Positions 1 through 45,526 of a DNA stretch of 45,526 nucleotides are shown here, in pieces (position 1 is the first letter of the stretch; every line of letters begins with the position of its first letter). The translations under genes were made by a program, and so were the position numbers. This DNA is from Gemmatimonadota bacterium (GTDB lineage: Bacteria > Gemmatimonadota > Gemmatimonadetes > Gemmatimonadales > GWC2-71-9): NCBI GenBank assembly GCA_003221005.1, contig QHTZ01000057.1, positions 1 through 45,526 of the forward strand, written 5' to 3'. The notes beneath the pieces were generated by a model. The model was not told where the DNA came from. It worked only from the letters and a program-made list of their open reading frames with translations, and did not search any database.

Positions 1-729
1 CGAGGACAACAGCAATTCGTGCCCATCCGTGCGCACCGCAACCTTCTGGTCGGTGCTCGTCGAATTGAGCTCGGACACGGCGACTGCGGGACCGAGCGGC
101 TCACCGGCGCTCGACAGGGAGACCCTGTAGATGTCTTGGTCGCCGCCGGTGGGACCCCGATTGAAGTACAACGTGGCGGTTCCTTCCCCGTCTCCTCGCA
201 CGTAATACGCCGCCTGCTCGTTCACCGCGGTATTCACGTCGGGGCCCAGGTTCACCGGGTCGCCCCAGATGTCACCGTCCGCGCCGGTGCTGATCCGCAG
301 CGACACCCAGATGTCGGAGCCGCCCTGGCCACTCGATCGGCCACTGTAGAAGAACAGCATCCGCCCGTCGTCCGAGAGAGTCGGCGCTCCCTCGTTCGTT
401 GAGGTGTTGATGGGGGCCTCGAGATTCACCGGCGTTTCCCAGGAGCACTGCAAGCACCTGCGGTGGGACACCCAGATGTCGTTTCCGCCCAGTCCACCCG
501 GTCGAGTCGAGACGAAGTACAGCGCGTGCTGATCTGGGGACAGGCCGGCGTTCATGTCGGCAGCGCTCGAGTTGACCACCGGGCCGAGGTTCACCGGCTG
601 GGACCACTCGGCGTTGTCGAAGCGGTCGGCCAAGATCGGCCTGAGCCGAGCCTGCGGCGCGACCGCCGTGTCGTTGCAGGCTAGCGCCACGAGTGTGGCG
701 CTAAGCCAGAGTATCGAGCCCTTGGTCAT
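1..729 (-). CDS. PD40 beta-propeller lipoprotein, partial at window edge
   Basis: Secreted lipoprotein made of PD40/TolB-type propeller repeats; its C-terminus lies beyond the left edge. A signal peptide ends in a lipobox (LVALAC, Cys18). Repeats of the type 'S.D...L.F.S.R.GG.GG.DIWVS' follow. Known PD40 proteins of this kind often bind peptidoglycan or carbohydrate or act as scaffolds; no enzyme motif is visible and the ligand is unknown. The ATG overlaps the stop of the upstream PD40 gene (ATGA), and an AAGGAGG ribosome site lies inside that gene's last codons, so translation is probably coupled. It is a close paralogue of the gene at 6059-7018, colinear along its whole visible length. Confidence 0.8.
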   Translation of the reverse strand, partial: MTKGSILWLSATLVALACNDTAVAPQARLRPILADRFDNAEWSQPVNLGPVVNSSAADMNAGLSPDQHALYFVSTRPGGLGGNDIWVSHRRCLQCSWETPVNLEAPINTSTNEGAPTLSDDGRMLFFYSGRSSGQGGSDIWVSLRISTGADGDIWGDPVNLGPDVNTAVNEQAAYYVRGDGEGTATLYFNRGPTGGDQDIYRVSLSSAGEPLGPAVAVSELNSTSTDQKVAVRTDGHELLLSS

Positions 730-1433
730 GGAGCCTCCTTGCCGCTCGGCGTGCGCGTTGACATGTAGATGTCCCTCCCCCCGACACCCGCCGGCCGATC
801 CGAATCGAACAATAGGATGCGGCCGTCTGGCGACAAACTGGGGGTCAGCTCACCGAACACCGAGTTCACGGCTCCAACGTTTTCAGGCGTCGACCAGGCA
901 TCGTTCGGGCTGCGTCGAGTGGACATCCAGATATCGTTGAGGCCGATCGAACCGGCGCGGTTGGACGCGAAAAAGATCTCTCGTTCATCGAAGCGGACCG
1001 TCGGGCTTACGTCATTCGCCACTGGGTCGCTGAGCTCGACAATGAGGACGGCGGGCCCAAGCGTCTGGCCGTCCCGCGTCACTGGCGCATAGTAGAGGTC
1101 ACCCGTGCCAGCAAGCGGCTGCCGATTGAAATAGATATTCCCTCGGAGGTAGTCCCCCATGTTCTCCGCCGCTGCTGTGTTTACGTCTGTCCCAAGGCGT
1201 TCGGGGACTTCCCAGCTGAAGTCGTCCTTGCGGTCGGCTCGATGCGAGACGTAGATGTCGTTGTCTCCCGCCCCACCGGGCCGAGCGCTGCTGAAGAACA
1301 GGAGGTGCTCGTCATCGGACAGCTCCGGCCCGACGTCCGAGAACGTCGAGTTAAGAACGGCGACGTTCACGGGTGTCTCCCAGGGACAATCGGCGCAGTC
1401 GCGCTGCGAGACCCAGATGTCGTTATTCCCCAC
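726..1433 (-). CDS. PD40 beta-propeller protein, 3' part of a frameshifted gene
   Basis: This frame carries most of a second PD40 propeller lipoprotein (about 235 residues), with several 'LFFSS.RPGG.GDNDIYVS'-type repeats. It lacks its own signal peptide: the N-terminus is in another frame just upstream (1439-1660). Joining the two frames at the G-run near 1433-1438 (minus strand) restores the family pattern 'SNRVGG(W)GNNDIWVS', so one base is missing relative to an intact gene. Either the gene is a recent pseudogene or the base was lost in sequencing of a homopolymer. It ends in an ATGA overlap with the next PD40 gene. Confidence 0.75.
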   Translation of the reverse strand: MGNNDIWVSQRDCADCPWETPVNVAVLNSTFSDVGPELSDDEHLLFFSSARPGGAGDNDIYVSHRADRKDDFSWEVPERLGTDVNTAAAENMGDYLRGNIYFNRQPLAGTGDLYYAPVTRDGQTLGPAVLIVELSDPVANDVSPTVRFDEREIFFASNRAGSIGLNDIWMSTRRSPNDAWSTPENVGAVNSVFGELTPSLSPDGRILLFDSDRPAGVGGRDIYMSTRTPSGKEAP

Positions 1434-1660
1434 CCCCCGACGCGGTTGGACGCGAAAAAGAGGCTGAGGCCATCTTTGGAAATGGCCGCGTGGTTATCGA
1501 TCGCCGTGGAATTGATCACTGGGCCGAGGTTCACGGGCGCAGACCACTCGGAGTTGGCAAAAAACATGGCCTGGATGCCGTACACGATCTCGTCGGACTC
1601 AGGGCCGCAGGCAATCAGCGCCACCGCGCCCAGCACGCCGGTCCAGCGTTTTGCGTTCAT
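1367..1660 (-). pseudogene. N-terminal fragment of the frameshifted PD40 lipoprotein
   Basis: The fragment begins at an ATG preceded by GAGGTGAG. It encodes a lipoprotein signal (VALIAC, Cys18), then 'SEWSAPVNLGPVINSTAID', which matches the opening of the two other PD40 lipoproteins here. After 'LFFASNRVGG' it leaves the family frame and reads nonsense to a stop at 1367. The correct continuation is in the neighbouring frame (726-1433). A GTG three codons upstream is possible but has worse spacing. Confidence 0.75.
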
Positions 1661-1704
1661 AACTCTCACCTCGCTAGAGGATCGGTGCCGTGCCCTGAAG
1701 GGCT

Positions 1705-1754
1705 GGCTCGGCGTAACCAGGCGTCTTTAAAAGACGCGCGGCTTTGGCCGAGCC
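1705..1754. terminator. Nested inverted repeat between beta-helix and PD40 genes
   Basis: Outer arms GGCTCGGC (1705-1712) and GCCGAGCC (1747-1754) enclose an inner hairpin GCGTCTTT (1721-1728) / AAAGACGC (1730-1737). It lies in the spacer after the beta-helix gene ending at 1814 and before the PD40 gene starting at 1660 (minus strand). There is no clear T-run, so it may be a factor-dependent terminator or processing site. Confidence 0.45.
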
Positions 1755-1813
1755 GGCGTTTCAACGCACGGATACGGGGCAAGATCTCCCCGCGATGGTG
1801 CTTGAGCCTTCTG

Positions 1814-3058
1814 TCAAGGACAGCTCGTCGCCCGCGTGCCTGCGATCGGCGCCGTGGCGAAGGGGGTGTAGGTCGGCGTCGCCGCTCCAGGCTCCACGAC
1901 AAGGGCGGCGGTCCCGGTGCCGGGCGGCGCTCCAACACTCGTCGGCCCGCTCGCCGAGCCCCACCAGTTGCAGCTCGCGTCGAGGGATGTCGTGATGTTC
2001 GGGGCCACCCGGAGTCCAGCGTGGGCGTTCCCCTCTATGTCGTTGAACCGCACCACCGGCGCGGACGGGGGGAAGGCACGGATGCTGCCTACCCAGATTG
2101 CCGCCGGCAGCGCGTTTGAGATGGGCACGGCGCAGTCCTGTAGAAAGCCCACGATCGAGTTCCGCTCGACGCGCCCCGTGTACAGCTCGTAACGAATGGC
2201 GGTCGTCGGGAGGCAGGAGCCACGACTGTTGCGGATCCTGTTCCCGATGACGTTGACGACCCCGGTAAAGCCGATGTTCGCGGTTTGCGTCGCGACGGGC
2301 CCGATGTCGATCGCGGCAGCCCGCCCCGGCGGATGGCATTCATCCAGATCGTTGTTGACGATATCGGCGTTGATCCCGCTACTACTAAACGCCAGGATGA
2401 ACATGCACACCCCGGTTCGGCGGATCACGTTGTCTTCGAGCGTCGCGTCCATGTCGGCCTGCAGGCTGATGCCGTATGGGCCCAGGTCACCCCCGTCGAG
2501 GAAGCTCTCCCGCACCACGAGGCGAGCCCGCCCGCCAGTCTGCGCGGCATTGTTGGCTATCCGCACCAGGCGGTTGTTGCCGGGACCGACTCCCACGGCG
2601 ACGATCGTGACGTGCTCGATGGTGACGTCCACGACACCGTTGCCGAAAACTCCGTTCACGCCCGGCTTGATCACGGTCAGATCTCGGATCGTGACGGGGC
2701 TCGGTGTAGCGACCTCGACGGCCGTGGTGGGCGCTCCCGGCGGTGCGATGATCACCGGCCCGCTCCCATCCCCGATCCCCTCGAGCGTGAGCCCCTTGTC
2801 GATCACGAGCGCTTCGGCGTAGGTGCCGGGTTTGACCTGCACGAGGCCCCCAGGCTCCACCATCTCAATCGCCTCTTTAATGGTGGCCGCGATGGCTGCG
2901 CCGTTGGCGTTGGGGTTCACCACGATCGTATGCTGCCGAGGGACGCCGCCCCGGTCGAAGCTCGGCGCGAGCGCGGCGTCCAGGCCGGCGGCGGGCTCGC
3001 CGCACGCCCAGACCAGCGCGCCCGCGAGCACGGCCATGCCCAAGACCTTCCGATTCAC
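1814..3058 (-). CDS. Right-handed beta-helix repeat lipoprotein
   Basis: Predicted outer-surface lipoprotein of about 414 residues. It has a signal peptide with lipobox (LVWAC, Cys19), then a DUF1565/NosD-like start ('GTYAEALVIDKGLTLEGIGDG') and parallel beta-helix coils rich in 'V.I..N.I...G' patterns; the tail includes 'CNWWGSASGP', common in this fold. Such proteins bind or cleave polysaccharides, but no catalytic set is recognisable. The GTG at 3058 is chosen because AGGAGG lies 6 bases upstream and the signal peptide starts there; an upstream ATG at 3103 would translate the intergenic repeat. Paralogue of 4739-6013. Its signal peptide, leader and ribosome site are nearly identical to those of the hydrolase gene ending at 3197. 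Confidence 0.85.
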   Translation of the reverse strand: MNRKVLGMAVLAGALVWACGEPAAGLDAALAPSFDRGGVPRQHTIVVNPNANGAAIAATIKEAIEMVEPGGLVQVKPGTYAEALVIDKGLTLEGIGDGSGPVIIAPPGAPTTAVEVATPSPVTIRDLTVIKPGVNGVFGNGVVDVTIEHVTIVAVGVGPGNNRLVRIANNAAQTGGRARLVVRESFLDGGDLGPYGISLQADMDATLEDNVIRRTGVCMFILAFSSSGINADIVNNDLDECHPPGRAAAIDIGPVATQTANIGFTGVVNVIGNRIRNSRGSCLPTTAIRYELYTGRVERNSIVGFLQDCAVPISNALPAAIWVGSIRAFPPSAPVVRFNDIEGNAHAGLRVAPNITTSLDASCNWWGSASGPTSVGAPPGTGTAALVVEPGAATPTYTPFATAPIAGTRATSCP

Positions 3059-3072
3059 GAGCCACCTCCTGT

Positions 3073-3112
3073 ATTTCGAAATTGCGCATTGGACATTGGA
3101 CATTGGACATTC
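3073..3112. repeat. GGACATT tandem repeat, half of a palindromic element
   Basis: ATTTCGAAATTG is followed by CATTGGACATTGGACATTGG-type tandem heptamers. It equals the right half of the fuller palindrome at 4665-4734, and both copies sit just upstream of a ribosome site plus an NRKVL signal peptide. When translated it gives the 'MSNVQC..' and 'GHWTLDIG' peptides that appear as spurious N-terminal extensions. Confidence 0.85.
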
Positions 3113-3168
3113 TGCAGTTTAGCGGCCCGTCGCTCCCGTCCCCGCGATCGGCGCCGCGGCGAACCGGC
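3113..3168 (-). pseudogene. 3'-end remnant of a beta-helix lipoprotein gene
   Basis: On the minus strand this reads 'FAAAPIAGTGATG' then a stop. That matches the last residues (FATAPIAGTGATGC) and stop-codon context of the intact beta-helix gene at 4739-6013, and similarity continues into the adjoining repeat. Nothing of the rest of that gene is present. It is a ghost left by duplication or recombination between the hydrolase gene and the next beta-helix gene. Confidence 0.7.
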
Positions 3169-3196
3169 GTCTCGCGAAAGTGCCCCGACGCCTCAG

Positions 3197-4645
3197 TCAT
3201 CGCTGCGATCGGCGTCCATCGGTGCAGCCCTGACCCTCAGGGCATGTTGCATCTCCACGCAGAATCGTCTCGGCCGACAGGACATTGGGCTCGTGCTGCA
3301 TCAAATACCTCGGCGTGAGATAGCGCGTGAAACGCAGCCCATCGGCTCCCTGCTCATCGAGCGCCGCATTGAAAAACGACACGGCCAGGATGACCGAGAG
3401 GCGCGACACCTCGCGGGCATCCTGGGTGCGAGGCACGTTACTCTCCGTGACATCGACGCCCGTGATCGTCTGGACGAGCGGTCTGATGTCCACCGGCTCG
3501 ACGAACGCATCGTAGGAGCAGTAGTCGAGCGTGCTGCCGAACGTCGCCACCGTCGGCGTGAGCAGCGTACGGACCGTCCGGTCTTCCAGGATCGCCCGCG
3601 GATTCGCGAGACGCACGCCGCCCGCCGCCTGCATTCTCGCGCACAGGGCGGAGCCGAAGCTCAGATGCTCGGCGTCCCTGACGACCACAAAGAGCCGGGA
3701 GTTGCTGGAGAGCATGTCGAAGAACGCCCGCACCACCGGCACGGGTTGCGTCTCGTCGGATGCCCCCGCCATCATCAAGATGGGCACTCGTACCGCTGCC
3801 ATCTCGGCGGGTGCGAACGTCAGACGGCCGGAGGACATGGTCATGATCGCGTCGATCCGAGACTCAATGGGGATGCCCAAGGCGCTGCTGCCGGCGACCG
3901 CTGCCATGGCGGTGAGCATCCCCCTGGAGTGACCGATCACGCCGACGCGCGCCACGTCGATTCGGCTTCCGAACCGGGCTGCGTTGAGGTTTGTGAATTC
4001 GTCGATCAGCGCGGAGACGTCGCGGACGCGGTTCTTGACGCTCGTGCCGATCGCCTCGCCACCGCACGGAGGCTGGAGCGCATCCAGGCACGCGAGAAGG
4101 GAGCTCCCGACGAGCTGATTGATGTAATCGACGAGCGCGTCGTCCTGGGAGTTGTTGGTGTGCTCCGCGCTCGCCACGACGAACCCGTGGCTCGCGATGG
4201 CTTCCGCGGTGAACGCATGATCGAGGGCGTCGGTGCCGGACCCGTGGGACCAGATCAGCAACGGAAACCGTGGTCCCCGAGCGTCAATGTCCGCCCCCTC
4301 GTGGGCCAGCGGCGAGGGAATCGTAAAAGTCAGCGGGTCGTAGGTTCCCGGGACGAGCGGGACGCCGAACAGACGCGATCGGTAGGCCGTGCGCGGCGCC
4401 GCAGTGACGCCCGCGGGGTGCGCGGGATACCACACGTGAACATCGAGCGGCCGCCGCTCGCCCGCGCTTCCCGTGTGCACAACCTGGATCATGGTGTGAC
4501 CGACGCCGTAAGGCCCTACATCCTCAGGAACTCCATCCGCCATGAGGCTCGGTCGCAACGTAGCGTCCGGTCCGGCGGCGGGCTCGCCGCACGCCCACGT
4601 CAGCGCGCCCGCGAGCACGGCGATGCTCAAGACCTTCCGATTCAT
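3197..4645 (-). CDS. Alpha/beta-hydrolase lipoprotein, PAF-acetylhydrolase/dienelactone-hydrolase-like
   Basis: Secreted lipoprotein esterase of about 482 residues. It has a signal peptide with lipobox (LTWAC, Cys19), then an alpha/beta-hydrolase fold: oxyanion-type 'WSHGSG', nucleophile elbow GHSRG (Ser240), a candidate Asp in 'GASDETQ' and His in 'DAEHLSF'. The arrangement resembles platelet-activating-factor acetylhydrolase-like and dienelactone-hydrolase-like proteins; the substrate is unknown. A start at 4645 (AGGAGGTG ribosome site) is preferred over 4732, which would translate the palindromic repeat. Signal peptide and leader are nearly identical to those of the beta-helix gene downstream. 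Confidence 0.85.
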   Translation of the reverse strand: MNRKVLSIAVLAGALTWACGEPAAGPDATLRPSLMADGVPEDVGPYGVGHTMIQVVHTGSAGERRPLDVHVWYPAHPAGVTAAPRTAYRSRLFGVPLVPGTYDPLTFTIPSPLAHEGADIDARGPRFPLLIWSHGSGTDALDHAFTAEAIASHGFVVASAEHTNNSQDDALVDYINQLVGSSLLACLDALQPPCGGEAIGTSVKNRVRDVSALIDEFTNLNAARFGSRIDVARVGVIGHSRGMLTAMAAVAGSSALGIPIESRIDAIMTMSSGRLTFAPAEMAAVRVPILMMAGASDETQPVPVVRAFFDMLSSNSRLFVVVRDAEHLSFGSALCARMQAAGGVRLANPRAILEDRTVRTLLTPTVATFGSTLDYCSYDAFVEPVDIRPLVQTITGVDVTESNVPRTQDAREVSRLSVILAVSFFNAALDEQGADGLRFTRYLTPRYLMQHEPNVLSAETILRGDATCPEGQGCTDGRRSQR

Positions 4646-4664
4646 GAGACACCTCCTGTCAAAC

Positions 4665-4734
4665 GAATGTCCAAGGTCGAATGTCCAATGCTCAATTTCG
4701 AAATTGGACATTGAGCATTGGACATTGGACATTC
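4665..4734. repeat. GGACATT palindromic repeat element
   Basis: Imperfect long palindrome centred on TTTCGAAA. The left arm is GAATGTCCAATGCTCAATTT; the right arm carries the complement with extra GGACATT heptamers. It fills the space between the beta-helix gene (stop at 4739) and the hydrolase start. It could fold into a long hairpin in RNA or act as a recombination seed. A half copy lies at 3073-3112. Confidence 0.85.
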
Positions 4735-4738
4735 TGGT

Positions 4739-6013
4739 TTAGCATCCCGTCGCCCCTGTCCCCGCGATCGGCGCCGTGGCGAACGGCGCGAACACCGGCG
4801 TCGCCGCGCCTGGCTGGACGACGAGGGCGTCCCCCGTACCGGTGCCCACCCCCGACGGCCCGCTCGCCGCGCCATACCAGTTGCAGCGCGCCTCCAGGGC
4901 CGTGGTCTGGTTCGGGCCAATGCGGAGTCCGGCCTGCGCGTTGCCCACGATGTCGTTGAACCGCACGACCACCGTGGTCGCGGGGAGCCCGCGAATGCTT
5001 CCCACCCAGATCCCGGCGGGCAGGACGCGTGCTGATGGGAACGCGCACGCCGCCACGGCACTCGGGATGCGATTGCGCTCAATGCGTCCAGAAAAGAACT
5101 CGTAGTTGATGGCGCTCGTGGTGAGACATGAGCCCCGACTGTTCCTGATCGTGTTGCCCATGATGTTCACGACGCCCGTTGCGGTCGCGGGTCCCGGCAA
5201 CGGGAGCCCACCCGCCGCTGTACCAATGAGCAACGCTCCCGCCCGTCCGAGCGGATAGCATTCGTCGAGATCGTTGCCGATAACGTCGGCATTCGTTTCG
5301 CCGCCGAGGTCGGCGCGCATGACCACATGAATGCACGCACCTCCCATATGGCGGACCACGTTGCGCTCGATCAGCGCATCCACGTCACCTGAGGGACGGA
5401 TTCCGAACATCTGGGGGAAGGGGGGAGTGCCCGAGTTGGCGAGGGGCACAGCTCCGTCCAGGAAGCTTTCCCGCACTACTAGGCGTGCCCGTCCGCCGGT
5501 CAGGCTGGCATTGTTAGCCACTGCGATCAGCTGCCCGACGCCAAGTGGCGGATTGACGGCTAGCAACGTGACGCGCTCGGCGGTGACGTCCACGACCCCG
5601 TTGCCGAGGACGCCGTTCGGACCGCTAACACGCACCGTCACATCGCGGATGAATACGGCCTCGGACGTGGCGACTTCGACCGCCGTGGTAGGCGCACCTG
5701 GGGGCGCAATGATCACCGGCTCGCTGCCGTCGCCGATCGCCTCAAGGGTCAGTCCCTTGTTGATGAGAAGCGCCTCAACATACGTCCCAGCCTTGATCTG
5801 CACCTTGCCCCCGGCCTCCACCATGTCGATGCCTTCTTGAATCGTGGCCGCGATCCCGTTGCCGCTGGCGTTCGGGTTCACCACGACCGTGTGGTGTTTG
5901 CCGACGTCCATGGCGAGGCTCGGCACGAGCCAGGCATCGGGCGCGAGCGTCGTGTCGGTACAGGCGAGCGTGGCGAGTGCTACGAACAGGGCGAACCTGC
6001 GGTTCCGCGTCAT
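4739..6013 (-). CDS. Right-handed beta-helix repeat lipoprotein (paralogue)
   Basis: Predicted lipoprotein of 424 residues: signal peptide and lipobox (LATLAC, Cys18), a beta-helix opening 'GTYVEALLINKGLTLEAIGDG', then repeated short strands and the 'CNWYGAASGP' tail motif. It aligns along its full length with the beta-helix gene at 1814-3058, including 'APPGAPTTAVEVAT' and 'ARLVVRESFLDG'. Its signal peptide differs from that paralogue, which instead shares the hydrolase signal. A GGAGGTGG ribosome site lies just before the ATG. The likely role is surface binding to a glycan or another lipoprotein; no catalytic residues can be assigned. Confidence 0.85.
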   Translation of the reverse strand: MTRNRRFALFVALATLACTDTTLAPDAWLVPSLAMDVGKHHTVVVNPNASGNGIAATIQEGIDMVEAGGKVQIKAGTYVEALLINKGLTLEAIGDGSEPVIIAPPGAPTTAVEVATSEAVFIRDVTVRVSGPNGVLGNGVVDVTAERVTLLAVNPPLGVGQLIAVANNASLTGGRARLVVRESFLDGAVPLANSGTPPFPQMFGIRPSGDVDALIERNVVRHMGGACIHVVMRADLGGETNADVIGNDLDECYPLGRAGALLIGTAAGGLPLPGPATATGVVNIMGNTIRNSRGSCLTTSAINYEFFSGRIERNRIPSAVAACAFPSARVLPAGIWVGSIRGLPATTVVVRFNDIVGNAQAGLRIGPNQTTALEARCNWYGAASGPSGVGTGTGDALVVQPGAATPVFAPFATAPIAGTGATGC

Positions 6014-6058
6014 ACCCCACCTCCATGGTTGCCATCCCGCGCCTTCAGCATGCTCGTC

Positions 6059-7018
6059 TTACGGCCCGCTCCGCCCCCGAGTCGACATCCAGAGATCGTT
6101 GCCCCCGCTCCCGCCAGGCCGGCTCGAGGTGAAGATCAGCGTCCCGCCGTCGCGCGACAGAACGGGTTGCGAGTCGACGAAAGGCGTGTTGAGCGGGGCG
6201 CCGAGATGCTCCGCGGCGGACCACGCGTCGTGGATGCCCTGGCGAGTGAACCGCCAGATGTCCAAGTCGCCGAACGTTCCCGTCCGATTGGAGGACAGCA
6301 GCAGCTCATGCCCGTCCGTGCGCACGGCCAGCTTTTGGTCGGTGCTCGTCGAATTGAGCTCGGTCAAGACCACGGCGGGGCCGAGCGGCTCACCGTCGCT
6401 CGACAAGGAGACCCTGTACATGTCTTGCGTGCCGCCGACGGGAGTCCGATTGAAGTACAACGTGGCGGTTCCTTCCCCGTCTCCTCGCACGTAATACGCC
6501 CCCTGTTCGTTCACAGCCGTATTCACGTCGGGGCCCAGGTTCACCGGGTCGCCCCAAACGTCACCGTCTGCGCCGGTGCTGATTCGCGGCGACGCGTAGA
6601 TGTCAGAGCCACCCTGGCCACCCGGACGGCCGCTGTAGAAGAACAGCATCCGCCCGTCGTCCGAGAGAGTCGGCGCTCCCTCGTTCGTGGAGGTGTTGAT
6701 GGGGGTCCCGAGGTTCACTGGCGTTTCCCAGGGGCACTGCACGCAACTGCGGTGGGAAACCCAGATGTCGTTTCCGCCCAGTCCACCCGGTCGAGTCGAG
6801 ACCAAATACAGCTCGTGCGCATCCGGGGACAGCCCGGCGTTCATGTCCAAGGCGCTCGAGTTGACCACCGGGCCGAGGTTCACCGGCTCCGACCACTCGG
6901 CGTTGTCGAACCGGTCAGCCAGGATCGGGCCGAGCCGAGCCCGCGGCGCGACGGTTGTGTCGCTACAAGCGAGCGCAGCGAGGAGCGCGGGCAACCAGAG
7001 CAGCCGATTCGTTGGCAT
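6059..7018 (-). CDS. PD40 beta-propeller lipoprotein
   Basis: Complete 319-residue member of the local PD40 family and first gene of the minus-strand cluster. The signal peptide ends in LAALAC (Cys18), followed by about six propeller segments with 'RPGGLGGNDIWVS', 'RPGGQGGSDIYAS', 'NRTGTFGDLDIW' and 'RPGGSGGNDLWMS'. It is nearly colinear with the partial gene at 1-729, indicating recent duplication. A GGGAGGTG ribosome site precedes the ATG. PD40 repeats occur in TolB and in peptidoglycan-associated proteins; no OmpA domain is present. Confidence 0.85.
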   Translation of the reverse strand: MPTNRLLWLPALLAALACSDTTVAPRARLGPILADRFDNAEWSEPVNLGPVVNSSALDMNAGLSPDAHELYLVSTRPGGLGGNDIWVSHRSCVQCPWETPVNLGTPINTSTNEGAPTLSDDGRMLFFYSGRPGGQGGSDIYASPRISTGADGDVWGDPVNLGPDVNTAVNEQGAYYVRGDGEGTATLYFNRTPVGGTQDMYRVSLSSDGEPLGPAVVLTELNSTSTDQKLAVRTDGHELLLSSNRTGTFGDLDIWRFTRQGIHDAWSAAEHLGAPLNTPFVDSQPVLSRDGGTLIFTSSRPGGSGGNDLWMSTRGRSGP

Positions 7019-7037
7019 AGCGCACCTCCCTATTTGG

Positions 7038-7043
7038 TCTATA
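7038..7043 (-). promoter_or_regulatory. Candidate -10 box (TATAGA) for the lipoprotein cluster
   Basis: On the minus strand TATAGA lies about 20 bases upstream of the first PD40 ATG and before a GGGAGGTG ribosome site. No convincing -35 box is visible at the usual spacing. A 7-bp inverted repeat AGTTCGA/TCGAACT (7075-7097) lies further upstream and could be an operator or terminator. Confidence 0.25.
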
Positions 7044-7138
7044 GCCAGATCGCTGCACCTACGTCCTGACCGTGAGTTCGAGGGATCGGGTCGAACTGGC
7101 TAACCTTAAAGGGTGCGCCCGAAACGGGCCCTCAGTAG

Positions 7139-7348
7139 CTACCCACGTGGGGGAGAAGCTCCACCGAAGACGTGTTCGAGATGGGCATCTCGGTTTCTGA
7201 AGCGAAGGTGGTGTACGAGCGGACGCCGCAGGAGTCCGACACGATGGGGACGCCGACGATCACCACCACCATCAGCGACCACGCCGGCAACCCCTTTGTG
7301 GGCGCGTTCGCGGCGATGGCCACGGCGATGGTCGGCGACGTGACCTAG
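7139..7348 (+). CDS. Possible small protein or gene fragment
   Basis: An open frame follows a TAG at 7136. The best starts are GTG 7172 or ATG 7181, giving about 55-58 residues with 'KVVYERTPQESD', 'TPTITTTISDHAG' and 'FVGAFAAMATAMVGDVT'. G/C-ending codons dominate, as in real genes here. I recognise no family. A weak GGGGGAG lies upstream of 7172. Its stop overlaps the stop of the convergent lipoprotein gene. It may be a relic of a longer gene. The rest of 7019-7138 holds only the candidate -10 box, an inverted repeat (7075-7097) and a small hairpin (7117-7129). Confidence 0.3.
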   Translation, partial: LPTWGRSSTEDVFEMGISVSEAKVVYERTPQESDTMGTPTITTTISDHAGNPFVGAFAAMATAMVGDVT

Positions 7349-7941
7349 CGCTGCTCCGCCTCCGCCCGCGCGTAATACGCGGCCCACGTCGTCGCCCGTC
7401 CTACGACCAGCGTGCGCGGCAGCGCTTCGAGCTCCACCTTCACGCTGCGGTACTCCCGGCGGGCCGACCGGAGCAGCGACTGCACCTGGCTCGCGCTCGT
7501 AGGGACGTCCGACGCGACCACCAGCCAGTAGGTCGGGGCCATGGAATCCACGATCGGGGAGGCCGGCGGCGGCGCCCGACGGCCGGCGCGCACCAGGTCG
7601 TCCGGCGAGCGCAGCACGGGCTCGAGGATCCGGGGTGGGGCGCCCACTTCCGGCTCCGGTGCTTCCATGTAATGCCAGCCCACCTGCTGCTGCGTTGGCT
7701 CGTCGTCGCGCTGCGGGAAAATGCGATCGATCGTCCCGTCCTGCTCGATCCGGAGCACGATGACATGCGCCGGCTGCGCCAGCTCGAACCGCACCTCGCT
7801 GGGCGAAACGCTCACGATCCCCGGACCGTACGCGTCGGCGGCGCCGAGCCGCGTGACCGCGAGCGGCGCCCACGAGCGGGGCGCTGGGTGCCCGCCGCAA
7901 GCGGCGACCAGCAGCAATGCCGGGGCGGTGGGCTTGCGCAT
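7345..7941 (-). CDS. Small lipoprotein, possible DUF4384-like
   Basis: 198-residue protein with a short signal peptide and lipobox (LLVAAC, Cys15). The central 'FELAQPAHVIVLRIEQDGTI' resembles the beta-rich DUF4384-type domain, in which proteins describe a variable passed to the cell surface; that assignment is tentative. The rest is low in recognisable motifs. It is divergent from era, sharing an 83-bp upstream region, and convergent with the small frame at 7139-7348. Role unknown. Confidence 0.7.
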   Translation of the reverse strand: MRKPTAPALLLVAACGGHPAPRSWAPLAVTRLGAADAYGPGIVSVSPSEVRFELAQPAHVIVLRIEQDGTIDRIFPQRDDEPTQQQVGWHYMEAPEPEVGAPPRILEPVLRSPDDLVRAGRRAPPPASPIVDSMAPTYWLVVASDVPTSASQVQSLLRSARREYRSVKVELEALPRTLVVGRATTWAAYYARAEAEQR

Positions 7942-8024
7942 GCTTCACAATGCGGCACCAGCGAGCCGGCATCAAGCCCGGGGCTGCTTGACGGCGTGGC
8001 GCCCCGCCTTTTGCTTCAGCATCT

Positions 8025-8882
8025 ATGACGAAATGCGGCACCGTGGTGCTCGCCGGCCGCCCCAACGTCGGCAAGTCCACCCTGCTCAACGCGCTCGTGG
8101 GCGAGCATCTGGCGATCGTCTCGCCCAAGCCGCAGTCCACCCGGCTGCCGGTCGTCGGCCTACTGACTCGGGGCGACACGCAGTTCATCTTCACCGACTC
8201 GCCCGGCTTGCTCGAGCCCCAGTACGCGCTGCACGAGACGATGCGCGCCGCGGCCGTGCGCGCCATCGCTGACGCCGAGGTGATCGCCTACCTGCACCCG
8301 CTGCTCGAGTTTCCCGCGCCCGACCTGCAGACAGTGGCGCGCCTCGAGAAACCGCCGCGCGCTGTCGTAGTGACGGTCTACACCAAGGCCGACGTGGTTC
8401 GACCGTCCGACCGTCCGACCGTCCGACCGTCCGACGGGGTGGTGGTCTCCGCGCTGCGGGGTGAAGGCATGGACACGCTCCTTGAGCGGCTTGCGGCGCA
8501 CCTGCCCGAGGGTCCATTTCACTACGACCCCGAGGAGATGGCGACGCAGCCGGCCCGGTTCTTCGCGGCCGAATTCATTCGCGAGGCGGCGTTCGAGCAG
8601 CTGCACGAGGAGTTGCCCTACAGCGTCGCCGTGGAGATCGATGAGTTCCGGGAGGGTGCAAGCCCGGTATATATTCGGGCGGTGGTGTGCGTCGAGCGCG
8701 ACAGCCAAAAGGGTATCGTGATCGGCGAGGGGGGTCGCACCATCAAACGGCTCGGGACCGCCGCCCGCGCCAAAATCGAAGCGTTGCTCGACACCCGCGT
8801 GTTCCTGGAGCTGCACGTCAAGGTGTTGCCGAAGTGGCGCCGCCACCAACCGTCGCTCAAGCGTCTGGGGTACGCCGGATGA
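8025..8882 (+). CDS. era: GTPase Era
   Basis: Era is a ribosome-assembly GTPase that binds the 3' end of 16S rRNA. The 285 residues show the P-loop GRPNVGKS (11-18), a G2/switch region around 'SPKPQSTR', G3 as DSPG (usually DTPG), a G4 box written TKAD (usually NKxD), and a C-terminal KH domain with '[15 protein letters not shown]' (from about 230). After TKAD an unusual '[12 protein letters not shown]' stretch is encoded by an 8-bp tandem repeat and replaces the normal variable loop before 'SALRGEG'. No strong ribosome site precedes the ATG. Its stop overlaps the Trm112-like start (ATGA). Confidence 0.93.
8401..8435. repeat. 8-bp tandem repeat (GACCGTCC) inside era
   Basis: GACCGTCC is repeated four times plus a partial copy, in frame within era, and encodes RPSD/RPTV peptides. 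The same unit occurs on both strands around 9048-9129. Confidence 0.9.
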
Positions 8883-9049
8883 GCCTTGCGCCCGACCTCC
8901 TGGAGATTCTCGTCTGCCCCAAGTGCAAGGGCCCGCTCGAGCATCGCACGGCGCCGCGGGAGGAGCTGGTATGCCATGCCTGCCGCTTGATCTACGCGGT
9001 CGAGGACGACATTCCCATCATGTTGATCGATGAGGCGAAGCATTTCTGA
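8879..9049 (+). CDS. Trm112 family zinc-binding protein (YcaR-like)
   Basis: 56-residue Trm112-like protein with two Cys pairs, CPKC (13-16) and CHAC (32-35), followed by '[17 protein letters not shown]', the family signature. In eukaryotes and archaea Trm112 activates methyltransferases; the bacterial YcaR-type role is less defined. It overlaps the end of era by 4 bp (ATGA), so expression is probably coupled, and its 3' end runs into the start of the PorV-like gene. Confidence 0.88.
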
Positions 9050-10244
9050 CGGACGGTCGGACCGCCGGACGGTCGGACAGGCTGCCCTGGTGGCGCTTCT
9101 CCTGTCCATCGGTCCGACCGTCCGACCGTGCCGCCCGCAGGCCGTCAACAACGCCGGTGCGCTCTTCCTTTCGTTGCCGGTGGGCGCGCGGGCCGTCGGC
9201 ATGGGTCAGACCGCGGTGGCGCTCGCCGGGCGCGGCGAAGCCGCCTTCTGGAATCCGGCGGGCCTCGCGACCATGCCGGAGAGTGAGTTTGCGCTCGAGA
9301 GCGCGAGCCTCGCGGCGGGCGCGAGTCACGCGCTCACCGCCTACTTCCACTCGCACGGCATCGGGGTGATCGGCGGGGCAGTGTACCTCCTCGATTATGG
9401 CGACCTCGACCGCACCGACTCGACCAACAACACGATCGCCCGCATCTCTCCGCGCAACCTCGAGTTTCTCGCTTCGTACGCGACCGAGCTGGGTAGCTCA
9501 CTGACGCTGGGAATCAACTACAAGCTGGTCGAGTTCCGCGTGGACTGCAGCGGCGACTGTCGCGATTTCCCGGGCGGCCAAGGGGTCACCAACGGGGTGG
9601 ACATCGGCGGCCAGCTCGCCGTCGGCGCCGATGGCGCGTTGCGGGTCGGTGTCGCCGTGCGCAACATCGGCTTTAAGCTGCAGGTGAACAACCGCGACCA
9701 GGCGGATGCGCTCCCCGCCCGCCTCGTGATCGGCGCGCTGTACCGGCTGGCGCTGCACGTCGAGCGGGGGGCCGCGGGCGGGAGCGGCGACGGGATCGAC
9801 GTGAACCTCGCGGCCGACGTGGACAGCCGGTGGGGGAGCTACGGCGACTCACAGATGCGCTTGGGGGTGGACGTCGGGTACCAGCGTATGCTGCGGGTGC
9901 GCGGCGGCTACGCCTTCGTGCGCGATGGCTTGAGCGGGCCGTGTGTGGGGATGGGCGTCACGAGCGGCGCTATCGGAGTCGACCTCGCGCGCTCGTTCTT
10001 GAGCAGCTCGGATTTCGTGGCGGATAACCGATGGCGCTGGTCGGCTGGCAGGCCGGCGTCGGCCAGGGGGTGGGCGGGGGGGCGGGGGCGGGGGACTCGG
10101 GGCAGGCGGCGCGGCGGCGCTTCTGGGTCCGACCCGTCGCTTCCTTTCTTCTTCCCGGCTCAGGTCAGTTCCTGTCTCACCAGAACCGCGCGGCGGGATA
10201 CGTCGCCGCTGAACTTTACACCCTGGTCCGCTACTTCCAACTGA
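9030..10244 (+). CDS. PorV/PorQ-like outer-membrane barrel protein
   Basis: UPF0164/PorV-like protein with the family opening '[19 protein letters not shown]', '[10 protein letters not shown]' and later barrel strands. Relatives are FadL-like barrels that act in type IX secretion or as exported proteins; no other type IX genes are in view, so the role is open. The N-terminus (signal '[11 protein letters not shown]') is partly encoded by the GACCGTCC inverted repeat. A start at 9030 overlaps the Trm112-like gene by 20 bp; GTG 9090 is an alternative. After about residue 333 the frame becomes Arg/Gly-rich shadow sequence overlapping the next gene, so the true 3' end is probably near 10027 and an indel is possible. 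Confidence 0.75.
9048..9129. repeat. Inverted GGACGGTC/GACCGTCC repeat over a signal-peptide region
   Basis: Left block 9048-9081 holds GGACGGTC units; right block 9102-9129 holds the complement. A perfect 14-bp inverted pair is 9051-9064 and 9110-9123. The blocks flank the codons for the hydrophobic core of the PorV-like signal peptide. This is the same unit as in era at 8401-8435. Confidence 0.85.
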
Positions 10245-10804
10245 CCCACACCGGCCGGAGCGCCGCCGATCAGTTCCGCGATCTCGCCTTTCAGGTTGCC
10301 CGCCACGACTTCGCTCCCACGGGGCGTGACACGGCGTTCGAGTATTACGAAACGATGGAGCGCTACATGGCGAGCGGCGCGTTCAACCGGGCACCGGGGC
10401 CGGGCCTCGTGCCCGAGAGCGACAGTACGACGTACAACGGGGCGGTGTGGCTGCTCGCCCGGCGCACATTCTGGCGCGACCCCGCCAGCCCGCCGGATCC
10501 GACCTCGCGCGAGTACCAGAGTGCCCTGCAGTTCTACCAGGCCCACGCCGTAGGGGAGGGGTACCTCTGGTCGTGGCACGGCGTCGAGGCCCAGCTGGCC
10601 GAGTTCCGCGCCGCCGTGGCCAGGAGCGACAACGCCTTCCGGAGCGCGCAGGATCAGCTCGGGCTGCTGCTCGCCAATCACGTCGCAAGCGCGGTGGACG
10701 CCTTGATCTCGAGTCGCCTCGCCAGCGCCGTGCGGCGACCGGCCGCTCTCCATACCGCCCTCGGCCGACGCGGCTTCGCGGTCAACGTTTCCCTGGGTTT
10801 CTAG
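10031..10804 (+). CDS. DUF5683-like membrane-associated protein
   Basis: 257-residue protein. A low-complexity Gly-rich N-terminus is followed by '[24 protein letters not shown]', which resembles the DUF5683-type motif (P.A..LPG.GQ), then a tail without known domains. Function unknown; such proteins often sit next to PorV-like genes. In its frame a TAA at 10025-10027 lies one codon before the ATG, the usual arrangement if the upstream gene ended there. The N-terminal G-tract region is unreliable for choosing the start. Confidence 0.65.
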   Translation: MALVGWQAGVGQGVGGGAGAGDSGQAARRRFWVRPVASFLLPGSGQFLSHQNRAAGYVAAELYTLVRYFQLTHTGRSAADQFRDLAFQVARHDFAPTGRDTAFEYYETMERYMASGAFNRAPGPGLVPESDSTTYNGAVWLLARRTFWRDPASPPDPTSREYQSALQFYQAHAVGEGYLWSWHGVEAQLAEFRAAVARSDNAFRSAQDQLGLLLANHVASAVDALISSRLASAVRRPAALHTALGRRGFAVNVSLGF

Positions 10805-10820
10805 CGCGGTGCAGGCCGAG

Positions 10821-10839
10821 CCCATCCTTCAAGGATGGG
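10821..10839. terminator. Hairpin after the DUF5683-like gene
   Basis: CCCATCC-TTCAA-GGATGGG forms a 7-bp stem with a 5-base loop, 17 bases after the stop codon. It is followed by AAAATT rather than a T-run, so its terminator strength is doubtful. Confidence 0.45.
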
Positions 10840-10854
10840 AAAATTACGGCTGGT

Positions 10855-10883
10855 TTGACACTCCGGCCTACGGGACCTAAGTT
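10855..10883 (+). promoter_or_regulatory. Sigma-70-like promoter for the GGDEF gene
   Basis: A perfect TTGACA (10855-10860), a 17-base spacer and TAAGTT (10878-10883) lie about 33 bases before the GTG start of the receiver-GGDEF gene and after a hairpin. Confidence 0.55.
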
Positions 10884-10915
10884 TAAGTGGGCTCAACCCT
10901 TACGCGAGGAGCCAG

Positions 10916-11890
10916 GTGCGGACGCGCCCGACGATTCTCTTCTTCTCGCCGGCCGGCCGTTCCGCACCTCACTCCCTGAGGCAGTGGGCGGACGGGAAGG
11001 GCCTGACCGTCCTCCAGATTCCCGCCGCAGCCGCGGTCCAGGAGATCGTGATGCGATCCCTGCCGCAGCTCGTGGTCATTGACGCGGATGGCTCCGAGGC
11101 AGCCGGCCTCGAGCTGTGCGCCCAGCTCAAGGCCGATTCCTACTCCGCCATCGTGCCGCTCGCCGCGGTCGCCACCCGCCATACGACCAACGGTGTGAAG
11201 GCCTGGTTCGCCGCGGGAGCCGACGAGGTCATCACGCCGCTGTTCGAGCCCGCGGAGCAGGTGAGCCGGCTCGACGGCCTGATGACCCGCACGGCGCGCG
11301 ACGTGGCGGTGAACCCCTCCACCCGCCTGCCGGGCACGACCGAGATCGAGCGGGCGATCCGACGGCGCATGGAGGACGGCGGGTTATTCGCCGTGTGTTA
11401 TGCCGACCTCGATCACTTTAAGGAATACAACGATCGCTACAGCTACTACGACGGCGATCGCGTCATCTATATCCTGTCGCGCATCTTGCACGACGTCGTC
11501 AATGGCATGCTGGGCGCCCAGGGGTTCGTGGGTCACATCGGCGGGGATGACTTCATCTTGGTGATTCCGTTCGAATCGATTGCGGCCGTATGCAGTGAGA
11601 TCCTCGAGGTGTTCGACACGTTGATCCCCTATCAGTACAACGAGCAGGACCGGCGCGCCGGGTATTACTTCGGCAAGGACCGCCGCGGGCAGCTGCACCG
11701 CGTTCCCCTGATGACGCTCTCTATCGGGATCGTCACGAATCAGCACCGGAGGTTCGCGCATCCAGCCCAGGTGAGTGAGCTCGCCACCGAGATGAAGAGT
11801 TACGCCAAGACGCAGGTAGGATCGGTGTTTGTGGTCGACCGGCGACACGACCCCGAGCCGGACGACGACAGCGGGGGACGCCCGCGCTGA
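10916..11890 (+). CDS. Response-regulator-like protein with GGDEF domain
   Basis: 324 residues. Residues about 1-125 form a receiver-like domain (LVVIDADG at the phospho-acceptor strand, but with little of the usual acidic pocket). A GGDEF domain follows with 'CYADLDHFKEYND' and the active-site motif GGDDF (209-213) in place of GGDEF/GGEEF. Canonical enzymes make cyclic di-GMP; the Asp at the fourth position makes activity uncertain. The spacing and the 'TLSIGIV' strand are normal. GTG start with GAGGAG upstream. It overlaps the next gene by one base (TGATG). Confidence 0.85.
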   Translation: MRTRPTILFFSPAGRSAPHSLRQWADGKGLTVLQIPAAAAVQEIVMRSLPQLVVIDADGSEAAGLELCAQLKADSYSAIVPLAAVATRHTTNGVKAWFAAGADEVITPLFEPAEQVSRLDGLMTRTARDVAVNPSTRLPGTTEIERAIRRRMEDGGLFAVCYADLDHFKEYNDRYSYYDGDRVIYILSRILHDVVNGMLGAQGFVGHIGGDDFILVIPFESIAAVCSEILEVFDTLIPYQYNEQDRRAGYYFGKDRRGQLHRVPLMTLSIGIVTNQHRRFAHPAQVSELATEMKSYAKTQVGSVFVVDRRHDPEPDDDSGGRPR

Positions 11891-12699
11891 TGAACGTCAC
11901 CTGCCCGTCGTGCGAGACCGTCTATCGCGTGGACCCCGCCAAGGTCCCGGCGGGAGGGGTGCGCGCGCGCTGTGCCGTGTGCAACAACGTGTTTGCGGTG
12001 ACTCAGACGTCTCCCGCGGCCACGCCGGCTCGAGCAGCCCCCGTCGCCCCCGTCCCCCCGGCGCCTCCGCCTGCCACTGCGGCGCCGGTGTTCACGCCGA
12101 AGCCCCCGCCCGTGGCGGCGCCCCCGCCCAGACCTGCCCCCGTACCTCCGGTGCAGCCGCGACCGCCGTTCGCCCGGCCGTCCGGTGCGGTGGGCGCGCC
12201 CGTGGCGCCGCCGCGCCCGGCGGTACCTCCCGCGGCACCGCCTGTCGGTGCGCCGCCCCCACGGCCTGTTGCACCGCCGGCGGCTCGCGCGGCGCCCGTG
12301 GCCGCACCGCCGACGCCACCGTCGACTCCCCGGGCGGCCCCTGCGGCACCTGTGCCCGCTCCCGCGCCTGCTCCTGCTCCCCCAGCCCCTGGGCCCGTGG
12401 GCGGTCCAGGAAAGCGGATGACGGGTCCGCTCCGCCCCGTCAATCCGTTCATGGTGCAGGATCCCAAGCAGAAGGCCCGTCGGCTCGCTCGCGCGCTGGT
12501 CTCCGACCTCGTGGTGTACCACCCTGAAAAGCGACAGCAGGGGATTCGGGATGGCACGTTGCCCCTGCTGTTCAAGGACGAGATCGAAAAGAGCTGGCGG
12601 GAGTACGTGGAGCAGGTGGGGACGGACCTCGCCAAGAGCACGCCCTTCTGGACGGAGGCGCTCAACGAGATTCTCGCAGGAGGTGGCAAGGTCTTCTGA
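11890..12699 (+). CDS. MJ0042-type zinc-ribbon protein with proline/alanine linker
   Basis: 269 residues in three parts: an N-terminal MJ0042-type zinc ribbon (CPSC at 5-8, CAVC at 28-31), a long Pro/Ala linker (about 40-170), and a conserved C-terminal alpha-helical region from 'NPFMVQDPKQKARRLARALVSD' onward with 'FKDEIEKSWREYVEQ'. Similar proteins in other deltaproteobacteria-like and Gemmatimonadota-like genomes have no assigned role; a regulator or scaffold is plausible. It directly follows the GGDEF gene, suggesting shared signalling. Confidence 0.8.
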   Translation: MNVTCPSCETVYRVDPAKVPAGGVRARCAVCNNVFAVTQTSPAATPARAAPVAPVPPAPPPATAAPVFTPKPPPVAAPPPRPAPVPPVQPRPPFARPSGAVGAPVAPPRPAVPPAAPPVGAPPPRPVAPPAARAAPVAAPPTPPSTPRAAPAAPVPAPAPAPAPPAPGPVGGPGKRMTGPLRPVNPFMVQDPKQKARRLARALVSDLVVYHPEKRQQGIRDGTLPLLFKDEIEKSWREYVEQVGTDLAKSTPFWTEALNEILAGGGKVF

Positions 12700-12743
12700 G
12701 ACTGGCCCGGGGTTCGCTAACCTGTTATATTTCCTCGCAGTTA

Positions 12744-12775
12744 GAGCCGTCCTCCGGGAAGCCGGCGGACGGCTC
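12744..12775. promoter_or_regulatory. Hairpin in the prfB leader
   Basis: GAGCCGTCC (12744-12752) pairs with GGACGGCTC (12767-12775), with an inner CCGG/CCGG pair. It lies downstream of a TATATT (12726-12731, possible -10 box without a clear -35) and upstream of prfB. It could be a terminator of the preceding gene or a leader structure. Confidence 0.4.
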
Positions 12776-12807
12776 ATATCTTACCTAGCCAAGCGAGCGA
12801 GCGATCC

Positions 12808-13936
12808 GTGGCCCTATCCGACCGTTTCCAAGACTTCCAACGGCGCCTCACCGAGCTCCGGGGCTTCCTTTGAGGTAGATGGGAAGGTCAAGCGCCTCGG
12901 GGAGTTGGAGCACGTGATGGCCGAGGGCAACATCTGGTCCGACCCGGCGCAGGCCAGCCAGGTGGTGCAAGAGGTCAAGGAGCTCAAGCGCTGGGTCGAG
13001 CCCTACCAGGCCGTGCGCAAGCGGATTGACGACGCGCGGGCCCTCTACGAGCTGTCACAGGACGAGTCAGACGAAGGGCACGCGCATCTCGTGGCCGAGG
13101 TCCTCAAGGGGAGATCGCTCGAAGACGAGGCTGACCGCATTGCCGCCGACCTCGAAGCCCTCGAGCTTCAGAACATGCTCCAGGGTCCCGATGACTCGCG
13201 CGCTGCGCTCCTCACCATCCATCCGGGTGCGGGCGGCACCGAGTCGCAGGACTGGGCCGAGATGCTGATGCGGATGTACGTGCGCTGGGCCGAGCGGCAC
13301 GGCTTCAAGGTCGAGGTTCTGGACCTCCTCGAAGGAGAGGAAGCCGGGATCAAGTCCGCCGAGATCCAGATCAGCGGCCGCTACGCCTACGGGCTGCTCA
13401 AGGCGGAAAAGGGGGTGCACCGGCTGGTGCGCATCTCGCCGTTCGACGCCCAATCCCGACGGCACACCTCCTTCGCCTCGGTGTTCGTCTACCCCGTGGT
13501 CGACGAGGACATCGAGATCGAGATCCGGGACGAGGACTTGCGGGTGGACACGTTCCGTGCGTCGGGGAAAGGCGGCCAGCACGTCAACAAGACGTCGTCG
13601 GCGGTGCGGATCACGCACCTCCCGACTGGCATCGTGGTCTCGTGTCAGCAGGAGCGCAGTCAGCACAAGAACAAGGCCACGGCGCTCAAGATGCTGAAGG
13701 CGCGGCTGTACGAGCGGGCGGTCGAGGAGCGGGAGGCGAAGAAAGCGGAGGTGGACAAGCAGAAGATGGATATCGCGTTCGGCAACCAGATCCGGTCCTA
13801 CGTGTTCCAGCCCTACACGATGGTCAACGACCACCGCACCGACCTGAAGGTGAGCGACGTCCACAAGGTGATGGACGGCGATCTCGACCCCTTCATCGAG
13901 GCGTTCCTCAAGCGCTTCGGGAGCAAGGCCGCGTGA
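12808..13936 (+). CDS. prfB: Peptide chain release factor 2, with programmed +1 frameshift
   Basis: Release factor 2 ends translation at UGA and UAA. Frame 0 runs from GTG 12808 through 21 codons to CTT TGA at 12868-12873. Skipping T12871 continues as '[16 protein letters not shown]' to the stop at 13936, about 375 residues in all. A GGGG (12860-12863) four bases before CTTTGA matches the usual stimulatory Shine-Dalgarno-like element. The SPF specificity motif is at residues 210-212 and GGQ at 255-257. The frameshift is the well-known autoregulatory device: low RF2 favours shifting. Overlaps lysS by 4 bp (GTGA). Confidence 0.95.
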
Positions 13937-15408
13937 CGAGCTTCGTCGAAGAGGCCCGGCGCGAGAAGCTCAAGGAGCTTCGGAAGCGCGGCGTGGAGCC
14001 ATTCGGCTACCGGTTCGAGCGCACCAGTCTCGCCCGGAGCGCTCTCGATGGATTCCGCGAAGACGACAAAGCAGTGCATCGCTTAGCGGGCCGGCTTGTG
14101 TTGCTGCGCCCGATGGGGAAGGTCACGTTTGGCCACCTCGAGGACGCGAGCGGCCGGATCCAGCTTTACTTCAAGCGGGACTTTTTGGGGGACGACACGT
14201 ACGGGGTCTTGAAGCTCCTGGATCTGGGCGACCTCGTGGGCGTCGAGGGCCCACTGTTCCGCACCCAGACGGGCGAGGTCACCCTCCAGGTTCGGGGACT
14301 CACTGTGCTCGCGAAGTCGCTCCGACCGTTGTCCCTCGGCAAGGAGGACGCGAGCGGGGTGCGTCACGGCGAGCTGTCGGATCCGGAGCTACGGGCCCGT
14401 CAGCGTTATGCTGACCTGGCGGTGCACCCTGAAGTCCGCGAGGTGTTCAAGCTGCGGGCGCGTGTCGTGAGCTTCATCCGCAAGTTCCTGGACGCGCGGG
14501 GGTATCTCGAGGTCGAGACACCGGTGCTGCAGCCGCTGTATGGTGGCGCCGCGGCGCGTCCGTTCAAGACGCACTACGAGGCACTCGATACCACCGTCTA
14601 CCTACGCATCGCCGACGAGTTGTACCTCAAGCGATGCATCGTTGGGGGGCTCGAGCGGGTGTACGAGATAGGGCATGACTTTCGGAACGAGGGTTTGTCG
14701 CGCTTCCACAATCCGGAATTCACCATGGCTGAATGGTACGAGGCTTATGCCGACTACGAGGTGATGCGGGAGATCGCGGAATCCATGGTTGCGAACATGG
14801 TGGAGGAACTGTTCGGCACGACGACGCTGGAGCGCCACGGAGCGACGCTTTCGTTTCAGCGCCCCTTCGCTCGTAAAGACTATTACTCGCTCGTGCGTGA
14901 AACGGCGGGTGTGGACCTCATGAGCGCCACAGGGGCCGAATTGCGCGAAGCGCTCAAACGCCGCAATGTCGTCGAGACCGATCAGCTCACCATGCCGAAG
15001 CTGACGGATGAAGTCTTCAAGACCTACGTCGAGCCCACGCTCGTGCAACCCACGTTCGTGTTCGACTACCCGAAATCCCTGTCCCCCCTTGCGAAGGTGA
15101 AGCGAGGCGATCCGCAGCGGGTAGAGCGGTGGGAGCTGTTCATCCAGAAGCGTGAGGTCGCCAACGCGTTCAGCGAGCTCAACGACCCCGAGGACCAAGC
15201 CGAGCGGTTCGCGCAACAGGCGAATCTGCGGGCCGCGGGGGACCAGGAAGCGCAGCAGCTCGACGAGGACTTCCTCCGGGCGCTCGAGTACGGCATGCCG
15301 CCGACGGGCGGCGTCGGTCTCGGTGTCGACCGGCTGCTGATGATCCTCGCGGACCAGGCAAACATCCGCGAGGTGATTCTGTTCCCGATGCTGCGGCCCC
15401 AGGAATGA
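13933..15408 (+). CDS. lysS: Lysyl-tRNA synthetase, class II
   Basis: 491-residue class II lysyl-tRNA synthetase charging tRNA-Lys. It has an N-terminal OB fold (about 50-150), motif 1 around '[12 protein letters not shown]', the 'GGAAARPF' loop (about 204-211), motif 2 '[20 protein letters not shown]' and motif 3 '[13 protein letters not shown]' near the C-terminus. The GTG start overlaps the prfB stop (GTGA), and the stop overlaps the lolC-like ATG. prfB-lysS adjacency is known from other bacteria. Confidence 0.96.
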
Positions 15409-16742
15409 CGCTCCCTTCTCCGGCGGTGTGGCTCGCCACGGGCGCGGGAGCGGTGCTGCTCCTCGCCGTCCGCTTCGCGCGGGAGCTGTGGCCGAGCCGG
15501 CTGGAGCGCCAGATCGCCCTGCGCTACCTGCGCAGCCACCGCTCGTCGCGGCTCGTGTCGCTCATCACGCTTATCGCCGTGGGAGGCGTGACCGTCGGCG
15601 TCATGGCCCTGGTGGTCGTCCTCGGAGTGATGAACGGCCTCCAGTCCGACCTGCGCGACAAGATCCTCGTCGCCAATCCGCATCTCCGCGTCCTCACCTA
15701 TGGCGAGGGGTTGCGGGTGGACGATTGGCGCCGCGCGCTCGAGCAGGTGCGCCGCATGCCCGGCGTGGTGGCGGCGGCGCCGTTCGTGATGACCCAGGGC
15801 CTGCTCTCGGCGGGCCACGACTACGCCGAGGGGGTCGTCGTGCTCGGCGTGGAGCCGGATACCGGCACGCGGGCCGTGACGACGTTCGCGCGACACTTCG
15901 TCAAGGGCGATCTCCGCTTCCGCACCCGCCGCGCGGACGTCGAGGGCGGGGTGGCGCTAGGCACGCGGCTCGCGAGCAAGCTGTCCGCGTACCCCGGGGG
16001 CGTGGTGACGCTGGTGTCGCCTGCCGGCGCGCGCTTTAACCCGAGCCTCGGCGCCTTCGTGCCACAATTCCACCGCTACGAGGTGACGGGGATTTTCGAC
16101 ACCGGGATGTACGAGTACGACAATAATTATGTCGCGCTGCGGCGCCCCGTGGCGCAGCGCTTCGCGGGGCTCGACACGGCGGTGACTGGGATCGAGGTGC
16201 GGCTCGCCGATCCCTGGAACGCCGCGGCGCTCGGGCAACAGCTCGAGCTGCAGTTGGGGTATCCCTACCGCGTGCTCGACTGGCAGTCTCAGAACGCATC
16301 CCTCTTCTCGGCCCTGAAGCTCGAGAAACTCGCGATGGCCCTCGTAGTGTTCCTCATCTGCGTGGTGGCGGCCTTCAACGTGGTGGGGACCTTGACGATG
16401 GTCGTGCGTGACAAGACACGGGAGATCGGGATCCTGCTCGCCATGGGGCTCGAACGCGCGTCGATCCGGCGGATCTTCCTCGCGCAAGGGATCCTGATTG
16501 GGGTCGTGGGGACGTCGCTCGGCGCAGTGCTCGGCTTCGTGCTGGGCGGGATGGTGAACCGCGGCCAATGGATCCACATCGACCCCTCCATCTACTTCAT
16601 CGATCACCTTCCCGTGCACACGCAGCCGGTCGACGCCATCCTCGTGATCGCCGCGAGCCTGTTCGTGGCGACGCTCGCGCCGCTTTACCCCGCGATTCAG
16701 GCGGCGCGGCTCGACCCCGTGACGGCGATCCGCTACGAATGA
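15405..16742 (+). CDS. lolC: Lipoprotein-releasing ABC transporter permease (LolC/LolE family)
   Basis: 445-residue inner-membrane permease that, with LolD, releases outer-membrane lipoproteins. N-terminal transmembrane helix plus '[10 protein letters not shown]' and '[20 protein letters not shown]', a periplasmic MacB-like domain, then three C-terminal helices with '[10 protein letters not shown]' in the FtsX-type domain and 'PVTAIRYE' at the end. There is one LolC/E gene, so a homodimer is likely, as in many non-enteric bacteria. It would serve the many lipoproteins in this window. ATGA overlaps at both ends. Confidence 0.92.
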
Positions 16743-17440
16743 GCGCGCTACTCGAGGCCCGGGGCATCCGCAAGGTCTTCGCGGGCGGCGACGGCCAGCC
16801 GCTCGAGGTGCTGTCGGGGATCGACCTCGAGGTGCGCCGGGGCGAAGTGGTGGCGATCGTGGGGGCGTCAGGGGCGGGGAAGAGCACGCTGCTGCATCTG
16901 CTCGGCGCGCTCGACCGCGCGACTGCGGGGGACGTGTGGCTCGACGGCTCCCGCTACGCCGACTTGGACGCGATCGCACTGGCAGACATCCGGAATCGTA
17001 AGTTGGGCTTCGTCTTCCAGTTCCATCATCTGTTGCGGGAATTCTCCGCGCTCGAGAACGTGATGATGCCGCTGCTGATCGCCGGCATGCCGGCGCGGGG
17101 CGCGCGCGCCCGCGCCGAGGAGCTGCTCGCTCAGGTGGGCCTCGCCGGGCGCATGTCCCATCGACCGGCCGAGCTGTCGGGTGGCGAGCAGCAGCGCTGC
17201 GCCGTGGCGCGGGCGCTGGTGCACGACCCCAGCCTGGTGCTCGCCGATGAGCCGTCGGGGAATCTGGACCACGCGAACAGCGAGCGCCTGCACGACAACT
17301 TTTTCCGCCTGGCCCGGGAGTTCGAGACGGCGGTGGTGGTGGCGACGCACAGCCGGCCGCTCGCAGGGCGCGCGGACCGGATCCTGTGGCTCGAGGACGG
17401 GCGCATCACGGCGGTCGAATCGGTGGACGCGATACCCTGA
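16739..17440 (+). CDS. lolD: Lipoprotein-releasing ABC transporter ATPase LolD
   Basis: 233-residue ABC ATPase with Walker A 'GASGAGKS', Q-loop 'FVFQFHHLL', signature LSGGEQQR, Walker B 'LVLADEPSGNLD' and switch His 'THS'. Such ATPases power MacB-type and LolCE-type permeases. It overlaps the permease gene by 4 bp, so the pair is almost certainly one transporter. One base overlap with mcsA (TGATG). Confidence 0.94.
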   Translation: MSALLEARGIRKVFAGGDGQPLEVLSGIDLEVRRGEVVAIVGASGAGKSTLLHLLGALDRATAGDVWLDGSRYADLDAIALADIRNRKLGFVFQFHHLLREFSALENVMMPLLIAGMPARGARARAEELLAQVGLAGRMSHRPAELSGGEQQRCAVARALVHDPSLVLADEPSGNLDHANSERLHDNFFRLAREFETAVVVATHSRPLAGRADRILWLEDGRITAVESVDAIP

Positions 17441-17931
17441 TGCTGTGCGACAGTTGCAAGGAACGGGAAGCGGTCATCAATCTGACCCAGGTGGAGCACG
17501 ACTCCAAAGTCACGCTCCACCTGTGCGAGCAGTGTGCCCAGGCGAAGGGCGTGGAGACCGGCGTCGCGGTGCTGAAATCCCCGCTGGGCGGCTTCATCAC
17601 GGCGATGGGGAAGGGAGCGACCAGCGTGCTCCCGACCACGGACGGGCTGCGGTGCTCCTCCTGCGGCGGCACCCTCAAGGACTTCCGTGACAGCGGCCGG
17701 TTAGGATGCGCGCAGTGCTACGAGGCCTTCGACGCGCATCTGCGCGACCTGTTGCGGCGCCTGCACGGGTCCAGCCAGCACGTGGGCGAGCGCTACGTGG
17801 TGCCCGGGGACGTCGACACGGACCCACGGCGCCAGCTGCTGGACCTGAGGGAGCAGCTGCGGCGGGCGGTCGAGAACGAGAACTTCGAGCTTGCGGCCGA
17901 GTTGCGCGACCGCATCCGGGTGCTCGAGTGA
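17440..17931 (+). CDS. mcsA: McsA, zinc-finger activator of arginine kinase McsB
   Basis: 163-residue McsA-type protein. Two zinc-finger modules (CDSC 3-6 with CEQC 29-32; CSSC 72-75 with CAQC 90-93) and a C-terminal UVR motif (about 130-163, 'LREQLRRAVENENFELAAELRDR'-like). In Bacillus McsA activates McsB and helps control ClpC substrates. Placed between lolD and mcsB, with 1-bp and 4-bp overlaps. Confidence 0.92.
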   Translation: MLCDSCKEREAVINLTQVEHDSKVTLHLCEQCAQAKGVETGVAVLKSPLGGFITAMGKGATSVLPTTDGLRCSSCGGTLKDFRDSGRLGCAQCYEAFDAHLRDLLRRLHGSSQHVGERYVVPGDVDTDPRRQLLDLREQLRRAVENENFELAAELRDRIRVLE

Positions 17932-19001
17932 TCGATCTCTCGCTCCTCCCCGACGGGGGCATGAGCTGGCTCGACGCTTCGGGGCCGAAGGGCAGCATCG
18001 TGCTCTCCACCAGGATCCGGCTCGCGCGCAACCTCCAGGGCTATGCCTTCAGCCAGCGCGCGCGCGACGGCGATCGCAGCGCCGTCCTGACGCGGGTGGA
18101 GGAGGCGGTGGCGGCGAGCGACCACCTGTCGGGGGCCGTCACCTTCCGACTGGACCAATTGGAGCGGGCCGACCGGCAGCTGCTGCACGAGCGGCACCTG
18201 GTCTCGAAAGAGCTCGCCGGGCTGGACCGGGAGGCACGGCCCCGGCCGGGCGCCGCGCTGCTGGTCCGCGGGCCGGTGGGTGTGATGGTCAACGAGGAGG
18301 ATCACCTGCGGCTCCACGGCATGCGCTCGGGCTTCGCGCTGGAGGAGGCGTATGTCGATTTGGAAGCGGCGGATGCGGACTTGGGGCGGCTGCTGCCTTT
18401 CGCGTTTCACCCGGAATTTGGCTATCTTACCTCCTGCCCCACCAACGCCGGGACCGGGCTCAGGGCGAGCGTGCTTATCCACTTACCGGGCCTCGTCTTG
18501 ACGAAGGAAATCGGGAAGGTGCTCCAGGGCCTCTCGCAGGTGGGCCTCACGTTTCGGGGCCTGTACGGGGAGGGGAGCGAGGTCGTCGGGAACTTCTTTC
18601 AGTTATCGAATCAGACGACCTTGGGGAAGTCCGAAGAGGAGCTGCTCGATCACCTGGGCAAGATTGTCCGGCAGGTGATCGAATACGAAGAGCAGGCGCG
18701 CGAAGTGTTGCTGCGGGATCACGAGGCGATCATCGCCGACAAGATCTGGCGGGCGTTCGGGACCCTTAAGTTCGCGCGCAGCATTTCGTTCGAAGAGACG
18801 ATGAACCTGCTGAGCGGCGTCCGGTTGGGGGCGGGCTTGAATCTGATCCCGGGACTGAGTGTATACACGTTGAACAAGCTGCTGATTTTCACCCAGCCCG
18901 CGCATCTGGCCGCGCTCGAGGGTCGCTCGACGGGCGACCCGGAACTGCCCACGGTGCGCGCGACGTATGTGCGGCGGGTCCTCGAGGCAGAGGCGGGCTA
19001 G
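17928..19001 (+). CDS. mcsB: Protein arginine kinase McsB
   Basis: 357 residues of the phosphagen-kinase-like family that phosphorylates arginine in proteins, marking them for ClpCP. Visible motifs: 'VLSTRIRLARNL' (25-36) and the active-site 'TSCPTNAGTGLRAS' with Cys170. The GTG start overlaps the mcsA stop (GTGA); an ATG 11 codons downstream is possible. No CtsR repressor gene is in the window, unlike the Firmicutes operon. A putative ribosome site (AGGAG) for clpC follows. Confidence 0.93.
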   Translation: MIDLSLLPDGGMSWLDASGPKGSIVLSTRIRLARNLQGYAFSQRARDGDRSAVLTRVEEAVAASDHLSGAVTFRLDQLERADRQLLHERHLVSKELAGLDREARPRPGAALLVRGPVGVMVNEEDHLRLHGMRSGFALEEAYVDLEAADADLGRLLPFAFHPEFGYLTSCPTNAGTGLRASVLIHLPGLVLTKEIGKVLQGLSQVGLTFRGLYGEGSEVVGNFFQLSNQTTLGKSEEELLDHLGKIVRQVIEYEEQAREVLLRDHEAIIADKIWRAFGTLKFARSISFEETMNLLSGVRLGAGLNLIPGLSVYTLNKLLIFTQPAHLAALEGRSTGDPELPTVRATYVRRVLEAEAG

Positions 19002-19009
19002 GAGCTGGC

Positions 19010-21490
19010 ATGAACGGGTACAACTTCACGGATCGTGTGCGCAAAGTCCTTCAGATGGCGCGGGAGGAGGCGGCGCGCCTGCACCACGAATACGTGGGGA
19101 CCGAGCACATTCTCCTGGGGCTGATCCGTGAGGGTGAGGGCGTCGCCGCCGCCGTGCTCACCAACTTGAACGTCGATCTCGAAGAGATCCAGCAGAAGAT
19201 CGAAGAGACGGTGAAGAAGGGGAAGGCGGCCGCTGCTGCCGGCCCGGACCTGCCGTACACGTCGCGCGCCAAGAAGGTCCTCGAGCTCGCCATGAGCGAA
19301 GCGCGCGAGCTGAACCACTCCTATGTCGGGACCGAGCATCTGTTGCTCGGGTTGCTGCGCGAGGAGAAGGGCATTGCCGCGCAGGTCCTGACCGACGCGG
19401 GTGTGAACCTCGAGCAGGCGCGGGCGGAGACGCTGCGGCTGCTTGGGAGCGAGATGCCGTCCGCGCCGGCCTCCGGCGTCTCCGGGAGTCAGCCGGCCCA
19501 GCCCAAGAGCGAGAAGAAGTCCAAGACGCCGGCGCTCGACCACTTCTGCCGCGACCTGACGCAGCTCGCGGCGGAAGGCCAGCTCGATCCCACGATCGGG
19601 CGGCAAAAGGAGATCGAGCGGGTGATGGAGATCCTGTCGCGCCGCAAGAAGAACAACCCGGTGCTGATCGGGGAGCCCGGAGTGGGCAAGACCGCGATCG
19701 TCGAAGGACTGGCGCAGCTCATCGCCAGCGGCCAATGCCCGGATGCCCTCAAGGATCACCGCGTCCTGTCGCTCGACATGGCGGCGGTGATCGCGGGGAC
19801 GAAGTACCGCGGTCAGTTCGAGGAACGGCTCAAGGCGATCATCAACGAGATCGCGCAGAACCGGAACATCATCCTCTTCATCGACGAGTTGCACACCCTG
19901 GTGGGCGCGGGCGCGGCGGAAGGGGCGGTGGACGCCTCCAACATGCTGAAGCCGGCGCTGGCGCGCGGCGAGCTCCAGTGCGTGGGCGCCTCGACCCTGA
20001 ACGAGTATCGCAAGTACATCGAGAAGGACGGCGCGCTGGAGCGCCGCTTCCAGACGGTGATTGTCGATCCGCCCAGCGTGGACGAGACGATCGAGATCCT
20101 CAAGGGCCTGCGGAAGCGCTACGAGGAGCATCACCGAGTGGTGATTCCCGACGACTCCCTCGAGTCGGCCGCGAAGCTGTCGGAGCGCTACATCACCGAC
20201 CGCTTCCTGCCAGACAAGGCCATCGACGTCATCGACGAAGCGGGTGCGCGGGCGCGCCTCGCGACCCAGGTGCCTCCCCCCGAGGTCGCCGCCCTGAAGC
20301 AGAAGCTGGAGCAGATCAACGGCGAAAAGGAGGCCGCGGTCCGCGACCAGAACTTCGAGCGGGCGGCCGGCCTGCGCGACCAGGAGCGCGAGCTCCAGGC
20401 CGACATCCGGCGCAAGCAGGAACAGTGGGAAAAGGAGCGCCAGACGCACCGGCCGACGATCAACGAGGAAGGCGTGGCCTTCATCGTCTCGCGCTGGACG
20501 GGGATTCCGGTCACGCGCCTCCGGGAGGCGGAGACCGCGCGGCTGCTGCGGATGGAAGACGAGCTGCACCAGACGGTTGTGGGGCAGGACGAGGCGATCA
20601 CCGTGATCTCCAAGGCCATCCGCCGCAGCCGGGCGGGCCTCAAGGATCCCAAGCGCCCCATCGGCTCGTTCATCTTCTCGGGCCCGACGGGCGTGGGGAA
20701 GACCGAGCTGGCCCGGGCGCTGGCGCGCTTCCTGTTCGCCGACACGAACGCCCTGATCCGGGTCGACATGTCGGAGTACATGGAGAAGTTTTCCGTGAGC
20801 CGGCTGATCGGCGCGCCTCCCGGGTACGTCGGCTATGAAGACTCGGGCACGCTGACGAAGGCGGTGCGCCGCAAGCCGTACTCCGTCGTCCTGCTCGACG
20901 AGATCGAGAAGGCCCATCCCGACGTCTTCAACATCCTGCTCCAGGTGTTGGACGAAGGGCACCTGACGGACAATTACGGGCGGGTGATCGACTTCAAGAA
21001 CAGCGTCGTCATCATGACCTCGAACGTCGGCGCGCGGGACATGGTCAAGAACAAGGCGCTGGGCTTCGCGCAGCCGGACCCCCGGGCGACGTTCGAGAAG
21101 CTCGCGGAAAAGGTCAAAGACGAGATCAACAAGACCTTCAATCCCGAGTTCCTGAATCGCCTGGACGACGTCATCGTCTTCCACCCCCTCACCCGGGAGC
21201 ACATCGCCCAGATCGTCGCGATCCTGCTCAAGGATGTTCAGAAGCGGCTGGGGGAGGAAGAGCTCACATTGCGGCTCACGCCCGCCGGCAGCGACTTCCT
21301 CGTCGAGCGCGGCTACGACGAGCATTACGGGGCCCGGCCGCTCAAGCGCGCGATCCAGAAGTTCGTGGAGGACCCGCTTTCGGAGAAGATCCTGGTCGGC
21401 GAGTTCGCGCGGGGCGACGAGATCGAAGTCGACGTGGCCCCGGACAAGGAACGGTTGGCGTTCCGCGCGCTCTCCGGCTCGAAGGCGTGA
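19010..21490 (+). CDS. clpC: ATP-dependent Clp protease ATP-binding subunit ClpC
   Basis: 826-residue AAA+ unfoldase. Two N-terminal Clp repeats (about 1-145), NBD1 with Walker A GEPGVGKT (221-228), a central UVR/coiled-coil M-domain (about 430-470) and NBD2 with GPTGVGKT (558-565), then the C-terminal D2 small domain. The UVR motif and M-domain mark it as ClpC rather than ClpA or ClpB; ClpC works with adaptors such as McsB. No clpP gene is in the window. Ribosome site AGGAG before the ATG. Confidence 0.95.
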
Positions 21491-23889
21491 ACCGCCCGCT
21501 CTCCTTCGCCATCGTCGTGGGTGCCGTCGTGCTCGCCCCGCGTCCCTGCGGCGCGCAGCGCGCGGCCGCCTTCCGTCCCGACTCGGTGGTCGTGCGGGGG
21601 CTCCACCGCGTAACGCCGGCGCAAGCGTTGGAGACGAGCGGGCTCACCGCGGGGCGGGCCGTCGGGTACCGGGACATCCAGCGCGCGATCCAGGCCCTGT
21701 ACGCCACGCAGCTGTACGCCGACGTGCGGGTCTTGCAGCAAGTTGCCGGCGGTCGCCAGCTCCTCATACTGCAGCTCCGGGAGAACCCCCTTCTCGTGAA
21801 GTGGGCGCTCCGCGGTGTGGTACGGCTCTCCGAGAGCAGCGTCCGGGCGAAGGTGCAGCTCGTCGAGGGGGGCGCCCTCCGGCCTGCCGCCGTGGTGCGC
21901 GCCGCCGGGCGGATCGACTCGCTGTATCGGGCGCAGGGCTACTATCTCGCCACTGTGCGAACGCTGCGCATTTACGACACCGATTCGACCCGCGTACGGA
22001 TCGTCTTCGACGTGGACGAGGGCCGCCGCGTGGCCGTGTCGCAGGTCGATATCCAGGGCAACACGCACTTCGGTGACGGTGAGCTGGTCGGGCAGATGAA
22101 GACCAAGCCGGAGGGGTTCTGGTGGTTCCGCGGCGGCGCCTACGACGACGACAAGCTGCGAGAGGACCTGCTGGTGCGGCTGCCGAAGTTTTACGGCGAT
22201 CGCGGCTTCGTCGACTTTCAGGTGCTGAAGGATACGCTGCTCGTCAACGACAGCACTGGGAAGGCGACGCTAGTCGTGCAGGTGAGCGAGGGCGAACCGC
22301 GGCGCGTCGGCACCTTCGAGATCGTCGGCAACCGGCGGTTCTCGACCGAGCAACTGGAAGCCCTGTATCCCTTCAAGAGCGGGGCGCACACCGGCGTGCT
22401 CGGCCTCGGGGGAGCGCGCGCCGGCGTCCCTTATTTCAGCCGGGAGAAGTGGGACAACGCGACCCGCGAGGTACAGACGCTCTACTTCAACAGCGGCTAC
22501 ATCTACATGAGCCTGCGGTCCGGCGTCGCGCGGCGGACCGACTCGGACGGGAAGCCGGTGGTCGACTTGCGGTGGGTGCTGAACGAGGCGCAGCCGGCCA
22601 TCGTCAACAAGGTGGAGATCGTCGGCAACGACGTCACGCGCGAGCGGGTGATCCGTGACGCGATCGTCGTCCTGCCGGGCGATGTGTTCCGGCAGGACGC
22701 GCTGATCCGCTCGTACCAGAACATCTCCAACCTCGGCTTCTTCGAGCAGCCGCTGCCGTTCCCGGACACGCGACCCGCCAATGAGCAGGGCGACATCGAC
22801 ATCGTCTTCCGGGTGACCGAGAAGCACACGGGCCAGGTCAACTTCGGGGCCTCCCTCGGCCAGGGCACGGGTCTCGGCGGGTTCATCGGGCTCGAAGAAC
22901 CGAACCTGATCGGCAAGGGGAAGAAGGGCCGCTTTCAGTGGCAGTTCGGCCAGAACATCAACCAGTTCGACCTGTCGTACACCGACCCCGCGCTGCGGCA
23001 ATCCCGCATCTCCGGCACGCTCAACGTGCACGACTATCGAGTGCGATACCAGATCTCCAACCTCGGCACGCTCAAGACGCGCGGCTCGAGCCTCCAATTC
23101 GGCATTCCCGCGTTGGGCGACCGCTACACGCGACTGTTCCTCTCGTACGCCCTGGACCTCCAGACCTTCACGGGCTCGAGTTCGAGCGCCCGGCTGGCGG
23201 CCTTGTACAGCTGCAACGAGTGTTTGCGCTCCACCCTCGGCGCCTCCCTGATGCGGGACACCCGCATCGACATGCCTTTCCCGACCGCCGGGACCGTCCA
23301 CCAGGTAGGGATCTCGCAGAGCGGTGGCCCGCTCGGCGGCACCGGGGACTTCCAGCGCGTCGATCTCGAGGGGCACTGGTACGCGCCCCTCGGTCAAATC
23401 GGCGCGCGGGGGAAGGGGCAGCTCAAGTTCGTGCTGGCGCTCGCGGCACGCTCCGGATTCGTGTTCGGCAACGCGCCGTTCGTGAACCAGCTCTTCACGA
23501 TGGGCGGCACCCAGTTCGGAATCCCGCTGCGCGGCTACGACGAGTTCTCGATCACGCCCACCGGGTACGACCCCAACGCGAGCAGCGGCGTGGCAAGCGC
23601 GGGAGCGTTCGGGAAGGCGTTTTTCAGCATGACGGGCGAGGCTGGCGTACGGGTCTCGCAGATGCTCTACCTGGACGTGTTCTCCGACGCGGGGAACGTG
23701 TGGGCCCGGGCTTCGGAATTCGACCCAAGCCACCTGTTCCGAAGCGCGGGGGTCGGGGTAAGTGTCGTCTCGCCCCTCGGTCCCATCGGGATCGACTTTG
23801 CGTACGGGTTCGACCGCACGGACCTGCTCGGACGGCCGGCACCGGGCTGGAAGCTGCACTTCAGACTCGGTAACGTCCTCTTCCAATAA
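21487..23889 (+). CDS. bamA: Outer-membrane assembly factor BamA
   Basis: 800-residue Omp85 protein that inserts beta-barrel proteins into the outer membrane. N-terminal signal peptide ending near CGAQ, about five POTRA domains (about 30-400, with repeated 'I.GN...S...L' patterns such as 'DIQGNTHF' and 'EIVGNRRF'), then a C-terminal barrel ending '..KLHFRLGNVLFQ' with terminal aromatic strands. GTG start overlaps the clpC stop (GTGA). The order bamA-skp-lpxD-fabZ-lpxA-lpxB matches the widespread envelope gene cluster. Confidence 0.94.
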   Translation: MNRPLSFAIVVGAVVLAPRPCGAQRAAAFRPDSVVVRGLHRVTPAQALETSGLTAGRAVGYRDIQRAIQALYATQLYADVRVLQQVAGGRQLLILQLRENPLLVKWALRGVVRLSESSVRAKVQLVEGGALRPAAVVRAAGRIDSLYRAQGYYLATVRTLRIYDTDSTRVRIVFDVDEGRRVAVSQVDIQGNTHFGDGELVGQMKTKPEGFWWFRGGAYDDDKLREDLLVRLPKFYGDRGFVDFQVLKDTLLVNDSTGKATLVVQVSEGEPRRVGTFEIVGNRRFSTEQLEALYPFKSGAHTGVLGLGGARAGVPYFSREKWDNATREVQTLYFNSGYIYMSLRSGVARRTDSDGKPVVDLRWVLNEAQPAIVNKVEIVGNDVTRERVIRDAIVVLPGDVFRQDALIRSYQNISNLGFFEQPLPFPDTRPANEQGDIDIVFRVTEKHTGQVNFGASLGQGTGLGGFIGLEEPNLIGKGKKGRFQWQFGQNINQFDLSYTDPALRQSRISGTLNVHDYRVRYQISNLGTLKTRGSSLQFGIPALGDRYTRLFLSYALDLQTFTGSSSSARLAALYSCNECLRSTLGASLMRDTRIDMPFPTAGTVHQVGISQSGGPLGGTGDFQRVDLEGHWYAPLGQIGARGKGQLKFVLALAARSGFVFGNAPFVNQLFTMGGTQFGIPLRGYDEFSITPTGYDPNASSGVASAGAFGKAFFSMTGEAGVRVSQMLYLDVFSDAGNVWARASEFDPSHLFRSAGVGVSVVSPLGPIGIDFAYGFDRTDLLGRPAPGWKLHFRLGNVLFQ

Positions 23890-23900
23890 CTCCGGAGTCG

Positions 23901-23919
23901 GCGGCCATTGAACGGCCGC
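23901..23919. promoter_or_regulatory. Short hairpin between bamA and skp
   Basis: GCGGCC-ATTGAAC-GGCCGC, a 6-bp GC stem, lies in the 62-bp bamA-skp spacer. It is not followed by T bases; it may be a processing or attenuation point rather than a terminator. Confidence 0.35.
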
Positions 23920-23951
23920 TCGGGACCGGCTCGGTTCGACGGGAGACACTT

Positions 23952-24482
23952 ATGAATCGTGCAGTCGGCGTATGGATGTGGCTCGGGTTCCTCGGCGCGT
24001 ACCCGGTGGCGGCCCAAAGCACCGGCCCCATGCTCAAAATCGGCTTCATCAATTCGCGGCAGGTGATGTCGCAGACACCCGGGTACCAGGCTGCCGAGTC
24101 AACGTTCAACCGCGAGCTCCAAGGCTACCGCAACGAGGTGCAAAAGCTCGCAGCTCAGCTCGATTCCGCCCGGCAGGCGCTCGACCAGCAGTCGATCGCC
24201 CTGTCGCCCGCCATCAAACAGACGAAGCAAAAGGAGCTCCAGGAGCGACAGCAGCGGCTCGAGCAGCGCTCCAACGAGCTGCAGCAGAAGGCGCAGCAGC
24301 GCGAACAGGAACTGTTGCAGCCGATTCAGGCGCGGATCAACGCCGTGATCCAGGGCCTGCGGGCCGAGGGTAACTACGCGGTCATCTTCGACGCCGACGC
24401 TCCAGGGAGCAACATCATCGCCGCCGACCCATCGCTCGACGTCACGAGCAAGGTTCTAGCGCGGCTGAAGCAGAGCCAGTAG
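23952..24482 (+). CDS. skp: OmpH/Skp family periplasmic chaperone
   Basis: 176 residues: signal peptide ending near AAQ, then 'KIGFINSRQVM', a long coiled-coil middle rich in Gln/Glu/Lys/Arg (about 55-140), and 'YAVIFDADAPGSNIIAADPSLDVT' near the end, the OmpH family layout. Skp trimers carry unfolded outer-membrane proteins to Bam. Direct placement between bamA and lpxD is typical. Confidence 0.92.
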   Translation: MNRAVGVWMWLGFLGAYPVAAQSTGPMLKIGFINSRQVMSQTPGYQAAESTFNRELQGYRNEVQKLAAQLDSARQALDQQSIALSPAIKQTKQKELQERQQRLEQRSNELQQKAQQREQELLQPIQARINAVIQGLRAEGNYAVIFDADAPGSNIIAADPSLDVTSKVLARLKQSQ

Positions 24483-24491
24483 GGGAGGGCC

Positions 24492-25544
24492 GTGAGCGCG
24501 GCGGGCGCGCGGCGCGTCACCGCGGGAGAGCTCGCCGCCCTGACCGGTGGGCGCCTCGTCGGCGCGGCGGACGTCGCGGTGCACGGCATTGCGCCGCTCG
24601 ACCGGGCCGGTCCCGGCGACCTGTCGTTTCTTGCCAGCAAGCGCTATCTCCCCTTCTTCCAACAGTCGAAAGCCGCCGTCGTGCTCTGCAAGCCGCAGTT
24701 CGCCGCCGAGGCGAGCGGGCCCCCCTGCCGCGTGGTCGTCCCCGATCCGCACGTCGCGCTCGTCGCGGTGATTCCCGTGCTGTATCCCCAACCGGTGTGG
24801 GAGCCCGGGGTCCATCGCACGGCGGTGATCGGCCGCGCGAGCGCGTGGGAGGATCCCGTCGCGATCGGTCCCCACGTCGTGTTGGGGGAGCGGGTCCGCC
24901 TGGGCAAGAACGTGCGCCTCGGCGCGGGCTGCGTGGTGGGCGACGGCGTCGAGATCGGGGACGACGCGCTATTCTATCCGCATGTCGTGTGTTACAGCGG
25001 CACGATCGTGGGGAACCGGGTGATCCTCCATGCGGGGGTGCGGCTCGGGAGCGACGGGTTCGGCTACGTTCCGGGGAAGAACGGCGAGCTGCCGCAAAAG
25101 ATCCCGCAGGTCGGGCGCTGTATCATCAGGGACGATGTCGAGGTCGGGGCGAACACCACGATTGACCGCGGCAGCGTGGACGACACCGTCATCGGTCCCG
25201 GGACCAAGATCGACAACCTGGTGCAGGTGGGCCACAACGTGCGCATCGGCGCCCGCTGTCTCGTGGCAGGGCAGGCGGGGATCGCGGGGAGCACGCACGT
25301 CGGAGACGACGTGTTCCTGGCCGGCCAGGCGGGGGTCGCCGACCACGTGACGATCGGGCGCGGCGCGCGGGTCACGGTGCAGGGCGGCGTGATCGGCGAC
25401 ATCGAGCCGGGCGCGACCGTGTCGGGGTATCCGGCGCGCAGCCACCGTGAGTTCCTGCGGGCGCAGGGCGCGCTCTACCGCTTGGTGCGGGTCGTCGACG
25501 AGCTCGAGGCGCTGGTGCGCGCGACCGATGAATCCCAACGCTAG
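24492..25544 (+). CDS. lpxD: UDP-3-O-(3-hydroxyacyl)glucosamine N-acyltransferase LpxD
   Basis: 350-residue LpxD, third enzyme of lipid A synthesis. An N-terminal uridine-binding domain (about 1-100) is followed by left-handed beta-helix hexapeptide repeats with the catalytic His in 'LVQVGHNVRIG' and the conserved 'NTTIDRGSVDDT'. GTG start with GGGAGGG upstream. Length and motifs are normal. The next gene, lpxC, overlaps by 17 bp. Confidence 0.95.
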   Translation: MSAAGARRVTAGELAALTGGRLVGAADVAVHGIAPLDRAGPGDLSFLASKRYLPFFQQSKAAVVLCKPQFAAEASGPPCRVVVPDPHVALVAVIPVLYPQPVWEPGVHRTAVIGRASAWEDPVAIGPHVVLGERVRLGKNVRLGAGCVVGDGVEIGDDALFYPHVVCYSGTIVGNRVILHAGVRLGSDGFGYVPGKNGELPQKIPQVGRCIIRDDVEVGANTTIDRGSVDDTVIGPGTKIDNLVQVGHNVRIGARCLVAGQAGIAGSTHVGDDVFLAGQAGVADHVTIGRGARVTVQGGVIGDIEPGATVSGYPARSHREFLRAQGALYRLVRVVDELEALVRATDESQR

Positions 25545-25818
25545 GCGGTCCATCGGCCGCAAGGTCTCCCTCCGAGGCACCGGCCTCCACACCGGGGTCG
25601 CGTCCGAGGCCACCTTCCTCCCGGCGGCTGCGGGGCAGGGGATCATCTTCCGGCGCGTCGACCTCAAGGGGAAACCGGAGCTCCCCGCGCGCCTCACGGA
25701 GGTCGAGGCGGTCGAGCGGCGCACCGCGATCCGGCACGGCGAATCCACGATCCACACCGTCGCCAGGCGCTCGCGGAGGCGGGGCCCGTCGAGGTGGGTG
25801 GCGAGCCGGTGGTGCTGA
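25528..25818 (+). pseudogene. lpxC: 5' part of lpxC, cut by a frame-breaking deletion
   Basis: From ATG 25528 the frame gives a normal LpxC N-terminus: 'RSIGRKVSLRGTGLHTG', then 'RRTAIRHGESTIHTV' (E. coli-equivalent residues up to about 77). The next expected motif, EHLLxA with catalytic Glu78 and zinc ligand His79, and the 'MDGSA' region are absent. The frame then reads nonsense to 25818. The later LpxC sequence continues in another frame from about 25761. Alignment with E. coli LpxC by eye puts about 35 codons missing, with a length not divisible by three. Confidence 0.8.
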
Positions 25819-26714
25819 GGGTGCAGGCGCCGTTCACGGTGACGGAAGAGGACTGCGCGTACGTCGTGGCGCCGGCCAAGGAGTTCCGCCTGACGGTCAC
25901 GATCGAGTGGCCGCATCCCCTCATCGGGCGCCAGGCCGGGAGCTACGACGTGACGCCCGAGGTGTTCGCGCGCGAGCTCGCGCCGGCGCGCACGTTCGGC
26001 TTCACGAGCGAGATCGCCGACCTCCAGGCAAAGGGGCTCATCAAGGGCGCGTCGCAGGCGAGCGCCATCCTGCTCGACGACCGGGCCATCGTGAACGGCG
26101 GCAAGCTTCGCTGGCCGGACGAGTTCGTGCGGCACAAGGCGGTCGACGTCATCGGCGACCTGGCGCTCACCGGTGCCCGCATCCGCGCGCACGTCATTGC
26201 CACCCGACCGAGCCACAAGGGCAACGTTGCCTTGGCGCGCGCCCTGTCGCGCGCCGCGAAGCGGGCGGGCCCGCCCAAGATGGACATCGGGCGGATCATG
26301 GACGTGCTCCCCCATCGCTATCCGTTCCTGCTCGTGGACCGGATCATCGAGATCGAAGGACAGCAGCGCATCGTCGGCATCAAGAACGTCACGATCAACG
26401 AGCAGTTCTTCCAGGGCCATTTCCCCGGTCATCCCATCATGCCGGGTGTGCTCATCATCGAGGCGATGGCGCAGGTGGGTGGGATGCTGCTCATGACCCA
26501 CTTCGAGGGGCAGAACGTGGAGGACAAGGTCGTCTACTTCATGTCGCTCGACAACGTGAAGTTCCGCCGGCCCGTGGTTCCGGGAGACCAGATCCGCTTC
26601 GAGCTGGAGATGCTGCAATTCCGGGGCAGGACCTGCCGCATGAAGGGTGTGGGGTACGTTGACGGCCAGGTGGTGGCGGAGGCGGAGATGATGGCCATGG
26701 TCACCGACCGGTGA
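25794..26714 (+). CDS. fabZ: LpxC C-terminal part fused to FabZ dehydratase
   Basis: 307-residue frame. Residues about 1-155 match LpxC domain II: 'ARTFGFTSEI' (Thr191 equivalent), 'DEFVRHKAVDVIGD' with zinc ligands His and Asp, and 'SHKGN' near the His265 equivalent. Residues about 160-306 form FabZ with 'HRYPFLLVDRI', 'GHFPGHPIMPGVL' (catalytic His) and 'EAMAQ' (catalytic Glu). LpxC-FabZ fusions are known in Bacteroidota and relatives. The LpxC part lacks Glu78/His79 because of the deletion upstream, so deacetylase activity is not expected from this copy; FabZ could still be made from this frame. Confidence 0.85.
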   Translation: MGGEPVVLRVQAPFTVTEEDCAYVVAPAKEFRLTVTIEWPHPLIGRQAGSYDVTPEVFARELAPARTFGFTSEIADLQAKGLIKGASQASAILLDDRAIVNGGKLRWPDEFVRHKAVDVIGDLALTGARIRAHVIATRPSHKGNVALARALSRAAKRAGPPKMDIGRIMDVLPHRYPFLLVDRIIEIEGQQRIVGIKNVTINEQFFQGHFPGHPIMPGVLIIEAMAQVGGMLLMTHFEGQNVEDKVVYFMSLDNVKFRRPVVPGDQIRFELEMLQFRGRTCRMKGVGYVDGQVVAEAEMMAMVTDR

Positions 26715-26751
26715 TTCACCGCACCGCGCTCGTCGATCCCACGGCGCATTG
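26711..26751 (+). pseudogene. lpxA: 5' fragment of lpxA, cut by a frame-breaking deletion
   Basis: GTG 26711 overlaps the fabZ stop (GTGA) and begins 'VIHRTALVDPTAH', the standard LpxA N-terminus, then hits TGA. The remainder of LpxA resumes in another frame at about 26745. Comparison by eye with E. coli LpxA suggests loss of about 36 codons (residues about 14-49), again not a multiple of three. Confidence 0.75.
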
Positions 26752-27390
26752 ATCGAGCGCAACGCGAAGCTCGGCACGGGCGTGAAGGTCGGGTACGGAA
26801 CCGTGATCGGCAACGACCCGCAGGACCTCAAGTACGAGGGGGCGGAGACCTGGGTCGAGATCGGCGATGGCACCGTCCTGCGCGAGTACTGCACGATCAA
26901 CCGGGGGACGGCGGCCACGGGGAAGACGACGGTGGGCGAGCGCTGCTTCCTGATGTCGTACGTGCACGTCGCACACGACTGTGCGATCGGCAACGACGTG
27001 ATCATCGCGAACGCGGTGCAGATGGCCGGTCACGTGACGGTGGAGGACCGCGCCATCATCAGCGGGCTCATCGGGATCCACCAGTTCGTGCGCATCGGGA
27101 CGTTCGCGTTCGTGGGTGGCGGGTCCCGGGTGAACCAGGACGTGCCGCCCTACACCAAGGCGGTGGGCAACCCGGTGCATCTGTACGGGCTCAATTCGGT
27201 GGGCTTGCAGCGGGCCGGGTTCGCGCCGGAGGTGAAGCTGGCGCTGAAGCGCGCCTACCGGCTGCTGTTCAACTCCGACCTGACCGTGAGCCAGGGGATC
27301 GCGCGGGCTCGTTCCGAGCTGCCGAGCGTCCCCGAGATCGAGCACTTCCTCCGGTTCATCGAGGGCTCCCAGCGAGGGGTGCTGGTGTGA
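26749..27390 (+). CDS. lpxA: Acyl-ACP--UDP-N-acetylglucosamine O-acyltransferase LpxA, N-terminally truncated
   Basis: 213-residue frame covering most of LpxA, first enzyme of lipid A synthesis: hexapeptide repeats, 'NDPQDLKYEG', 'AHDCAIGNDVIIANAVQMAGHV' with the catalytic His in 'VHVAHDC', and the C-terminal 'GLNSVGLQRAGF'. Normal LpxA is about 260 residues; the first coils are missing here because of the upstream deletion. A TTG at 26749 would be the only start. The active-site region is intact, so the question is folding and expression. Confidence 0.85.
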   Translation: MIERNAKLGTGVKVGYGTVIGNDPQDLKYEGAETWVEIGDGTVLREYCTINRGTAATGKTTVGERCFLMSYVHVAHDCAIGNDVIIANAVQMAGHVTVEDRAIISGLIGIHQFVRIGTFAFVGGGSRVNQDVPPYTKAVGNPVHLYGLNSVGLQRAGFAPEVKLALKRAYRLLFNSDLTVSQGIARARSELPSVPEIEHFLRFIEGSQRGVLV

Positions 27391-28364
27391 CGGGGGGGCC
27401 GGTGCGCGTAGGGGTCGTCGGCACCGGAGCCCTGGGCTATCACCATGTGCGGCTGCTGCGGCGACTGCCGGGCGCCGAGCTGGTGGGGATCTACGACATC
27501 AATCCGGCGCGGGCCGCCCAGGTGGCGGGTGAGCTGGAAACGGTCGCCTACCCCTCGCTCGACGCACTGCTCGATCGCGTCGCAGCGGTGACGGTGGCGG
27601 TGCCTACGCCGGCCCACACCAGTGTGGGGCTGGCGGTGCTGGAGCGGGGCCGGGGCCTGCTGATGGAGAAGCCCCTGGCGGACTCGGTCGCGGGCGCGGA
27701 GCAGCTGGTGCAGCGCGCCGCCGCCGCGCAGGCCGTGCTCCAGGTCGGGCACGTGGAGCGGTTCAACCGCGCAGTGCGCGCCGCCGCGCCGTACCTCGAG
27801 GAGCCGCGGTTCCTCCAGACCGAGCGCCTGGCCCCGTTCCAACCGCGCGGCACCGACGTGGCGGTGATCCTCGACCTCATGATCCACGACCTCGATCTCG
27901 TGCTCGAGCTCGTCCGCTCGGACGTGACCGACGTGCGGGCGACCGGGGTCGCGATTCTCACGCCCCACGTGGACATCGCAAACGCGCGGGTCGAGTTCTC
28001 CAACGGCGCGGTCGCGAACGTCACCGCGAGCCGGGTCTCGCGCGAGCGCACCCGCAAGCTCCGGATCTTCCAGCACACCGGCTACTTCTCCCTCGACTTG
28101 GCGCAGGGCCGCGGCGACTTCTATCGCCTGAAGCCGGGCTGGCAGTCACTCGGCGCGACGACGCTCGAAGCCATCGTCGAGCACGTCCCGCTTCAGGCCT
28201 CCGAGGCAGAGCCGCTCCGGCTCGAGCTCGAGAGCTTCGTCCGCGCGGTGCGCGGCGAGGGCGAGGTGGTCGTATCGGGGGCCGCCGGGGCGCAGGCCCT
28301 GGCGCTGGCCTTCCGGGTCGCCGACGCAGTTCAGGCCTCGCCGCTCGCCGCGGCGCGACCGTGA
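27387..28364 (+). CDS. Gfo/Idh/MocA family oxidoreductase
   Basis: 325-residue NAD(P)-dependent oxidoreductase with an N-terminal Rossmann motif 'GVVGTGALGYHHV' and the conserved 'MEKPLADS', followed by a C-terminal substrate domain. Its place between lpxA and lpxB, with 4-bp overlaps on both sides, suggests a sugar-nucleotide role. A comparable gene, gnnA, oxidises UDP-GlcNAc in bacteria that make GlcN3N lipid A, but needs the aminotransferase GnnB, not seen here. Function unproven. Confidence 0.85.
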   Translation: MTGGPVRVGVVGTGALGYHHVRLLRRLPGAELVGIYDINPARAAQVAGELETVAYPSLDALLDRVAAVTVAVPTPAHTSVGLAVLERGRGLLMEKPLADSVAGAEQLVQRAAAAQAVLQVGHVERFNRAVRAAAPYLEEPRFLQTERLAPFQPRGTDVAVILDLMIHDLDLVLELVRSDVTDVRATGVAILTPHVDIANARVEFSNGAVANVTASRVSRERTRKLRIFQHTGYFSLDLAQGRGDFYRLKPGWQSLGATTLEAIVEHVPLQASEAEPLRLELESFVRAVRGEGEVVVSGAAGAQALALAFRVADAVQASPLAAARP

Positions 28365-29470
28365 ACCGGCCTGTCCGCATTTACGTCTCGGCGGGCGAGC
28401 CGTCGGGCGACGCGCACGCCGCGGCTGTCGTATCCGCGCTGCGGGGGCGCCTCGACGCCCAGGTCGAGGCGTTCGGCGGCCCCTGCCTCGAGGCGGCGGG
28501 CGCGACGGTGCTCGATCGCATGGAGCACTACTCGGTGATGGGCTTCGTCGAGGCGCTGTGGAAGTTCCCGGCGCACTTCCGCCTGCTCCGGCGCGTGCGT
28601 GCGGCGTTCGAGGCCGGGCGCTACGACCTCGCCATCCTCGTGGACTACCCCGGCTATCACCTACGCGCCGCCGCGGCGGCCGCGGCGGTAGGCGTGCCAG
28701 TGCTGTACTATGTCGCGCCCCAGATGTGGGCGTGGGCTCCGGGGCGTGTGCGCTGGCTCGCGTCCGTGCGCCGGCTGGCGGTAATCCTTCCCTTCGAGGA
28801 ACGGTTCTTCCGGGAGCACGGGGTGGCCGCGACCTTCGTCGGCCATCCGCTGCGCGATCGGCCGCTCCCGCCGGAGCGGACGGAGGCCCGGCGTATGCTG
28901 GGCCTCGATCCGGCGCGTCCCGTGCTCGGCCTGTTCCCGGGGAGCCGGGCGCAAGAGGTCAGCCGCCTGTGGCCCGCGTTCCGCGACGCGGCGCGCGCCA
29001 TTGTCGCGCGGCGCGGCGACGTTCAGGTCGTGGTTGCCGGCACGCCGGTGGGACGGTACCCCGCGCCAGGCGCCATCCGCGTCCATACCGGCGATCCCTT
29101 GGCCGTCTTCGGCGCCTCCGATGCCGCGCTCTGTAAGGCGGGGACGACGACCCTCGAGGCGGCGCTCGCCGACGTGCCGATGGTGATCGCCTACAGCTTG
29201 CATCCCCTCTCGTTCGCGATCGCGATTCGCTTGCTGCGGGTACCGCACGTCGGCCTCGTGAACCTGATCGCCGGACGCGAGGTCGCCCCGGAGCTGCTGC
29301 AAGGCGCAGTCACGCCGGCCGCGCTCGCGGAGAGGGTACTGCCCCTCCTCGAGCGGGACAGCGCCGCGGCGCGGCGCCAGCTGGAGGGGCTGGCCCTGGT
29401 GCGTGAGCGACTCGGGCCGCCCGGCGCCGCGCAGCGCGTAGCAGATCTCGCCGCGGAACTCGTGGGGTGA
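28361..29470 (+). CDS. lpxB: Lipid-A-disaccharide synthase LpxB
   Basis: 369-residue glycosyltransferase joining UDP-diacylglucosamine and lipid X. Typical N-terminus 'VSAGEPSGDAHAAAVV', then 'MGFVEAL', 'VDYPGYH', 'YYVAPQMWAW' and 'GTTTLEAAL' in the C-terminal domain. Length is normal. GTG start overlaps the oxidoreductase stop (GTGA). Confidence 0.95.
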   Translation: MNRPVRIYVSAGEPSGDAHAAAVVSALRGRLDAQVEAFGGPCLEAAGATVLDRMEHYSVMGFVEALWKFPAHFRLLRRVRAAFEAGRYDLAILVDYPGYHLRAAAAAAAVGVPVLYYVAPQMWAWAPGRVRWLASVRRLAVILPFEERFFREHGVAATFVGHPLRDRPLPPERTEARRMLGLDPARPVLGLFPGSRAQEVSRLWPAFRDAARAIVARRGDVQVVVAGTPVGRYPAPGAIRVHTGDPLAVFGASDAALCKAGTTTLEAALADVPMVIAYSLHPLSFAIAIRLLRVPHVGLVNLIAGREVAPELLQGAVTPAALAERVLPLLERDSAAARRQLEGLALVRERLGPPGAAQRVADLAAELVG

Positions 29471-30120
29471 AGCTCCAGTGGGCTGAGCCGTTGGTCGCGC
29501 GAGTGACCGCGGGTCTGGTGCGTCTGCTGGCGAGCACCTGGCGGTACCGCGTGGCGGGCTGGGAGCACGTCCGGGCGGCGCGCGCCGCCGGGCGGCCGAT
29601 TGTCTATCTCCTGTGGCACAGCCGCCTGCTGCCGCTCATCCACAGCCGGCGCGGCGAGGGGGTTGCGCTGCTCATCAGCCGGCACCGGGACGGCGGCTAC
29701 CTCGCCGAGCTGTGCGAGCGCTGGGGCTACCAGGTGGTACGGGGCTCGAGCCGGCGGGGCGGGGCGGTGGGGCTGCGCGGCCTGATCCGCTACCTGCAGG
29801 AGGGCACTGAGGTTGGAACCACGCCGGACGGGCCCCAGGGACCGGCAGAGCGCGTGAAGCCCGGCGCGCTGGTTGCGGCGCAGCACGCCCGCGCCTTCGT
29901 CATCGCGATGGGGGCGCGCGCGTCGTCCGCGTGGTGGATTCAGTCGTGGGACCGGCTCTGCATCCCGAGACCGTTCGCCACCGTCGACGTGGTGTACAGT
30001 CCGCCACTCGAGATCGCTGATGGCAAGGACGGATTGCGGCGGGGAATCGCGGAGGTCGAGCGGGCGCTGCACGACGTGACTTACGGTGGCGAAGAGGGAA
30101 GGGGGACGGGGGACGGGTGA
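29467..30120 (+). CDS. Lysophospholipid acyltransferase-like protein (DUF374)
   Basis: 217-residue DUF374/LPLAT-like protein. 'YLLWHSRLLPLI' resembles the H-x4-D/E acyltransferase block and 'GTTPDGPQGP' is the family motif. Members with this domain occur in lpx operons, and a role in lipid A acylation is suspected but not established. It overlaps lpxB and lpxK (GTGA each). The C-terminal EEGRGTGDG is encoded by repeated GGGGGACGGG. Confidence 0.85.
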   Translation: MKLQWAEPLVARVTAGLVRLLASTWRYRVAGWEHVRAARAAGRPIVYLLWHSRLLPLIHSRRGEGVALLISRHRDGGYLAELCERWGYQVVRGSSRRGGAVGLRGLIRYLQEGTEVGTTPDGPQGPAERVKPGALVAAQHARAFVIAMGARASSAWWIQSWDRLCIPRPFATVDVVYSPPLEIADGKDGLRRGIAEVERALHDVTYGGEEGRGTGDG

Positions 30121-31151
30121 ATGCTGCTCGCGTCGCGCGCTGGGTGTGGGGGGACGGTGCCGCGGCGAAGATCGCGCGGGTGCCGCTGATCCCGCTGGCG
30201 CTCGCGTACGGCGCAACGATGCGGCTGCGCGCGGCGGCGTACGAGCGCGGTCTGCTTCCCACCGAGCGCTTGCCCCTGCCCGCGGTGGCGATCGGCAACC
30301 TCTCGGTCGGCGGGACGGGGAAGACGCCCCTCGCAGCGTGGATCGCGCGTTTTTACGCGACGCGGGGATGCCGGCCCGCCGTCTTGCTGCGCGGCTACGG
30401 CGGCGATGAGCCGCTGGTGCACCGGCGGCTGGTGCCGGAAGCCGTGGTCGTCGCCGATCCGGACCGTGGCGCCGGGGCACGGCGGGCTGTCACGGAGGGC
30501 GCCCGGGTACTATTGCTCGATGACGCCTTCCAGCTGCTGCGGGTGGCGCGAGATCTGAACATCCTCGTGGTCAGCGCTGAGAGCGCCGAAGTGGCGCCGT
30601 GGGCATTGCCCGCGGGGCCGTGGCGGGAGGGGTGGGGCGCGCTGCGCCGCGCCGACTGCGTCGTCGTGACGCGCAAGCGCGCGGCGAGCGACGCAGCCGG
30701 GGCGCTCGCGGCTCGCTTGTCAGCTCGGCGGCCCGGGCTGACGGTGAGCGTGGCCCAGCTGGCCTGCGAGCGGCTCGAGGGGTTGCAGTCGGGAACCAGC
30801 CAGCCAGCCACCGTTCTGCGGGGCAGGCGCGTCCTGGCTGCCGCGGGGATCGCCGATCCCGCGAGCTTTGCGGCGCAGCTCGGTGCCCTCGGTGCCGACG
30901 TGCAACTTGTGGCGTACCAAGATCATCACCCCTATCGGCTGGGCGATATCGACCGGCTGGTGCAGGCCGCGCAGCGCGCGGGGGCGGATTATGTTGTAGT
31001 CACCGAAAAGGACGCCGTTAAGCTCCGGGGCCGCTGGCCGCAGCGGGCGCCCGAGCCCCTGGTCGCCGCCTTGGATGTGCGCTGGGAGTGGGGCGGCCGG
31101 CTGTTGGAGGAGGCCCTCGAGGCGGTACTGGCGAGGCAACCACGGTCATGA
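30117..31151 (+). CDS. lpxK: Tetraacyldisaccharide 4'-kinase LpxK
   Basis: 344-residue membrane-associated kinase adding the 4'-phosphate to lipid A. P-loop 'VGGTGKTP', then '[16 protein letters not shown]', '[11 protein letters not shown]' (DDGxQ-type motif with Ala in place of Gly) and 'LPAGPWREG'. Length normal. GTG start overlaps the previous gene; ends with ATGA overlap with the dehydrogenase gene. It is the last lpx gene of the cluster; no waaA is nearby. Confidence 0.94.
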
Positions 31152-32461
31152 GTGAACCTGCCATCAAGTCGGACGCGCAACCCGCCGTCATCCGGCCGGA
31201 CAAGGAAACCTTCCTGGCTGAGGAGAACCCGTTCGAAGCGATGATGGAGCGCTTCGACCATGCCGCGCAGCTCCTCTCGCTAGATCCCGGCCTCTACAAA
31301 GTCCTCCGCCATCCCGAAAAGCAGATCATCGTCTCCGTCCCGATCATCCGCGACAGCGGGGAGCTCGAGGTGTTCACCGGGTACCGGGTGCTCTACAACA
31401 CGTCGCGGGGCCCGGCGAAGGGTGGCATTCGGTTCGACCTGAACGTGACGCTGGAAGAGGTAAAGGCGCTGGCGGCCTGGATGACCTGGAAGTGCGCGCT
31501 CGTGAACATCCCGTTCGGGGGCTCCAAGGGCGGGGTGGTGTGCGATCCCGCGTCGATGTCGCTCGGCGAGCTGGAGCGGGTCACGCGGCGCTACACGGCC
31601 AGCATCATCGAGACGCTGGGGCCCGACTCCGACGTGCCCGCTCCGGACGTGAACACGAACGAGCGCGTGATGGCCTGGATCATGGACACGTATTCCATGC
31701 ACACTCGTCACACAGTGACGGCGGTCGTCACGGGAAAGCCCGTCGAGATGGGGGGCTCGCTCGGGCGGCGTGAGGCGACGGGGCGGGGCTGTATGTTCGT
31801 GACTCGGGAGGCGCTCGCGCGGGTCGGCCAGTCGCTCAAGGGAGCGCGCATCGTGGTGCAGGGCTTCGGGAATGTCGGCTCGGTGTCGGCGGACCTGATG
31901 GCGAAGGAGGGAGCCTCGATCGTCGCGGTGTCGGACAAGTCGGGAGGTCTGCACAACCCGAAGGGGCTCGACGTGCCCGACCTCATCAAGTGGGTGAAAG
32001 AGCATCGTCAGCTGGCGGGCTATCTCCGAGCCGAGGCGGTCGCCAACGACGCGTTGCTCACGCTCGACTGCGACGTGCTCGTGCCCGCGGCGACCGAGAA
32101 CGTGATCACGCGCAAGAACGCCGGGCAGATCAAGGCCAAGGTCATCTGCGAGGGCGCCAACGGCCCCACCACGGCGGCAGCGGACGAGATCCTCGAGAAG
32201 AAGGGGGTGTTCGTGATCCCCGACATCCTGGCCAACGCGGGCGGCGTGACGGTGAGCTACTTCGAGTGGGTCCAGGACCGCGGCGGCTACTTCTGGGACG
32301 AGGAGACCGTGAACCGCCGGCTCGAGAGCATCATGACGCGGTCGTTCGCCGAAACCATGGCGATGGCCGACAAGCACACGGTGAGCAACCGGATCGCGTG
32401 CTATATGCTCGCCGTAGACCGAGTGGCGGCCATGCACCGGCTGCGCGGCATGTATGCCTGA
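31148..32461 (+). CDS. gdhA: Glu/Leu/Phe/Val dehydrogenase, glutamate dehydrogenase type
   Basis: 437 residues. 'GPAKGGIRF' and '[16 protein letters not shown]' give the two catalytic/substrate lysine regions, 'VPAPDVNT' the catalytic Asp, and 'VQGFGNVGS' the Rossmann cofactor motif. It deaminates an amino acid to its 2-oxo acid with NAD(P); glutamate is the most likely substrate by similarity, but leucine or phenylalanine cannot be ruled out. Start at ATG 31148 overlaps the lpxK stop; an upstream GTG frame would overlap lpxK more. Confidence 0.93.
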
Positions 32462-32886
32462 TGCGCTACCGCGTGGTCGCGGTGGGGCGCATGAAGGACG
32501 CGGCGCTCCGGGCGGCGCGTGACGGCTACCTGAAGCGGTTGCGGCGCTACGCGCGGGTGGAGGAGCTGGAAGTGAAGGACGAGGCGCGGATCCTCGGGGC
32601 GATTCCCGACGGCTCGCGCCTCGTAGCGCTTTCGCGCTCGGGCGAGGCATGGACGTCGCGCGGCCTCGCCGACCGCACGTCGCGGTGGGAGGCGGACGGC
32701 CGCGACGTGACGTTCGCGATCGGCGGTGCCGATGCGCTGCCCCCCGAAGTGCTCCACCGAGCCGAAGTTGTGTGGAGCTTATCCGCTATGACCCTGCCCC
32801 ACGAGCTGGCCCGCGTGGTGGTGCTCGAACAGCTGTACCGGGCGTATACGATCCGCCGCGGAGAGCCCTACCATCGCGGTGCTTGA
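32461..32886 (+). CDS. rlmH: 23S rRNA pseudouridine-1915 N3-methyltransferase RlmH
   Basis: 141-residue SPOUT-class methyltransferase. 'YRVVAVGRMKDAALRAARDGYLKRL' at the start, 'FAIGGADALPPEV' (SAM-binding knot) and the C-terminal 'LYRAYTIRRGEPYH' are diagnostic. The stop overlaps the AMMECR1 start by 8 bp, and its start overlaps the gdh stop by one base (TGATG). Confidence 0.93.
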   Translation: MRYRVVAVGRMKDAALRAARDGYLKRLRRYARVEELEVKDEARILGAIPDGSRLVALSRSGEAWTSRGLADRTSRWEADGRDVTFAIGGADALPPEVLHRAEVVWSLSAMTLPHELARVVVLEQLYRAYTIRRGEPYHRGA

Positions 32887-33439
32887 CCTGACGGCGGCCG
32901 ACCGGACCGCACTGCTCCGGCTGGCGCGCGGCGCGCTCGCGGCGTCCCTCGCCGGGACCGAGCCGCCGGCGCTGCCCGAAGGTGACGCCGTCCGGCAGCT
33001 GTGCGGCGCGTTCGTGACGCTGGCGGCCGACGGAGCGCTGCGCGGCTGCGTGGGGCACATGCGGGCGGATCGGCCCCTCGCGCACGTGGTGCGCGAGATG
33101 GCGGTGGCGGCCGGGCGCGACGACGCGCGGTTTCCGCCGGTGGCACCGTCGGAGCTGGGGGCGCTCCGGATCGAGATCTCGGTGCTGAGCGAGCCCACGG
33201 TGCTGGCGCCGGCGGTGCCGGAGCGGATCGTCATCGGCCGCGACGGTCTGCTGGTGCGTCGCGGCGGCGCGTCGGGGCTGCTGCTTCCTCAGGTGGCTCG
33301 CGAGCACCACTGGGGACCAGACGCGTTTCTTGCCGCGGTCTGCCGCAAGGCGGGGCTCGCGAGGGACGCCTGGCGGGAACCGGAAACACAGGTTCTCACG
33401 TTCCAAGCGCACGTGTTCGGAGAGACAGGGGAAGCGTGA
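32879..33439 (+). CDS. AMMECR1 domain protein (AmmeMemoRadiSam system protein A)
   Basis: 186 residues. The AMMECR1 signature 'CGAFVTLAADGALRGCVGH' is clear; the rest matches the family fold. In some genomes this protein is part of a three-gene AmmeMemoRadiSam set with a Memo-like and a radical SAM partner. Neither partner is visible here. The biochemical role is unknown; the association is only by name. GTG start, GTGA overlap with bshC. Confidence 0.88.
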   Translation: MLDLTAADRTALLRLARGALAASLAGTEPPALPEGDAVRQLCGAFVTLAADGALRGCVGHMRADRPLAHVVREMAVAAGRDDARFPPVAPSELGALRIEISVLSEPTVLAPAVPERIVIGRDGLLVRRGGASGLLLPQVAREHHWGPDAFLAAVCRKAGLARDAWREPETQVLTFQAHVFGETGEA

Positions 33440-34890
33440 TACCTCGGATCGTCCCGACGCTGCTCGCGCCGCTCGTGGTGCCGGAGCGGCGGGTTGCGCC
33501 GCGCCGGGTCGCGCCCGCGGTGGTCGCGGCGGCGCTGCCGGGACCGGGCCGCGAGCGTCTCGCCCAGGGAGACATCCTCGCCGTCACCACCGGCCAGCAA
33601 CCGGGGTTGTTCGCGGGTCCCCTGTACACGATCTACAAGGCGCTTTCGGCGATCGCGCTCGCCCGCCGGCTCGAGCGTGAGGGTGGTGTGGCCGTCGTTC
33701 CGGTCTTCTGGGTCGCGGGCGACGATCACGACTTCGCCGAGGCGAACCACACGTGGATCGTGGACAGTCAGGGGGACCTGGCGGAGCTGCGGCTGCGCGA
33801 GCGCCCCCCGGAAGCGCCGCTCCTGCCCCTGGCGCGCGAGCGTTGCGGCGTGGAGATCGAGGCGACCCTTGAGCGGTTGCGCGCGGCGACGCCGGAGACG
33901 GAGTTCAAGGCCCACGTGCTCGGCTGGCTTGGGTCGGCCTACCGGCCCGATGCAACGCTCGCCGACGCCTTCGCGGAGGCCTTGCACGCGCTGCTCGGAC
34001 CACACGGCCTGGTGGTGCTGCGGGCTCACGACCATGGTGCCAAGCAGACCGCCGCGCCCGCGGTCCTCGCGGCACTTTCCGTCACGCTCCCGGACGGTCA
34101 CACGCCCGTCCTCGTGGAGGCGCGGCTGGGCCGCGACCGGTTGCGCGCCGAGGGGGACGGTTGGGTCACGCGGCGCAGCGGCGAGCGCTTCACCCGGGCC
34201 GAGCTCGAGCGGATCGCGCGCGACACCCCCGACCGGCTCTCCCCCAACGTCCTGTTGCGTCCCGTCGTCGAGGCGGTGCTGCTCCCGACGGTCGCCTACG
34301 TCGCTGGCCCCGCCGAGCTGGAGTACCTCCCCGACGCCGCGCCGCTGTACGACGTCGTGGGTGGCGGGGCGGGCGGGGGGGGCGGGGGGGGCATCGCGCG
34401 ACAGGTGCCCGTGCCGCGCTGGTCCGGGGTGCTCGTGGAGGCACGGGTGGACAAGTTCATCGCGCGCCACGGACTGCGGCTCGAAGACTTCAACGGGAGG
34501 CCAGGTGAGCTTGAGACGCGCCTCGTGCGCGAGACCCTGCCACCCGACACCGAGGCCCGGTTCGCCGAGCTGCGCCGCAGCATCGCGGAGCAGTACGCGC
34601 GGCTGGTCCCGGTTGTGGAGCGTGTCGACCCCACGCTTGTCCGACCGGTGGAGTCGGCGCGCAATGGCGCGCTCGCCGCCACCCAGGAGATCGAGAAGAA
34701 GCTGCTCGCGAGCCTCAAGCGGGAGAACGAGACGCTCCTGCGCCAGCTCGCCCGCGCGCAAGCGACGCTCGCGCCGCGCGGCGAGCCGCAGGAACGCGTG
34801 CTCACGCTGGCGTCGTTCCTGATCCGCTATGGTCCCGGGCTGCTTGAAGCGCTGCAGCAAGAGGTGGCGCGGTGGGCGGACGCCTCATAG
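33436..34890 (+). CDS. bshC: Putative cysteine ligase BshC (bacillithiol biosynthesis)
   Basis: 484-residue BshC-type protein. Key motifs: 'TTGQQPGLFAGPLYTIYKA' and 'FWVAGDDHDFAEAN', then a C-terminal coiled-coil. In Bacillus BshC is needed for the final addition of cysteine to GlcN-malate to give bacillithiol. An unusual Gly-rich stretch 'GGGAGGGGGGG' (34363-34394), encoded by G-runs, sits in a loop between 'LYDVV' and 'VPRWSG'. bshA and bshB are not in the window. GTG start overlaps the AMMECR1 stop. Confidence 0.9.
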   Translation: MIPRIVPTLLAPLVVPERRVAPRRVAPAVVAAALPGPGRERLAQGDILAVTTGQQPGLFAGPLYTIYKALSAIALARRLEREGGVAVVPVFWVAGDDHDFAEANHTWIVDSQGDLAELRLRERPPEAPLLPLARERCGVEIEATLERLRAATPETEFKAHVLGWLGSAYRPDATLADAFAEALHALLGPHGLVVLRAHDHGAKQTAAPAVLAALSVTLPDGHTPVLVEARLGRDRLRAEGDGWVTRRSGERFTRAELERIARDTPDRLSPNVLLRPVVEAVLLPTVAYVAGPAELEYLPDAAPLYDVVGGGAGGGGGGGIARQVPVPRWSGVLVEARVDKFIARHGLRLEDFNGRPGELETRLVRETLPPDTEARFAELRRSIAEQYARLVPVVERVDPTLVRPVESARNGALAATQEIEKKLLASLKRENETLLRQLARAQATLAPRGEPQERVLTLASFLIRYGPGLLEALQQEVARWADAS

Positions 34891-34900
34891 AATCCCTGCC

Positions 34901-35176
34901 ATGTGGGTCCTAGCGGTCATCTTGCTCGTGGCCCTGATGATTCCGATCGCGGCCATCCTCGTCGATTCGCCGCTCGGGCGCTCGATCGCCCGGCGCCTCG
35001 AGGGAGGGGGGCGCGAGGGGGGCGGGGCGGGTGGCGGCGACGTCAAAGCGCTGGAGCGGCGGATCGACCTGCTCGAGAGCGAGCTCGCGGACCTGACGCG
35101 CTCGCTCGCCGGGATGCATGACGAGCTGCAGTTCGTGCAGCGCTTGCTGGAAGATCCCAAGAAGAAACGCTCCTGA
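34901..35176 (+). CDS. Small membrane-anchored coiled-coil protein
   Basis: 91 residues. One N-terminal transmembrane helix ('VLAVILLVALMIPIAAILV'), then a G-rich linker 'LEGGGREGGGAGGGD' and a C-terminal coiled-coil (about 48-85), ending in 'KKKRS'. No family is recognised. It lies between bshC and murJ with 10-bp and 2-bp spacers, so it is probably co-expressed with them. A scaffold role is possible but unsupported. Confidence 0.7.
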   Translation: MWVLAVILLVALMIPIAAILVDSPLGRSIARRLEGGGREGGGAGGGDVKALERRIDLLESELADLTRSLAGMHDELQFVQRLLEDPKKKRS

Positions 35177-35178
35177 AG

Positions 35179-36771
35179 GTGCCGGACGCCGGGCGGGGCG
35201 TGCGGGGGGGCGGGGGCGGCGGGGGGGGCCGCCACGCCGCGCAGGTCGCCGCCGGCATCCTCGTGACCCGCGTGCTCGGCTACGTGCGCGAGCGCATCTT
35301 CGCGTACTACTTCGGTAATGCGAGTGTCGCGGCCGATGCCATGCGCGCCGCGCTCCGCATCCCGAACGCGATCCGCAATCTCCTCGGGGAAGCCACACTC
35401 TCCGCGTCATTCATTCCCGTGTACGCGACCCTCGCTCAGCGCAAGGACCAGGGGGCCGCCCGCGCCCTCGCCGGTGCGGTGCTGGGGCTGCTGGTGCTGG
35501 CCACCGGGGTGCTGACCGTGCTGGGCATCGGCTTCGCTCCGGCGATCACGACGCTGATCGCCAAGGGATTCGACGCTCCGCGCCGCGACCTCACGATCAC
35601 GTTGGTCCGGATCCTTTTCCCCATGACCGGGCTGATGGTCGTCTCGGCGTGGTGCCTCGGGATCCTCAACACGCATCGCCGCTTCTTCCTGCCGTACGCC
35701 GCGCCCGCGTTGTGGAACATCGCGGGGATCGCGGCGATGGTCGCGGCCGGAACGTGGCTCGCGAACCGGGCTCTGTCGCTCGAGTTGCAGCTGCACCGGC
35801 TGGCGCTGGCGCTCGCCTGGGGTACGGTGGCGGGCTCCCTGCTGCAGATCGGCGTGCAGCTCCCCGCCTGCTGGCGGCTGCTCGGCGGGATCGCGCTCCG
35901 GTTCACGACGCGGCCGGAAGGCGTGCGCGACGTGGTCACCGCGTGGCTGCCGCTGCTGCTCGGGGCCGGGGTGGCGCAGCTCTCGGGGTTCGTGGACACG
36001 GTGCTAGGCTCGTTCACCGGCCCGGGGGGCGTCTCGGCGCTGGGCTACGCGCAGCTTGTGCAGCTGCTCCCGGTCAGCGTGTTCGGCGCGTCCGTCGCCG
36101 CGGCGTCGCTGCCGGAGCTGTCGCGCGACGCCGCGGCCGCGACCCCGAACGAGCAGCTGCGGGTCCGCATCGCGACCGCGTTCCGGAGGGTCACCTTCTT
36201 CGTGCTGCCGTCGTCGTTCGCCTTCGCGGCTCTGGGGCCCGTGCTCGTGGCCGCGCTGTTCCAGACCGGGCGCTTCGACGCGGACGACAGCGCGCTGGTG
36301 GGAGGGGTGCTCGCGGCCTACGGCGTCGGCCTGCTGGGACAGGCTACGGTGAAGCTGTTCGCGTCCGGGTTCTACGCACTGCGGGACACCCGGACGCCGG
36401 TCAAGATCGCCACGCTCTCGTTGGCGCTCTCCACGGGACTGGCCGTCGTGCTGATGCGCCGGTATGGGCCGGCGGGGATCGCCTTCGGGTCGTCGTTGGG
36501 CTCTACGGTGAACGTGATCCTCCACTTGCGGGACCTCGACCGGCGGATCGGAGCGATCATGGGCGCTGTCGAGTGGCGAGCGGTGGGTGCGAGCGTGGTG
36601 GCCGCAGGCGCGGCGACGGCCGGGGCAGCGGCGGCAGTGCGCTTCGCCGCGGGGACCGGGCCGATTCCCGTGGCCCTTCTCGGGGTGACTATTTTTGGGG
36701 TGATGTACGCCGCTCTCGCTCTGGCCCTGAAGCACCCCGATGCCGCGCGCCTGTGGAAGCTCGTGACCTGA
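35179..36771 (+). CDS. murJ: Lipid II flippase MurJ
   Basis: 530-residue MOP-superfamily membrane protein that moves lipid II across the inner membrane. It has about 14 hydrophobic helices, with the family regions 'ILVTRVLGYVRERIFAYYFG', 'LLGEATLSASFIPVYA' and 'GFYALRDTRTPVK'. The first 20 residues are Gly-rich (encoded by runs of G) and unlike other MurJ proteins, so the start is uncertain. The gene overlaps uvrC by 19 bp. Confidence 0.9.
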   Translation: MPDAGRGVRGGGGGGGGRHAAQVAAGILVTRVLGYVRERIFAYYFGNASVAADAMRAALRIPNAIRNLLGEATLSASFIPVYATLAQRKDQGAARALAGAVLGLLVLATGVLTVLGIGFAPAITTLIAKGFDAPRRDLTITLVRILFPMTGLMVVSAWCLGILNTHRRFFLPYAAPALWNIAGIAAMVAAGTWLANRALSLELQLHRLALALAWGTVAGSLLQIGVQLPACWRLLGGIALRFTTRPEGVRDVVTAWLPLLLGAGVAQLSGFVDTVLGSFTGPGGVSALGYAQLVQLLPVSVFGASVAAASLPELSRDAAAATPNEQLRVRIATAFRRVTFFVLPSSFAFAALGPVLVAALFQTGRFDADDSALVGGVLAAYGVGLLGQATVKLFASGFYALRDTRTPVKIATLSLALSTGLAVVLMRRYGPAGIAFGSSLGSTVNVILHLRDLDRRIGAIMGAVEWRAVGASVVAAGAATAGAAAAVRFAAGTGPIPVALLGVTIFGVMYAALALALKHPDAARLWKLVT

Positions 36772-38564
36772 TCGACCGCAAGCTCGAAACCCTCCCCGAC
36801 AAGCCCGGCGTGTATCTCTGGAAGAGCGCCGCGGGGGAGATCCTCTACGTGGGCAAGGCGAAGAGCCTGCGGGCGCGCGTGCCGAGCTACCTCGGTCCCG
36901 ACGCGGATTCGAGCCCCGAGCACGCCGCACTGGTGCGCCAGATCGCCGACCTCGAAACGATCGTCGTCCCCAATGAAGCTCAGGCGCTGCTGCTCGAGAA
37001 CAACCTCATCAAGGAGCACAAGCCCCGTTTCAACATCCGCCTTACCGACGACAAGAGCTACCCGCGCATCGCGGTGACGCTGGGTGAGCCGTTCCCGCGG
37101 GTGCTCGTCGTGCGGCGGGTCACGATTCCTGGCGCGCGTTATTTCGGGCCGTATACCGACGTCGCGACGCTGCGCCGGACCCTCAACATTATCCGCCGCC
37201 TTTTCACGGTGCGGTCCTGCTCCTGGGATCTCCCGCGCGACGCCCCCGACCGCCCCTGCCTCGACTACCATATCGAACGCTGCCGAGCCCCCTGCGTTGG
37301 CTACCAGAGCCGGGACGACTATGCGCGGATGATCGAGGACGTGCTCCTCTTCCTCGACGGCAAGACGGTGGACGTGCGCGCTCGCATGCGGCAGCGCATG
37401 CTCGAAGCGAGCGGGACGCAGGATTTCGAGCGGGCGGCCCAGCTGCGGGACGCGCTCAAGTGGCTGGATCAGGTGGAGCAGCCGCAGACCGTCGAGCTGG
37501 TAGGCGGCGGCGACGCGGATGCCATCGGGTTCGCGCGGGACGGGGACGATGCCTGCGGCGTGATCCTGCGGATCCGCGGCGGGCGACTGATCGCCCGGGA
37601 GCATCGCTTCCTCGAGAACGTGGAGCACGAGCCCGACGGCGCCGTGCTCGCAGCCTTCCTCGTGCGCTTCTACCTCCCGCTCGACCAGCGAGCGGAGCGG
37701 GTGCTGCTTCCCTTCGCCCCGGACGACCTGGAAGCGCTCGGCACACTCGCGCCGGCCGTCGCCTGGCACGTGCCGCAGCGCAGCAGCGGTGCGAAGCTCG
37801 TCCAGCTGGCCGACCAGAACGCGCGCCATCTGCTCGAGAGCTTGTTGATCGAGACTTTCGACGTCGAGGAGCGCGCGGCCGATCCCGTGTACGCGCTGGG
37901 CCGCGATCTCGGCCTCACGGTGGTGCCGCGGTCGTTCGTGTGCATCGACATCTCGACCAACCAGGGGCGCGACACGGTCGGATCGCTCGTATGGTTCGAG
38001 GCCGGGCGCCCCAAGAAGGCCGAATACCGCCGGTTCAAGATCAAAGCGGCAGCCCCACAGGATGACTTCGCTGCGATTCACGAAGTCGTGACGCGCTACC
38101 TCACGCGGCGGCGGGATGAGGGGAAGCCGCTGCCGGACCTGATCGTCGTCGACGGCGGGAAAGGACAGCTCAGCGCCGCCCTGGACGCAGCGCGGGCGCT
38201 CGGTCTCGAAGCACTCCCGATTGTGAGCCTTGCGAAGCGAGAGGAGGAGATTTTCCTGCCTGGTCGTAGCGAGGGGCTCAAGCTGTCGCGCCGCAGCCCG
38301 TCCTTGAAGCTCGTGCAGCGCGCCCGCGACGAGGCGCACCGGTTCGCGGTGAGCTTCAGCCGCAAGCGTCGCGTACAGCGCACAATCACGTCCGAGCTGT
38401 TGGCGATTCCGGGAATCGGGCCCACCCGACGCCGGCTGCTGTTGGAGCGCTTCGGCTCGCTCGCGGGGGTGAAGACCGCGAGCGCCGCCGAGATCGCGGC
38501 GCTCCCCGGGTTCTCCGCGACGCTCGCCGAGCGGGTGCTTGACCGGCTGCAGGCCCGCGCGTGA
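36753..38564 (+). CDS. uvrC: UvrABC excinuclease subunit C
   Basis: 603-residue UvrC, the dual-incision nuclease of nucleotide excision repair. N-terminal GIY-YIG domain ('KPGVYLWKSA..ILYVGKAKSLRARV'), a Cys-containing region, a UVR motif (about 200-235, 'DFERAAQLRDALKWL'), the endonuclease V-like domain with 'VCIDISTNQG' and 'LIVVDGGKGQ', and a C-terminal helix-hairpin-helix pair. GTG 36753 gives the usual length. It overlaps murJ by 19 bp and thrC by 4 bp (GTGA). Confidence 0.95.
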   Translation: MEARDLIDRKLETLPDKPGVYLWKSAAGEILYVGKAKSLRARVPSYLGPDADSSPEHAALVRQIADLETIVVPNEAQALLLENNLIKEHKPRFNIRLTDDKSYPRIAVTLGEPFPRVLVVRRVTIPGARYFGPYTDVATLRRTLNIIRRLFTVRSCSWDLPRDAPDRPCLDYHIERCRAPCVGYQSRDDYARMIEDVLLFLDGKTVDVRARMRQRMLEASGTQDFERAAQLRDALKWLDQVEQPQTVELVGGGDADAIGFARDGDDACGVILRIRGGRLIAREHRFLENVEHEPDGAVLAAFLVRFYLPLDQRAERVLLPFAPDDLEALGTLAPAVAWHVPQRSSGAKLVQLADQNARHLLESLLIETFDVEERAADPVYALGRDLGLTVVPRSFVCIDISTNQGRDTVGSLVWFEAGRPKKAEYRRFKIKAAAPQDDFAAIHEVVTRYLTRRRDEGKPLPDLIVVDGGKGQLSAALDAARALGLEALPIVSLAKREEEIFLPGRSEGLKLSRRSPSLKLVQRARDEAHRFAVSFSRKRRVQRTITSELLAIPGIGPTRRRLLLERFGSLAGVKTASAAEIAALPGFSATLAERVLDRLQARA

Positions 38565-39718
38565 CGGTGTCCTGGATGCTCGAATGCTCAGCATGCGGCG
38601 GCACGCACGATGCCGCGGGGCTGCCGGGCGTCTGCGAGTCCTGCGGGCAGCCCTACCTCGTTCGCTACGCGACCACGCCGTCCCCCTCCCCCGAGGCGAA
38701 GCGGCTGCTTGGCGAGCGTCGCTGGAACATGTGGCGCTACCGCGAGTGGCTGCCGCTCGGCGCGGATGAGGCTCCCGTCACGCTGGGCGAAGGCGCGACG
38801 CCGTTGCTTCCCACCGCGCGCCTCGGGGCGCGCTACGGCCTGCGCGATCTATGGGTGAAGGATGAAGGAAAGAACCCCACGGGGTCGTTCAAGGCGCGGG
38901 GCCTCGCCGTCGCGATCACGCGCGCGACCCGCGCCGGCGCGCGCCGCTTCGTGGTGCCGACCGCGGGCAACGCCGGCGTTGCGCTCGCGGCATACGCGAG
39001 CCGCGCGGGCGTCGCGGCCTGCGTGTTCGCGCCCTCCTGCACGCCGCCGGTGATCCGCTCGCAGATCCAGAGCTTCGGGGCGGAGCTGGTGCTCATCGAT
39101 GGTCACATCGGCGATTGCGGCGCGGCGGCGCGCGCCTACGCGGCCGAGCACGGAGCGGTGGACGTCTCGACGCTGCGCGAGCCGTACCGCATCGAAGGCA
39201 AGAAGACGTTGGGGCTTGAGCTGGCGGAGCGACTCGGCTGGACCCTGCCGGACGTGATCGTGTATCCCACCGGGGGTGGAACCGGGTTGATCGGCATGTG
39301 GAAAGCGTTCCAGGAGCTGCGCGCCAGCGGCTGGGTGCTCGGCGCTCCGCCTCGCATGTACAGCGTGCAGTCGAGCGGGTGCGCCCCTGTCGTGAAGGCA
39401 TTCGACGAGGGAGCCGACCGGTGCGCCCCCTGGCCTGATCCGGTGACGGTGGCCGCCGGGCTCCGCGTGCCGGCGCCACTGGGAGACCGCTTGATGCTGC
39501 GCGCGCTGCGCGAGAGCGGCGGCGGGGCGGTCGCCGTGAGCGACACGCAGCTCACGGCGGCGGCGCGCGAGCTCCAGACCCAGGAAGGCATCGACGCTGC
39601 GCCGGAAGGCGGTGCTACGCTGGCGGCCGTGATCGCGCTCAAGGAGTGCGGTACGCTCAGTGGGGACGAGCGCATCGTGCTCTTCAACACCGGCGCCGGG
39701 TGGCTCTACCGAGGCTAG
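38561..39718 (+). CDS. thrC: Threonine synthase
   Basis: 385-residue PLP enzyme turning O-phosphohomoserine into threonine. A zinc-like N-terminal Cys pair set ('CSACGG', 'CESCGQ') precedes the PLP Lys motif 'NPTGSFKARG', then 'PTAGNAGVALAAYAS' and 'YPTGGGTGLIGMW' for phosphate and substrate binding. The domain order matches the threonine synthase class with an N-terminal Cys-rich extension. GTG start overlaps the uvrC stop. Confidence 0.92.
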   Translation: MTVSWMLECSACGGTHDAAGLPGVCESCGQPYLVRYATTPSPSPEAKRLLGERRWNMWRYREWLPLGADEAPVTLGEGATPLLPTARLGARYGLRDLWVKDEGKNPTGSFKARGLAVAITRATRAGARRFVVPTAGNAGVALAAYASRAGVAACVFAPSCTPPVIRSQIQSFGAELVLIDGHIGDCGAAARAYAAEHGAVDVSTLREPYRIEGKKTLGLELAERLGWTLPDVIVYPTGGGTGLIGMWKAFQELRASGWVLGAPPRMYSVQSSGCAPVVKAFDEGADRCAPWPDPVTVAAGLRVPAPLGDRLMLRALRESGGGAVAVSDTQLTAAARELQTQEGIDAAPEGGATLAAVIALKECGTLSGDERIVLFNTGAGWLYRG

Positions 39719-39728
39719 ATTTCGAGAG

Positions 39729-40907
39729 ATGCGCATCGCCGTCATCGATCCCGCCGCCGGCATCAGTGGCGACATGACCCTCGGCAGTCTCCTGTCCCTC
39801 GGTCTCCCCGCGTCGTGGCTCGAAGGGCTGCCCGGCCGGCTCGGCGTAGCGGGCGTGGGTGTGACAATCCGCGAGGTACGCCGCTCGGGCGTCGGTTGCA
39901 AGCAAGTCGAGTTCCTGATCCCCGAACAGCCGCACGGTCGCCCCGTCGCGCAGCTGGTGCAGCTGGTCGAGAGCGCACCCGTGTCCGCCTGGGTGCGTGA
40001 GCGCGCGGTGCGCGCATTCCAGCTGCTGGGCGAGGCCGAGGGACGAGTGCATGGCGTGGCGCCCGAGAAGGTCCACCTGCACGAGGTCGGGGCGGTGGAC
40101 GCGTTGCTGGACATCGTGGGGGCGATCGAGGGGTTCGAGCAGCTGGGCGTCGAGGCAGTGTACAACTGGCCGGTGGCGGTAGGCACCGGGTGGGTGGACG
40201 CGGAGCACGGCCGCCTTCCGGTGCCGGCGCCCGCGACCGCCGTGCTGCTCGAGGGGCTGGAGGTGGCGACGGGCGGGCCGGTGGAGGGAGAGGCAACGAC
40301 GCCAACCGGTGCCGCGCTGCTGCGCGTGCTGTCGGCGGGGCGGCCTCCGGCGCAGTGGCGCGTGGTGCGGAGCGGCTGGGGTGCGGGGCAGCGCGACCCC
40401 AACCATTACCCGAACGCGCTGCGGGTGCTGCTGGCCGAGCAGGCCGCCGAGGCCGGGCGTGTGGTGCTGCTCGCTACGGACGTAGACGACATGAGTCCCG
40501 AGTACGTGGAGCCGCTGCGGCAGGCGCTCACCGCGGCCGGGGCGCTCGATGTACAGACCTGGTCCGTGCAGATGAAGAAGGGGCGAGCGGGGTTTCGCGT
40601 CGAGGTCGTGGCGCCCGAGGAGCTGGCGGAGCAGGTGACCGCGGCGCTGTTCCAGCACAGCACGACGGCGGGCATTCGCCGCTGGGTCGCGGAGCGGGCG
40701 ACGTTGCCGCGTCGTCAGGTGACGGTACAGCTCGCTCCCGAGGTGTCGGTCCGGGTCAAGGTGCTAGAGCAGCCGGGCGGTGTTCGCGTCAAACCCGAAT
40801 ACGACGACGTGCTCGCCGCCGCGAGCGCGCTGGGCCGGCCGCCGATCGAGGTGGCGCGGGCGGCGCAGCGCGACGCGGAGGCGCTCGTCGCCAAATCCAA
40901 GGAGTGA
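39729..40907 (+). CDS. larC: LarC family nickel insertion protein (DUF111)
   Basis: 392-residue LarC-type protein. In Lactobacillus LarC makes the nickel pincer cofactor of lactate racemase with LarB and LarE; those genes are not in the window, so this copy may serve another enzyme. Visible: 'DPAAGISGDMTLGSLL' at the start, 'HLHEVGAVDALLDIVG', 'TTPTGAALL', then a C-terminal nickel-binding part with 'ATDVDDMSPEYV'. It is one uninterrupted frame, whereas Lactobacillus LarC is split by a programmed frameshift. ATG preceded by GAGAG. Confidence 0.88.
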   Translation: MRIAVIDPAAGISGDMTLGSLLSLGLPASWLEGLPGRLGVAGVGVTIREVRRSGVGCKQVEFLIPEQPHGRPVAQLVQLVESAPVSAWVRERAVRAFQLLGEAEGRVHGVAPEKVHLHEVGAVDALLDIVGAIEGFEQLGVEAVYNWPVAVGTGWVDAEHGRLPVPAPATAVLLEGLEVATGGPVEGEATTPTGAALLRVLSAGRPPAQWRVVRSGWGAGQRDPNHYPNALRVLLAEQAAEAGRVVLLATDVDDMSPEYVEPLRQALTAAGALDVQTWSVQMKKGRAGFRVEVVAPEELAEQVTAALFQHSTTAGIRRWVAERATLPRRQVTVQLAPEVSVRVKVLEQPGGVRVKPEYDDVLAAASALGRPPIEVARAAQRDAEALVAKSKE

Positions 40908-40909
40908 GC

Positions 40910-42418
40910 GTGAGGCGAGCATTCGAGCGTGCGAGTCTGGTGCTGGCCGTCGTGGCGACGGCGCTGACTGCCCGGGGCGCGGCCCAGGGGGAATGGCGTG
41001 GGCCCACTTGCGACCTGAAGCCGGGACACTATCTCGTGAACAGCGGGGTGCTGTACCTCAAGAATGCTGCGGAAACCAGGTTCGCGGATCAGCGGCTGAA
41101 AGACCTGCACGACGCGCTGAAGGTGCTGGAGCAGGCGGTGACGACCGCGAACCAGCAGAAGAATCCCGCGGCGTGGTATTACTTCGGGCGGTACTACCTC
41201 GCCACCAATGACGCGGCGGGGGCGGACTCCGCGTTCACCAAGGCCGTCGCGCTGGCGCCGGCATGTGCGAACGACGTCAACATGTATCGCCGGCAACTGT
41301 GGATGCCGCTGATGAATGCCGGGATCGCCGCCTGGCAGGCGGGGAATACCGATTCAGCGATCGCCTCGTTCCGGCGGGCAAACCAGCTGTACGCTGGCGA
41401 GCCGACGGGCTTCGTCTACCTCGCCACGCTGCTCTCCAACGGTCAGCAGCCCGACTCGGCGGCGAAGTATTTCAAGCTCGCGATCCAGGCCGCACATGAC
41501 CCCAAGTACACGAAGGACAGGCAGGACGCGATGTTCAACCTGGCGCGCGTGTATCACGGCGCCCAGCGCTACGACGACGCCGTCGCGGCGTACAGGGAGT
41601 ACCTTGCCGTCTATCCCCACGACATGCAAGCGACGGCGGGTCTCGCGGCTGTGTACTCGCTCATGGGGAAACGCGACGAGGCAATGGCCATGTACAAGCA
41701 GGTGCTCGAGCACGCCGACTCAGCCAGCGCGACCGACCTGTTCGCGGTGGCACGAGCCATCCTGGACGGCATTCCCAACCCGCCGGATACGGCTACCCGG
41801 GGGAAGGAGTGCCGCGCTGAGGCGCGCAAGGCGAGCCGCACGCTCACGGCTCGCCAGGTCGCTCTGCGCTGCGATTCCGTGACGACGCAGGCGATCCATG
41901 ACTATGACGCTGCGGCACGGGGCCATTACCGGCTCGTCTTGCAGGCGGTAGAGGCGGGGCTCGCCAAGGACCCGTACGATCGCGACGCGTTGCTCATCTA
42001 CACGGGGGCCGCCGCGCTCGCCGGGGACACGGCGCGCGCCTTCAGCGCGTCGCAGCGGCTCTACGCGGTGGACCCGCTGAATCGGCAAACGCTCCGCATG
42101 GCGGCGCAGGCCTGGCGGCTCAAAGGCAAGGGCGATTCGACGCTCCACTATCTCCAGCTGGCCGAGGCGCTGCCGGTCGAGGTCACCGTGGAGGGCTTCA
42201 GGCCGGGCGAGCACGATGCCGTGCTCAGCGCCGTCGTTTCCAACCCCCGCTCCACGGCGAGCCCGCCGCTCACGCTCACGTTCGAGTTCTTGAGCGCCAA
42301 AGGCGAGGTCGTGGCGACGCTGGCACAGGAGGTGGCAGCGATCGCCCCCGGCGCGAATGTGACGTTTGACCTGAAGCCGAAGGGGGCGGGGATCGTGGCG
42401 TGGAGGTACAAGCGCTAG
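40910..42418 (+). CDS. Tetratricopeptide-repeat secreted protein
   Basis: 502 residues. N-terminal signal peptide ('LVLAVVATALTARGAA') followed by about seven TPR motifs (for example 'WYYFGRYYLATNDAAGADSAFTKAVALAP' and 'AMFNLARVYHGAQRYDDAVAAYREYLAVYP', read here as separate pieces) and a C-terminal beta-rich 'LTFEFLSAKGEVV' tail. TPR proteins mediate protein-protein contacts; no partner can be named. GTG 40910 is chosen because AAGGAG ends five bases upstream; GTG 40904 is the alternative. Confidence 0.82.
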   Translation: MRRAFERASLVLAVVATALTARGAAQGEWRGPTCDLKPGHYLVNSGVLYLKNAAETRFADQRLKDLHDALKVLEQAVTTANQQKNPAAWYYFGRYYLATNDAAGADSAFTKAVALAPACANDVNMYRRQLWMPLMNAGIAAWQAGNTDSAIASFRRANQLYAGEPTGFVYLATLLSNGQQPDSAAKYFKLAIQAAHDPKYTKDRQDAMFNLARVYHGAQRYDDAVAAYREYLAVYPHDMQATAGLAAVYSLMGKRDEAMAMYKQVLEHADSASATDLFAVARAILDGIPNPPDTATRGKECRAEARKASRTLTARQVALRCDSVTTQAIHDYDAAARGHYRLVLQAVEAGLAKDPYDRDALLIYTGAAALAGDTARAFSASQRLYAVDPLNRQTLRMAAQAWRLKGKGDSTLHYLQLAEALPVEVTVEGFRPGEHDAVLSAVVSNPRSTASPPLTLTFEFLSAKGEVVATLAQEVAAIAPGANVTFDLKPKGAGIVAWRYKR

Positions 42419-42424
42419 AACAAG

Positions 42425-42440
42425 CTAGGGATTCTCCTAG
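42425..42440. terminator. Short hairpin after the TPR gene
   Basis: CTAGG-GATTCT-CCTAG lies a few bases after the TPR stop codon. The stem is short and there is no clear T-run, so it is a weak candidate end of the long gene train. Another inverted pair, GCTGAGG (42570-42576) / CCTCAGC (42586-42592), lies just before the next gene. Confidence 0.3.
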
Positions 42441-42612
42441 TCATTTCGTAACACGCTCATGCGCAGCAGGTTACGCGGCCGCGTGACGTGCCCCACAGCC
42501 CCCCGGACCGCTCCCAGCGAACTTCAGGGTGCCCAGTGGTCGTCCCGTCTTGGAACACTGAGCAATTCCGCTGAGGCGCGCCCCTCCTCAGCATTACCGA
42601 GCTAGGAGAAAT

Positions 42613-43233
42613 ATGCGTGCCTTCGCCGTACTCGTCGCCTTGGTCGCCACACCGTTTGTGGTGGGCGTTTCCCAAGGGTTAGGCCACGACGCCGCGCATT
42701 GCGCGAAGCGTGCTGACCAACACCCGGGCAAGGAAATAAACAAGTGCCCGAGCGTGCCCAGTGACCCGCCTCCACCGCCGCCGGTGACACCACCGCCGCC
42801 GGTAGAGCCGCCGCCACCGCCTCCGCCGCCACCGCCGCCCCCACCGCCGCCGGTGCAGCCACCGCCACCGCCGCCAGCGTGCGCGGTTTTGGTGCCGGCG
42901 CCCGCGGGAGTGCAATCGATCGACGGGCGTGTGTACAATGACCTGAGCACGGGGCGCGTTGGTCTCGCGAACTGGTGCGTCGAGCTGAGCCTCGGCGGCT
43001 CCGTCATTGGTCGGGCGGTCACGAACGGCCTGGGCCTCTATAGCTTCGCGAATCTGGCCGACGGGGACTACTCGGTCTGCGAAGTGCGGCTGGAAGCAAA
43101 TTGGAGTGAGACGTTCCCCGGGAGCTGGGCAGGGGCCGTATGTGTCGACGGTTTCGGGGCCACGTCTGGTTATGCGCTGCCGATCGCTGGCTGGAGTGCC
43201 GGCGGCATGGACTTCGGGAATACCTCCCCGTAG
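42613..43233 (+). CDS. Secreted proline-rich protein with a C-terminal B-like repeat domain
   Basis: 206 residues. Signal peptide, a short Cys-containing region, then a long proline run (about 52-88) with Val/Glu/Gln spacers, then a C-terminal beta domain: 'SIDGRVYNDLSTGRVGLANW' and 'GLYSFANLADGDYSVCEV', the pattern of SdrD B-like or carboxypeptidase-regulatory-like folds. The proline run probably spans the cell wall or periplasm. Ribosome site TAGGAG before the ATG. No partner is evident. Confidence 0.78.
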   Translation: MRAFAVLVALVATPFVVGVSQGLGHDAAHCAKRADQHPGKEINKCPSVPSDPPPPPPVTPPPPVEPPPPPPPPPPPPPPPVQPPPPPPACAVLVPAPAGVQSIDGRVYNDLSTGRVGLANWCVELSLGGSVIGRAVTNGLGLYSFANLADGDYSVCEVRLEANWSETFPGSWAGAVCVDGFGATSGYALPIAGWSAGGMDFGNTSP

Positions 43234-43264
43234 TGAAGACTCACTGAAGCGGGAAGGCGCGAAC

Positions 43265-43293
43265 ACGGCCGGCGTCGAATCGACGCCGGCCGT
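43265..43293. terminator. Long perfect inverted repeat after the proline-rich gene
   Basis: ACGGCCGGCGTCGA (43265-43278) and its exact complement TCGACGCCGGCCGT (43280-43293) are separated by one base. The stem would be strong; no T-run follows, so termination may need Rho, or the site may bind protein. Confidence 0.55.
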
Positions 43294-43342
43294 CGTGCAT
43301 TCAGGGACTCGCCGACCCGCGGCCAGCCACGGCCGGTGCATC

Positions 43343-43371
43343 TAGTCAATGCCCTCATTCGGCGTTACACT
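43343..43371 (+). promoter_or_regulatory. Candidate promoter of the trypsin-like protease gene
   Basis: TAGTCA (43343-43348), a 17-base spacer and TACACT (43366-43371), each four of six matches to the sigma-70 boxes, lie 60 bases before the protease ATG. The site also follows a strong inverted repeat, which supports an independent transcript. Confidence 0.35.
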
Positions 43372-43430
43372 CGCACAGCCTCTCCGCATCGCGCGGGGCT
43401 TCCGTGCACACCTAGTCGTGAGGAGGAACC

Positions 43431-44258
43431 ATGAGGTCGCGCACATTCATCCCGGTCCTTGCTGCCGCGTGCATCAGCCTGCTCAGTTGCGACAGAGTCT
43501 CCACGGAGCCCCAAGGTCCCTCTCGACCTTCTTTCATCACCAACGGTGTGGTCGATGGTGACGCCCATCCCGCGGTTGTCCTCTTGGTGATGGATGTCGG
43601 TGGGAAGCCGGCGTTCCGCTGCTCTGCCACGCTCATTGCCCCGAAGGTCGTGCTCACGGCCGGACACTGCGCGGGAGAGCCCGGCGAGTTCAGCGGCATG
43701 CGCATCTTCACCGAGTCGGACGTCCAGGACGGTAACAACAACTACCCGTTTGCCGGCCCGAACACCGTTGAGGCCGCAGCGTGGCACGCACACCCGCTCT
43801 TCACGGAGGCCGCCTTCTTCCGACATGACGTGGGAGTAGTCCTGCTGAAAAAGGCCGTCCAGCTTCCCGCAGGGCAGTACGGAACCCTTCCCGCAGCAAA
43901 CCAGCTCGACGCGCTACAACGCGGCAGCGCCACGGTCTTCACCGCGGTGGGCTACGGCCTGCAAAGAATTAACCCCGTCTTCATCGAAGCCGAGAAGATC
44001 CGCATGAGTGCCGAGCCTCACCTGATCCAGATCAACACGCCGGGATTCACCGGGGACTTCTCGCTCTTGCTGTCGAACAACGCCGCGACCGGCGGCACCT
44101 GTTTCGGCGACTCCGGTGGGCCCAACTACCTCGGCAGCAGCAACGTCATCGCCGGGGTGACGTCGTTCGGGCTCAATGGGAATTGCGCCGGCACCGGGGG
44201 AGTGTTCCGCCTGGACCGTCAGAACGTCCTGGATTTTGTTACGCAATATCTGAAGTGA
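43431..44258 (+). CDS. Trypsin-like serine protease lipoprotein
   Basis: 275-residue secreted S1-family protease. Signal peptide with lipobox (SLLSC, Cys20). Catalytic triad: His79 in TAGHC, Asp133 in HDVGVVLL and Ser228 in GDSGGP; about seven Cys are present, some likely paired. The region before Ser is 'TCFGDSGGP'. The substrate is unknown; an extracellular role is expected from the signal. GAGGAGG ribosome site. A terminator follows (44336-44363). Confidence 0.9.
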   Translation: MRSRTFIPVLAAACISLLSCDRVSTEPQGPSRPSFITNGVVDGDAHPAVVLLVMDVGGKPAFRCSATLIAPKVVLTAGHCAGEPGEFSGMRIFTESDVQDGNNNYPFAGPNTVEAAAWHAHPLFTEAAFFRHDVGVVLLKKAVQLPAGQYGTLPAANQLDALQRGSATVFTAVGYGLQRINPVFIEAEKIRMSAEPHLIQINTPGFTGDFSLLLSNNAATGGTCFGDSGGPNYLGSSNVIAGVTSFGLNGNCAGTGGVFRLDRQNVLDFVTQYLK

Positions 44259-44335
44259 GCGAACCGCCTGGAGCCCCTGATCCGGTCGAGGCGGCGGAGT
44301 ACCGCGCGGAGCGGTTTCCAGCTTCCCAAGACGTG

Positions 44336-44363
44336 ACGGCCGTCGCGCACCAGCGACGGCCGT
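44336..44363 (+). terminator. Intrinsic terminator after the protease gene
   Basis: ACGGCCGTCGC (44336-44346), loop GCACCA, then GCGACGGCCGT (44353-44363), an 11-bp GC-rich stem followed by TGAATTTT. It would end the protease transcript before the convergent PIN gene. Confidence 0.75.
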
Positions 44364-44425
44364 TGAATTTTCAACGAGTTACGCGACGCGAGCGCCGGCC
44401 AGCGCCGGCCCGAAACGCCCGCGTT

Positions 44426-44444
44426 GTGACCACCTGTGTTACCA
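44426..44444 (+). repeat. Direct repeat left of the PIN/RHH module
   Basis: GTGACCACCTGTGTTACCA matches the sequence at 45269-45287 at 17 of 19 positions. The two copies lie about 840 bp apart and flank the toxin-antitoxin genes. Could be att-like or transposition-related; could also reflect shared integrase-tail codons. Confidence 0.5.
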
Positions 44445-44473
44445 TCGTGGCGCATCGTCGCTCGCTTCGCCCG

Positions 44474-44878
44474 TCATCGGGTTCGCCGCAGGCGGTCCCA
44501 GCAGCCTCGCGGATTCACGATCGGCAGCGGGGCTCGCTCAGCGAGGCTCAAGAGATCCTTGTCGCCTGTGACGAGGAGCTCGGCCCCACCCGCCAGCGCC
44601 GAGGCGAGCACCCAGGTGTCATCTGGATCGCGCAGCGGGAGATCGGAGGGCGCGGTGGGGCGGGGCACGATAGTGTGGGAGCGGAGTTGGTCCTCGACCA
44701 GGGCGATTTCGGCTGGCGGCACCTTGAACCGCTCGCGCAAGACCCGGCGGAACTCCGTGAGATTGACTTCCCCGGTCAGCAGCCCGTGCTCCGCGACGAC
44801 GAGACGGAATAGGTCAGCGCTGAGGCCGCGCGTCGTGAAGGCGCTGATGAGGACGTTGGTGTCGAAGAAGACCTTCAC
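44474..44878 (-). CDS. PIN-domain toxin, VapC-like
   Basis: 134-residue PIN RNase fold (putative toxin family COG1569-like). Acidic active-site residues: Asp6 in 'FFDTNVLISA', Glu42 in 'NLTEF', Asp84/Asp87 in 'RDPDDTW' and Asp106 in 'TGDKDLL'. In toxin-antitoxin systems such RNases cut tRNA or rRNA; the target is unknown. Its start overlaps the stop of the antitoxin gene (ATGA), as expected for a pair. Confidence 0.85.
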   Translation of the reverse strand: MKVFFDTNVLISAFTTRGLSADLFRLVVAEHGLLTGEVNLTEFRRVLRERFKVPPAEIALVEDQLRSHTIVPRPTAPSDLPLRDPDDTWVLASALAGGAELLVTGDKDLLSLAERAPLPIVNPRGCWDRLRRTR

Positions 44879-45090
44879 GACACATCACGGAAGACGTCCT
44901 CATCAGTGAGGTAGCCGGCGGCCTCGGCGTAGGGCATCAGGCGTCGCCGCCCCTCATCGAAGCGCAGCAGCGCGATTTGGCGGCGCAGCGCGTCCCGTAC
45001 GACTTCACTGCGCGTCCGGCCGAGTCGCCGGCACAGGCGGTCGAGCTCGCGCTGGAGCTTGGAGTCGAGGCGGATCGTCACGGCGCTCAT
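44875..45090 (-). CDS. Ribbon-helix-helix antitoxin, CopG-like
   Basis: 71-residue DNA-binding protein with an N-terminal RHH fold ('TIRLDSKLQRELDRLCRRLG', 'SEVVRDALRRQI') and a C-terminal arm that would cover the PIN toxin. The start is taken at 45090; a start at 45126 would add residues not matching the family. It overlaps the toxin start by 4 bp. Confidence 0.82.
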   Translation of the reverse strand: MSAVTIRLDSKLQRELDRLCRRLGRTRSEVVRDALRRQIALLRFDEGRRRLMPYAEAAGYLTDEDVFRDVS

Positions 45091-45108
45091 GTATGACAGT
45101 GTAATACA
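45090..45108. promoter_or_regulatory. Candidate operator of the antitoxin-toxin pair
   Basis: TGTAT (45090-45094) and ATACA (45104-45108) are inverted around nine bases immediately upstream of the antitoxin ATG. On the minus strand TTACACT inside it could be a -10 box. RHH antitoxins usually bind such sites to repress their own operon. Confidence 0.4.
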
Positions 45109-45121
45109 GCACAGGGCCTGA

Positions 45122-45336
45122 GGCAAGCTACCAGATTCGGTTGGGGCAGAGGCGATGGTGCGCCGGGTCTACGGACACCTGGGGCAGGTCCGTCACCGAG
45201 CCGACGGGGTAGAGTACCGCGTTGAACAGTTCGCTGCTAAGTTTGGGGAGCGGTTGAGAGGGCTGGATGTTACCACCTATGTTACCACGGGCGTAGACAG
45301 CCAGCCTGACCGTGTAAGTGATGACGCTGTAACCTC

Positions 45337-45346
<10 letters not shown>
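45122..45346 (+). pseudogene. Probable tail of a tyrosine recombinase (integrase)
   Basis: An in-frame stretch with no start reads 'SVGAEAMVRRVYGHLGQ', which resembles the C-terminal 'RVYGHL' region holding the nucleophilic Tyr of phage-type integrases, then 'VTTYVTTG' and a stop at 45346. The frame begins just after a TGA at 45119-45121. The rest of the integrase is absent, and its 3' end overlaps the tRNA gene by 10 bp. An identity as an integrase remnant is likely but not certain, as only about 15 residues are diagnostic. Confidence 0.45.
45269..45287 (+). repeat. Direct repeat right of the PIN/RHH module
   Basis: GTTACCACCTATGTTACCA, 17 of 19 matches to 44426-44444. It lies within the probable integrase tail (encoding VTTYVT) and about 50 bp before the tRNA-Gly gene. 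Confidence 0.5.
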
Positions 45347-45408
<62 letters not shown>

Positions 45409-45424
45409 CTGTCGTTGTAAGACC

Positions 45425-45526
45425 ATGCCGCCGATTGGCTTACGGACCGCCCCTCGGTCCGCCCTGGCCCTCCTCCTGGGGGGTGCGAGCCTCCTCGGAG
45501 CTCAGCAGTGGGTTCCGCCCCGTCCG
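45425..45526 (+). CDS. Secreted protein, partial at window edge
   Basis: An ATG at 45425 opens a frame of 34 residues to the window end: a charged N-terminus, a hydrophobic core 'ALALLLGGASLLGA' and a likely signal cleavage near 'GAQQ'. The mature part is outside the window, so function cannot be given. It follows the tRNA gene by 16 bases. Confidence 0.5.
   Translation, partial: MPPIGLRTAPRSALALLLGGASLLGAQQWVPPRP

Follow-up and report, generated by a model that had tools for sequence, protein, structure and literature searches.

Chimeric genes arise by ectopic or homology-facilitated illegitimate recombination, with one breakpoint in similar sequence and the other in unrelated DNA, and a partial copy of the neighbour is left behind. 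Lipoprotein genes offer a closer parallel in Mycoplasma agalactiae: neighbouring surface lipoprotein genes of the spma locus have a similar signal peptide and lipobox but different mature parts, and the vpma genes of the same species are phase-variable by site-specific recombination (PMC2824730). A literature search on signal-peptide exchange itself gave mostly engineering papers.

The window, i.e. the whole 45,526-bp stretch analysed here, is contig C40 of a Gemmatimonadota genome (2.79 Mb, 141 contigs). Six minus-strand genes, all with lipoprotein-like N-termini, form a row in the order pdB, bhB, hydrolase, bhA, pdC, pdD:

6059-7018, minus strand: pdB, a PD40 beta-propeller lipoprotein with a class II leader
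4739-6013, minus strand: bhB, a beta-helix lipoprotein, 61% identical to bhA
3197-4645, minus strand: hydrolase, 482 aa, start at 4645, with its leader in codons 1-25/28, a linker to codon 40, and the body from codon 44 (4516)
1814-3058, minus strand: bhA, a NosD/beta-helix-like lipoprotein with the shared leader and a GTG start
726-1669, minus strand: pdC, PD40, frame broken
1-729, minus strand: pdD, a PD40 lipoprotein with a class II leader, cut by the contig edge

Some peculiarities of this cluster and its relatives should be recorded. The pdC gene is broken into two frames at 1429-1442, near a C-rich run, which would make it a pseudogene unless the break is a sequencing error or a slippage site. 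A palindrome of ~84 bp lies 5' of pdC (1688-1771), with an 82% identical copy beside a PD40 array on contig C102 (L108 9146-9225), and has no convincing Rfam family. An era GTPase gene adjoins the beta-helix/PD40 cluster divergently, both here (6059-8882) and in genome G018 (L047 5858-7649), so the position of the locus is conserved. Relatives of bhA in the family are 57-59% identical to it, and beta-helix and PD40 genes occur together, without the hydrolase, in other genomes of the family. In G013 a PD40 3'-end remnant, read by eye, seems to trail a lone beta-helix gene (L044 5270-5450), and would seem to be another sign of decay and recombination in the cluster. A c-di-GMP-II-GAG riboswitch (RF03169, above gathering score) is found in two other genomes of the family, directly 5' of the beta-helix lipoprotein gene in G013 (L044 3835-3926) and, in G021, of the PD40 gene that follows it (L046 5993-6084, minus strand); these two copies are 89% identical over 122 bp, and none was found in the window. 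Nor were defence-system families found, or sigma-70 promoters, a search that is uninformative for this phylum.

The sequence-only reading placed the starts of hydrolase and bhA at 4645 and 3058, correctly (both genes lie on the minus strand), and observed that the two genes have a ribosome site and leader in common. Alignment and BLASTN bear this out: the leaders MNRKVLSIAVLAGALTWACGEPAAGPDATLRPSLMADGVP and VNRKVLGMAVLAGALVWACGEPAAGLDAALAPSFDRGGVP follow the same ribosome site, AGGAGGTG, and the leader part of hydrolase matches bhA over 117 columns (87%, E 4e-32). The extent proposed was too short, as the homology continues on the upstream side. One continuous local alignment joins 4788-4544 with 3169-2957 on the minus strand; it scores 253, whereas the best of 200 shuffles reached 36. 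It begins with the end of a beta-helix gene (~15-16 codons and the stop), crosses a palindromic spacer and the ribosome site, and goes on through the signal peptide into the first residues of the mature part. The parts of this shared block are:

4563-4788, minus strand: block copy 1, from the bhB 3' end with its stop (4739-4788) through the palindromic spacer and ribosome site to hydrolase codon 28; the local alignment extends to 4544
4665-4735, minus strand: palindrome of AATGTCC heptamers between bhB and hydrolase (dG -40.6, z -6.0)
2976-3169, minus strand: block copy 2, with a beta-helix 3' stub, a spacer missing half of the palindrome, ribosome site and bhA codons 1-28; the local alignment extends to 2957
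3121-3169, minus strand: the beta-helix 3'-end stub (FAAAPIAGTGATGR, then stop), behind the hydrolase stop and in the hydrolase frame, matching bhB residues 411-423 at 12/13 (E 0.002)

Identity between the copies is uniform, about 91%, up to a changepoint near codon 28, with 18/191 mismatches before and 17/37 after it (identity falling to 54%), a contrast matched by none of 2000 permutations (p < 0.0005). By part, 98/108 non-coding positions agree, 68/75 in codons 1-25 (the signal peptide) and 27/45 in codons 26-40; fast linker evolution could mimic part of this drop. From codon 41 hydrolase and bhA are unrelated (3/15 in the first five codons) and their folds are separate, in agreement with the earlier view of the mature proteins as unrelated. 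One 5' sequence stands before two non-homologous bodies and its homology stops sharply, the pattern of a 5'-module exchange. Each signal peptide ends in a lipobox-like cysteine pattern (...LTWAC or ...LVWAC), a sequence pattern only, with an unusual W at -2. Because of these patterns and the intact ribosome sites, both genes are probably expressed and their products exported as lipoproteins, and nothing further is implied.

The beta-helix codons of copy 1 are the genuine end of bhB (FATAPIAGTGATGC, then stop), while in copy 2 they form an orphan stub of 49 bp, nearer in sequence to the end of bhB than to that of bhA. In full, the stub's sequence is found only in bhB. It is also the sole beta-helix sequence in the hydrolase region, where no residual beta-helix body was found. 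The 49-bp stub is a fossil of the copying. The palindrome recurs at 3059-3125 without one arm (z +1.8). Palindromic AATGTCC arrays lie between genes at 4665-4735 and 3073-3112 of the window and at 14255-14322 of contig C3 (G000), and only there in this genome; such arrays, a dispersed repeat family, occur in 15/102 genomes of the family, with up to 21 matches, the reversed control pattern giving no match.

A whole-genome search with the leader peptide (NRKVL) matched only hydrolase and bhA, two further matches (E 0.3 and 0.7) being at noise level. Their leader DNAs score 153; among 1035 pairs of mostly unrelated lipoprotein-like leaders, taken from this genome and two others of the family, no score exceeds 42. 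The leader dS is 0.20 (33 codons only), against 0.97 for the bhA and bhB bodies and 0.32 for pdB and pdD, so the shared leader is younger than the divergence of the flanking beta-helix paralogues. This youth, together with its confinement to two genes, points to recent ectopic recombination, not common descent.

The hydrolase body is that of a putative PAF-acetylhydrolase/PETase-like alpha/beta hydrolase, judged from a profile match (PF03403, 34.9 bits, cutoff 20) and the motif GHSRG. Family homology starts at codon 44, with G44 in 18/18 and P45 in 17/18 relatives, whose leaders are unrelated; among candidate catalytic residues, the GHSRG serine is kept in 18/18 and His327 in 17/18, and an acid at 297 in only 7/15. 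Like the described families (PF03403, PF12740), the body carries GPYxVG, VWYPA and GHSxG; its leader and linker, by contrast, are not the family's. For the last ~90 residues (window 3197-3460), the relatives found have no counterpart. No close relative was found in 84,980 species genomes; the relatives in 102 family and 394 class genomes are only ~25-33% identical over most of the length, and the best match in plasmids is about 29%. Neither an intermediate nor an empty form of the locus was seen among the genomes compared, which include no relative from the same genus. A foreign base composition was considered and gave no signal, third-position GC being 0.82 against 0.80-0.85 in the lipoprotein neighbours.

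As the sequence-only reading noted, bhB has a different signal peptide, which turns out to be of PD40 type. Two further segments concern this second kind of sharing:

5912-5980, minus strand: PD40-type leader segment of bhB, 54/69 identical (78%), ungapped, to a PD40 gene on contig C102
4526-4570, minus strand: hydrolase linker, codons 26-40 (PDATLRPSLMADGVP), nearer to the bhB and pdD linkers than to that of bhA

The match between bhB and the C102 gene is in register, at the same distance from the start codon, and scores 63; bhB leader DNA scores 47 with pdB and 46 with pdD, above the maximum of the leader-pair null (42). Searched against the whole genome, the bhB leader finds only these three PD40 genes (E 1e-4, 7.5e-4 and 0.015), and two further family genomes have beta-helix relatives that lack this leader type. 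The hydrolase linker scores 31 with bhB, 28 with pdD and 21 with bhA, the first two exceeding the null, and a loose linker pattern C-x8-A-x-L-x-P runs through all local leaders. By these likenesses bhB, the hydrolase linker and three PD40 genes make up a second leader/linker class, an older layer. The locus appears to have seen at least two exchanges of leaders and linkers, which involve three protein folds.

We give about an even chance (roughly 0.5) to a block of ~0.2 kb, reaching to about codon 25-28, having been duplicated by ectopic recombination within the lipoprotein row. The simplest course is a single event in which the junction of bhB and hydrolase was copied to that of hydrolase and bhA; the single event and the direction towards bhA are what we infer. 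The source would be the junction where bhB is complete, as the restriction of the full stub sequence to bhB suggests. Copying into the hydrolase-bhA junction would leave the orphan bhB 3' stub behind hydrolase and supply bhA with a new ribosome site and signal peptide. On the coding side the breakpoint would lie in the linker after the lipid-anchored cysteine, a loosely conserved stretch, with the frame kept; the other breakpoint would lie in non-coding DNA. The proposal of the sequence-only reading, module exchange of an export signal between lipoproteins, gains support from the leader's restriction to two genes, its lower dS, the abrupt end and the misplaced stub; the signal peptide did move, but the exchanged unit is larger than was supposed, including the 3' end of the preceding gene.

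A point counter to copying towards bhA is that the CGEP of the signal peptide resembles the CGDP of beta-helix relatives, and the bhA linker (PSF..GGV.R) resembles theirs. This likeness would fit a beta-helix origin of the leader, yet lies within the range of unrelated lipoprotein leaders. The PSF..GG motif was set aside as proof of that origin, as it also occurs in unrelated lipoproteins of the genome. The resemblance also speaks for a body replacement, a less likely but plausible course in which unequal crossing-over between bhB and bhA would have made a third beta-helix gene, a hybrid with the leader of bhA and the tail of bhB, and the hydrolase then replaced its body, the leader passing from beta-helix to hydrolase, with the leader left in front and the tail stub behind. 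The middle gene is indeed bounded precisely by a bhA-type leader on one side and a bhB-type 3' stub, whose frame it shares, on the other, and the hydrolase would be the intruder, given sister genomes that have beta-helix and PD40 genes without it and the remoteness of its relatives. At least two events are needed for such a replacement, however, no trace of a beta-helix body is left in the hydrolase region, and the hydrolase linker is nearer to those of bhB and the PD40 genes than to bhA's.

Simple descent of one leader through all local lipoproteins, which the sequence-only reading had itself set against exchange, is refuted as far as the young block goes: only two genes carry the NRKVL leader, which is far younger than the beta-helix paralogy, and its homology ends abruptly and carries a foreign 3' stub. 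The loose linker pattern and the above-null hydrolase-bhB and hydrolase-pdD scores do favour descent, and part of the old linker layer may be due to it, but as an account of the locus it is extremely improbable. Hardly any weight goes to an assembly artefact or chance similarity of signal peptides either: the genome is fragmented, but the block copies differ at about 9-13% of sites and their longest exact shared run is 26 bp, making a collapsed assembly repeat unlikely, and chance is countered by the shuffle and leader-pair scores above. An active leader-switching (phase-variation) cassette, with one expressed leader serving alternative bodies, is very unlikely. The direct repeats flanking hydrolase would allow its deletion, and mycoplasma antigen loci are known to have surface lipoproteins with leaders in common (PMC2824730); against this, every gene comes with a full start and ribosome site of its own, copies ~9% diverged imply that exchange is not frequent, self-comparison of the window gave no inverted leader copies (the block copies are direct), and no recombinase was recognised by eye among the ORFs at 1-9000. 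The marks of a phase-variable locus, namely one leader that is expressed and bodies that are silent, together with a recombinase or inverted repeats, were not found.

A more general and rather doubtful suggestion is that Gemmatimonadota lipoprotein arrays might swap 5' expression/export modules again and again between proteins of unrelated fold, the flexible linker after the lipidated cysteine acting as a tolerant joint; this locus would then hold at least two exchanges of different age (hydrolase/bhA, PD40/bhB, perhaps the hydrolase linker) over three folds. With both edges and a fossil stub preserved, it shows that ribosome site and export signal are replaceable in one step. Should leaders commonly be exchanged at the post-cysteine linker, lipoprotein ancestry could not be inferred from signal peptides, and a genome-wide count of leader/body mismatches could serve to record how surface protein repertoires are assembled. 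What deserves a survey is the recurrence of exchange at a single locus.

What the locus has in common with spma/vpma is one leader type before different mature parts in adjoining lipoprotein genes, as stated for spma; the products there are repeat-bearing families, whereas here the folds are unrelated and the exchange is old and apparently fixed. With chimeric gene formation it shares the linker breakpoint and the partial copy of a neighbour, and in principle there is no difference, except that the path is unusually readable here, stub and spacer repeat being preserved. The kind of event is already known, and this locus is a well-preserved example of it, not a new system.
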